DNA of 37,393 nucleotides from Leptospiraceae bacterium (GTDB lineage Bacteria > Spirochaetota > Leptospiria > Leptospirales > Leptospiraceae). Positions 1-37,393 of this stretch are shown in pieces (position 1 is the stretch's first letter; the number at the start of each line of letters is the position of its first letter). Where the stretch lies: NCBI GenBank assembly GCA_025360185.1, contig JANYCR010000318.1, forward strand, positions 1 through 37,393. Reading direction: 5' to 3'. The notes beneath the pieces were generated by a model. That model was not told the origin of the DNA, ran no database searches, and saw only the letters and a program-made list of their open reading frames with translations. The translations under genes were made by a program, and so were the position numbers.

Positions 1-705
1 AGTAAACCCCGTATAAAAATAGTATCCACCAAAAGATAGAAAACTCATGACCTTTAAATAAAAGGGAGTTCTATTTCGTAAAATCCAATCTAATCCACCG
101 AATAAGATTCCCATACATGCTAATGAGAATCCCAAAACAACATAATCGAAAAAATGTAAATAAATTGCAACACAAACTGAGACACCCAATATAGAATCAT
201 ACAAATCATCTAGGAATCTAAGTTTGAACTCTGCATAAGACGTTCTAGCTCGATTTGATAGCTGACCAAAATAAGATTTCCCTGGAAGTGCAGTTGTTTC
301 AGATTCCAGCGAAACAAGTGAGGAGGAATCCTGTATTCTCTTCCCAAGTGATACCCTGGAAATATCATACACACCTCCAATGGAAGTAAGCACATCGTCA
401 TCTGGAATACACGAAAACACATCCCTAAATGGAATGAATTTTCGTTTTAAAGATGCATTCGTTGCATTGAAAACATCTCGCTCCCTTATAATCGTTCCTT
501 TCTTAATTGTTGTGGTATAGGTTCTACCTTTTTCTGAGGCGGGCTCTAAACTTAAACGAACTAAATTTTCGTGAAAATTATAATCTACTACAAAAACATC
601 CCCTACTGGAGAGACAGCCCTATAAGATTTAAAATAACCTCTTGCAGGACTTTTGCTTCGCTTCCACCAAGTTCTAAATCCTTCATAATCCGAATCGTAT
701 AACAT
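1..705 (-). CDS. Conserved membrane protein of unknown function, 3' end beyond window
   Basis: An open frame of 235 codons runs from an ATG at 705 to the left edge without a stop, so the C-terminus is missing. Residues about 1-155 look soluble: a tryptophan-rich start (RTWWK near residues 11-15), then a beta-rich stretch with VFVVDYNFHENLVRLSLEP. Hydrophobic segments follow at about 176-200 (SILGVSVCVAIYLHFFDYVV) and 200-235, so it is likely anchored by at least two C-terminal membrane helices. There is no clear Shine-Dalgarno sequence before the ATG, and an in-frame TAG at 736-738 limits upstream extension to about ten codons. It is the last visible gene of the run that starts at 3588. I do not recognise the family. 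Confidence 0.7.
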   Translation of the reverse strand, partial: MLYDSDYEGFRTWWKRSKSPARGYFKSYRAVSPVGDVFVVDYNFHENLVRLSLEPASEKGRTYTTTIKKGTIIRERDVFNATNASLKRKFIPFRDVFSCIPDDDVLTSIGGVYDISRVSLGKRIQDSSSLVSLESETTALPGKSYFGQLSNRARTSYAEFKLRFLDDLYDSILGVSVCVAIYLHFFDYVVLGFSLACMGILFGGLDWILRNRTPFYLKVMSFLSFGGYYFYTGFT

Positions 706-780
706 AGGTTGTATATCGGATGATAAAAAAAATAGCTAAAGATACATTCTTCTTGGTCATATAAAAAGTAATACTTTTAT

Positions 781-796
781 CCCTCCTTTCGGAGGG
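781..796 (-). terminator. Short G+C hairpin after the 31-residue gene
   Basis: CCCTCC and GGAGGG form a 6-bp stem. On the minus strand the loop is GAAA, a stable tetraloop. It lies 23 bases after the stop of the small basic protein gene. No run of T follows on either strand, so it is at best a weak terminator or an mRNA-stabilising 3' hairpin. Confidence 0.3.
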
Positions 797-819
797 ACGA
801 CTTAGATTAATGCAAAATT

Positions 820-915
820 CTATTTGCCTTTTTTCTTATGTCTGTTGGCTCTACGCTTTTTCTTTCTCTTGTGAGTAGCGATTTTTTTTCTTTTTCTTTT
901 TTTACCAGACGGCAT
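820..915 (-). CDS. 31-residue basic ribosomal-type protein (AURKAIP1/COX24, bS22/mS38-like)
   Basis: The 31-residue product is MPSGKKRKRKK followed by IATHKRKKK, RRANRHKKKGK. Over half of it is Lys or Arg. The MPSGKKRKR...IATHKRKKR...NRHKKK pattern is that of the AURKAIP1/COX24-domain small proteins, relatives of mitochondrial ribosomal protein mS38 and mycobacterial bS22, which bind 16S rRNA in the small subunit. An excellent ribosome-binding site, AAGGAG at 922-927, sits six bases before the ATG at 915. The gene follows manC by 27 bases on the same strand. It is easily missed because of its size and A-rich codons. The family assignment is from memory of the motif; a role in ribosomes here is inference. 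Confidence 0.8.
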   Translation of the reverse strand: MPSGKKRKRKKIATHKRKKKRRANRHKKKGK

Positions 916-942
916 TCATAACTCCTTAATAATGTTAAAAAA

Positions 943-2007
943 CTATTCCAAATACTTTTGTAAACTTCTATTTTTCTTTAACTCAGATAATAAAAGTTTT
1001 ATATCTTTAATTCCTGATTTAGAGGAAATAAATAATACATCATCTTCTTCTACCACAATCAAATCCTCTACTCCCAGAAATGTTACCAATTCTTTTTTAG
1101 TAGAAGAGATATTTCCCTTTGCATGGAAATAAAAAGATTCTTTTCCTGTGTGATGATTTCCATTTGCATCTCCCTTAAGAACTCTCTCAAGTGAGAGCCA
1201 AGATCCAACGTCATCCCAATCAAAGCTTGCTTTGACCATTCGTATGAGGGAACTCTTTTCCATGATAGCTGTATCAATTGCCTCTGAGGGTAAAAGTTTA
1301 AATGCAGAGGCAAGGTCTCCAAAATTCGCAAATGGAAATTTATTTTTGAGAGGTGTTAAAATATAAGGAGCATGCTTTGCAAATTCTCCTAAAATAAAAT
1401 CAGTCTTCCAAATAAAAATTCCAGGATTCCAATAGAAATTTTTGCGTTTTAAATATTTTACCGCTACTTTAAAATCAGGTTTTTCAAAAAAACCTTTTAC
1501 TTCCATTCCATACTTTGTTGGTTTTCCAGTTGCTATATAACCATATCCAGTCTCGGGTCTAACAGGCTTTATCCCGAGTAATACTAAATTTTCTTCTGCT
1601 TCCTGAATAGCAAGTTTCATAGTTTTAGTAAACTCACTAACAGGATTGATAAATGCATCTGCGGACAATACTATCTGAGTAGGATTTCCAAATTTTTGTT
1701 TAAAATACAGGGAGGCTAATGCAACTATTGGAGCCGTATTTTTTCCTTCTGGCTCAAGAATAAAATTCTTCTCCGGGAAACTTTTTTCTTGCTGTAAAAT
1801 AGATTTCTTTAATGCGGCATTGGTTCCGATGAAGATTCGATCTATACTTGTTAAAGTCAAGGCTCTATCAATAGTTTCTTTGAGGAGCGTCTTATTAGAA
1901 TATACCTTCTGTAATTGTTTAGGAGTTGATGTTCTAGAGCGAGGCCAGAAACGCTCACCCTTACCGCCCGCCATAATTAATACTACTGGTTTGTCTTTAG
2001 CCGTCAT
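943..2007 (-). CDS. manC: Mannose-1-phosphate guanylyltransferase (GDP-mannose pyrophosphorylase)
   Basis: Makes GDP-mannose from mannose-1-phosphate and GTP, for surface polysaccharide and glycoprotein synthesis in the cytosol. With the ATG at 2007 it has 354 residues, the length of the single-domain enzyme without the C-terminal isomerase half. The nucleotide-binding signature [12 protein letters not shown] lies at about 14-25, PEGKNTAP at 86-93, the metal-binding region LSAD at 114-117, the sugar-binding FFEKP at 173-177, NPGIFIW at about 194-200, and FDWDDVGSW in the C-terminal third. The frame is open upstream to a TTG at 2052, which would overlap hfq. The ATG at 2007 is preferred because GGAG stands six bases before it and the conserved sequence begins soon after. 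It follows hfq by 16 bases in the same operon. Confidence 0.9.
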
Positions 2008-2023
2008 ACTGACTCCAGTCAAT

Positions 2024-2263
2024 TTAGGTTTCTTTGATTTCTTCTGGAGCAAATTTAATTGGTTTTAGAGGAATAATGGTAGAAACCGCATGCTTATAGA
2101 TTAATTGCTGTTTGCCATCATTTTCAATGATAATTGTAAAATTATCAAAGCTATATACTTTTCCTTTTAAAGGAACACCGTTTAAAAGATAAATGGTTAA
2201 ATCTATCTTATCTTTTCTAGCTGTATTCAGAATGTAATCTTGAATATTATTTTTTGTAGACAT
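2024..2263 (-). CDS. hfq: RNA chaperone Hfq
   Basis: Hexameric Sm-like RNA-binding protein that helps small RNAs pair with mRNAs. The 79-residue product shows Sm1 in [18 protein letters not shown] (about 27-44) and the diagnostic Sm2 motif YKHAVSTI (56-63), where the Tyr-Lys-His line the proximal RNA pore. The acidic tail FAPEEIKET is short. An ATG at 2275 would add four residues (MVKG) and lies only two bases after the miaA stop. The start at 2263 is preferred because Hfq proteins begin just before NIQDYILN and AGG lies just upstream, although spacing is tight. The gene follows miaA directly, as in many bacteria, and lies 16 bases before manC. Confidence 0.95.
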
Positions 2264-2276
2264 CCCTTTTACCATC

Positions 2277-3155
2277 TCATATTTTTTTTATTTGCTCTAA
2301 CGCAGCATTCCAATTCATCGCCTGCAAAACTTCTTCTTTCTTAAACCAAGTAATTTGTTTCTTCGCATAATTTCTATGTGAGCGAGAAAACTCTTCTAAA
2401 AAGGATTCCATGCTCATTTTACCTTTGATATAATCAAGTGCAAAATTGTAGCCAAGAGAATTTAAAGCCGGCGCATGCTCCCCATACTGCTCAACTACTT
2501 CTTTGGTCTCCTCCAAAATTCCAGAATCAATCATCGCTTTACAACGAATATTAATTCTCTCATACAATTCACTTCTCTCTCTGTGAATCAAAATACCTGT
2601 TACTTCCAGTTTTCCTTTGGTCAGAAAGCCGTCATTCTTATTTTCTTTTAATTCTGACCATCTAATCCCACTAGACTGAAAAACTTCCAGGGCACGTACA
2701 ACCCTATAATCATCGGCAGGGCTAACGCTCGCAGTTGTCTTTGGGTCTACTTCCTGTAATAATTCCCATCTCTCTTCTCTTGAAATAGATTCTAAATTTT
2801 CTCTGATGCCAGGTTTTATTTCCGGGACAGGGTACATACCGTAAAGGAAGGCTTTTAGATAAAAACCCGTACCGCAAGTAATGATTGGAATTTTATTTCG
2901 CTCATAAATGTCTTCGATTGCCTGCTCTGCAAGCCTTACAAAAGATGCTGCATTGAGGCGCCCACTTGGGTCGAGAAAGTCAACTAGGCGATGTCTAATT
3001 CGTTCTAGGATGAGTTTATCAGGTTTTGCTGTGCCTACTGACAACATTCTATAAACCTGCCTGGAATCGAAAGAAACGATTTCAAAACGAGATGGGTCTA
3101 GGTGAAAACAAAGCTCCGTCTTGCCTCCCCCAGTGGGAGAGGCTAAAATAATCAA
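2277..3155 (-). CDS. miaA: tRNA dimethylallyltransferase
   Basis: Transfers a dimethylallyl group to A37 of tRNAs that read codons starting with U. The 292-residue protein begins almost at once with the P-loop ASPTGGGKT (5-13), then SFDSRQVYR (28-36, catalytic Asp30) and the substrate-site motif CGTGFYLKA (about 94-102). The C-terminal part carries the tRNA-binding LNSLGYNF and a basic [14 protein letters not shown] motif typical of the family. The start is a TTG at 3155. No ATG lies in frame upstream before a stop at about 3183, and AGAAGA precedes the TTG. Its stop is two bases before the longer of two possible hfq starts. Confidence 0.93.
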
Positions 3156-3165
3156 TCTTCTGATA

Positions 3166-3588
3166 TCAGGTATCTTCCTCGTCTAGTATTGGCTCCGGAT
3201 CATCAATCTCAGAGTCTGGCTCTAGTAGAATATCCTCTTCCGCACCTAATTCAGCCACAACGTCTTCATCTACTACATCGAATTCACTAAGCTTGGGAGA
3301 GGATTTTGGAAACTTAATCTTAACGGCGGGACGCGTATTTTGGTCAGCACCACATTTGGGGCAGAGTTTCTCTTCTTTTCCCAGGTCGTAAAACTTAGTA
3401 TTACAACTATAGCAGGTATGTTTCTTTCCTAGACCTCCCGATTCTGTAGCGGGGGTCGTTTTCTTGGGAGATGGTTTAGCCGATCGAGCAGATGTTTCCA
3501 TCTTTTTACTCACTTCGGCTTTCTTGGAAGGCTCTGCCTTTTTGGTCTCCGGCTTCTTGACTACTTTTTTCTGCAACTTCTTGGTCAT
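3166..3588 (-). CDS. FYDLN-acid-type zinc-ribbon protein
   Basis: A 140-residue protein in three zones. Residues 1-56 are Lys-rich with many Ser/Thr/Pro/Ala, low complexity. Residues 57-85 form a zinc ribbon with C59-x2-C62 and C76-x2-C79 around [16 protein letters not shown], which matches the FYDLN-acid family (TIGR02300 type). The tail from about 95 is strongly acidic ([24 protein letters not shown] contains repeated Asp/Glu). The function is not known for the family; a link to transcription or RNA is only a guess from the ribbon and the charged tails. It is the first gene of the miaA-hfq-manC run, with 10 bases to the miaA TTG start. Confidence 0.8.
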
Positions 3589-3714
3589 AAAAAAGAAATT
3601 AAAAAATCCAAGATGAAAATAATGACAAGATAAATTTTATAAATTCGAGGTTTTTGGATTTTTTTTTTCAAAATAGGTAGACTATAAGCAAGTAGGTGCT
3701 TTTTTACCTCTAAT

Positions 3715-4596
3715 ATGCTAAGCTATTACGAAATAATTCCATCCTTGGGACACAGCATCAGTGTAAAAATCACTGACAACCAAAAGTCTGAATCCATCCT
3801 ACTTCTACACGGGTTCAATGATAACAAAGAGACGTTCGTTTTCCTAGAAGAATTTTTAAGCAAACGTTTCAATCTATACAGTTTTGACTTTCGGGGACAT
3901 GGGGACTCTGACTGGAAAAAAGATTCCCTTTATAATTACAGTGAAAATCTAATCGATGTACAAAATATTATAGATCACTACTTCCAAAAGCCCATTTTCC
4001 TATTAGGTCACTCGATGGGTGCTGGAATGGCTGCCCGCTATACTGGACTGTTCCCTGAAAAAATTAAACTCCTAGTATGTCTCGAAGGCTTTAGCGGGCT
4101 TCAGCCACAAGAAGTCGAACGAAAACGACTACGCGAATGGCTAACTACAACTAGCCGTCGAAATGAACGATCTACCGCAACACCATCCGAGAGAAAAAAA
4201 AATATGACATTAGAAGAAGCGAAAAATAAACTCTCCCTTATTTATGGAAAACTTGCCCGTGATAAAATTGATGCATTAATTCTAGGATTAGTCAGACAAA
4301 CAGAAGATGGATTTTACAAATGGAAAAATGATCCGAATCTAAAGACATCATCCCCAATTCCTTTCCCGCCAGAACTCTCTCGAAAACTTTGGAGCGAAAT
4401 TACAAGTCCAGTATTAATTTTCTTCGGACGGCAAACACATATTCGCCCCAAGAACTTAGAAGAAATTTTATCCCATTTTAAAAATGTAGAATTGCACGAA
4501 GTCGAACACGCAGGTCATAATATGCACCACGACAAGCCGGAAGTATTGATTGAGATCATGGATGGTTTTTTTGAAAAGAATAAGAATTATATTTAA
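3715..4596 (+). CDS. Alpha/beta-fold hydrolase
   Basis: A 293-residue cytosolic hydrolase of the alpha/beta fold. Visible are the oxyanion-hole HGFND (32-36), FDFRGHGDSD (57-66), the nucleophile elbow GHSMGAG with Ser100, and the catalytic His268 in HAGHNMHHDKP. The region 130-220 is the variable cap and is rich in Arg/Lys. The usual acid after strand six (GxxD) reads GRQTH here, so the acid may be placed elsewhere, for example Glu124 in CLEGF. Substrate cannot be predicted; esterase or epoxide-hydrolase-like activity is possible. It stands alone, divergent from the FYDLN gene. No clear ribosome-binding site precedes the ATG. Confidence 0.8.
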   Translation: MLSYYEIIPSLGHSISVKITDNQKSESILLLHGFNDNKETFVFLEEFLSKRFNLYSFDFRGHGDSDWKKDSLYNYSENLIDVQNIIDHYFQKPIFLLGHSMGAGMAARYTGLFPEKIKLLVCLEGFSGLQPQEVERKRLREWLTTTSRRNERSTATPSERKKNMTLEEAKNKLSLIYGKLARDKIDALILGLVRQTEDGFYKWKNDPNLKTSSPIPFPPELSRKLWSEITSPVLIFFGRQTHIRPKNLEEILSHFKNVELHEVEHAGHNMHHDKPEVLIEIMDGFFEKNKNYI

Positions 4597-4781
4597 TGAG
4601 GAAAATTTTATTTCATTAGGTCTTTATCATCCTTATCTTTAGCGAGCTTTAAATTGCTGCACATTAGTCAATATCCAATTTGCACAAATTTGTTAAAAAA
4701 TAAAATGTTAAGTAAATAAATAATTGCTTAAAAATATCTTAGATATAAATTGTTTAGAATACTAAACAAGGAAAAAAATCC

Positions 4782-6092
4782 ATGAGAAAAAAAACAAATG
4801 AAAATTCACTCTTTTCTGCAATTTTCAGCGCAGTAGCGATTAGAACAGCAAAGCACATCATCTATAAAGCAACAAATTCTGATCCAAATACAAAATTACT
4901 TACAGTTCCAATGGAATTAATGTTCTCGGAATTCGTTACAGACAAATCACTAAAACAAAGCTTACAGGCTGGAAGCTTGTTAAATGCAAGTATTGATTTA
5001 ATGCAATTAGGGATGGAGGATACTCCTATTTATGCAGAAAGTAGGAAAGATAAAAAAACGATTCGAGATATTCTTAGAAATATATCTTTTAACTTTGACC
5101 CAATATTAGACGTTGCCTATTTTATGGATGGAACCATTCATCTGTCCAAGATTGAAAAGCCAATTTTCTTTCTAAGAGGACAAATACTTTTTATCTTAAA
5201 CGGAACAGAGGATTTTATTCGATGGATTTCAGTCACAGGAACTAAGAATAAGAAATTTCAAAGTTTAGAAGAACTGATAGTAGAAAATCGTACCTCTTAT
5301 TTTAAATACATTCATTACAAGGCGGGTGCAGATTTAGGCGGACCACAAAATCAAAATGATGTTACAATAAATAAATCCGGTACCGGGAAAAATAACTACA
5401 TTGCCTTTCCTCAAGGCGAATCTGATAATGCAGACGGTGGCTTACTTGAATGTTATGGAACGACACTTGTATATACAATGATGCATCTTGGCTATGTGGA
5501 TGGTAGCCTATCTAATAAAGAATTAACTGAAAAATTTTTATCTAGACATTCTAATGAGAAAAAGAATGTCTTAAAATTTTCAGAATTAGCTATTCATGAC
5601 TTCCGTGGATTGAGTAAAGGTGTATTAAATTATTTTGGAACTAAAGATACAAAAACAGGTAAGCTAACTTATCATTTAGATCGAATTGAACGTGAGATTC
5701 AAAAATTTCAACATTCTGACTTTTCAAAATTAATGGGAAATGACACATTAGAAATAAAACTAATACCTCTGCAAACAAAAACATTAATAGAAAACGTAGA
5801 CAGAGTTAATAGCGGTTATCCGGTTCAGTTTGTAGGAAATCCAAGAATGTTCTTTGATACAAGGCATTATGTTCTTCCTTATCGAATGAGAACTATTAAA
5901 CAGGGCGCAAAATATGATATGTATTATATTGATCCTATAAGAAAAATTGAAGAGGTGGACGAGACAACGGAATACTATGATAACGGAAAGCCTGTAGATT
6001 CCATGTCTGCCAGAAAAAAAAGAAGATATGATATAACTGAAAGTTATTTAAGAGGAACCTTTACATGGATGGTCGTTCCTAAAAGTAAGTAA
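4782..6092 (+). CDS. Unknown protein with possible papain/C39-like cysteine-peptidase core
   Basis: A 436-residue protein I cannot assign by name. The C-terminal half has an order of residues expected of papain-fold C39-like domains: a candidate nucleophile Cys224 at the start of a helix (GGLLECYGTTLVYTMMHLG), then SGYPVQFVGN (344-353), a candidate His362 in DTRHYVLPY, and YYIDPI with Asp384. Residues 1-220 show no known motif and no signal peptide. AAGGAAA lies about eight bases before the ATG. A gene for an exported small protein follows after 11 bases, so the two are probably co-transcribed. The peptidase idea rests on residue order alone. A non-enzymatic role is as likely. Confidence 0.55.
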   Translation: MRKKTNENSLFSAIFSAVAIRTAKHIIYKATNSDPNTKLLTVPMELMFSEFVTDKSLKQSLQAGSLLNASIDLMQLGMEDTPIYAESRKDKKTIRDILRNISFNFDPILDVAYFMDGTIHLSKIEKPIFFLRGQILFILNGTEDFIRWISVTGTKNKKFQSLEELIVENRTSYFKYIHYKAGADLGGPQNQNDVTINKSGTGKNNYIAFPQGESDNADGGLLECYGTTLVYTMMHLGYVDGSLSNKELTEKFLSRHSNEKKNVLKFSELAIHDFRGLSKGVLNYFGTKDTKTGKLTYHLDRIEREIQKFQHSDFSKLMGNDTLEIKLIPLQTKTLIENVDRVNSGYPVQFVGNPRMFFDTRHYVLPYRMRTIKQGAKYDMYYIDPIRKIEEVDETTEYYDNGKPVDSMSARKKRRYDITESYLRGTFTWMVVPKSK

Positions 6093-6103
6093 ACCTTTTA
6101 CAA

Positions 6104-6550
6104 ATGAAACTAATTTTAATTATTTTACTATTCATTACTGAAGTCTCGATCATCTCAGCTAAAGAAGCGGTTTATAATATGCCAATTTTTAAATTAAGAA
6201 AAGGATATGGTAAATGTCCTCATAGTGTAAGAATGATTTATGGAAGAATTGGTATAATAAAATGTAAGGGCACTATTTGCAAATATAAAGAACAAATTCA
6301 AACTTTATCATTCAAAAATCAACCTGGCGAAACAAACATGAATGTATTATTTCTACCAATGAAAGGAAGAGAACTTAAACGTCTGAATAATATTCGGTCA
6401 ATATATATTGAAAGGATTTATGGAGAACAAGTTGATGTTGTCTCTGGCACTATTCAATTTGGAACAAGTTGGAAAACTTATACATTTAAAAATGCTCCTG
6501 TCATTTATATCCGAGCTATTGAATATAGAGAAAACGAAAAATGTCATTGA
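6104..6550 (+). CDS. Small exported protein of unknown function
   Basis: A 148-residue protein with a typical signal peptide: MKLILIILLFITEVSIISAK, cleavage likely after residue 19. The mature part is basic and beta-rich, with cysteines in GKCPHS, IKCKGTICKY and a final ECH, so disulphide bonds are plausible in the periplasm or outside. It starts 11 bases after the gene at 4782-6092 and is likely its operon partner. No Shine-Dalgarno sequence is evident, which fits translational coupling. I do not recognise a family. Confidence 0.65.
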   Translation: MKLILIILLFITEVSIISAKEAVYNMPIFKLRKGYGKCPHSVRMIYGRIGIIKCKGTICKYKEQIQTLSFKNQPGETNMNVLFLPMKGRELKRLNNIRSIYIERIYGEQVDVVSGTIQFGTSWKTYTFKNAPVIYIRAIEYRENEKCH

Positions 6551-6603
6551 TTGTTGAATCCCGTGTAAAGAATCCGCAATAATTCAATCGTCGAAGAAAA
6601 CCT

Positions 6604-6623
6604 TGTAAAGTGCGGGGTTAGGT
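6604..6623. repeat. Repeat box TGTAAAGTGCGGGGTTAGGT
   Basis: This 20-base box matches 13865-13884 at 18 of 20 positions. Both copies lie directly downstream of the stop codon of a minus-strand gene (sppA here, kdsA there). On the minus strand it reads ACCTAACCCCGCACTTTACA. It looks like one end of the palindromic element described at 13771-13886. Confidence 0.6.
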
Positions 6624-8338
6624 CAATTCCCCTTAAGGCTACTAGCCATTACACTCGCAATCTCACTTTTTAGTTGGATACCCTTATCCGCAGTGATTTG
6701 TTTTAACATTTGCTTCGGGTGAAAAACCAAATTCAGACCAAATCGAAATTCTCTGAGCATGGATTTGAAGCTGTAAATAGAAGGAAGATACTGAACAAGG
6801 ACTTGTTCTAGACCTAAATCTTTTTTCAATTCTTCGATGCTTTCTAGAAAAGATTGATTTGAATCAACCATACTACTTGCGAGAAAACTTTTTCCTGTAA
6901 AAACTCTTCCCTGTGCAAGCGTCTCTAATTCTTTTAGAGTTTTCTTTCGAGAGAGTATAACTCTTTCATAGAACTGTCCATTGACTCTCTTTATTTCTTC
7001 GTTTAAAAATTCTTTAGATTCAGCGGATAACTGTCCATATTCGGAAAAAATTTCTCTAAGTGGATAGAATTCTAGCCTTTGTTTTGTTACTCCATACTTA
7101 TTATAAAGCTTTCTTAAGTTAGGTCTGATCATTACCGTTCCAATTGAACCTGTAATGCAAAGTGGATTAGAAATAATCCTATCACAAGCGGCTGCTATAT
7201 AGTAGCCCCCGGAGGCAGCGACATTTTGAAAATACGCATAGACTTTTACTTTTTTCTTTAGCTTTAAAATTTCCTGGTAAATTAATTCAGAGGCAAATGC
7301 CGATCCGCCGGAGGAATCAATTTCTAAGATGACACCTTTTACTGATTTATCCTGCCTGATACTTTTTAATGCAGCTAATACTGGATAGGCGTGAATGGCA
7401 TCGGATTTCATTTCCTCTTCTTCTTTTTTTCCCATTCCAATATTTCCTTTGAGTGGGAGGATAATAATTTTCTTTTTCTTCTTAGGGAAAAACCGAAATT
7501 GCTTTTTCTTATGAAAGAAATGAATATCAGAGTTAGTAGCTTCATCATCCTCTACATTACTCGCAGTCTTATCTGTCTCTTCATAATCTTTATTACAAAA
7601 ATTTTCCGTGAAGTTTTCTTCTTCCAGAAAGCCAGTCAAAAATCCAATCTCAAGTAAATACTGAGAAGTAAGTATAGGACGTTTTAAGATTTTACTTTCT
7701 ATTTTTGCATTATCATAGAAGGAATCAAGAAGCTGAGTCTTAATTGAGCGGATAAGCATTGTTAGATTTTCTTTGGCTGGAATCGAAAATGAATTTCTAT
7801 TAAAGCTCTCTGCAAAAGATTTATATGGACCGGAGGCAAAACTCTCTACACTCACGCCTAAATTTTTCAACAGACCGCCAAAGAAAAAACTTTCTACGGC
7901 GGGCAGTAAGACCGTAAACTCACCGGAGGGTGCGCTAAATCTCTTGTGCATATGAGAGAGCAAATATAAAGATTTAATATCTCCACTTGAAGCGAACCCG
8001 GCAGTTTGAATTCCCTTACCCTTAATTCTCTCAATTTGAAAAGCGAGGTTAGAAAGCTCAGCCATTCCAAACTCTAGTTCAGAGCTTATATGAAACGAAA
8101 CTTTTTTGATTCGAGTGCTCTTAGAAATCAAATCAAGGTCATTTAAAAAATCTAAGAATAAGACCTCCGAGTCTTTTCCTGTTACCCACTCCACTATAGA
8201 AGTCTTGCGGTACGAGGCAAACTTACTTGGAATCTCAACTAAGATATGGTTTCCATTATGGAAAAATCCAAATAGTAAAAAATAAAAAAAACGAACGATT
8301 CGGAAAGGTAGAAATAGAACTAATAGTATATAATACAA
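6623..8338 (-). CDS. sppA: Signal peptide peptidase SppA, long (two-domain) form
   Basis: Membrane-anchored serine protease that degrades cleaved signal peptides. The 571-residue protein has an N-terminal membrane segment (about 2-27) and two crotonase-like halves, as in E. coli SppA. The catalytic Lys173 is in the first half (SGPYKSFAESF) and the nucleophile Ser376 in the second (NVAASGGYYIA), the same split of the dyad as in E. coli. IDSSGGSAFAS (340-350) and TGSIGTVM (396-403) are further family motifs. A Lys/Glu-rich linker separates the halves at about 240-290. The start is a TTG at 8338, with AAAGGA about nine bases upstream; no in-frame ATG is close. It points away from the gene at 8513. 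Confidence 0.88.
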   Translation of the reverse strand: MYYILLVLFLPFRIVRFFYFLLFGFFHNGNHILVEIPSKFASYRKTSIVEWVTGKDSEVLFLDFLNDLDLISKSTRIKKVSFHISSELEFGMAELSNLAFQIERIKGKGIQTAGFASSGDIKSLYLLSHMHKRFSAPSGEFTVLLPAVESFFFGGLLKNLGVSVESFASGPYKSFAESFNRNSFSIPAKENLTMLIRSIKTQLLDSFYDNAKIESKILKRPILTSQYLLEIGFLTGFLEEENFTENFCNKDYEETDKTASNVEDDEATNSDIHFFHKKKQFRFFPKKKKKIIILPLKGNIGMGKKEEEEMKSDAIHAYPVLAALKSIRQDKSVKGVILEIDSSGGSAFASELIYQEILKLKKKVKVYAYFQNVAASGGYYIAAACDRIISNPLCITGSIGTVMIRPNLRKLYNKYGVTKQRLEFYPLREIFSEYGQLSAESKEFLNEEIKRVNGQFYERVILSRKKTLKELETLAQGRVFTGKSFLASSMVDSNQSFLESIEELKKDLGLEQVLVQYLPSIYSFKSMLREFRFGLNLVFHPKQMLKQITADKGIQLKSEIASVMASSLKGN

Positions 8339-8512
8339 TGGGCAAATTCCTTTTAATGATACAATTTTTAACCTTGGCGTTTTTGAAACTGTTATTTATT
8401 TTACAAACTGAATGAATATTATTTTAGAAGGAATTAATTCTAGATTTTAAAAAATTTATTGAATGATTTTGGCTTAGAAGGAAAACTTACTGTAACGGGT
8501 TAGGTTAAACGC

Positions 8513-9307
8513 ATGAAGAACAAACTTACAGCAAATACAATTTTAGACGGAATCAATGATGGCAAGGCAATCGCAATGAATTGCTTCACCCTCACCGATA
8601 ATTTTGTAAAAAACCTGGAAATAGTTCTTCGAAATATACTCAATCATTACGAGAAAATTGACTTACTGCCAGCTATTTTTGGAACAACGCAAGAACTCGT
8701 AAACTGGACTTGCCTTTCAAACATGCGGTATATCTATTACAAACAAAATGATTTAGACTTAAACGATGAAAAAGTATTTAAAGACAACGAGTCTAGATTT
8801 TTAACAAGCATTAATAAATTAAATTCTTCCAATTACCGTGATGAGTTAAAGGCTAACAACATGTATGTGCATGTGGTATTTGAACATGAGGTGACCGGGC
8901 TCAATGTAAAAGTTCATAATGTCTCTGAAAATACATTAGACCAGGAAAAATATCTTCGCTCTTATCTCAAGCAAGCAATGAATTATGCGAATGTATTGGA
9001 TTACTTTAAAGATCATCCTGAAGATCCGCAGGGTAAAAATATGGGGCTTGCTTTCTCAATTATTATTCTAAAAGAATCCGGACTAAGACCAGACCTAATG
9101 AGAATCAGTAAAGCGGGTAGCGGTGCTTATTCGCGAATTGAAATTCCGTTTGTAAACGAATACCAAAGTATCCGTGATAAGATTTTGAAGGATGAACAGC
9201 TAGTTCCATTCGAGCGCAAAAGCCTAGTTCCACCCGAATTTCAAGCAGAATTAGAAAAACGAATTAAATCCATGGAAATGGATTCATTCGAGTTTATTCC
9301 GAATTAG
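8513..9307 (+). CDS. Conserved protein of unknown function
   Basis: A 264-residue soluble protein without signal peptide. The end, [15 protein letters not shown] (about 176-190) followed by [14 protein letters not shown], faintly recalls the glycine-rich G2 box and final strands of histidine-kinase-type ATPase domains, and [13 protein letters not shown] could be taken for the Asn/Asp boxes. No DHp histidine or clear N box is present, so if related it would be a degenerate ATPase. AGG lies nine bases before the ATG. Its TAG overlaps the lepA TAA on the other strand at 9304-9307. I know similar proteins only from Leptospira; no function can be named. Confidence 0.65.
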
Positions 9308-11109
9308 TCTCCCGTTTTTAAGACCGCGAGAAATGCTTCCTGCGGAATTTCAACATTTCCAAATTGCTTCATTCTTTTCTTTCCTTCTTTTTGTTTCTCT
9401 AACAACTTGCGTTTACGCGAAATATCCCCACCATAACACTTAGCAGTTACGTTCTTTCTAACGGCAGAAATATTTTCACGAGCAACAATACGTGCTCCTA
9501 TACTCGCTTGCAATGCAATTAAGAATTGCTGACGGGGGATTAATTCTCTTAGTTTGGAAATAACAGCCCGCCCTCTTGCCTCCGCTCTCGTTTTATGAAC
9601 GATAGTCGAAAGAGCGTCTACCGGCTCCGCATTTACTAGAATATCTAACTTTACAAGATTGGATTCTCTATATTCAGCAGGCTCGTAGTCTAATGATGCG
9701 TAACCTTTTGTATAAGATTTTAACTTATCATAGAATTCGAAAATTAATTCTGCAAGAGGAATTTCATACATCATCTGAACTTTATCTTCATCGAGATAGA
9801 CTGTGTCGATATGCACGCCTCTTTTTTCAATTACTAGGGACATGATATTACCCACGTATTCATTGGGTGTAAATATGGTTGCTTTTACAAAAGGCTCTTC
9901 CATCATCTCGATAGATTGAGGCTCAGGAAACTTAGAAGGATTGTCTATTTCAAAAACTTCACCTCTCGTATTCGTAATTCTATACTTCACTGATGGGGCA
10001 GTCGTTATTAGCTCCAGGTTAAATTCTCTCTCGAGTCTCTCTTGCACAATCTCCATATGCAAGAGACCAAGATAACCCACACGAAACCCAAAGCCGAGGG
10101 CAAGAGAATTTTCTCTTTCATAGACAAGTGCTGCATCGTTTAACTTTAGCTTCTCAATTGCTTCTACAAGCTCATCAAACTGCTCTCCATAAATAGGAAA
10201 GAGTCCAGAAAATACCATCGGCTTCGCTTCTTTATAACCAATGACTACTTCGGTTGCTCTCCTATCAAAATGGGTAACGGTATCTCCCGATCTTGCATCT
10301 GCTACTCTCTTGATTCCGGCAACAATATATCCAACGTCCCCTGCACCTAAAAAGTCCTGGGAGAGAAGGTTAATACGATTTATCCCCACATCGGTGACAA
10401 TAAAGTCAGTTCCACCGCTCATTAGAAAAATGCGATCCCCTTTTTTGACTGTTCCGTCTACAATTCTAACTTTGATTACGACACCCATATAAGTATCAAA
10501 ATAAGAATCATAGATCAAAGCCTTGAGCGGTTTCTGGTCATCACCCACAGGTGGAGGAATTAATTTACAAATAGCCTCTAATACCTCTGGAACATTTTGA
10601 CCGGTCTTAGCAGAGATAGAAATCGCCTCAGTCGAATCAAGCCCGAGGCTATCTTCAATTAGCTTCATACACTTGGGAATATCGGCACTCGGTAAATCTA
10701 TTTTATTGATAACAGGAATAATTTTTAAATCAGCTTCCATCGCCAAATAGAGGTTAGCCAGAGTTTGTGCTTCCACGCCTTGGCTAGCATCCACGATTAG
10801 TAATACACCTTCACATGCTTTGAGTGATCTAGAAACTTCGTAGTTAAAATCCACATGTCCGGGAGTATCAATTAAATTAAGATAATAAGTATTGCCATCT
10901 CGCGAATGAAATTCGAGAGAGGCGTTATTTGCTTTGATTGTGATTCCTCGTTCCCTTTCAATGTCCATGGTATCGAGGATTTGATTTTTTTTGGTTCTCT
11001 CGTCTGTGACAAGAGTAAGCTCTAGAAGTCTATCGGCAAGAGTGGACTTGCCGTGATCAATATGTGCTATAATAGAAAAATTTCGGGTGAATTTTTGTTT
11101 GTCTGACAT
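9304..11109 (-). CDS. lepA: Elongation factor 4 (LepA), ribosome-associated GTPase
   Basis: GTPase that acts on stalled or initiating ribosomes. The 601-residue protein shows the complete GTPase set: AHIDHGKST (15-23), the switch [27 protein letters not shown], and SAKTG. EF-G-like domains and the LepA-specific C-terminus follow ([20 protein letters not shown], then [18 protein letters not shown]). The frame also allows an ATG at 11133 that adds eight residues. The ATG at 11109 is chosen because [16 protein letters not shown] is the usual beginning of the protein in relatives as I recall it. Ribosome-binding sites are weak for both. The DUF190 gene lies 49 bases upstream on the same strand. 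The stop codon overlaps that of the convergent gene. Confidence 0.95.
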
Positions 11110-11158
11110 GCTGTATTTTAAAATTACAGACATGCCCTATTTAGCAAGTCATTTTGTC

Positions 11159-11539
11159 TTAGGCGTTGTCAGCGAGACGAATATCTTCCTCGGTAACTAC
11201 GCTCCTTGTATAACGAATAAAATCGACATCTTTAATTGTGATAACTCCCTGCGGCATTGTCAAATCAAGCATCTTTACAATTTCCTCTACTCGTGCCTCT
11301 GATTCAATTACATTCATTACAATCGTGGAATCTTTGCTCCATAGACTTGCTATGGACTCATCTGGATATTTTACTTTCAAATCAGTTCCATAACCAGCAG
11401 TAGATTTTAAAACAGTACATCCCGTGATTCCCATCGCAATAAATTTATCAATTAGGGTTTTATAAAGTGGTGTGGTGCCTTGCGTTTCTTTGCTGTTAAT
11501 ATAAATAGTTAGTTCTTTCTTTTTGTCTCTGATTTTCAT
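11159..11539 (-). CDS. DUF190 family protein (PII-like fold)
   Basis: A 126-residue member of the DUF190 family, small cytosolic proteins with a ferredoxin-like, PII-related fold. The typical pattern is visible: LTIYINSKETQGTTPLYKTL (10-29), a helix, GITGCTVLKSTAGYGTDLK (37-55) and a final strand pair. In many bacteria DUF190 proteins sit next to the fluoride channel gene crcB. No crcB is present here, so the role is open. GAGG lies eight bases before the ATG. It is followed by lepA after 49 bases and may be co-transcribed with it. Confidence 0.85.
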   Translation of the reverse strand: MKIRDKKKELTIYINSKETQGTTPLYKTLIDKFIAMGITGCTVLKSTAGYGTDLKVKYPDESIASLWSKDSTIVMNVIESEARVEEIVKMLDLTMPQGVITIKDVDFIRYTRSVVTEEDIRLADNA

Positions 11540-11976
11540 TATAATGCCTCTTTGTTTTTGAAACCTTAATTACTATGATTTGACTGTAAACATTAATCTT
11601 ATAGATGTTAGAAAAAAAATTATGATTTTATCTAGCGATGTCCTCAATGTCATTCGTACAAGAAAAAAGGAATGTTACGCGAGAAAGCTAAGTCGTTAAG
11701 GGTTTAAAGATAGTTTGCGCATACGTTTGAATATCCGGAGAGAGTAGGGAAACAAAGAGTTGTGTTTCCTTTTATAGTTGGGCAAGTTAATGGTATCAGT
11801 GCTAGTTCTCAGATTGAAATTTAAAAGGAGATAATTCTAAGAACTAAAACAGATTTCTTACTCACGCAAAGACGCTAAGGGCGCGGAGAAAAGAGTCAAT
11901 ACCGATAGTAACCCCCGCAATCCCCGCGCCTCCGCGTGACACATTCTTTTTTTCCTATTTAACCAACGGTTTCACG
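11540..11976. other. Intergenic stretch with palindromic repeat, left edge of accessory patch
   Basis: About 440 bases without a convincing gene on either strand. The only structure I see is the G+C-rich inverted repeat at 11862-11939. A possible ribosome-binding site AAAAGGAG at about 11823-11830 is followed by no open frame of note. The stretch separates the conserved DUF190-lepA block from the truncated gene copy at 11977. Confidence 0.5.
11862..11939. repeat. Imperfect palindrome built of CACGC(A/G)-type words
   Basis: The left arm starts TCACGCAAAGACGCTAAGG at 11862 and the right arm, read on the other strand from 11939, starts TCACGCGGAGGCGCGGGG. About 27 bases on each side pair imperfectly. 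The composition is far more G+C-rich than its surroundings. It shares its layout with the elements at 16407-16597 and 29029-29207. Confidence 0.55.
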
Positions 11977-12201
11977 TTTGGATTAGGCATGTTAGCCGCA
12001 TTCGCCACTGTCGGCTTACTTGCAGTAGCCGTTACTGGTGTGATGAATTCTTTTTCTGATGGAGAGACATTGACTGCGGGAAAGTTAAATACAAATTTTA
12101 ATTCATTGAAAACGGCTATTGAGAGTCTACCCAACTGGACTAAAAGTTGTAGCGATGCCGTATTTAGTAACGGTTCAAGCATTTACTGGCATATGCAATA
12201 A
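11977..12201 (+). pseudogene. Truncated copy of the exported Cys-rich protein gene at 13023
   Basis: From the ATG at 11989 a 70-residue frame reads MLAAFATVGLLAVAVTGVMN and so on. It is nearly identical to the first 63 residues of the gene at 13023: the membrane helix, then DGETLTAGKLNTNFNSLK, then ESLPNWTKS.SDAVFSNG. Identity stops abruptly after the shared bases AGTAACGG near 12168-12175, and seven unrelated residues precede the TAA. The Cys-rich C-terminal 130 residues are gone. Homology also reaches upstream of the ATG (GTTTGGA), which suggests that the duplicated unit began there. It is probably non-functional, though a short membrane peptide could still be made. Confidence 0.75.
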
Positions 12202-12433
12202 TTCTTATCAAATCGCCTGTTGTTTATGATTCTTTATCTGTGTTCATCCGTGTAATTCTTTTATTTGTTTGGATCGGTGCTGATTCTCATATAGAGATTT
12301 GGGCGAGGCGTTAAACCTAATCTTTCTAAAATTGAGAAAGTAAAAAAATGGAAAAATTCTACTTTGCAACAAGAATGATTACATTAAACTTGAATTAGGA
12401 ACTTGTATCCTATAAGAAAGGAACCCTAGCAAC

Positions 12434-12718
12434 ATGATTTTAGGAAATTCAGCAATCGAAATAGTTTGTAATTATCTTGCAAAAACGGAAACTACCAGAG
12501 CAAGTATCTTTGGTTCCTATGCACGTGGGGAAGCCAACCTATCAAGTGATTTGGATTTATTAGTTGAATTTGAACCATCCATCAGCCTACTAAAATTTGT
12601 AAGATACAAAAGAGAGTTGGAAAGCCTTCTGATAGACCTTTTGACGCCAGCATCCATCTCCCCCTATATTTTTCCAAAAATCCAAAAAGATTTAAAGTTA
12701 ATTTATGAAAGAAAATGA
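12434..12718 (+). CDS. mntA: MNT-domain nucleotidyltransferase antitoxin
   Basis: A 94-residue minimal nucleotidyltransferase. The signature GSYARGEANLSSDLDLLVEF (27-46) fits GSx10DxD, with Asp39 and Asp41 as metal ligands. In HEPN/MNT (type VII) toxin-antitoxin systems such proteins neutralise the HEPN RNase partner, in the best-studied case by AMP transfer to it. Here the overlapping downstream HEPN frame is deleted inside (12705-12821), so the antitoxin appears to be an orphan. AAAGGAACC lies some ten bases before the ATG. The gene lies between the two copies of the Cys-rich protein gene, in a patch rich in repeats, which suggests arrival by transfer. Confidence 0.85.
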   Translation: MILGNSAIEIVCNYLAKTETTRASIFGSYARGEANLSSDLDLLVEFEPSISLLKFVRYKRELESLLIDLLTPASISPYIFPKIQKDLKLIYERK

Positions 12719-12821
12719 TCTAATTCGATTACAACATATTATTGACTATCAAATGGTTTACAATGCAATCCAGAATGATGTCCCGATTTTAAAAAATGAA
12801 ATTAGTCGATTGCTGAAATAA
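12705..12821 (+). pseudogene. Internally deleted HEPN toxin remnant
   Basis: A 38-codon frame overlapping the end of mntA by 14 bases. It begins like a DUF86-type HEPN toxin (MKENDLIRLQHIIDY) and then jumps to what looks like the family's C-terminal helix (YQMVYNAIQNDVPILKNEI, compare the usual H-Y-x-D-x-x-xVWxxxxxDIPxLK). A complete protein would have about 110-130 residues, so some 70-80 are missing, including the catalytic R-x4-6-H motif. The reading frame is preserved across the junction. As it stands it cannot be an active RNase. Confidence 0.7.
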
Positions 12822-12857
12822 AAAATACCACTGGAGAAACTCAATGACACACAACGC

Positions 12858-12881
12858 GAGAGAGAGAGAGAGAGAGAGAGA
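12858..12881. repeat. (GA)12 dinucleotide tract
   Basis: Twelve uninterrupted GA units. Such long dinucleotide tracts are rare in bacterial DNA and prone to slipped-strand change. It lies between the HEPN remnant and the gene at 13023, about 140 bases before that gene's ATG and outside any frame I trust. Confidence 0.9.
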
Positions 12882-12922
12882 ATAACATCGTTTAGCCTAC
12901 CAAATTCCTTTAGAGAAATATT

Positions 12923-12949
12923 TTGCAACAGAGGCACCGAGACACGGAG
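12923..12949. repeat. Single arm of a CACAGAG-type palindromic element
   Basis: TTGCAACAGAGGCACCGAG continues as ACACGGAG. It is close to the arms of the element at 16407-16597 (TTGCCACAGA.TCACGGAG). No partner arm is evident nearby, so it is a half or decayed element. Confidence 0.5.
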
Positions 12950-13022
12950 TTTAAGAGGTTCGTGGATTTATATTAAAATCATTTCCATATTACAAGGATT
13001 ATCCTCTGGATTTAAGTTTGGA

Positions 13023-13628
13023 ATGGGAATCCTCGCCGCGTTCATTACCGCCGGATTACTCGCAGTAGCCGTTACGGGGGTAATGAATTCTTTTCAAGAT
13101 GGTGAGACATTGACTGCGGGAAAGTTAAATACAAACTTCAATTCACTCAAGGCGGCTATTGAGAGTTTGCCCAATTGGACTAAGAGTGGTAGCGATGCTG
13201 TATTTAGTAACGGAAATGTAATCGTGAATACAACTACTGCGGCTAACTCGGCAGTAGTCACTGTGAACGGAAAGATTAGCTCTAGTGTGCTTGGAGTGTA
13301 TTGTGGGGCTACGGCTGGTTTGGTTACAGGAAATATGGGAGGGTATACAGGAGCAAAAGCGTTATGCGAGACTGCATGTAGCAATACAAATGCACATATG
13401 TGTACAGCGCATGAAATAAGCATTAGTAGACAGCTAGGCATTTCTATTAGCAGTAATTTGTGGTACACTTCTTATAGCTTCGGTTTTCAATCTGGAACTG
13501 ATACGATAGACTGTGCTGGTTGGACGGATGGAACAGCAACAGCTAGAGGACCTAAAGCATATCCATCGCCGGGGCAACCGGGTAATGATTTTTGTAATGC
13601 GACTTTACCGGTAGCCTGTTGCTTGTGA
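13023..13628 (+). CDS. Exported or membrane-anchored Cys-rich protein
   Basis: A 201-residue protein. Residues 1-22 are a hydrophobic helix (GILAAFITAGLLAVAVTGVM) without the usual basic start, so the true N-terminus may be a few codons upstream, where the frame is open and reads GFKFG; no standard start was found there. Residues 26-50 (DGETLTAGKLNTNFNSLKAA) are a helical stalk of a kind seen before surface or fibre-like domains. The C-terminal domain (about 90-201) has eight cysteines (94, 115, 119, 127, 164, 191, 199, 200) with GYTGAKALCETAC and HMCTAHEIS, then CAGWTDGTA. I recognise the pattern from exported environmental proteins but cannot name a family; a disulphide-rich, perhaps lectin-like, fold is inference. 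A truncated copy lies at 11977. Confidence 0.7.
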   Translation: MGILAAFITAGLLAVAVTGVMNSFQDGETLTAGKLNTNFNSLKAAIESLPNWTKSGSDAVFSNGNVIVNTTTAANSAVVTVNGKISSSVLGVYCGATAGLVTGNMGGYTGAKALCETACSNTNAHMCTAHEISISRQLGISISSNLWYTSYSFGFQSGTDTIDCAGWTDGTATARGPKAYPSPGQPGNDFCNATLPVACCL

Positions 13629-13630
13629 GT

Positions 13631-13748
13631 TTACCTATCCCCAATCTGTCTGTCATTGTAGAGATTTATATAAAGTAACCCCTTTCCGATTCGGAAAGGG
13701 GTGTCTTAGCAGATATTTAGCAATAACACAAAAATTGGGGATAGGTAA
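13631..13748. repeat. Palindromic element, copy A
   Basis: The ends TTACCTATCCCCAAT (13631-13645) and ATTGGGGATAGGTAA (13734-13748) are perfect 15-base inverted repeats. Inside is a second perfect hairpin, CCCCTTTCCGA, T, TCGGAAAGGGG (13679-13701). The element starts three bases after the stop of the Cys-rich gene. The internal segment TATTGTAGAGATTTATATAA-like sequence up to the hairpin recurs in copy B. It could act as a terminator or RNA 3' structure; there is no T run after the hairpin. Confidence 0.8.
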
Positions 13749-13770
13749 GAATTTTATTGTGAAGCAGTGA

Positions 13771-13886
13771 CTACCTATTCCCAATCCGCCTGCTATTGTA
13801 GAGATTTATATAAAGTAACCCCTTTCGGTATCGGAGAGGGGCTACCTCGTAGTATCCGACGCCATGTAAAGTGCGGGGAGAGGTAA
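13771..13886. repeat. Palindromic element, copy B
   Basis: A diverged direct copy of 13631-13748: CTACCTATTCCCAAT, then the shared ATTGTAGAGATTTATATAAA and GTAACCCCTTTC, then an imperfect hairpin (CCCCTTTCGGT/TCGGAGAGGGG). The right end GTGCGGGGAGAGGTAA abuts the kdsA stop codon and resembles the box beside sppA at 6604-6623. So the element family lies directly after stop codons of at least three genes. Confidence 0.75.
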
Positions 13887-14738
13887 CTAATCCAACTCCG
13901 CCATCCCTGTCTTCACAAGTCTATCTAACTTGAGCAAATTTGTTAGTAACCGCTCAGTCTTACTCAGATAGAATTGAGTAGTAGAATCTGACTTGGCAGA
14001 GGGAGGATCGGGATGGACTTCCATGAAAAGTCCTTCTATTCCAAGGGAAACCGCACCGGTCATCAGATCAGGGATAAATTCGCGTTGTCCGCCGGTGATA
14101 TTTCCTGCACCGCCGGGAAGTTGGGCGGAGTGAGTTCCGTCGAAGATGATTGGAATATCCAAACTGTGGAGAATCGGGATTACCCGTAAGTCAAATACTA
14201 AATTGTTGTAACCAAAGCTTGCGCCGCGCTCTGTCACTAGGTATTTTTCAGAGCCGCACTCACGGATTTTTTCTTTGATATGCTTACAGTCTGCCGGTGC
14301 TAAGAATTGACCCTTTTTTACATTGACCCATTTACCTGTCTTAGCCGCAGCTTCTAGTAAATCGGTTTGTCTTGATAAAAAAGCAGGAATCTGGTAAACG
14401 TCGATTACATCCTTTAATGCATTGATTTGTTCTACTTCGTGAACGTCGGTTAATACCGGTATGCCGTATTTGGATTTGATGTATTCTAGGTTTTTAATTC
14501 CTTCGCTAAGCCCCGGTCCCCGGTAGGAGTGAATAGAAGAGCGATTTGCTTTGTCGAAACTGCTTTTGAAAATATAAAAGATTCCAAGCCTCTTGCAAAT
14601 ATCTACCATCTGCTCTGCGACTAAGTCTAGTAATTCTCTAGACTCCATCACACAGGGTCCTGCAATTAAAAAGAAAGGCTTGTCGCCTCCAATAGTTGCT
14701 CCGTTTAAAAATTCTCTTTCTGTTGAACGTTTACTCAT
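13887..14738 (-). CDS. kdsA: 3-deoxy-8-phosphooctulonate synthase (KDO-8-phosphate synthase)
   Basis: Condenses phosphoenolpyruvate and arabinose-5-phosphate to KDO-8-phosphate for the lipopolysaccharide core. The 283-residue protein has LIAGPCVMESRE (24-35), FIFKSSFDKANRSS (about 55-69), RGPGL, VLTDVHE, NVKKGQFLAP, FDGTHSAQLPGG and FMEVHPDPPSAKSD. Cys29 stands where E. coli-type, metal-independent enzymes have Asn, so this is the metal-dependent class; His and Glu/Asp ligands in VHPDP and SD fit. It lies 13 bases downstream of pyrG on the same strand, so CTP supply and KDO synthesis (CMP-KDO needs CTP) are likely co-expressed. Confidence 0.95.
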   Translation of the reverse strand: MSKRSTEREFLNGATIGGDKPFFLIAGPCVMESRELLDLVAEQMVDICKRLGIFYIFKSSFDKANRSSIHSYRGPGLSEGIKNLEYIKSKYGIPVLTDVHEVEQINALKDVIDVYQIPAFLSRQTDLLEAAAKTGKWVNVKKGQFLAPADCKHIKEKIRECGSEKYLVTERGASFGYNNLVFDLRVIPILHSLDIPIIFDGTHSAQLPGGAGNITGGQREFIPDLMTGAVSLGIEGLFMEVHPDPPSAKSDSTTQFYLSKTERLLTNLLKLDRLVKTGMAELD

Positions 14739-14751
14739 GATTAACCTCTCT

Positions 14752-16362
14752 TTATTTTGCTATCTTCACTGCCGCGCGAATAAACCCTGCAAATAATGGA
14801 TGCGGGTTAATTGGTTTTGACTTAAACTCGGGATGATATTGCACACCGATAAACCATGGATGATCTTTGATTTCTACAATCTCCATTAATTTTTCGTCAG
14901 GGGAATATCCGGAAAAATCCATTCCCGCTTTTGTAAATTGCTCTTTGTATCTGAGTGTAAATTCAAACCTATGACGGTGACGCTCTGAAATTTTTTCCAT
15001 TTTGTATTCGCTAAATGCAAGTGTGCCTTTCTTGACAATGCAAGGATATGCGCCTAACCGCATTGTGCCGCCCATTTGCTCAATTTCCATTTGCTCTTCA
15101 ATGAGTGAAATCACGGGATGCTCTGTCGATGGATTAAACTCAGTCGAGTGTGCATTTTTTAACCCTACTACATTACGTCCAAATTCAATAACCGCACATT
15201 GCATTCCCAAACAAATTCCAAAGAACGGAATTTTTTTTGTTCTCGCGTAATTAATTGCTAAAACTTTTCCCTCAATTCCTCTTTCTCCAAATCCACCTGG
15301 AACTAAAATTCCGTGCACATCTTTGAGGAGTTCTTTCACGTTGTCTTTGTTTAAGTCTTCAGGGTTAATCTTAGTAAACGCAACGATTGCATCATTTGCA
15401 ATTCCCCCATGGGAAAGAGATTCGTAAATAGAGCGGTAAGCATCTTGGAGGCTAATGTATTTACCCACAACCGCTATATTCACTTTCTTAGTAGCGTTTA
15501 ATATACGTTTGACCATCTTCTCCCATTCGCCGAAGTTGGATTTACCAATCTCCATATTAAACATTTTTAAAACTACTTCGTCTAGCTTTTCGTCTTTGTA
15601 CATCTTGGGAACTTCGTAAATAGAAGAAGTAATATCACTTGCAGAAATTACATTTTCTTCTTTCACATTACAAAATAGAGAAATTTTAGATTTCATTTCC
15701 TTTGTCATCGGATTTGCAATTCTACAAACTAAAATATCTGGCTGAATTCCAAGGGCTAATAGCTCTTTGACGGAGTGTTGTGTCGGTTTGGTCTTAGCCT
15801 CACCAGCCGCAGAAATCGTAGGAACTAAAGTCAAGTGGATAAATAATACTTGCCCCGCTCCGTGCTCATAGCGCATTTGACGAATTGCTTCTAAAAATGG
15901 AACAGACTCAATATCACCCACAGTTCCGCCAATTTCTACAATTACAAAATCAGGCTCTTGTTCTTTTGCGAGTAAGTGAATACGATTGCGAATTTCATTT
16001 GTGATATGCGGAACTACTTGCACAGTTCGTCCGAGGTAATCCCCTTTGCGCTCTCGCTCAATTACAGAAAAATAAATTTGTCCAGTCGTCACAGAATTTT
16101 TACGAGAGAATTGAGACGTGGTAAATCTCTCGTAATACCCTAGATCCAAATCTGTTTCAGCGCCATCGTTTGTGACAAACACTTCCCCGTGTTGGTAAGG
16201 ACTCATCGTGCCCGGATCAATATTGATATACGGATCCATTTTTTGGAGTGCGACTTTATAACCGCGTGCTTCTAGTAAACACCCAAGCCCTGCAACCGTA
16301 ACACCTTTTCCGAGCGAAGAAGCAACTCCACCGGTTATAAAAATATATTTTGACTTAACCAA
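14752..16362 (-). CDS. pyrG: CTP synthase
   Basis: Makes CTP from UTP, ATP and glutamine. The 536-residue protein has the synthase domain with P-loop [10 protein letters not shown] (11-20), the UTP/ATP site [13 protein letters not shown] (41-53), [11 protein letters not shown], and a class I glutamine amidotransferase domain with the oxyanion GGFGERG (356-362), nucleophile Cys384 in FGICLGMQ, and His510/Glu512 in YHPEF. The start is a TTG at 16362; AAAGGTG lies six to seven bases before it, and no better start exists. kdsA follows after 13 bases. Confidence 0.96.
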
Positions 16363-16699
16363 ATCTTACACCTTTCTTAAAATCTATTCATCTAGACTAA
16401 CTACTTTTATTGCCACAGAATCACGGAGAAAAGATTTCAGAGAGTCCATTTTACATTATACGGTTTATTCCCGTAATTCAGGTTCGTGGTCACAATAATA
16501 CATTCGTGAATGTAAATCTTTTACAAGCTCGCTAATTATCTCGATTGTAAGAAAAAAACATACAATCCAAATAACCTCTGTGCCTCTGTGGCAAAAATAC
16601 ACTTTGTCATACATCTAAACTATAATTTAATGATGACTATTTAAGGTAGGAATTAATAAAGTCAATTTTGTAAAGGAAATCAGTTTTTTTACAGACCGC
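16363..16699. other. Intergenic region between divergent pyrG and antiporter genes
   Basis: 337 bases without a gene. It holds the inverted-repeat element at 16407-16597 and, inside that, a small palindrome TACATTC-GT-GAATGTA (16499-16514). Promoters of pyrG and of the antiporter gene must lie here or within the element, but I could not place them with confidence. Confidence 0.5.
16407..16597. repeat. MITE-like inverted-repeat element, CACAGAG type
   Basis: The left end TTATTGCCACAGAATCACGG (16407 on) and the right end, read from 16597 on the minus strand, TTTTTGCCACAGAGGCACAG, match at about 18 of 22 positions. About 190 bases in all, with no coding capacity. The arms belong to the same word family as 12923-12949 and resemble in layout the element at 29029-29207. 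Confidence 0.65.
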
Positions 16700-18910
16700 A
16701 TGAAAAAGTATGAACCGCTAGCCTATATTCTCATGGGAGTCGCATTTGCACTCATCATGAGCCTCGTGTTTTTAAAGGGAGACAGATACAAATTTCAAAA
16801 AGAAATTACCGATCCCAAAAAATTAGAACAATTAAAAAAATCGGAAAAGGTGATCGAGCATCCAGTTACGGAATCTATCACGGAAGCTTTTTTAAGAGAA
16901 GTAAAAAGAAATCTAAAAGATCCGCTCAGCGTAGTTCTTATTCAAGTAATCGTAGTTTTGTTATTTGCTCGATTTTTCTCGATGATCTTTAAAAAATTAG
17001 GACAACCCTCCGTCATCGGAGAAATTTTTGCGGGCATTGCACTCGGTCCTTCCTTCATCGGTTTTTTATTTCCTGAATTCTCTCAAATCCTATTTCCAAA
17101 AGAATCCATGGGCTATTTAAAAATTCTAAGCCAGATTGGTCTTGTGATTTTTATGTTCATTATCGGCATGGAGCTTGACGTTGCTGTTTTAAAAAAGAAA
17201 GCGTCATCCGCTATATTCATCAGCCATTCAAGCATAATATTTCCTTATATACTCGGAGTATTACTATCACTCTATTTATTCGATGAATTCGCACCGGAAG
17301 GAGTGAGTTTTCTTTCTTTTGGACTTTTCATGGGAATTGCTATGAGTATAACAGCATTTCCTGTGCTCGCAAGAATTATCCAGGAGCGTGGACTAACTAA
17401 ATCTCCTTTGGGGGTAATGGCGATTACCTGTGCAGCGGTCGATGATATCAGTGCTTGGTGTATACTCGCAATTATCATAGCTATCGTAAACGCTGGAACT
17501 GTTTATATCGCAGCAGTGACTCTTGTTATTTCCGTTATCTTTATTGCAATCATGATTCTACTCATTCAACCTTTGCTAAATCGAATGAGTAAAGTCTATA
17601 TAACAAAAGAAATTATAGGCAAAGGTGTATTAACCGCTCTACTTTTAATTGTAATTGCCTCTGCCATTTTTGCGGAAGGCATTGGAATTCATGCTTTATT
17701 CGGGGCATTTCTGGCCGGCGTTGTAATGCCGACAAATACAAAGCTACGTAAAGTCTTAACAGAAAAATTCGAAGACTTTAGCACTATATTTTTACTTCCT
17801 CTTTTCTTTGCCTTCACTGGAATCAGGACAAAGGTCGGCTTGCTAAATGATTTTCATCTCTGGGGAGTTTGCTTTCTAATTATCATTGTGGCTATCGTCG
17901 GTAAGCTAGTTGGTAGTATGCTTGCATCTAGATTTACCGGCATGTCCTGGAGAGATTCTTTTTCTATTGGTGTTCTTATGAACACGCGCGGATTAATGGA
18001 ATTAATCGTTCTAAATATTGGTTATGACCTGGGAATTATTTCTCCGACTATTTTTGTCATGATGGTGCTAATGGCTTTAATCACAACTTTCATCACAGGA
18101 CCATTACTAAAACTTTCAGTTAAACCAGAAAATGAAGGCATACACGAATTAGACGCTACATCTGCTTCTCCAATTTTAATTACATTTGGACCAACTGCCG
18201 CCGGGGTTTCCCTATTAAAGCTAGCGAGTGGTATCAGCGGAAAAAATGGAAGCATTGCCGCATTACACCTGTCACCCGTTCCAGAAAATATTTCTATTAC
18301 CGAGCACAATCATAGTGCCAGTATTTTCGAGCCTTTAGAATTACTCGCAAGAGAAAGAAAAATAAAACTCAATACAATTTTTAAAATTTCAGACGAAGTA
18401 ACGAAAGAAATTTCTGCAACAGTAAGAAAGGAACAATCTACATTAGTTTTAATGGGTGCCGCAAAACGCATATTTGGCGATAATGTCCTGGGTGGAAAAG
18501 TAGAGGCTGTTCTTTCAGAGTTAGAATGCACCATAGGTGTATTTCTAGATAAACAGTTAAGCGATATTAAATCCGTCGCTGTATTTTATGAAGATCCAAT
18601 TGAAGCTAATTCCCTTTTCCAAATTGCCTCCAATATATACAAGGTATCTACAGAAAGAGTTCATATCATCAATGACACAGACGAAGAGCCCGACAGGAGA
18701 CTCATCAAAGAGCATTTCGGGAAGATAATCCCGATTATTCCCTTATGGGAAATGAATCGAAAAAAGCTAGGAACATATTCCCTTGCAATCATTGGATTAA
18801 AACACTGGAATGATATTCAAAAAAATTCGGAAAAGAAACTACTCTTCGCAGGGGATAGACAGGATTTTCTGCCTGATATCAATCTACCTATTTTAATACT
18901 GCGCGGTTAG
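16700..18910 (+). CDS. CPA2-type cation/proton antiporter with C-terminal stress-protein-like region
   Basis: A 736-residue inner-membrane transporter of the monovalent cation:proton antiporter-2 (KefB/NapA-like) family. An N-terminal helix (about 8-25) and a charged loop precede the antiporter core from about 75 to 475. Core motifs are [18 protein letters not shown] (101-118), [10 protein letters not shown] (151-160), [10 protein letters not shown] (217-226) and the conserved Asp248-Asp249 in [11 protein letters not shown], where ions bind. Residues from about 488 are soluble and read like one or two universal-stress-type units ([19 protein letters not shown]...[18 protein letters not shown]...), not a TrkA-N domain. 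Such tails may sense nucleotides. The ion is not predictable. There is no strong Shine-Dalgarno sequence at the ATG. Confidence 0.85.
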
Positions 18911-18972
18911 AGATTAAGACTTTGTATGAATTTTTACGACGAAGTTTTTAAATAATTATTCACGAGGAATAA

Positions 18973-19869
18973 ATGTCCCTGCTTACTACAATTAACAACT
19001 ACGGGAAGATGGTGAAATTTTCCCATACACTCTTTGCACTTCCATTTGCCGGTCTTGCCAGCGTAATTGCAATTCTAAAATCGAACTTGAGTTTAAATGA
19101 ACTCCTGTGGAAACTTCTTCTTATCCTCATCTGCATGTTTACAGCAAGAAGTGCGGCGATGGGATTTAACCGTTATGCAGACAGTGAATTTGACAAAGTA
19201 AATCCCAGAACGGCTAATAGGGAAATACCGTCAGGTGTCATTTCTGAAAAATCGGTTCTCTATTTTACGATTTTTTTTGGAGTCGTATTTTTATTTACGA
19301 GTTTTCTATTAAGCCCGCTTTGTTTTTATCTTTCTATTCCTGCACTTGCGATTATTTTATTCTATAGTTACAGTAAGCGATTTACTATGTTTTGCCACTT
19401 CATCCTGGGACTAGGGATTGGTATTTCTCCGAGTGGTGCATGGATTGCTATTCAAAACGAACTTGATTTAGTTCCTGCTCTCTGGTCGTTCGGACTCATG
19501 TTTCATATCGCTGGATTTGACATACTCTACTCTTCGCAGGATGTAGAGATCGACAAAAAATTAGGACTTCATTCCATTCCGAGCAAACTAGGAGTTCCAA
19601 CTGCTTTTTGGATTGCGAGACTCTCACACCTAATAGCATTTAGCCTCTTCGTATACGCAGGCTTTCTAGCAAACCTGCAAATTTTTTATTTTATATTCTT
19701 AACGATCACCGGAATTCTTTTTATAGTAGAGCATATACTCGTTAGCCCTACAGACTTAAAGAAAATCCCAATTGCATTCTTTCATATCAATGCATCAATT
19801 AGTGTAATTCTATTTGTGGGAATTCTATTAGACAAATGGAAAGAGCTATTGCAAAAGTTTATGGGATAA
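18973..19869 (+). CDS. UbiA-family polyprenyltransferase
   Basis: A 298-residue multi-pass membrane enzyme that attaches a polyprenyl chain to an aromatic acid in quinone synthesis. The first Asp-rich motif is NRYADSEFD (66-74), followed by [12 protein letters not shown]; the second is in [17 protein letters not shown] (about 180-196). NRYADxxFDxxNPRTxxR is the form I know from 4-hydroxybenzoate transferases and from MqnP of the futalosine menaquinone route. The UbiX gene follows after five bases. Leptospira makes menaquinone, so MqnP is a reasonable guess; ubiA is the cautious name. GAGGAATAA before the ATG is a good ribosome-binding site. Confidence 0.88.
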
Positions 19870-19874
19870 TCTTT

Positions 19875-20474
19875 ATGAAACTAGTATTAGGCATCGCAGG
19901 TGCGAGTGGGTCGATTTACCCAGCTCGATTTATTAAAAAGTTATTAGAATTAAAGGGTGAGACCTATCTAATCGTTAGCCCCGCTTCAATCAGAATCTTT
20001 CGAGAAGAATATGAGACTAATGTAAATACGCCACAGGAAATTTTAGACTTCATCATTGACAGGTGGCAAATCAAGAGTATCCATAACCAAATTCATTTTC
20101 GTTCCTTTGCTGACATTGGCGCCGACATTGCCTCTGGCTCAAACCGGTGGGATGGAATGGTCGTTCTCCCCTGCTCTATGAAAACGATCGCATCTATCAA
20201 TGCAGGTCTCACTGAAAACTTAATTGAACGGTGCGCTGATGTAACTCTAAAAGAACGAAGGCGACTAATAGTTGTTCCGCGCGAAACGCCCTATAACCAG
20301 ATTCATTTGCGCAATATGCTTTCTCTCGACCAGACAGGCGCTATTATTCTTCCTGCCTCGCCCGGGTTCTACCAGGTACCAAAAACGCTCGACGATCTAG
20401 GCGACTTCATCGCTGGTAGAATTTTCAACTTGCTAGGAGTAGACGCAGAGCTTTTTCCAAAATGGGCAGGATGA
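19875..20474 (+). CDS. ubiX: UbiX-family flavin prenyltransferase
   Basis: Makes prenylated FMN, the cofactor of UbiD-type decarboxylases. From the ATG at 19875 it has 199 residues. The FMN-binding start [18 protein letters not shown], then [60 protein letters not shown] and ILPASPGFY are all family signatures. The frame is open upstream to 19836, but that would overlap the UbiA gene by 34 bases and add 13 residues absent from UbiX; GGGA before 19875 supports the shorter form. With the UbiA gene it forms a two-gene quinone unit; a ubiD partner is not in the window. Confidence 0.92.
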
Positions 20475-20523
20475 AGAATGATATGGTTACATTCTGTAAT
20501 CCACAAAAAATAAAAAATGAATT

Positions 20524-21096
20524 CTATAAATCTTTCTTGTAAAAATGAGCTAAATAAACTCCAACGATTGCCCCAAATAGATGAGTTTCCCAAGATACAT
20601 ACCAACTAACAAATCCTGGAACTACTCCCCAGACAAGTCCGCCATAGAAAAAAGCGATAAGTAAAGCGACTAACGCAAATAGTGGTCTCCTTTTAAAATA
20701 TCCAGCAGCAATTAAAAAGGCGGCGAGGGAGTATACAAGTCCGCTTGCACCAACATGATAAGCAGATCGTGCAAAAATCCAGACGAGTATATTCGTATAT
20801 ACCACCATAAAGAGCATGGCGGGAAAAGCAGGCTTAGGATAAAAAATAAAAAGAGCAGTCATCAAAACTAGCAAAGGAAAAGAATTGGAAGCAAGATGGG
20901 AAAACCCAGAATGTAAAAAAGGAGAGAGAATAATACCGATTATCCCGAATAATGTTCTAGGATAAACGCCGAGAGTAGTAAAATCAAACGGCAAGACAAA
21001 ATCAACAATTGCTATAATCCAGAGAATCACAACAAAACCAATTGAATAACTCAGAGCATTTTTTAATTTTTCAAATCCTTTTTGATTGTAGTCCAT
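20524..21096 (-). CDS. Rhomboid-family intramembrane serine protease
   Basis: A 190-residue, six-helix membrane protein. The active-site motifs are present: H62-x4-H67-x3-N71 in LHSGFSHLASNSF, the serine box VGASGLVYSLAAFL with Ser118, and His172 in WETHLFGAIVGVYLA. Ser118 and His172 would form the dyad. It cleaves transmembrane substrates that cannot be named from sequence. It lies nine bases downstream of the DUF2200 gene on the same strand and converges on ubiX with a 49-base gap that shows no clear terminator. Confidence 0.9.
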   Translation of the reverse strand: MDYNQKGFEKLKNALSYSIGFVVILWIIAIVDFVLPFDFTTLGVYPRTLFGIIGIILSPFLHSGFSHLASNSFPLLVLMTALFIFYPKPAFPAMLFMVVYTNILVWIFARSAYHVGASGLVYSLAAFLIAAGYFKRRPLFALVALLIAFFYGGLVWGVVPGFVSWYVSWETHLFGAIVGVYLAHFYKKDL

Positions 21097-21105
21097 TTCG
21101 ATACC

Positions 21106-21624
21106 TCACAGCGATTTAGATATTTCAGATTTAACTTTAACCATGCGATCAATTCTAAACAAAAGAATTACAGTAATAACGATGGCAGTTGAGACAACAT
21201 ATCCAAGATTAGGATACCCAACTAATTGACCCGTTGGAGTTTGCACAACGATAAGACCAGCGGCAAATGACACTACTTCCTTAAAATCTTCTCCATTGCC
21301 TTTCCTTTTGCCAATTTCATCGACCAACTTATCTAAATAACGAATCTTTTGCATGAGCTTGTCTTCGATTTCTTCCACACGGTATCCACAAATTACACCT
21401 GTAATTTTTGAAACATTTGGATTAATTTCCGGTGCCTCTGCGAAAAAGGTTTCAAAATCATTACTCTTGTCGATTTGTTTTTGGAATGTTTTTTTATTAT
21501 AACCTGTCAGCCAAAAAATAATAGCGTCTACTTCTTCTTTTGTGCGCCCCTTTTTCTCTGCTTTTTTTATATACAATGGATAGACACTCGCAAATGACAT
21601 TTTAAATATTTTTTTATTTTCCAT
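21106..21624 (-). CDS. DUF2200 protein with an added C-terminal membrane tail
   Basis: Residues 1-108 match the DUF2200 family closely: KIFKMSFASVYPLYIKKAEKK, RTKEEVDAIIFWLTGY, FFAEAPEINPN, GVICGYRVEEIEDKLMQKIR, YLDKLVDEIGK. Family members I recall end near this point at 110-120 residues. Here 64 more residues follow, with a hydrophobic helix at about 118-133 (FAAGLIVVQTP) and a second at 143-160 (VVSTAIVITVILLFRI) then a basic end. The tail may anchor the domain in the membrane beside the rhomboid protease encoded next. Function of DUF2200 is unknown. The start lies eight bases after the VOC stop without a Shine-Dalgarno sequence, which suggests coupling. Confidence 0.85.
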   Translation of the reverse strand: MENKKIFKMSFASVYPLYIKKAEKKGRTKEEVDAIIFWLTGYNKKTFQKQIDKSNDFETFFAEAPEINPNVSKITGVICGYRVEEIEDKLMQKIRYLDKLVDEIGKRKGNGEDFKEVVSFAAGLIVVQTPTGQLVGYPNLGYVVSTAIVITVILLFRIDRMVKVKSEISKSL

Positions 21625-21632
21625 GTTAGTTG

Positions 21633-22046
21633 TTAGTCAACAGGCTCCCATAGTTCAATCTTGTTGCCTTCTGCATCCATAATATGTACAAATTTTCCAT
21701 AGTCGTAAGTGGCAATGTCGTCAAGTATCGTTACGCCGTTTTCTTTGAGCTTGTTTAGAAGACCTTCCAAATTCTGGACACGGTAATTGATCATAAATTC
21801 CTTTTTTGAAGGCGCGAAATAGTCACTCCCTTTTTTAAAAGGACTCCATTGAAGAGGGATTATCTCCTCAGGTTTGTTTACATCCCTGTATTCAAAACTA
21901 ACCGTACCCCAGTCACTTATTTCAAATCCTAAATTCTTGGCATACCAATCCTTTATTTCCTTCGTATTGTCCGAAAAAAAGAAAATGCCACCAATTCCTG
22001 TCACCTTTGGTGTTGTGTTGTCTGTTTGATTTTTTGGGTCCTCCAT
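21633..22046 (-). CDS. VOC-family (glyoxalase/bleomycin-resistance fold) protein
   Basis: A 137-residue single-domain VOC protein. It shows the paired beta-alpha-beta3 pattern: GIGGIFFFSDNTKEIKDWYAKN, LGFEISDWG, then YRVQNLEGLLNKLKENGVTI and the final FVHIMDAEGNKIELWEP, where the Glu of KIELWEP is the usual metal ligand. The substrate cannot be inferred. The frame extends to a TTG at 22070, but the ATG at 22046 is the more natural start. It is upstream of the DUF2200 gene in the same run. Confidence 0.85.
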   Translation of the reverse strand: MEDPKNQTDNTTPKVTGIGGIFFFSDNTKEIKDWYAKNLGFEISDWGTVSFEYRDVNKPEEIIPLQWSPFKKGSDYFAPSKKEFMINYRVQNLEGLLNKLKENGVTILDDIATYDYGKFVHIMDAEGNKIELWEPVD

Positions 22047-22152
22047 ATTGTTAAAATTTCGCTCCTCCAAAATGATGTCAAACTCTTAATGAATTTCTGT
22101 GTAATCTTTTATCTCAGCGGCTAATTGACGTTATTAAAAACGTTAAGAAATT

Positions 22153-23160
22153 CTATTCTACTTTTTTAAAAAAATCTGCAATCAATTCATAAGAATGAAT
22201 CTTTGCGTCGTTATCATAAATATAAGAAGCTGCCATGAACTCATCCACTTGCGTTTCATCCAAAAAAGATTGTAAATTTGTTATTACCGTATCGGGGCTT
22301 CCGATAAACGTATATTTCATCATTTGCAATACTGTGTGTTTTTCATAGTCTTTCCAAACAGAGTCCATATTGGAAGTGGGAGGTTGAAGTGGTTTACGCT
22401 CGTTAGTCACAATGCCTAACGCCAACCGATAAAAAGAACTGGCAAGAAACTTTGCTTCTTTGTCCGTGTCCGCTACTATTACATTGATACAGGCAAGGCA
22501 GTATGGTTTTTGTAATTGATTGGAAGTTGTAAAACGTTGACGATAGAATTTTAAAGCGTCAAGCAAATGAGTAGGAGCAAAATGACTAGCAAAGGCAAAT
22601 GGCAAACCGAGCACACCGGCTAATTGGGCACTGTATGTACTGGAGCCTAAAAGCCAAATTGGAACCTGTGTTCCTTCACCAGGAATAGCACGAACTTTGT
22701 TATCCCCTCGCGGTGCAAGGTATGCCTGCAATTCCATAACATCTTGCGGAAAGCCATCTACAGAAGAATCTAAATTTCTACGAAGTGCAAAAGAAGTTTT
22801 TTGGTCTGTGCCTGGTGCCCTTCCTAAACCAAGATCAATTCTTCCCGGGTACAAAGATTCTAATGTTCCAAACTGCTCTGCAATCACTAGAGGCGCGTGG
22901 TTAGGCAGCATTACCCCACCCGAACCTACTCTGATTCGAGAAGTATTTCCTGCAATGTATCCAATTAAAACAGAGGTCGCAGAGCTTGCAATATTTTCCA
23001 TATTATGATGCTCGGCAAACCAGTAGCGGTTAAACCCGAGTTGCTCCACACGCTTAGCGACTGCCAAACTTTTTTTGAAAGAATCTGATGGCTTTTCGCC
23101 TTCTACAATGGTTGCAAGGTCAAGTACGCTTATTGGAATGTCGCTTAATTGTTTATTCAT
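22153..23160 (-). CDS. Luciferase-like (LLM class) flavin-dependent oxidoreductase
   Basis: A 335-residue TIM-barrel enzyme of the bacterial-luciferase superfamily, MsnO8/YhbW-type group. Signatures are PISVLDLA (9-16), [20 protein letters not shown] (43-62), [43 protein letters not shown], and FIGSPDTV near the end. Members oxidise unknown substrates using FMNH2 supplied by a reductase. The start at 23160 has ATG; two tiny membrane-protein genes stand just upstream (18-base gap) and could share its transcript. Confidence 0.9.
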
Positions 23161-23178
23161 TTTATAAATTTTTTAAGA

Positions 23179-23349
23179 TTAATCTTTTTTAGAAGTGAAG
23201 TATTGATAAATAGTAATTACAATTCCTAAAAAAGTTATGAAGTTCATGCAAGCAGTATAGTATTCCTTTGTAAAGTCATAAGCTGCTATTAGAGTCAATA
23301 ATAAAGCAACCCAACAAAAAATAAAAAATCCAAGAATTTTATCTAGCAT
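23179..23349 (-). CDS. Tiny membrane protein, 56 residues
   Basis: From the ATG at 23349: MLDKILGFFIFCWVALLLTL is the first helix and CMNFITFLGIVITIYQYF the second, ending in TSKKD. A TTG at 23364 would add five residues. The ATG overlaps the last codons of the preceding gene (23339-23470), so translation is likely coupled; no separate ribosome-binding site is seen. The two-helix hairpin with a charged end is all that can be said; no family recognised. Confidence 0.6.
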   Translation of the reverse strand: MLDKILGFFIFCWVALLLTLIAAYDFTKEYYTACMNFITFLGIVITIYQYFTSKKD

Positions 23350-23470
23350 TTTGAATTCTATCAACTGCCTTTTTTACTTCTGCCCTGATAATTTTTAGAA
23401 TGGTCAAATATAAAGCAGTCATACTAAAAAATATTGCTAAGCCAGTTATAAAGATTTCATACGTAGTCAT
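23339..23470 (-). CDS. Tiny membrane protein, 43 residues
   Basis: MTTYEIFITGLAIFFSMTAL begins a single hydrophobic helix, followed by a basic, amphipathic end (IIRAEVKKAVDRIQNAR). AGGAG lies eight bases before the ATG at 23470, a strong ribosome-binding site. Its end overlaps the start of the next small gene by 11 bases. Size and overlap with a second small membrane gene recall holin or small-toxin pairs, but no motif supports either. It is new in the sense that size cut-offs would hide it. Confidence 0.6.
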   Translation of the reverse strand: MTTYEIFITGLAIFFSMTALYLTILKIIRAEVKKAVDRIQNAR

Positions 23471-23803
23471 TTTCTAATCTCCTATCTCGATTATATAATT
23501 TATTCTATCTAAAGCAAGGACAAATTAAACGCTTTTTTTATTATTTAAGGCAACAATCTATAGTTTTCTATTTCTAGTGTGATTACTCATTTAATATTGC
23601 TTTGCATTTCACCTTTATACTTCGCTCATTAAAATTCTATAGTGTAGAGACAGGTCTCAGACCTATCTCTACAAGCAGCTAATTGACTTTATGCTGTATT
23701 ATTGATTCTTATCTATAAATTTATTGAATTCCTTTAATGCTTTCTTTTTTTCTTCGTCCGTCCTTTTATTAAAAATCTAGTATCACAATATTTCTCATCG
23801 TTG
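23471..23803. other. Intergenic stretch with one hairpin
   Basis: 333 A+T-rich bases. A hairpin lies at 23644-23672. On the minus strand at about 23705-23785 a frame reads NKRTDEEKKKALKEFNKFID before TAA, directly after a stop; it looks like the C-terminal scrap of a helical protein and has no start. Promoters for the two tiny membrane genes should lie near 23500-23540 on the minus strand. Confidence 0.4.
23644..23672. terminator. Hairpin after the sigma-CHAT operon
   Basis: GTAGAGA, C, AGGTCT, C, AGACCT, A, TCTCTAC: a 13-bp stem with one C/A mismatch and a one-base centre. It lies about 130 bases after the stop at 23804 of the last gene of the CHAT operon. There is no T run, so it is a structural repeat or weak terminator. 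Similar GTAGAGACAGGTCT palindromes are dispersed in other bacteria as far as I recall. Confidence 0.45.
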
Positions 23804-24502
23804 CTATAATTTCAAAGTCTCCAACTCGCTAAACAATTCATCACTAGCAACTAATGCCAATTTATCTACAAGTTTCTGAAACTTAGTTCCTTGTTGACTC
23901 GACTCCATATCAATTTCAAAAGAAGTGATATTAGAATTACCTTTTGTGAATTTATAGAGTAAGATTTTTTTTAGCAAAGAAAAATGATTTTGAAACATAA
24001 ATAAAAGAGAAATTCCTGAATCAAGAAAAAATTCTTCGATGCGGGTAATAAGGATATGATCCCCGGCGAGGTTTGAGTATTGACATTCATCTAAAGCGAG
24101 TGAGTCAAAGAAATTTTCCCAGTCGTTTGCATTCCCGCGCTCTTTATTACGGCAGTCGTAGGTTTGACAAATAGATGCACCGTAAAAGGAAAAATTCTGG
24201 CTCTTCGGATCTCCTGTCTTAATCGGGTGAATCATGCAGCCAATTCGTTTTTTGTTGGGTTCGATATAACCCAGAAATGGACAGTTGTAAATAGTCGCAT
24301 CTTTTTTTGAATAAGAATTTTCTTTTTTTTCAAATTCTTCTCGGTACAAAATGACTGTTTCTTTTTTAGAGTAGTCTACATTCTCAGAAAAAAAATTAGT
24401 TCGTTCTTCTAGTATTTTTTTTAATTCTATATGCAGGCAATCTAGATTAAACAATCCGCAGCAGGCTCCACACGAAGAACCGTTTGATTGGCAAAGACTC
24501 AT
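23804..24502 (-). CDS. Cys-rich, YkgJ-like metal-binding-type protein, last gene of CHAT operon
   Basis: A 232-residue protein with ten cysteines in the first 140 residues: C4, C11, C14, C15, C22, then C74 (NCPFLGYI), C89 (GCMIHP), C112 and C117 (CQTYDC), C140. The SCGACCGLFN start and the later CPFL, GCxIHP and CxxYxC pieces follow the order of the YkgJ/zinc- or iron-chelating (CxxxCxxCC) family. The rest (150-232) is helical. The ATG overlaps the CHAT stop (ATGA, 24499-24502), so the two are translationally coupled. A metal cluster that senses redox state or oxygen is a possibility, not shown. Confidence 0.7.
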   Translation of the reverse strand: MSLCQSNGSSCGACCGLFNLDCLHIELKKILEERTNFFSENVDYSKKETVILYREEFEKKENSYSKKDATIYNCPFLGYIEPNKKRIGCMIHPIKTGDPKSQNFSFYGASICQTYDCRNKERGNANDWENFFDSLALDECQYSNLAGDHILITRIEEFFLDSGISLLFMFQNHFSLLKKILLYKFTKGNSNITSFEIDMESSQQGTKFQKLVDKLALVASDELFSELETLKL

Positions 24503-26310
24503 TTTAAAATAGAAAGCAATTGGCTAGTCTTGAGATTTACAAATTCGAGAGAAACTTCTTCTCGCACATTACCATTATTAATCGCGTTGATACCGAGAAG
24601 TGGAAGAATTGCTTTTTTGTTTTTATTCAGCAACACTACCCTTCCTCTAAATTCATCCAGTCGATTTAGAAAAAAACCAAATTGACTTGCATCAATTTCT
24701 GTTTCTTTTTTATTATAGCCGTAAAATAAATGATGTCTATCTGAATCATTTGAAATATAAAAGATAAAACATTTTTCAAATTCATTTAACTCAACTAGAA
24801 GATTTTCATAGTAATACTGCGATGTAATTAAATAACCTTCAAGACTTTCTACATCTAGAACGCCCGATCTAAATTTTTCAATCCAATTGATAATCTTGTA
24901 AATCAAGTCTTTATTCGAAAATAAAACTACTAGAAAAGATTCTACTACCATTGTAATTTGTAATTTCTTAAAATCTAAAATAGATTTAAAAATTAAATCC
25001 CACCAGATTCCGAGATTAAACTCACTTACCCGCTCATAGGACTGATTGAGTGCTTTGTATTTATGATCGCTTAACACTATTACTCCAATCAACTTGGAAA
25101 ATTCTTCAAAGCTTTCTGAAAATGCTTTCATTTTATTTTCACTCGAGTCAGATCTTTCATGCGAAATAAAATTTGCATAGGAAACAGCAATCGGTGTTGG
25201 ATAGGATTTTCTAATCATCAAAGGGTCTATGATTTTATTTTTATGACTACTACTTTTATTTAAAATGATTCTATCTGGATGACCATAAAGAGAATAGTTT
25301 GCCCAAATCACATCTAGCGGGTCATAATTTTTTCTAGCATACTCCCGTGCAATATGAAGAGACTCACCGAGACTCTTGTCACTAAATAGAGAAAGATAAA
25401 ATCGAATTGTAAAATCAAGTGTAGTCTCGTTATCGGCTACTTCCCATTTTGTGCCAATGAAGCTCATAATTCCAGACATCAGAAAGGAACTAGCAAAATC
25501 ATTCATGATATTCTTTACATTTTTTAGTCCGGCACTGCGAGAAGAATTACAGGAGTTGCTAAATACTAAATTTGTAGAGAACGCACTGTTTTTAATTTCG
25601 CGAGCCTTGAGAATTTTATCGCCTGATAAAAGCCAACCATTCTCCATCGGGTCACTTGAAAAAAATAAATGCCCCGCATAATGGATAATATTCTTTCCGC
25701 GGATCATCGATAGTAGCTTCAGCTTTGTAATCTGAGCGCCAGCAATAAACTCAATATCTAGAACAGACGCAGGAACTTTTTCTTTCAGAACTTGAAATAA
25801 AGTCTCGCCTTCTTTTTGCGCCCACTCTAAATCTTCTGTCGGATCTGCAATGATAAGCATCTTTAATTTTTGATTGCTTGCTTCTTGCAAAAATGTTTTA
25901 GAGCCTTTGATTGTTCGACCAATTAAAAAGCGATCGGATAAGAAGCAGTCACCGTCATAGAGTAACTCCCAGGGAATTTCTGCGAGGCTACTGTCTATAT
26001 TGAAGTGCAGATATTTTTCCGAAGTAGAACGTAAATTATCTGAAATAGAATTTGGGAAAAATTGATCGTAGAAAGTTTCACCCAGTATTTTTAATTCTTT
26101 TAATACATCAGGCTTAACTCTAAAATTGGATTCGTGATTGGATAAAAAATTATTCGATAGCTTAGAGAGATTTTCAATCTCCTTTACATATTCAGAAATT
26201 AAATCACTATCAATAGAAGATTGGATATGTGATTCCGAATGAAATTGTCCTGAATTCAGGAAATTAAAAATATTTACATTTCCAACCCTATCAATGAGTA
26301 AATCAATCAT
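24499..26310 (-). CDS. CHAT-domain (caspase-like) cysteine protease
   Basis: A 603-residue protein. Residues about 95-350 are a CHAT domain: FNIDSSLAEIPWELLYDGD (103-121) with FLSDRFLIGR, KMLIIADPTEDLEWAQKEGE, the His motif IIHYAGHLFF with His214, GWLLSGDKILKAREI, and the Cys motif LVFSNSCNSSRSAG with Cys254, forty residues on. FIGTKWEVADNETTLDF and the terminal LYGHPDRIIL complete the fold. So the catalytic pair looks intact. Residues 1-95 are helical, with no TPR repeats. Residues 365-603 are another domain starting SYPTPIAVSYANF, similar in my memory to C-terminal domains fused to NTPase or signalling modules in other bacteria. It lies three bases after the gene at 26314 and overlaps the Cys-rich gene by four. 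Confidence 0.88.
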   Translation of the reverse strand: MIDLLIDRVGNVNIFNFLNSGQFHSESHIQSSIDSDLISEYVKEIENLSKLSNNFLSNHESNFRVKPDVLKELKILGETFYDQFFPNSISDNLRSTSEKYLHFNIDSSLAEIPWELLYDGDCFLSDRFLIGRTIKGSKTFLQEASNQKLKMLIIADPTEDLEWAQKEGETLFQVLKEKVPASVLDIEFIAGAQITKLKLLSMIRGKNIIHYAGHLFFSSDPMENGWLLSGDKILKAREIKNSAFSTNLVFSNSCNSSRSAGLKNVKNIMNDFASSFLMSGIMSFIGTKWEVADNETTLDFTIRFYLSLFSDKSLGESLHIAREYARKNYDPLDVIWANYSLYGHPDRIILNKSSSHKNKIIDPLMIRKSYPTPIAVSYANFISHERSDSSENKMKAFSESFEEFSKLIGVIVLSDHKYKALNQSYERVSEFNLGIWWDLIFKSILDFKKLQITMVVESFLVVLFSNKDLIYKIINWIEKFRSGVLDVESLEGYLITSQYYYENLLVELNEFEKCFIFYISNDSDRHHLFYGYNKKETEIDASQFGFFLNRLDEFRGRVVLLNKNKKAILPLLGINAINNGNVREEVSLEFVNLKTSQLLSILK

Positions 26311-26313
26311 CCA

Positions 26314-27054
26314 TTACAGTTTATCTGCAAAAAGGGATAAGTCAAATCTTTTTGAAATATTCTTACCTGTGAACTCAATATTGTATACGCCTTCTTTAAG
26401 CCCTGAAAAAGAAACAAGACCCTCGGAATTAATATTGCTAGAATAAATGAAACGGTTATCCTTTCTGAGATTGACCTGGTTATAGAGTGCGACAAAGGAA
26501 GAGTCAAACTTAACACTTAAGTATGCCTCGTTTTCATTTTCTTGGATTACTTGATAGACTAGACTACCTTGGTCTGTCTTCTCTAGCATACTGATGCTTT
26601 GTGGAATTGTATTAATAGAATTTCTGACAGATGGAATCGTTAGCTCTAATGGAGTAATCAAAGATTCACTGAAAAAAGAACCAAGTAGCTTCATTCCAGC
26701 TTTTCCAAAACGGATGACTAGTTTATCTGCTTCTTTTTGAGAAGCTAAATCAGCTTCCATGTAATTTTGCAGATAAAGAGGAAGTCGATTATTTTTTTCT
26801 TTAGAGATGCGAGAGTTAGCTTTTGCAATATCTAAATTCTCAAAAAAACTAGAATCACCATCTATTAATGAATCTAAATATTTAGCATTCTCATATTTTA
26901 TCGTAGAATGAATAGATTCTTCGATTTCCCTAAGCTCAGTAAAGTGGGAATCATTTTTTAGGGCGAGATCATATACCTTTTCGTCTTCATTTAGAAACAA
27001 ACCAAGTATATCTTCTTGATTATTTGCTGCGTTAGATTCATTCTTCGGATTCAT
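26314..27054 (-). CDS. Unknown cytosolic protein between sigma factor and CHAT protease
   Basis: A 246-residue acidic protein with no signal peptide or membrane helix. Residues 1-110 are helical and charged (EDILGLFLNEDEKVYDLALK at 14-33). There is a Gly-containing link RFGKAGMKLLGSFFSESLI (114-132), then a beta-rich end whose last 60 residues (SSNINSEGLVSFSGLKEGVY, NIEFTGKNISKRFDLSLF) resemble a carboxypeptidase-regulatory-like/Ig-type domain. Its place after the sigma gene is that of an anti-sigma factor, but it lacks the membrane helix and zinc motif of the common types. AGAGG lies seven bases before the ATG. It is the natural candidate for the CHAT substrate or the sigma partner; this is inference. 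Confidence 0.65.
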   Translation of the reverse strand: MNPKNESNAANNQEDILGLFLNEDEKVYDLALKNDSHFTELREIEESIHSTIKYENAKYLDSLIDGDSSFFENLDIAKANSRISKEKNNRLPLYLQNYMEADLASQKEADKLVIRFGKAGMKLLGSFFSESLITPLELTIPSVRNSINTIPQSISMLEKTDQGSLVYQVIQENENEAYLSVKFDSSFVALYNQVNLRKDNRFIYSSNINSEGLVSFSGLKEGVYNIEFTGKNISKRFDLSLFADKL

Positions 27055-27093
27055 AGCTAACCTCTTGGTAATTAGAGACTTATTAAATATATG

Positions 27094-27996
27094 TTATATT
27101 TCATATTTTGCAATTTTTTTTTGAATTTTTTCTAAGACTCTCTGAAGGGAAATACTTACACCACCCTCTGGTATCCTTAAAAGTTGAGCGATAACTCGAT
27201 AAGGAGTTCGTGTAATAAAATTTCCTTTGTTCTTTTTTTCTATGAGCTTTCTTCGTTGTTCATATTTCTTATCAATAGAAATTTGAACTTTATCATAATT
27301 TGGTAAATTATCATCGAATACAAGCGGCTTCTCTTTCTCTTGTTGGCGTTTTAGCTCTAGAATATTCATATAGATGGAAGCAATTTTGTCCTCGCTTTCC
27401 AAAACCTGTATTTCTTTTTCACTTAGAGAATCTCGAATCGAAATAATTTGTTTTTGTAATTCGTCTTTTGAAAATCCTGTTTTTGCAAGTAAATAATCAA
27501 TTTCCTCTGTGTTTAGATTTAAATAATAGATATAGGCAAGCTTAAAAATAATTCGATTCTCAATTTTTATTTCCGATAGCGCGGATTGAAATTGGCTAGA
27601 TGCAAAATGCGCCTCTTTTTGTAAATCTGACTTTAGATCAGGCTCATTTTCAATCGAATAATACTCTACTCCGTCTGCATTGACCTTGACGCTAGAAACA
27701 ATTTTTAGCTCTCGCTTATTTCGTTTCCAGTCAATGAGCATATTCCGAAGAACCGTATAAAGCCAGGTTTTAAATCCAGACTTCCCAACGAAAGTCTGAA
27801 ATCGCTTACCAGACTTTAGTCGCTCATAGGCATAAATAAAAAACTCGCTTGCATCGTCTTCTTCTAAATGAAAAACTCGAATAGGAAAATTATAAATATC
27901 CTCTGAAAATTCTTCAAAGAATTTTTTAAGTGATTCTGTATTGCCAGTGGCGCAGGACTGCACCAAAGCAAATATTTCTTCCTGTGATAATTTCAT
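27094..27996 (-). CDS. ECF-like sigma-70 factor with long insert, first gene of CHAT operon
   Basis: A 300-residue protein. Region 2 is visible at about 25-95: FFEEFSEDIYNFPIRVFHLE, then DDASEFFIYAYERLKS and FKTWLYTVLRNMLIDWKRNKR, the usual core- and -10-binding helices. Region 4 lies at the end: YRVIAQLLRIPEGGVSISLQR (about 264-284) fits the -35-binding helix-turn-helix (compare IAxxLxIPEGTVKSRLxR). The 160 residues between are much longer than the short linker of a normal 170-200-residue ECF sigma and contain helical, Lys/Glu-rich sequence (YMNILELKRQQEKEKPLVFD). The insert could be a regulatory domain. The gene is 73 bases from the divergent M23 gene; no sure promoter was found. Confidence 0.82.
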   Translation of the reverse strand: MKLSQEEIFALVQSCATGNTESLKKFFEEFSEDIYNFPIRVFHLEEDDASEFFIYAYERLKSGKRFQTFVGKSGFKTWLYTVLRNMLIDWKRNKRELKIVSSVKVNADGVEYYSIENEPDLKSDLQKEAHFASSQFQSALSEIKIENRIIFKLAYIYYLNLNTEEIDYLLAKTGFSKDELQKQIISIRDSLSEKEIQVLESEDKIASIYMNILELKRQQEKEKPLVFDDNLPNYDKVQISIDKKYEQRRKLIEKKNKGNFITRTPYRVIAQLLRIPEGGVSISLQRVLEKIQKKIAKYEI

Positions 27997-28069
27997 ACTA
28001 GTCAGAATTGGTACTATAAATTTTTAGTTTCTATAGTCATTTACAAAAAAATAAAATGAGATTATTTTT

Positions 28070-28987
28070 ATGAAAAAAATCCTTTTACTCCTCTCGATTC
28101 TTCCTATTTGCCTGGTTCTAGGACAAGAAAGCACAAAGCAGAAATTCCCGGACGGATTCATCTGGCCTGTTGGTGGCGAGAATATTGAAGTAAAACTATC
28201 CTCCCTGTTTGGCGAATCAAGAGGAGATCATTTTCACAACGGGGTGGATGTTTCCTCTGATAACGAAAAAGTTTCTTCTATTGAAAAAGGAACCATTATC
28301 TACAGCCATTACAGTTCAGACAACCCATTTGAAAATGAGGGAGGCAGCGGAAATAGCGTCTGGATTCTGCATGACAATGATATTCTCTCAGCCTATTATC
28401 ATTTGAAAGACGGAAGATCACCGGAAATTTTAGAGAAACGATTCATACAAAAAGGCGATGCCATTGGCAAAACAGGAAACACTGGACACTCAAGCGGCTC
28501 GCACTTACATTTCGTAATCGCAAAAGACCAGGGCAGAAAAATCATCGACCCATTAAAAATTCTCCCACCGGTCAAAGACACAAAATCTCCGACCATCAGC
28601 AGTTTAATTCTTACGATTGGAAAAAATATAACGTACGTCAACGATGGAGATTCATTTAATTCTTCGAGCAATTTTCCAATCACTGTAGACATAGCGGATA
28701 CAGGCGAACGCAAAGGACAAAGACGTGGTGTAAAATCAATTCAATTTATAGTAAATAATAAAGTATATAAAAAAAGTAATTTTAATGAGCTTAGCCTTGT
28801 GAATAGTATTTGGCAAAATGAAGACGGTCTATCGTTTAACGATCTTTTCTTTGAGAGCCATTACTATATAGGAGATTTAAAATTTATTTCAGGGGATAAT
28901 ACCATTTCTATCACGGCGGTAGATTTTAATAACAACAAAACTGAAAAGACTTTTACATTTTATGTAAATAAAATTCAGAAGAAGTAA
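28070..28987 (+). CDS. Exported M23-family peptidase (LytM-type)
   Basis: A 305-residue protein with a signal peptide (MKKILLLLSILPICLVLG, cleavage near 18-20). Residues about 30-165 are an M23 metallopeptidase domain with zinc ligands His56 and Asp60 in HFHNGVD and His145-x-His147 in SGSHLHF; His111 in YYHLKDG is the usual catalytic His. GKTGNTGHSSGSHLHF is canonical. The rest (170-305) is beta-rich, possibly Ig-like. It should cut peptidoglycan cross-links in the periplasm, in growth or division. It is divergent from the sigma-CHAT operon with only 82 bases between coding regions' ends. Confidence 0.9.
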   Translation: MKKILLLLSILPICLVLGQESTKQKFPDGFIWPVGGENIEVKLSSLFGESRGDHFHNGVDVSSDNEKVSSIEKGTIIYSHYSSDNPFENEGGSGNSVWILHDNDILSAYYHLKDGRSPEILEKRFIQKGDAIGKTGNTGHSSGSHLHFVIAKDQGRKIIDPLKILPPVKDTKSPTISSLILTIGKNITYVNDGDSFNSSSNFPITVDIADTGERKGQRRGVKSIQFIVNNKVYKKSNFNELSLVNSIWQNEDGLSFNDLFFESHYYIGDLKFISGDNTISITAVDFNNNKTEKTFTFYVNKIQKK

Positions 28988-29028
28988 TTTTAATTGTCGC
29001 CCCCGAGTTTCCACCCGCTACCGCCACG

Positions 29029-29207
29029 CGATATCGGGCAATGTCATTAAGTTAAGGAAACAGAAAAAAGAATTAACCACAAAGGGCACAAGGGTTTTCA
29101 CAAAGCGCACAAAGTTTATGATTTTCTTTGTGGTCTTTGTGTGTTTTTCTCTTAGTGTTCTTTGTGGTTTATCTTTTCTTTTTAACTTAATGACATTGAG
29201 CGCTATC
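29029..29207. repeat. Large palindrome, CACAAAG type
   Basis: The outer ends CAATGTCATTAAGTTAA (29039-29055) and TTAACTTAATGACATTG (29182-29198) are perfect inverted repeats, extended outward by CGATA(T/G)CG. The inner arms AACCACAAAGGGCACAAGG (from 29074) and CTTTGTGGTT (to 29168) pair imperfectly, with CACAAAG words at intervals. The centre is near 29115-29125. In all about 180 bases, transcribed either way as a long hairpin. The ATG at 29118 lies in its loop and is not a real gene start. Confidence 0.8.
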
Positions 29208-29261
29208 GGAGGTCTAAAGTTTTTAGATTTGCAAGAGAGCTATTTCAAAAAAAATGGAATC

Positions 29262-30203
29262 ATGTTTAAAAAAATTATTCAACTCTATATTATAAGCCTG
29301 TTAATTACAGTCTCGATTTATTCAGAATCACAACCGAATGAACTCGGAAAATTTTTAATCATTACTTACCATGTCATCGGAGAAAAGGATTCTGCTTACA
29401 CAAGAACCATTCAAGGGTTTAAGGATGATTTGGCGCTACTTAAGAAAGGAAATTTCTACCCACTAAAAATTTCTGACTTAGAAAAAAGAAATTTAAATGT
29501 TCCAAGGGGCAAACGACCGGTATTCATTACACTCGATGATTCTTCTCAAAGTCAATTTGATTTAGATGAAAAAGGAAATATCAATCCTGATTGTGCAGTT
29601 GGAATCATGGAAGATTTCAAAATGAAAAATCCTGATTTTTCATTAACCGCTACTTTTTTTATTTTACCGGGAGCAAAGCATCCAAATAATTTATTCGGAC
29701 AAGAGAAACTCACTGCAAAAAAGCTAGATTTTTTAGTAAAGAACAATTACGAAATCCAAAACCACACACTCTGGCACGCTAACTTAAAAAAATACAGAGA
29801 CAAAATAGAAGAGCAAATTGTAGAAAGCCAAAAGCTTTTGAATAAGTATTTACCGGATTATAAAATGACATCTCTTGCCATGCCATTTGGAATTTATCCG
29901 CCTAAAGACTACGAGTCGAAGCTAATCGCAGGTAAACACAAAGGAGTTGAATATAAGCATAACCTTGTATTCGATTACTCAAACCGTGCGAGTTTCTCAC
30001 CTTACGACAAAGAATTTGATCCAATCCATGTTAGGCGCGTACAAGCATTTAAAGACAATATCGAAAAGATGATTCAAAAGTATTCTGAGTCTAACGACGC
30101 TTATGTGAGCGATGGAGATGTAAACACTCTGACGATTCCTAAAAAGTTAGAAGAAAAATTAAATCCTAAGTATAAAGAAAAATTGAAAGTTGTAAGCTAC
30201 TAA
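29262..30203 (+). CDS. Exported polysaccharide deacetylase (CE4 family)
   Basis: From the ATG at 29262 it has 313 residues with a good signal peptide (MFKKIIQLYIISLLITVSIY). The NodB-type domain shows FLIITYHVIG (31-40), the metal/catalytic Asp92-Asp93 in FITLDDSSQS, and the metal-binding His168-x3-His172 in QNHTLWHANL. SLAMPFGIYPP follows where the family has its Pro-Gly motif. It likely removes acetyl groups from an N-acetylated polysaccharide or peptidoglycan outside the cytoplasm. The frame stays open to 29118, but that stretch is read from a palindromic repeat, gives a repetitive Phe/Val/Leu sequence, and is rejected. GGA stands five bases before the chosen ATG. Confidence 0.85.
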   Translation: MFKKIIQLYIISLLITVSIYSESQPNELGKFLIITYHVIGEKDSAYTRTIQGFKDDLALLKKGNFYPLKISDLEKRNLNVPRGKRPVFITLDDSSQSQFDLDEKGNINPDCAVGIMEDFKMKNPDFSLTATFFILPGAKHPNNLFGQEKLTAKKLDFLVKNNYEIQNHTLWHANLKKYRDKIEEQIVESQKLLNKYLPDYKMTSLAMPFGIYPPKDYESKLIAGKHKGVEYKHNLVFDYSNRASFSPYDKEFDPIHVRRVQAFKDNIEKMIQKYSESNDAYVSDGDVNTLTIPKKLEEKLNPKYKEKLKVVSY

Positions 30204-30206
30204 CTT

Positions 30207-31079
30207 ATGGCGATTTTTACTAATCGAAGAAAAGAAAACGTAGAAGGAAACTTCTACGTTGACTCTACTTGCATCGACTGCGAGACATGCATGATTCTTG
30301 CTCCAGAAGTATTCAAAGAAGATGGAGATGCTTCCTCTGTTTACAACCAGCCCTCGGATGAACAAAATAAGATACGAGCCTTACAAGCATTAGTCGCTTG
30401 TCCAACTCATTCGATTGGATTGGTAGAAAATTTACCGGAGACAAAACAAGTTCGAGAAAGCTTTCCAATTTTAATCGAGGATTCTGTTTACTACAATGGC
30501 TATCACTCCGAAAAATCTTTTGGCGCAGCAAGTTATTTTATCAAAAGAGAAAACGGAAATATTCTAGTGGATTCTCCCCGTTATGCGGCAGGTCTTGCAG
30601 AAAAGATAAAATCTCTGGGTGGGGTAAAGTATATTTTCCTCACACACAAAGACGATATTGCAGACCAGGATAAATATGCAGAATACTTTGGAGCTAAAAG
30701 AATTTTTCATGAAGAAGATTTTAATCGCCATCTTCCTTCGGCTGAAATTCCGATTCAAGGACAAGAAATTTTTCGCATTGATGAAGATGTAAAGATCATT
30801 CCCGTTCCCGGTCACACAAAAGGACATACAGTATTACTCTACAGGGACAAATTCCTATTTACCGGTGACCACCTAGCTTACTCTCCTGTGAAACAGCATC
30901 TTCACGCTTTTCGAAATGCCTGCTGGTATTCCTGGGAAAAACAAATAGAGTCAATGAAACGACTAGCAGAATTCAATTTTGAATGGGTTTTGCCCGGACA
31001 TGGTCGAAGGTATAATGCTGATTATCCCACGATGCGTGAGAGTATTGGGAAATGTATCGAGTGGATGGGGAAGAAATAA
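30207..31079 (+). CDS. Ferredoxin-metallo-beta-lactamase fusion protein
   Basis: A 290-residue cytosolic protein in two parts. Residues 14-75 are a ferredoxin-like domain with C22-x2-C25-x2-C28 and C65-Pro, enough for one iron-sulphur cluster. Residues about 100-290 are a metallo-beta-lactamase fold: the first metal motif is altered (FLTHKDDIADQ, His147/Asp149/Asp150/Asp153 instead of HxHxDH), followed by PVPGHTKGHT (His203), FTGDH (Asp221) and LPGHGRRY. The same pairing, with THKDD in place of THxHxDH, is known from cyanobacterial and plant proteins of unknown function. It begins four bases after the deacetylase stop, so the two are probably co-transcribed. Confidence 0.85.
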   Translation: MAIFTNRRKENVEGNFYVDSTCIDCETCMILAPEVFKEDGDASSVYNQPSDEQNKIRALQALVACPTHSIGLVENLPETKQVRESFPILIEDSVYYNGYHSEKSFGAASYFIKRENGNILVDSPRYAAGLAEKIKSLGGVKYIFLTHKDDIADQDKYAEYFGAKRIFHEEDFNRHLPSAEIPIQGQEIFRIDEDVKIIPVPGHTKGHTVLLYRDKFLFTGDHLAYSPVKQHLHAFRNACWYSWEKQIESMKRLAEFNFEWVLPGHGRRYNADYPTMRESIGKCIEWMGKK

Positions 31080-31082
31080 TAG

Positions 31083-31189
31083 AGTTGTTGAAAAATTAAT
31101 AAATTTGTCATGGTGAGGCTCTCGAATCCATGACTTTATTGAGTAAAGTCGCCCTTCGAGAGCCTCAGGGTGACAATTTTTCAACAACT
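31083..31189. repeat. 107-base palindrome between convergent genes
   Basis: AGTTGTTGAAAAATT (31083-31097) pairs with the right end (TTTTTCAACAACT to 31189). Further stems are TTGTCA/TGACAA, TGAGGCTCTCGAA (31114-31126) with TTCGAGAGCCTCA (31155-31167), and GACTTTA/TAAAGTC round the centre. It fills the gap between the stops at 31079 and 31200. It would form a long hairpin on either strand and may terminate both transcripts. The words GAGGCTCTCGAA and TCAGGGTGACA belong to a class of dispersed palindromes seen in many bacteria. Confidence 0.8.
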
Positions 31190-31199
31190 ATAATATATT

Positions 31200-33089
31200 T
31201 CAAAGTTCCGATATAGGATTCTCATCTTCTGATTGTTCTTTCATTTGCAGTTTATTACGTGAAACAATATGGCTTAATATTAGTTTATAAGGAATAATCG
31301 TTTTTTTATCTTCAGAAGGATTAAGCTCTAATGCTTCCATTTTTTTAGAGAGCATCTTTTTTAAGCGAGACTCTTTTCCTCTCCATTCATGATCCATTGG
31401 ATAAAGCACTGCTTGTCTATCAATTTTTTCGTCCCCTGGAATAGAAATAATTTGAAATGCAAATTTTTTAAGAGTTGCCCCAAGAACTTCTGAATTTTGC
31501 AACCTGCATCTTTGGATAAGTAATTGCTTAGTCGGAATTAGATTTTCCTTAAAGTATAAATTATCCATACACTCAATGATTTCTTTTCGACGAGTTTCAA
31601 TTACTTTTTCTTCCGTAATTTTTCTATATTTTATTATCCTTGCTTTTTCTGCATCCCTCTTCCTTGATCTGTTTCTAACTTCAAGCTCCCATTGCTCGGA
31701 TTGAATTTTCTTTTTAGCAGAAGCAAAGAAAATATTTTTAAAAGAATTAAAAAAGATAAAAAGTGGGTAATACCAGGGAAAATATTCAATATAAGCTTTG
31801 CTCAGTAAATTTCCATACAATTTAACCGTATCCTGATTACTAAATAGACCTTGTAGATAACTTTCATTAGCCTCTAATAAATTTTTAAAAGCAAGAATCT
31901 TCCAGGTCGAGTCAGGCATTTGCATACTCATATCTTTGATACAATTTAAAAAGGAAGATATTTTTCTAGGGGCGAATACATATATCTCCTCTTTTGCTAA
32001 ATACCAGGATGCAAAGACTAGAGAAATATCTCCTTTCAATTTATCCCAGACTTTGGGATGAATCGTCTTAGCCGCTTCTTCATGAATAAAATGAACAATG
32101 TCCCGCCAATGTTTAGATGGCTCTAAAAATTTAACTCTTAGTTTTTCAACTTCTTCCTTTATTAAAGTCTCCTCTTGATGAACAAGATAATCGAGCGCAT
32201 ACTTTTCAAAAAGTAGAACTGTCATGATAGCCAATTCTCCCGGGAAATTGTTAGGATGATAAGGCGATATAACACGGTGAAGAATTTCAGCTCTTTCTTT
32301 TTTAAAAGAAGTCATTGGCTCGGGGAAAGTTTCCATTTGATAAATTTCTTCCTGGCTACGAATTGCCTCTAAGTCTTTTCCGACAACGGAATAATAAATG
32401 GGAGCTATTTCTGCTTTAATAAATTCATCTGCAATATTAAATTTTTCCATCATGCTGTTAGTTGCCATAGGAAAGTACAAACCATTTTCCAATTTCGCAA
32501 TTTTATTTCGTAAAATTAATTCTTCTTCAATTTCCTCTAAAACTATTTCTTTTACTTTTGCATTCAGAGGAATGTCTTTGACCAAGTCCCCTATCTCGGG
32601 AAAGATTTTAATAAAACTTATAGGATAATTTTCTTGCACAAGAGGAAGATTTTGTTTTAAGTTTAATCCTAATTCTCCTCTAAAAGCATTTATATTAAAT
32701 TTAGGATTATTTTCTATCTGCATTAAAATATTTTGAATCGAAATATTTAAAATATTTTTATAAATCACTTCTATGTTTTCTGTTTTTTCGCTCGGAGCTG
32801 CAATAAAACAAGAATGAACCTTGATTTCTCTTCTATCGACATAGCTTATATAAAAAAGATGTAAAATGAGTTTATCTTCTAACAGACGCTTCATCGGGTA
32901 AAGAATGTCTGCCCGACTATCAATCTTGAGTCCAAGAGTTTGTTCCGGGTCAAAAAACAGATTTCCGGATTTAGAATTTGCTACGGTTGAGCTTTTAAGA
33001 ATTTGCTGGTATAAATGAAAAGCTGTCCTATTATTTAAAGATGAGGCAACAGAGTCTTTTGGAGTTTTGAGTTCTAAAAAAGGATGCAT
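31200..33089 (-). CDS. Large conserved protein of unknown function
   Basis: A 629-residue soluble protein, largely helical, without signal peptide. No enzyme motif is visible. Residues 55-125 contain DILYPMKRLLEDKLILHLFY and FIAAPSEKTENIEVIYK. A very basic coiled-coil-like stretch (WELEVRNRSRKRDAEKARII, RKITEEKVIETRRKEI) lies at about 460-505. The last 60 residues include another YPMDHEWRGKESR. The internal repetition of ILYPM and VLYPMDHEW, each after a dipeptide R/RQ, may mark a duplicated unit. I know such long proteins from Leptospira only. It stands alone: palindrome behind, 360 bases of mostly non-coding DNA in front. Confidence 0.65.
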   Translation of the reverse strand: MHPFLELKTPKDSVASSLNNRTAFHLYQQILKSSTVANSKSGNLFFDPEQTLGLKIDSRADILYPMKRLLEDKLILHLFYISYVDRREIKVHSCFIAAPSEKTENIEVIYKNILNISIQNILMQIENNPKFNINAFRGELGLNLKQNLPLVQENYPISFIKIFPEIGDLVKDIPLNAKVKEIVLEEIEEELILRNKIAKLENGLYFPMATNSMMEKFNIADEFIKAEIAPIYYSVVGKDLEAIRSQEEIYQMETFPEPMTSFKKERAEILHRVISPYHPNNFPGELAIMTVLLFEKYALDYLVHQEETLIKEEVEKLRVKFLEPSKHWRDIVHFIHEEAAKTIHPKVWDKLKGDISLVFASWYLAKEEIYVFAPRKISSFLNCIKDMSMQMPDSTWKILAFKNLLEANESYLQGLFSNQDTVKLYGNLLSKAYIEYFPWYYPLFIFFNSFKNIFFASAKKKIQSEQWELEVRNRSRKRDAEKARIIKYRKITEEKVIETRRKEIIECMDNLYFKENLIPTKQLLIQRCRLQNSEVLGATLKKFAFQIISIPGDEKIDRQAVLYPMDHEWRGKESRLKKMLSKKMEALELNPSEDKKTIIPYKLILSHIVSRNKLQMKEQSEDENPISEL

Positions 33090-33267
33090 AATATTAGACC
33101 GTTTTTACAAGATACACTAATATCCTTCTTCAGCAAGGATGATTTGCCGAATGGATCAAAATAAATATAAAAAGAAAGCGAACCAAATTTTTAGTGCTGT
33201 AATAGTTTATCCATTTCTGAAATATTTTTTAGCGTGACAAATTGTAATAATATGTATACTGCCGCCT
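33090..33267. other. Intergenic DNA before the 55-residue gene
   Basis: No solid gene. A 28-codon frame at 33151-33237 (MDQNKYKKKANQIFSAVIVY then PFLKYFLA) is preceded by AAGGA eleven bases away and would give a Lys-rich start and a hydrophobic end; this is too little to call. The promoter of the next gene lies at the right end, and that of the large minus-strand gene should lie at the left. Confidence 0.4.
33255..33260 (+). promoter_or_regulatory. Candidate -10 box TATACT
   Basis: TATACT is followed by seven bases and then the ATG of the 55-residue frame. Transcription would start at or next to the A of the ATG, giving a leaderless mRNA. The -35 region is poor (TGACAA lies 14 bases upstream, too close for a standard spacing). 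Confidence 0.35.
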
Positions 33268-33435
33268 ATGTTTGAAACCAAGAAAATCAGCACTTCGAGT
33301 CCTAATAGCTTAGAGATTTCCATTAAGAATTTTTTAAATGAAATAAATCCTAAAAAATATTCCTTTTCCATCTTCTATGACCATGATAGTAATTCTTCGA
33401 GTAAATATACCGCTCTTATTGTGTATGAGAAATAG
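33268..33435 (+). CDS. 55-residue protein of unknown function
   Basis: The product starts MFETKKISTSSPNSLEISIK and ends YTALIVYEK. It has a normal amino-acid make-up: an amphipathic helix (SLEISIKNFLNEINPKKY), then two likely beta strands (FSIFYDHD, KYTALIVYEK). No Shine-Dalgarno sequence precedes the ATG, and a -10-like box stands seven bases upstream. It converges on the SH3 gene with 15 bases between stops. The composition supports a real gene; the family is unknown. Confidence 0.5.
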   Translation: MFETKKISTSSPNSLEISIKNFLNEINPKKYSFSIFYDHDSNSSSKYTALIVYEK

Positions 33436-33450
33436 CTGAGACAAGTCGAT

Positions 33451-34356
33451 CTAATCTGGCTTCAAAATATCTTTACCTTTAAAGTAAAAAGCAGCCCGCT
33501 TAGAATTTATTTTAAATGTATAATTTTTTCTGACTATCGTAGTCGGTTTTATTAAGACAGAATTTTTTAGATCTCGTTTACAAGTCTCTAGCAGCTTATC
33601 GTAATCATCCGCTTTTGGTTTTAGCATTTTAAAATATCCAGTTCGCTTCTTTGGATTTTCGGAAGTTATTTTGTAAAAAATTAAGTTTTCAAATTTCCAC
33701 ATCTCCGGCATGTGATTAGATAAATCGCCATCACAATGTCCGTCTTTCGTTTCTAAAATTACCGAATACTTACCTGTAAAAATATTCATATAACTCCAAA
33801 CGGCAAAACCACCACCTCCATCGCCTGTACCATCAACACTAAAAATCGATCTGTTATCATACCAATCTGTAACATTAGACCAATCTTCATAGTTTAATAA
33901 TCTAACTAACTTTCGATTCTTTGTTTGAAATATTTTTACGAAGCATGCAGAATTAGAATCAGAGTCATCGTGATAAAACTCCACACAATCAATGGATTTG
34001 ATGTCCGAAGATGGACTAAATGATTCATAGTAAAATTTTCGATCTGGGCTAAATTTTTTATCATTCAAAAAAAACTTTCTTATATAAGCACCGAAAACAA
34101 ATCCCTTTTTATTTCCCAATAAAATTTCCGTCCAATTTCCTGCCTTCCCATTGATTTCAACTAAGCCGCCTACTTCTTTTAGAATTCTAATCTCTGATTT
34201 ATCAGGAATTAAAAGAATAGATTTACTTTTTTCCGAAGGCTCTTCTCTTAAATATAGTCCGCCTTTTGCATCTACAAAATACTGCGGCTTAGGCTCCTTA
34301 GCCGATAAAGTAAAAATGAATATCAAGTAGAGAATGAGAAAGGAAAAAATTTTCAT
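33451..34356 (-). CDS. Exported SH3-domain protein
   Basis: A 301-residue protein with a signal peptide (MKIFSFLILYLIFIFTLSAK, cleavage near 19). Residues about 25-93 are a bacterial SH3 domain: YFVDAKGGLYLREEPSEKSK, LLIPDKSEIRILKEVGG, NGKAGNWTEILLGNKKGFVF. Such domains bind peptidoglycan or other envelope partners. The rest (95-301) is beta-rich with six cysteines overall and a Gly run DGTGDGGGGFAVW; I do not recognise it. Leptospira species carry families of such exported SH3 proteins. The upstream side holds the hairpin cluster at 34419-34512 and no clear promoter. Confidence 0.75.
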   Translation of the reverse strand: MKIFSFLILYLIFIFTLSAKEPKPQYFVDAKGGLYLREEPSEKSKSILLIPDKSEIRILKEVGGLVEINGKAGNWTEILLGNKKGFVFGAYIRKFFLNDKKFSPDRKFYYESFSPSSDIKSIDCVEFYHDDSDSNSACFVKIFQTKNRKLVRLLNYEDWSNVTDWYDNRSIFSVDGTGDGGGGFAVWSYMNIFTGKYSVILETKDGHCDGDLSNHMPEMWKFENLIFYKITSENPKKRTGYFKMLKPKADDYDKLLETCKRDLKNSVLIKPTTIVRKNYTFKINSKRAAFYFKGKDILKPD

Positions 34357-34418
34357 TATTAATAAGAAGTTTTATATGGGGAAGGAAAGCTTAGTGGTAG
34401 CGTTAGCGATCGAATGGG

Positions 34419-34452
34419 GTCATGTTTTTTCATCCGTTGGAAAAAACATGAC
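34419..34452. repeat. Hairpin GTCATGTTTTTTC/GAAAAAACATGAC
   Basis: A perfect 13-bp stem with an eight-base loop. The T6/A6 runs in the stem make it terminator-like on both strands. It lies between the icd stop and the SH3 gene start, on the transcript path of icd. Confidence 0.7.
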
Positions 34453-34483
34453 AATAGTGAGAGCGCGGCGGCTGTTGTGCAAT

Positions 34484-34512
34484 GTAGTGAACGGTTTCAA
34501 ACCGTTCACTAC
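34484..34512. repeat. Hairpin GTAGTGAACGGTTT/AAACCGTTCACTAC
   Basis: A perfect 14-bp stem around a single C, 54 bases past the icd stop on the minus strand. GTAGTGAACGGTTTxAAACCGTTCACTAC-like palindromes are dispersed repeats as far as I recall. Next to it, at 34544-34563, lies CACTGAGCGGAGTCGAAGTG, another word of common dispersed palindromes. Confidence 0.75.
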
Positions 34513-34565
34513 GACGATAAATACGCCGCAACGCAAGTTACCGGTCACTGAGCGGAGTCGAAGTG

Positions 34566-35765
34566 TTATTTCAATTTCTTTGCAACAGCTTCCATGAATT
34601 GGAAAGTGTCTAGCTCCTTTTTAGAAGGAGCAGTGCTTAGAGAAATCAAGTCTTTTGTCATCTCACCTGCTTCGATTGTGTCGATGACTGCTTTTTCTAA
34701 CTTGTGGGCAAACGCGGTAACCTCTGGAGTCCCGTCAAGTTCTCCCCTTTTTGCAATCGCACCAGTCCATGCAAATATCGATGCTACAGAGTTTGTAGAA
34801 GTAGTTTCGCCTTTTTGGTATTTACGGTAATGGCGCGTAACGGTTCCATGTGCTGCTTCGTATTCGTATTTTCCTTCAGGAGAAACTAATACGGATGTCA
34901 TAAGACCGAGTGACCCAAATCCGGATGCAACCATATCGCTCATAACGTCTCCATCATAGTTCATAAGCGCCCAGAGCATTCCACCTTCGTGTTTCATGAT
35001 TTGCGCAACCGCGTCATCAATTAAGAAGTAACTGTATGTTATCCCCGCAGCTTTTAGTTCTGCTTCTTTTTCTATAGCCATCTCATCAAAGATTGCACGA
35101 AAGCGTGCGTGGTATTTTTTAGAGATAGTGTCTTTGGTAGCAAACCATAAATCGATCTTCTCAGAGGTTGCATAATTAAAACAGGATTTTGCAAAACTGA
35201 TAATGGATTTATCCAAGTTGTGGATACCCATCGCTACCCCTGCACCTTTGTATTCATGAACGAGAGCTCTTTGTTTTTCGGCTCCACTTGCATCAGTGTA
35301 GACTAATTCTACTTTGCCGGGACCTGGAACTAAAAGTTCAACGTTTCTATAAATATCACCATAGGCATGCCTGCCGATGCTAATTGGTTTTTTCCAAGAA
35401 CGAACTGCTGCAGGAATATTATTAATGATGATTGGTTTTCTAAATACAGTTCCATCTAGAATGGAACGAATCGTTCCGTTAGGAGAAGGCCATTCTTTTT
35501 TAAGGCTATATTCTTTCACTCTATCAGCGTTAGGCGTAATAGTGGCACATTTTACAGCCACTCCATGTTTTAAGGTTGCCTGTGCGGAGTCTGTAGTCAC
35601 TTTGTCGTCTGTTTTGTCTCTATAGGTTACGGAAAGATCATAGTATTCGAGTTCGATATCTAGGAAAGGATGAATGAACCTGTCCTTAATTTCTTTCCAG
35701 ATCACGCGGGTCATTTCGTCCCCGTCCATTTCGACTAATGGTGTTTTAACCTTGATTTTACTCAT
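34566..35765 (-). CDS. icd: Isocitrate dehydrogenase, NADP-type, eukaryote-like subfamily
   Basis: Oxidises isocitrate to 2-oxoglutarate in the citric acid cycle. The 399-residue protein belongs to the homodimeric group shared with eukaryotes: [20 protein letters not shown] (6-25), [41 protein letters not shown], the Lys/Tyr region YTDASGA, then [20 protein letters not shown] and [39 protein letters not shown] lies about ten bases before the ATG at 35765. It stands alone; several hairpins follow the stop. Confidence 0.96.
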
Positions 35766-35952
35766 TAAAATTTATCTCCTTAAAATAATTCCAACCCTGT
35801 ATTCAACAAGGCTAAATGCAATTTAAAAGAGATAAGGTTTTGTTTCAAGAGAATATTTTTTTTGAAGAGTTTTGAGCATTAACACAATAATTACAAGTAT
35901 TTTTTATATTTTGTTTTTGATTCTCTTGATATTAATCATAGTTTAATGAAAC

Positions 35953-36177
35953 CTACCCTGTAATCCTAGACTTACAACCAAGTTTATCTAAAAAAACTGT
36001 CATCGGACAAAATCCAGTCATTGATAAAATTATTTGATTTAGTCCGACAATCCCCGTTAAAATAAACCAATAAGGGCTAACAAGAATCCCTAGTCCTAGA
36101 CTACCAAGAGTGAAAATACCCGCTATCAGAGGAATTACTCTTTCTAAATACCATCTATCCGTTTTTGCAATAAACAT
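35953..36177 (-). CDS. DUF2892-type small membrane protein
   Basis: A 74-residue two-helix membrane protein: RVIPLIAGIFTLGSLGLGIL (14-33) and FILTGIVGLNQIILSMTGF (38-56), then CPMTVFLDKLGCK. This is the DUF2892 pattern, also seen as the C-terminal part of the rhodanese YgaP; the Cys-Pro-x-x...Cys pair is conserved in many members. Genes of this family often stand with sulphur-transfer or heavy-metal genes. GGAG is ten bases before the ATG. A small palindrome (36200-36212) lies in the promoter region. Confidence 0.85.
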   Translation of the reverse strand: MFIAKTDRWYLERVIPLIAGIFTLGSLGLGILVSPYWFILTGIVGLNQIILSMTGFCPMTVFLDKLGCKSRITG

Positions 36178-36199
36178 ATACTTTTTTCTCCATATATAC

Positions 36200-36212
36200 T
36201 ATACGGGGTATA
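36200..36212. promoter_or_regulatory. Candidate operator TATACGGGGTATA
   Basis: A palindrome TATAC-GGG-GTATA, 22 bases before the DUF2892 start. On the minus strand it reads TATACCCCGTATA. G-run sites flanked by ATA are typical of CsoR/CstR-family repressors, which often control DUF2892 and sulphur or copper genes. No such regulator gene is in the window. It also overlaps a TATAAT-like -10 sequence on the plus strand. Confidence 0.35.
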
Positions 36213-36227
36213 ATATTTTTTATTACA

Positions 36228-36966
36228 AGCAAAAGAGAATTTGAAAAGCAGGCGGAGGGTAAGCAATTAGAAAATAAATTTATAACCCTGAGCGAATACG
36301 CAAACTTTGCCGCTATGTATGGAACTTTAATTTCTCTTTACGAACAGCAAGAAAAAGTTTCTTCTTTAGATAAAACCGTGAGCTCTATTTTGAGTCGTTA
36401 TCAATTAGGCAGTAGAGCAAACCCCGTCTGATATGGCAAAGGCAATGAAAGCTTACGCTGACGGTGCTAGCGAACAAGCCGAAGCAGAAAAAGCAAGAAT
36501 TCTTCCAAAAGTGGGAGTATACGGGGAATCCTATGCATATAGAGGAGAACGAGCGGTTGCCACTTCTTTCAATGCAGGATTCTATATTCAAATGAATCTT
36601 TATTCTCCGGAGGATTTAGACGCAATCGAACAGGCAAAACTAAGTAGCAAAGCCATGCAAGAAAGAGTAGAAGAAACAATCAGAAATGAAGAAGCGAAAG
36701 CAAAATCCCTTCTGCAAATGGAAAAAGCGCTCGCCAAAAACTTAGAACTCATCCAGGAGAATGCTAAACTAATGGAAGAGCAACTCTCTGTTAGCCAACA
36801 ACTCTTTACAAGCGGAGCAATTAATGCCATTCAACTCTCCGAGGTCTTCTCAAGAAGAGCAGATATTATCTTAGCAAAAACAAATATAGAATCGGAGTAT
36901 TTAAAAGCCAGGGCTGGCATATTGACATTATCCGAAACAAATCTAGAAGGAATAAAACATGAGTAA
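36228..36966 (+). pseudogene. Outer-membrane efflux channel (TolC-like), truncated and frameshifted
   Basis: Two frames together read like the second half of a TolC-family channel. The first (to a TGA at about 36429-36431) gives SLDKTVSSILSRYQLGSRAN; the second (36433 on) gives DMAKAMKAYADGASEQAEAE, ILPKVGVYGES, NAGFYIQMNLYSPEDLDAIE and a long coiled coil, ending YLKARAGILTLSE. Removing one base from the CCCCG at about 36422-36426 joins them as SRANPSDMAKAM, the expected sequence. The N-terminal half, signal peptide and start codon are missing: the frame begins abruptly near the DUF2892 promoter. The RND pump remnant overlaps its end, so this was an efflux operon. Confidence 0.75.
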
Positions 36967-37120
36967 ATTAGAAAAAGGATTCGCGGGCAACCTTGCCGAA
37001 AAGTTTGTAAATTCAAGACTTACACCTGTCATTGCGATTGTAAGTATTTTACTGGGGATATTCTCTGTGCTGCTTACCCCCATTTCTGTTCCGATGATAA
37101 ATATACACAAGCTAAATTAA
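36959..37120 (+). pseudogene. RND efflux pump (AcrB/HAE1-type), 5' fragment
   Basis: A 53-residue frame MSKLEKGFAGNLAEKFVNSR, LTPVIAIVSILLGIFSVLLT, then PISVPMINIHKLN. This is the start of an AcrB/CusA-type pump: cytosolic helix, first membrane helix, then normally TPREEEPQISVPMIDI. The REEEPQ part has been lost in frame and the protein stops just after. A full pump has about 1,030 residues. It overlaps the channel remnant by eight bases, the usual coupling of such operons. An IS630-type gene starts 51 bases on, so insertion and deletion may have cut the gene here. Confidence 0.75.
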
Positions 37121-37170
37121 AAATCGGGGAATAGTCAAGAAATGGGTTAAGCTGTACGAAAATATATATC

Positions 37171-37393
37171 ATGGAACTACCGTTAAGTGCAGAGCAAAAG
37201 ATAGAACTAAAGCGTCAACATCGACAAATAAAAGATAAGAGAACAGCAGACAGATTAAAAATAATTGTGATGCTAGACGAAGGATTTACGGATACTCAAA
37301 TATGCAGATTACTTATGCTAGATGAGGAGACGATAACGAGTTGGAGAAAAAAGTTTAAAGAGAGCGTTAGCATTGGAGAGTTTTTAAATTTAC
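37171..37393 (+). CDS. IS630-family-type transposase, N-terminal part
   Basis: From the ATG at 37171 the frame is open to the window end (74 codons). LKRQHRQIKDKRTADRLKII, VMLDEGFTDTQICRLLMLDE, ETITSWRKKFKESVSIGEFL is the helix-turn-helix DNA-binding start of IS630-type transposases (compare KDKRxADRIKxILLLDxGxSxxxIAxxLxLDxxTIxxWxxxY). The catalytic DDE part lies beyond the window. The left terminal inverted repeat should lie between 37121 and 37170, but its partner is not in view, so the boundary is unknown. It follows the eroded RND operon directly. Confidence 0.75.
   Translation, partial: MELPLSAEQKIELKRQHRQIKDKRTADRLKIIVMLDEGFTDTQICRLLMLDEETITSWRKKFKESVSIGEFLNL

What the first reader, a model, noticed from the sequence alone, without database searches (positions are those of the whole stretch)
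23804..27996. A sigma factor-CHAT protease operon that may be a stand-alone proteolytic transcription switch
Four tightly packed genes: an ECF-like sigma factor with a 160-residue insert, an unknown cytosolic protein, a CHAT protease with His214/Cys254, and a Cys-rich YkgJ-like protein coupled by ATGA overlap. CHAT protease plus ECF sigma plus a middle protein is the toolkit of type III-E CRISPR (Csx29, RpoE, Csx30), where the protease cuts an inhibitor of the sigma factor. Here there is no CRISPR array and no guide effector in view, so the input signal must be different, perhaps sensed by the CHAT C-terminal domain or the Cys-rich protein. By analogy the middle protein (26314-27054) could be the sigma inhibitor and protease substrate.
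Basis: partly seen in the sequence, partly recalled or inferred. Interest (0 to 1): 0.85.

Follow-up and report, generated by a model that had tools for sequence, protein, structure and literature searches.

The report
CHAT protease–sigma factor–anti-sigma switch
A spirochaete operon pairs a gene-switching sigma factor, a protein descended from zinc-binding inhibitors of such factors, and a caspase-like protease that probably cuts or controls the inhibitor; the same trio recurs in distant spirochaetes without any CRISPR, so a protease-operated gene switch may be old and general.

Summary
In detail: four minus-strand genes, sigma (27996-27094), middle protein (27054-26314), CHAT (26310-24499) and a Cys-rich protein (24502-23804), are packed 39, 3 and -4 nt apart. 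The middle protein is very probably the anti-sigma factor. Its orthologues in sister families keep the zinc anti-sigma (ZAS) motif C-x24/26-H-x3-C-x2-C, and homologues in distant spirochaetes pass the Pfam zf-HC2 cut-off. In the window's order (Leptospirales) the zinc ligands are lost.

All four genes are near-universal single-copy genes of the class. In Leptospiraceae, L. interrogans included (sigma = LIC_10225, an 'unclassified' ECF), sigma, middle and CHAT adjoin. In sister families CHAT lies elsewhere, but outside the class CHAT-sigma-anti-sigma operons recur in at least three families, which argues strongly for a functional trio. Branch-rate covariation links middle-CHAT and sigma-CHAT even where unlinked, moderately and partly dependent on one fast clade; the Cys-rich protein does not covary. 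His214/Cys254 are invariant (33/33).

Best model: CHAT proteolysis of a soluble anti-sigma frees the sigma factor. Cleavage, contacts and signal are inferred. It is not type III-E CRISPR by any defining feature tested. The four-gene unit is better read as a three-gene core plus an accessory.

The parts
27094..27996 (-). ECF-type sigma factor, 300 aa, with about 110 net extra residues inside region 4; orthologue of L. interrogans LIC_10225 / WP_001054050.1
   Evidence: ORF; TIGR02937 105.3 bits vs cut-off 42.9; class-wide single copy; annotated orthologue, listed as unclassified ECF in PMC12655853
26314..27054 (-). Middle protein, 246 aa: inferred soluble anti-sigma factor; helical N-terminal part whose zinc ligands are lost, and a beta-sandwich C-terminal domain (about 110-243)
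   Evidence: ORF; ZAS motif in orthologues; zf-HC2 above cut-off in 4 of 6 and matched in all 6 homologues outside the class, 5 of 6 above cut-off; C-terminal homology, hhalign 91.6%, E 8e-7; AF2 model confident for about residues 151-240
24499..26310 (-). CHAT (caspase/separase-like) cysteine protease, 603 aa: CHAT domain about 76-343, C-terminal region 350-603 of unknown function
   Evidence: ORF; PF12770 92.5 bits; single-copy in the class
25669..25671 (-). codon of catalytic His214
   Evidence: His in 33/33 full-length class homologues; also in homologues outside the class
25549..25551 (-). codon of catalytic Cys254
   Evidence: Cys in 33/33 full-length class homologues; also in homologues outside the class
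23804..24502 (-). Cys-rich (CxxCxxCC/YkgJ-like) protein, 232 aa; invariant Cys 4, 11, 14, 15, 74, 89, 112, 117 and His92; accessory, starts inside the CHAT stop (ATGA)
   Evidence: ORF; invariant columns over 16 relatives; distribution; no Pfam hit of its own
28070..28987 (+). divergent M23-type metallopeptidase gene, conserved neighbour of the sigma gene in both families of the order; part of the context, not of the switch
   Evidence: neighbourhood maps; annotated as M23 in the L. interrogans locus
28013..28040 (-). possible sigma-70-type promoter of the operon (ATGACT-16-TATAGT)
   Evidence: pattern match at background rate; near-identical in the close relative L062; weak

Best explanation
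The operon encodes a cytosolic, protease-gated transcription switch. The middle protein is a soluble anti-sigma factor, of the zinc anti-sigma (ZAS) lineage, that holds the ECF sigma factor inactive. When its signal arrives the CHAT protease cuts the anti-sigma (or cuts and marks it for further degradation), freeing the sigma factor to redirect RNA polymerase. In Leptospirales the anti-sigma has lost its zinc ligands and so cannot use the usual zinc/thiol redox release, which leaves proteolysis as the likely route. The Cys-rich protein, co-translated with CHAT, is an accessory, perhaps a metal or redox input for the CHAT C-terminal region. Shown: genes, operon layout, anti-sigma ancestry, conserved dyad, recurrent gene association. 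Suggested: rate covariation. Inferred: contacts, cleavage, signal, regulon.
For: Operon in 8/8 family genomes and in L. interrogans. ZAS motif C-x24/26-H-x3-C-x2-C in middle-protein orthologues of L093, L094, L099, L147, L148, L151, and HxxxCxxC in L144. Contiguous CHAT-sigma-anti-sigma operons outside the class in L247, L251, L252, L253, L256, plus CHAT-sigma at a contig end in L250 and sigma-anti-sigma divergent from a TPR-CHAT in L248. Their anti-sigmas pass zf-HC2 in 5 of 6, share the C-terminal domain, and their sigmas share the insert. CHAT dyad 33/33. Rate covariation where CHAT is unlinked: middle-CHAT r = 0.62 (2 of 204 control comparisons as high), sigma-CHAT 0.49, positive-control pair sigma-middle 0.47; the equally fast Cys-rich protein shows none (first version).
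Against: No contact or cleavage was testable: the structure tool does monomers, and the CHAT model was poor (pLDDT 45). In sister families CHAT sits in unrelated contexts. Covariation is moderate: without the fast genus g6, middle-CHAT falls to 0.37-0.49 and sigma-CHAT to 0.32-0.37 (13-31 of 204 controls as high), and most controls are slow ribosomal proteins. Class and non-class CHATs join at only 83/80 support, and one clade that also includes L248 is rejected. In L. interrogans pLiSL25 the CHAT ORF ends at 403 aa and no Cys-rich gene follows, though sigma and anti-sigma are intact.
Confidence: 0.55

Rival explanations
1. The sigma factor and its anti-sigma form a self-sufficient pair. CHAT serves the same stress response but as an effector (cutting other proteins) or as a sigma target, not as the release protease.
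For: sigma and anti-sigma stay adjacent where CHAT has left; zinc-ligand ZAS anti-sigmas outside the class could release by redox alone, and lie next to rubrerythrin and 8-oxoguanine glycosylase genes; L. interrogans keeps sigma and anti-sigma with a shortened CHAT.
Against: CHAT precedes sigma and anti-sigma in one operon outside the class, an arrangement more typical of a regulator than of one target among many; the anti-sigma has lost its zinc ligands in Leptospirales; rate covariation is strongest between CHAT and the anti-sigma itself in unlinked families.
Confidence: 0.25
2. CHAT cuts or activates the sigma factor, for example at its inserted region, rather than the anti-sigma.
For: the sigma has a conserved insert inside region 4, shared with homologues outside the class; sigma-CHAT covariation exists.
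Against: a recognisable anti-sigma is encoded beside the sigma or elsewhere in nearly every genome; in most subsets covariation is as strong or stronger for anti-sigma-CHAT.
Confidence: 0.1
3. The four genes are merely neighbours: two unrelated core gene pairs that became adjacent in the ancestor of Leptospiraceae.
For: each pair has its own conserved context in sister families: M23/dnaE or glmS for sigma-middle; pdxJ...tsaC-yebC-ruvC-ruvA for CHAT-Cys-rich.
Against: CHAT-sigma-anti-sigma is contiguous again in several families outside the class; covariation in unlinked families.
Confidence: 0.1

Closest known systems
[quoted passage not shown] PMC10028731)
   Same: CHAT-family protease, ECF-type sigma factor and a third protein proposed to inhibit the sigma and be cut by the protease.
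   Different: No array in the window and no CRISPR effector among the neighbours; CHAT here is 603 aa and not fused to TPRs; the middle protein (246 aa, ZAS lineage plus beta-sandwich) has no detectable similarity to solved Csx30; chromosomal core genes of a class, not a defence locus.
ECF54 sigma factors with CHAT/subtilase/carboxypeptidase neighbours (as reviewed in PMC8999054)
   Same: ECF sigma factor encoded near CHAT-domain proteins; proteolytic control proposed.
   Different: ECF54 is described as having no anti-sigma factor, and the review's example is from Geodermatophilus (an actinobacterium by my own knowledge); here an anti-sigma is encoded directly after the sigma. The L. interrogans orthologue LIC_10225 is listed as unclassified (PMC12655853).
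Soluble ZAS anti-sigma/ECF pairs (RsrA/SigR, ChrR/RpoE; PMC8999054)
   Same: ECF sigma with a soluble anti-sigma; ZAS motif in the homologues; ChrR turnover by proteolysis has been reported.
   Different: In Leptospirales the zinc ligands are gone; the C-terminal domain is an Ig-like beta-sandwich rather than a cupin; a dedicated CHAT protease is encoded with the pair.
Caspase-EACC2 / ECF sigma / DUF1822 neighbourhoods (PMC8195603)
   Same: Caspase-superfamily protease, ECF sigma and a third protein in one neighbourhood.
   Different: There the protease is described as caspase plus an EACC2 module with a TPR protein (DUF1822); here CHAT plus a ZAS-lineage anti-sigma. No homology was tested.

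Membership tests
ECF sigma factor | match to sigma70-ECF superfamily model above curated cut-off | tested here: met
   TIGR02937 105.3 bits vs 42.9
ECF sigma factor | compact sigma2-sigma4 architecture without a large insert | tested here: not met
   165 model positions spread over 274 residues; insert conserved in relatives; so an aberrant ECF-type sigma, filed here as ECF-like
CHAT peptidase (PF12770) | domain score above gathering cut-off | tested here: met
   92.5 bits vs 24
CHAT peptidase (PF12770) | His and Cys catalytic pair | tested here: met
   His214 and Cys254 in 33/33 class homologues, and in the homologues outside the class
ZAS anti-sigma factor | zinc ligands (H/C)...H-x3-C-x2-C in the N-terminal domain | tested here: not met
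   absent from the window protein; present in orthologues L093, L094, L099, L147, L148, L151 and in A7 homologues. The window protein is therefore called 'of the ZAS lineage', not a ZAS protein
ZAS anti-sigma factor | homology to zf-HC2 anti-sigma zinc finger | tested here: inconclusive
   homologues outside the class pass PF13490 (5 of 6); class orthologues and the window protein do not; the detected link between the two groups covers the C-terminal domain only
ZAS anti-sigma factor | encoded directly downstream of its ECF sigma gene | tested here: met
   all mapped families except genus g21
ZAS anti-sigma factor | binds and inhibits the sigma factor | not testable with these tools
   no complex prediction or wet assay available
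Type III-E CRISPR protease system | Cas7-11 (gRAMP) effector and CRISPR array in the locus | tested here: not met
   no array in the window, no effector recognised among genes of the mapped loci; the whole genome was not searched for one
Type III-E CRISPR protease system | TPR-CHAT (Csx29) architecture | tested here: not met
   no TPR match in Pfam scan; no convincing similarity to solved Csx29
Type III-E CRISPR protease system | Csx30 | tested here: not met
   middle-protein profile finds no such PDB chain at E up to 10
YkgJ/CxxCxxCC family (PF03692) | match above curated cut-off | tested here: not met
   none for the window protein; 5 of 16 relatives at best E = 0.016
ECF54 | assignment by ECF classification models; subtilase and carboxypeptidase-domain neighbours | not tested
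   models not available here

The most novel reading that the evidence does not exclude
Spirochaetes carry an old, CRISPR-independent switch in which a CHAT caspase-like protease releases an ECF sigma factor by cutting a soluble anti-sigma; in Leptospirales loss of the anti-sigma's zinc ligands made proteolysis the only release route. Type III-E CRISPR would then be one case in which such a protease-sigma-inhibitor circuit was coupled to an RNA-guided sensor.
Probability: 0.4. Interest if true: 0.82.

Novelty: new variant of a known kind. Interest (0 to 1): 0.64.

Why it matters
To my knowledge, and in the papers found here, a CHAT protease acting on a sigma-factor inhibitor has been shown biochemically only in type III-E CRISPR. 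A CRISPR-free version conserved through a whole class, and retained or rebuilt in distant spirochaete families, would show that protease-gated sigma release is a general bacterial logic that CRISPR borrowed or converged on. It also gives a predicted anti-sigma and a predicted releasing protease to LIC_10225, an L. interrogans ECF sigma factor listed as unclassified (PMC12655853), and the prediction can be tested with a few co-expression experiments.

Tried and rejected
Type III-E membership: rejected, no defining feature tested was met. Middle protein by direct Pfam/NCBIfam/PDB search: nothing; its identity came only through relatives. Pfam/NCBIfam on class orthologues with visible ZAS motifs: no zf-HC2 hit, so the motif alone was not relied on until homologues outside the class passed the cut-off. 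Foldseek of the middle protein: only Ig-like folds at E about 1e-3, none below it; taken as 'beta-sandwich' and no more. CHAT model too poor to search. ECF-type promoter upstream of the sigma genes: nothing shared beyond close relatives; sigma-70-like matches are near background. First covariation test with pairwise distances gave sigma-CHAT 0.94, but with sparse controls and non-independent pairs; replaced by branch-wise tests, which are much more moderate. Extra fast controls from the mraY region failed: only MraY was shared. A search with the EF-G family was of no use. Anti-phage library: no relevant hit. The PMC8055020 table entry LBJ_RS15290 'CHAT domain-containing protein' could not be shown to be this gene and is not used.
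Full report
WHAT IS THERE. The window is one whole contig (G000:C589) of an incomplete 5.8-Mb genome whose close relatives are named Leptospiraceae MAGs. The sigma factor passes the ECF model TIGR02937 (105.3 bits against 42.9), CHAT passes PF12770 (92.5 against 24), and the other two match nothing convincing by themselves.

CORRECTIONS TO THE READING. The sigma insert is nearer 110 net residues than 160: TIGR02937's 165 positions cover 274 residues. It lies inside region 4, ahead of the last helix-turn-helix segment, and is shared with relatives in and outside the class. 'YkgJ-like' is a resemblance only: 5 of 16 relatives touch PF03692 at best E = 0.016, although eight Cys and His92 are invariant in 16 aligned relatives.

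DISTRIBUTION. In 100 relatives each of the four is, with few gaps, a single-copy gene of the window's class: families f1 (own) to f6. Genome sizes and contig counts suggest that G032 and G014 are Turneriella and Leptonema, but that is my guess from sizes. Outside the class, only two genomes carry a sigma match at E <= 1e-20, and none a middle-protein match at E <= 0.001.

NEIGHBOURHOODS. In f1 all eight genomes have middle-CHAT-Cys-rich contiguous, with sigma in front wherever the contig reaches. In f2 the two pairs are apart: sigma-middle beside a divergent M23 peptidase gene and often dnaE; CHAT-Cys-rich in pdxJ-CHAT-Cys-rich-tsaC-yebC-ruvC-ruvA. In f3-f6 sigma-middle often follows glmS, CHAT follows an acyl-CoA-synthetase-like gene, and the Cys-rich gene lies elsewhere; in genus g21 sigma and middle are apart too. 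Most gene names in this paragraph are my reading of the translated sequences; M23 and dnaE are also annotated in the L. interrogans record. The four-gene operon is therefore a Leptospiraceae feature, while sigma-middle is the class-wide unit.

LEPTOSPIRA ITSELF. An L. interrogans record (pLiSL25) has gatB, dnaE, M23 (divergent), sigma, a 242-aa middle protein, and then a CHAT ORF of 403 aa that stops after the CHAT domain; no Cys-rich gene follows. The CHAT ORF is not in PLSDB's gene table. Its sigma, WP_001054050.1, is the protein listed as LIC_10225, 301 aa, 'unclassified' among the 11 ECF sigmas of L. interrogans (PMC12655853).

THE MIDDLE PROTEIN IS AN ANTI-SIGMA BY DESCENT. No library recognises the window protein. 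But orthologues in f3-f6 begin with C-x24/26-H-x3-C-x2-C (L093, L094, L099, L147, L148, L151) or H-x3-C-x2-C (L144), the ligand pattern of zinc anti-sigma domains, in a protein encoded directly after an ECF sigma. In f1 and f2 the pattern is broken. Homologues outside the class pass zf-HC2 in 5 of 6 cases and touch NCBIfam anti-sigma models. Their profile aligns with the class profile over the C-terminal domain (hhalign 91.6%, E = 8e-7). That alignment does not itself cover the N-terminus, so the N-terminal homology rests on the shared motif and position. The AF2 model (four sequences) gives a confident C-terminal beta-sandwich and a low-confidence helical N-terminus; Foldseek adds only a vague Ig-like resemblance.

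THE TRIO OUTSIDE THE CLASS. I pulled the places where CHAT or sigma profiles matched in other spirochaete families. CHAT-sigma-anti-sigma is contiguous, on one strand, in L247 and L252 (f27), L251 and L253 (f9) and L256 (f17). L250 (f9) shows CHAT-sigma at a contig end. L248 (f8) has sigma-anti-sigma divergent from a different CHAT with a long N-terminal region that I read as TPR-like. His and Cys are kept in all of them. Neighbours include tsaE and tsaB, rubrerythrin and 8-oxoguanine DNA glycosylase, an oxidative-damage theme that fits soluble ZAS anti-sigmas, which normally answer oxidative stress (PMC8999054). A CHAT-domain tree joins class CHATs and the f9/f27/f17 trio CHATs at 83/80 support; one clade that also includes L248 is rejected (p = 0.0004), so the f8 pairing is probably an independent coupling. 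Several other CHATs (L249, L254, L255, L258-L262) have no sigma beside them, so not every CHAT goes with a sigma.

RATE COVARIATION. On a species tree from 16 control proteins, branch lengths per gene were fitted on the fixed topology and residuals from the control mean correlated. Without f1, so that shared location cannot explain a link between CHAT and the pair: middle-CHAT r = 0.62 (p = 0.001; 2 of 204 control comparisons as high), sigma-CHAT 0.49 (8 of 204), sigma-middle 0.47 (9 of 204). The Cys-rich protein, as fast as the middle protein, gives r = -0.07 with CHAT, 0.09 with middle and 0.12 with sigma. The signal weakens without the fast genus g6 (middle-CHAT 0.37-0.49, sigma-CHAT 0.32-0.37) and middle-CHAT falls to 0.29 without f3-f6. 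I tested six pairs and several subsets, the controls are few and mostly slow, and the p values ignore this. I treat it as supporting, not decisive. An earlier pairwise-distance version overstated it.

MECHANISM. Inferred, in order of support: the middle protein inhibits the sigma (likely); CHAT acts on that pair (likely, from recurrent operons); the action is cleavage of the anti-sigma (plausible, from the conserved dyad and the CASP precedent, PMC10028731); zinc-ligand loss in Leptospirales moved release from redox to proteolysis (speculative); the Cys-rich protein and the CHAT C-terminal region go together on the input side (speculative; both are missing at the one L. interrogans locus seen).

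COMPARISON. It may work like the Csx29-Csx30-CASP-sigma circuit but is not a member: no array in the window, no effector recognised in the mapped loci, no TPR-CHAT, no detectable Csx30 relation. ECF54 sigmas with CHAT neighbours are known, but are described as lacking an anti-sigma (PMC8999054). I found no paper in the held library that describes this trio in spirochaetes, which is a statement about that library only.

Noticed in passing
L152:9814-11025 (L. interrogans pLiSL25): CHAT ORF ends at 403 aa, right after the CHAT domain, and no Cys-rich gene follows; PLSDB lists no gene there. The C-terminal region and the Cys-rich gene are missing together.
   Followed up: partly
L152: A record labelled plasmid carries gatB, dnaE, thiD and a sigma identical in accession to LIC_10225, listed on chromosome I of another strain; it may be a chromosomal stretch or a chromosome-derived replicon.
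   Followed up: no
L247:7289-8671, L251:6537-7880, L253:2974-4395: N-termini of the CHAT proteins outside the class weakly resemble EVE or Dev_Cell_Death (PUA-like) domains, E = 0.0015 to 0.0054, below the curated cut-offs; a possible sensor domain that the window's CHAT lacks.
   Followed up: partly
L247, L250, L251, L252, L253: CHAT-sigma operons sit directly after tsaE-tsaB, and in family f2 CHAT-Cys-rich directly precedes a tsaC-like gene: t6A tRNA-modification genes next to CHAT in two different arrangements.
   Followed up: no
L251:3947-5136, L253:977-1513, L247:5130-5795, L252:8522-9172: Rubrerythrin and/or 8-oxoguanine DNA glycosylase genes follow the ZAS anti-sigma genes, suggesting oxidative damage as the ancestral signal.
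   Followed up: partly
window 13632-13701 and 13772-13841: Two 70-nt direct repeats, 87% alike, each ending in a GC-rich hairpin-like sequence.
   Followed up: no
L083:8239-16814: In G042 (genus g21) sigma lies about 5.6 kb downstream of CHAT on the same strand although the middle-protein gene is on another contig; elsewhere in that genus they are far apart.
   Followed up: no
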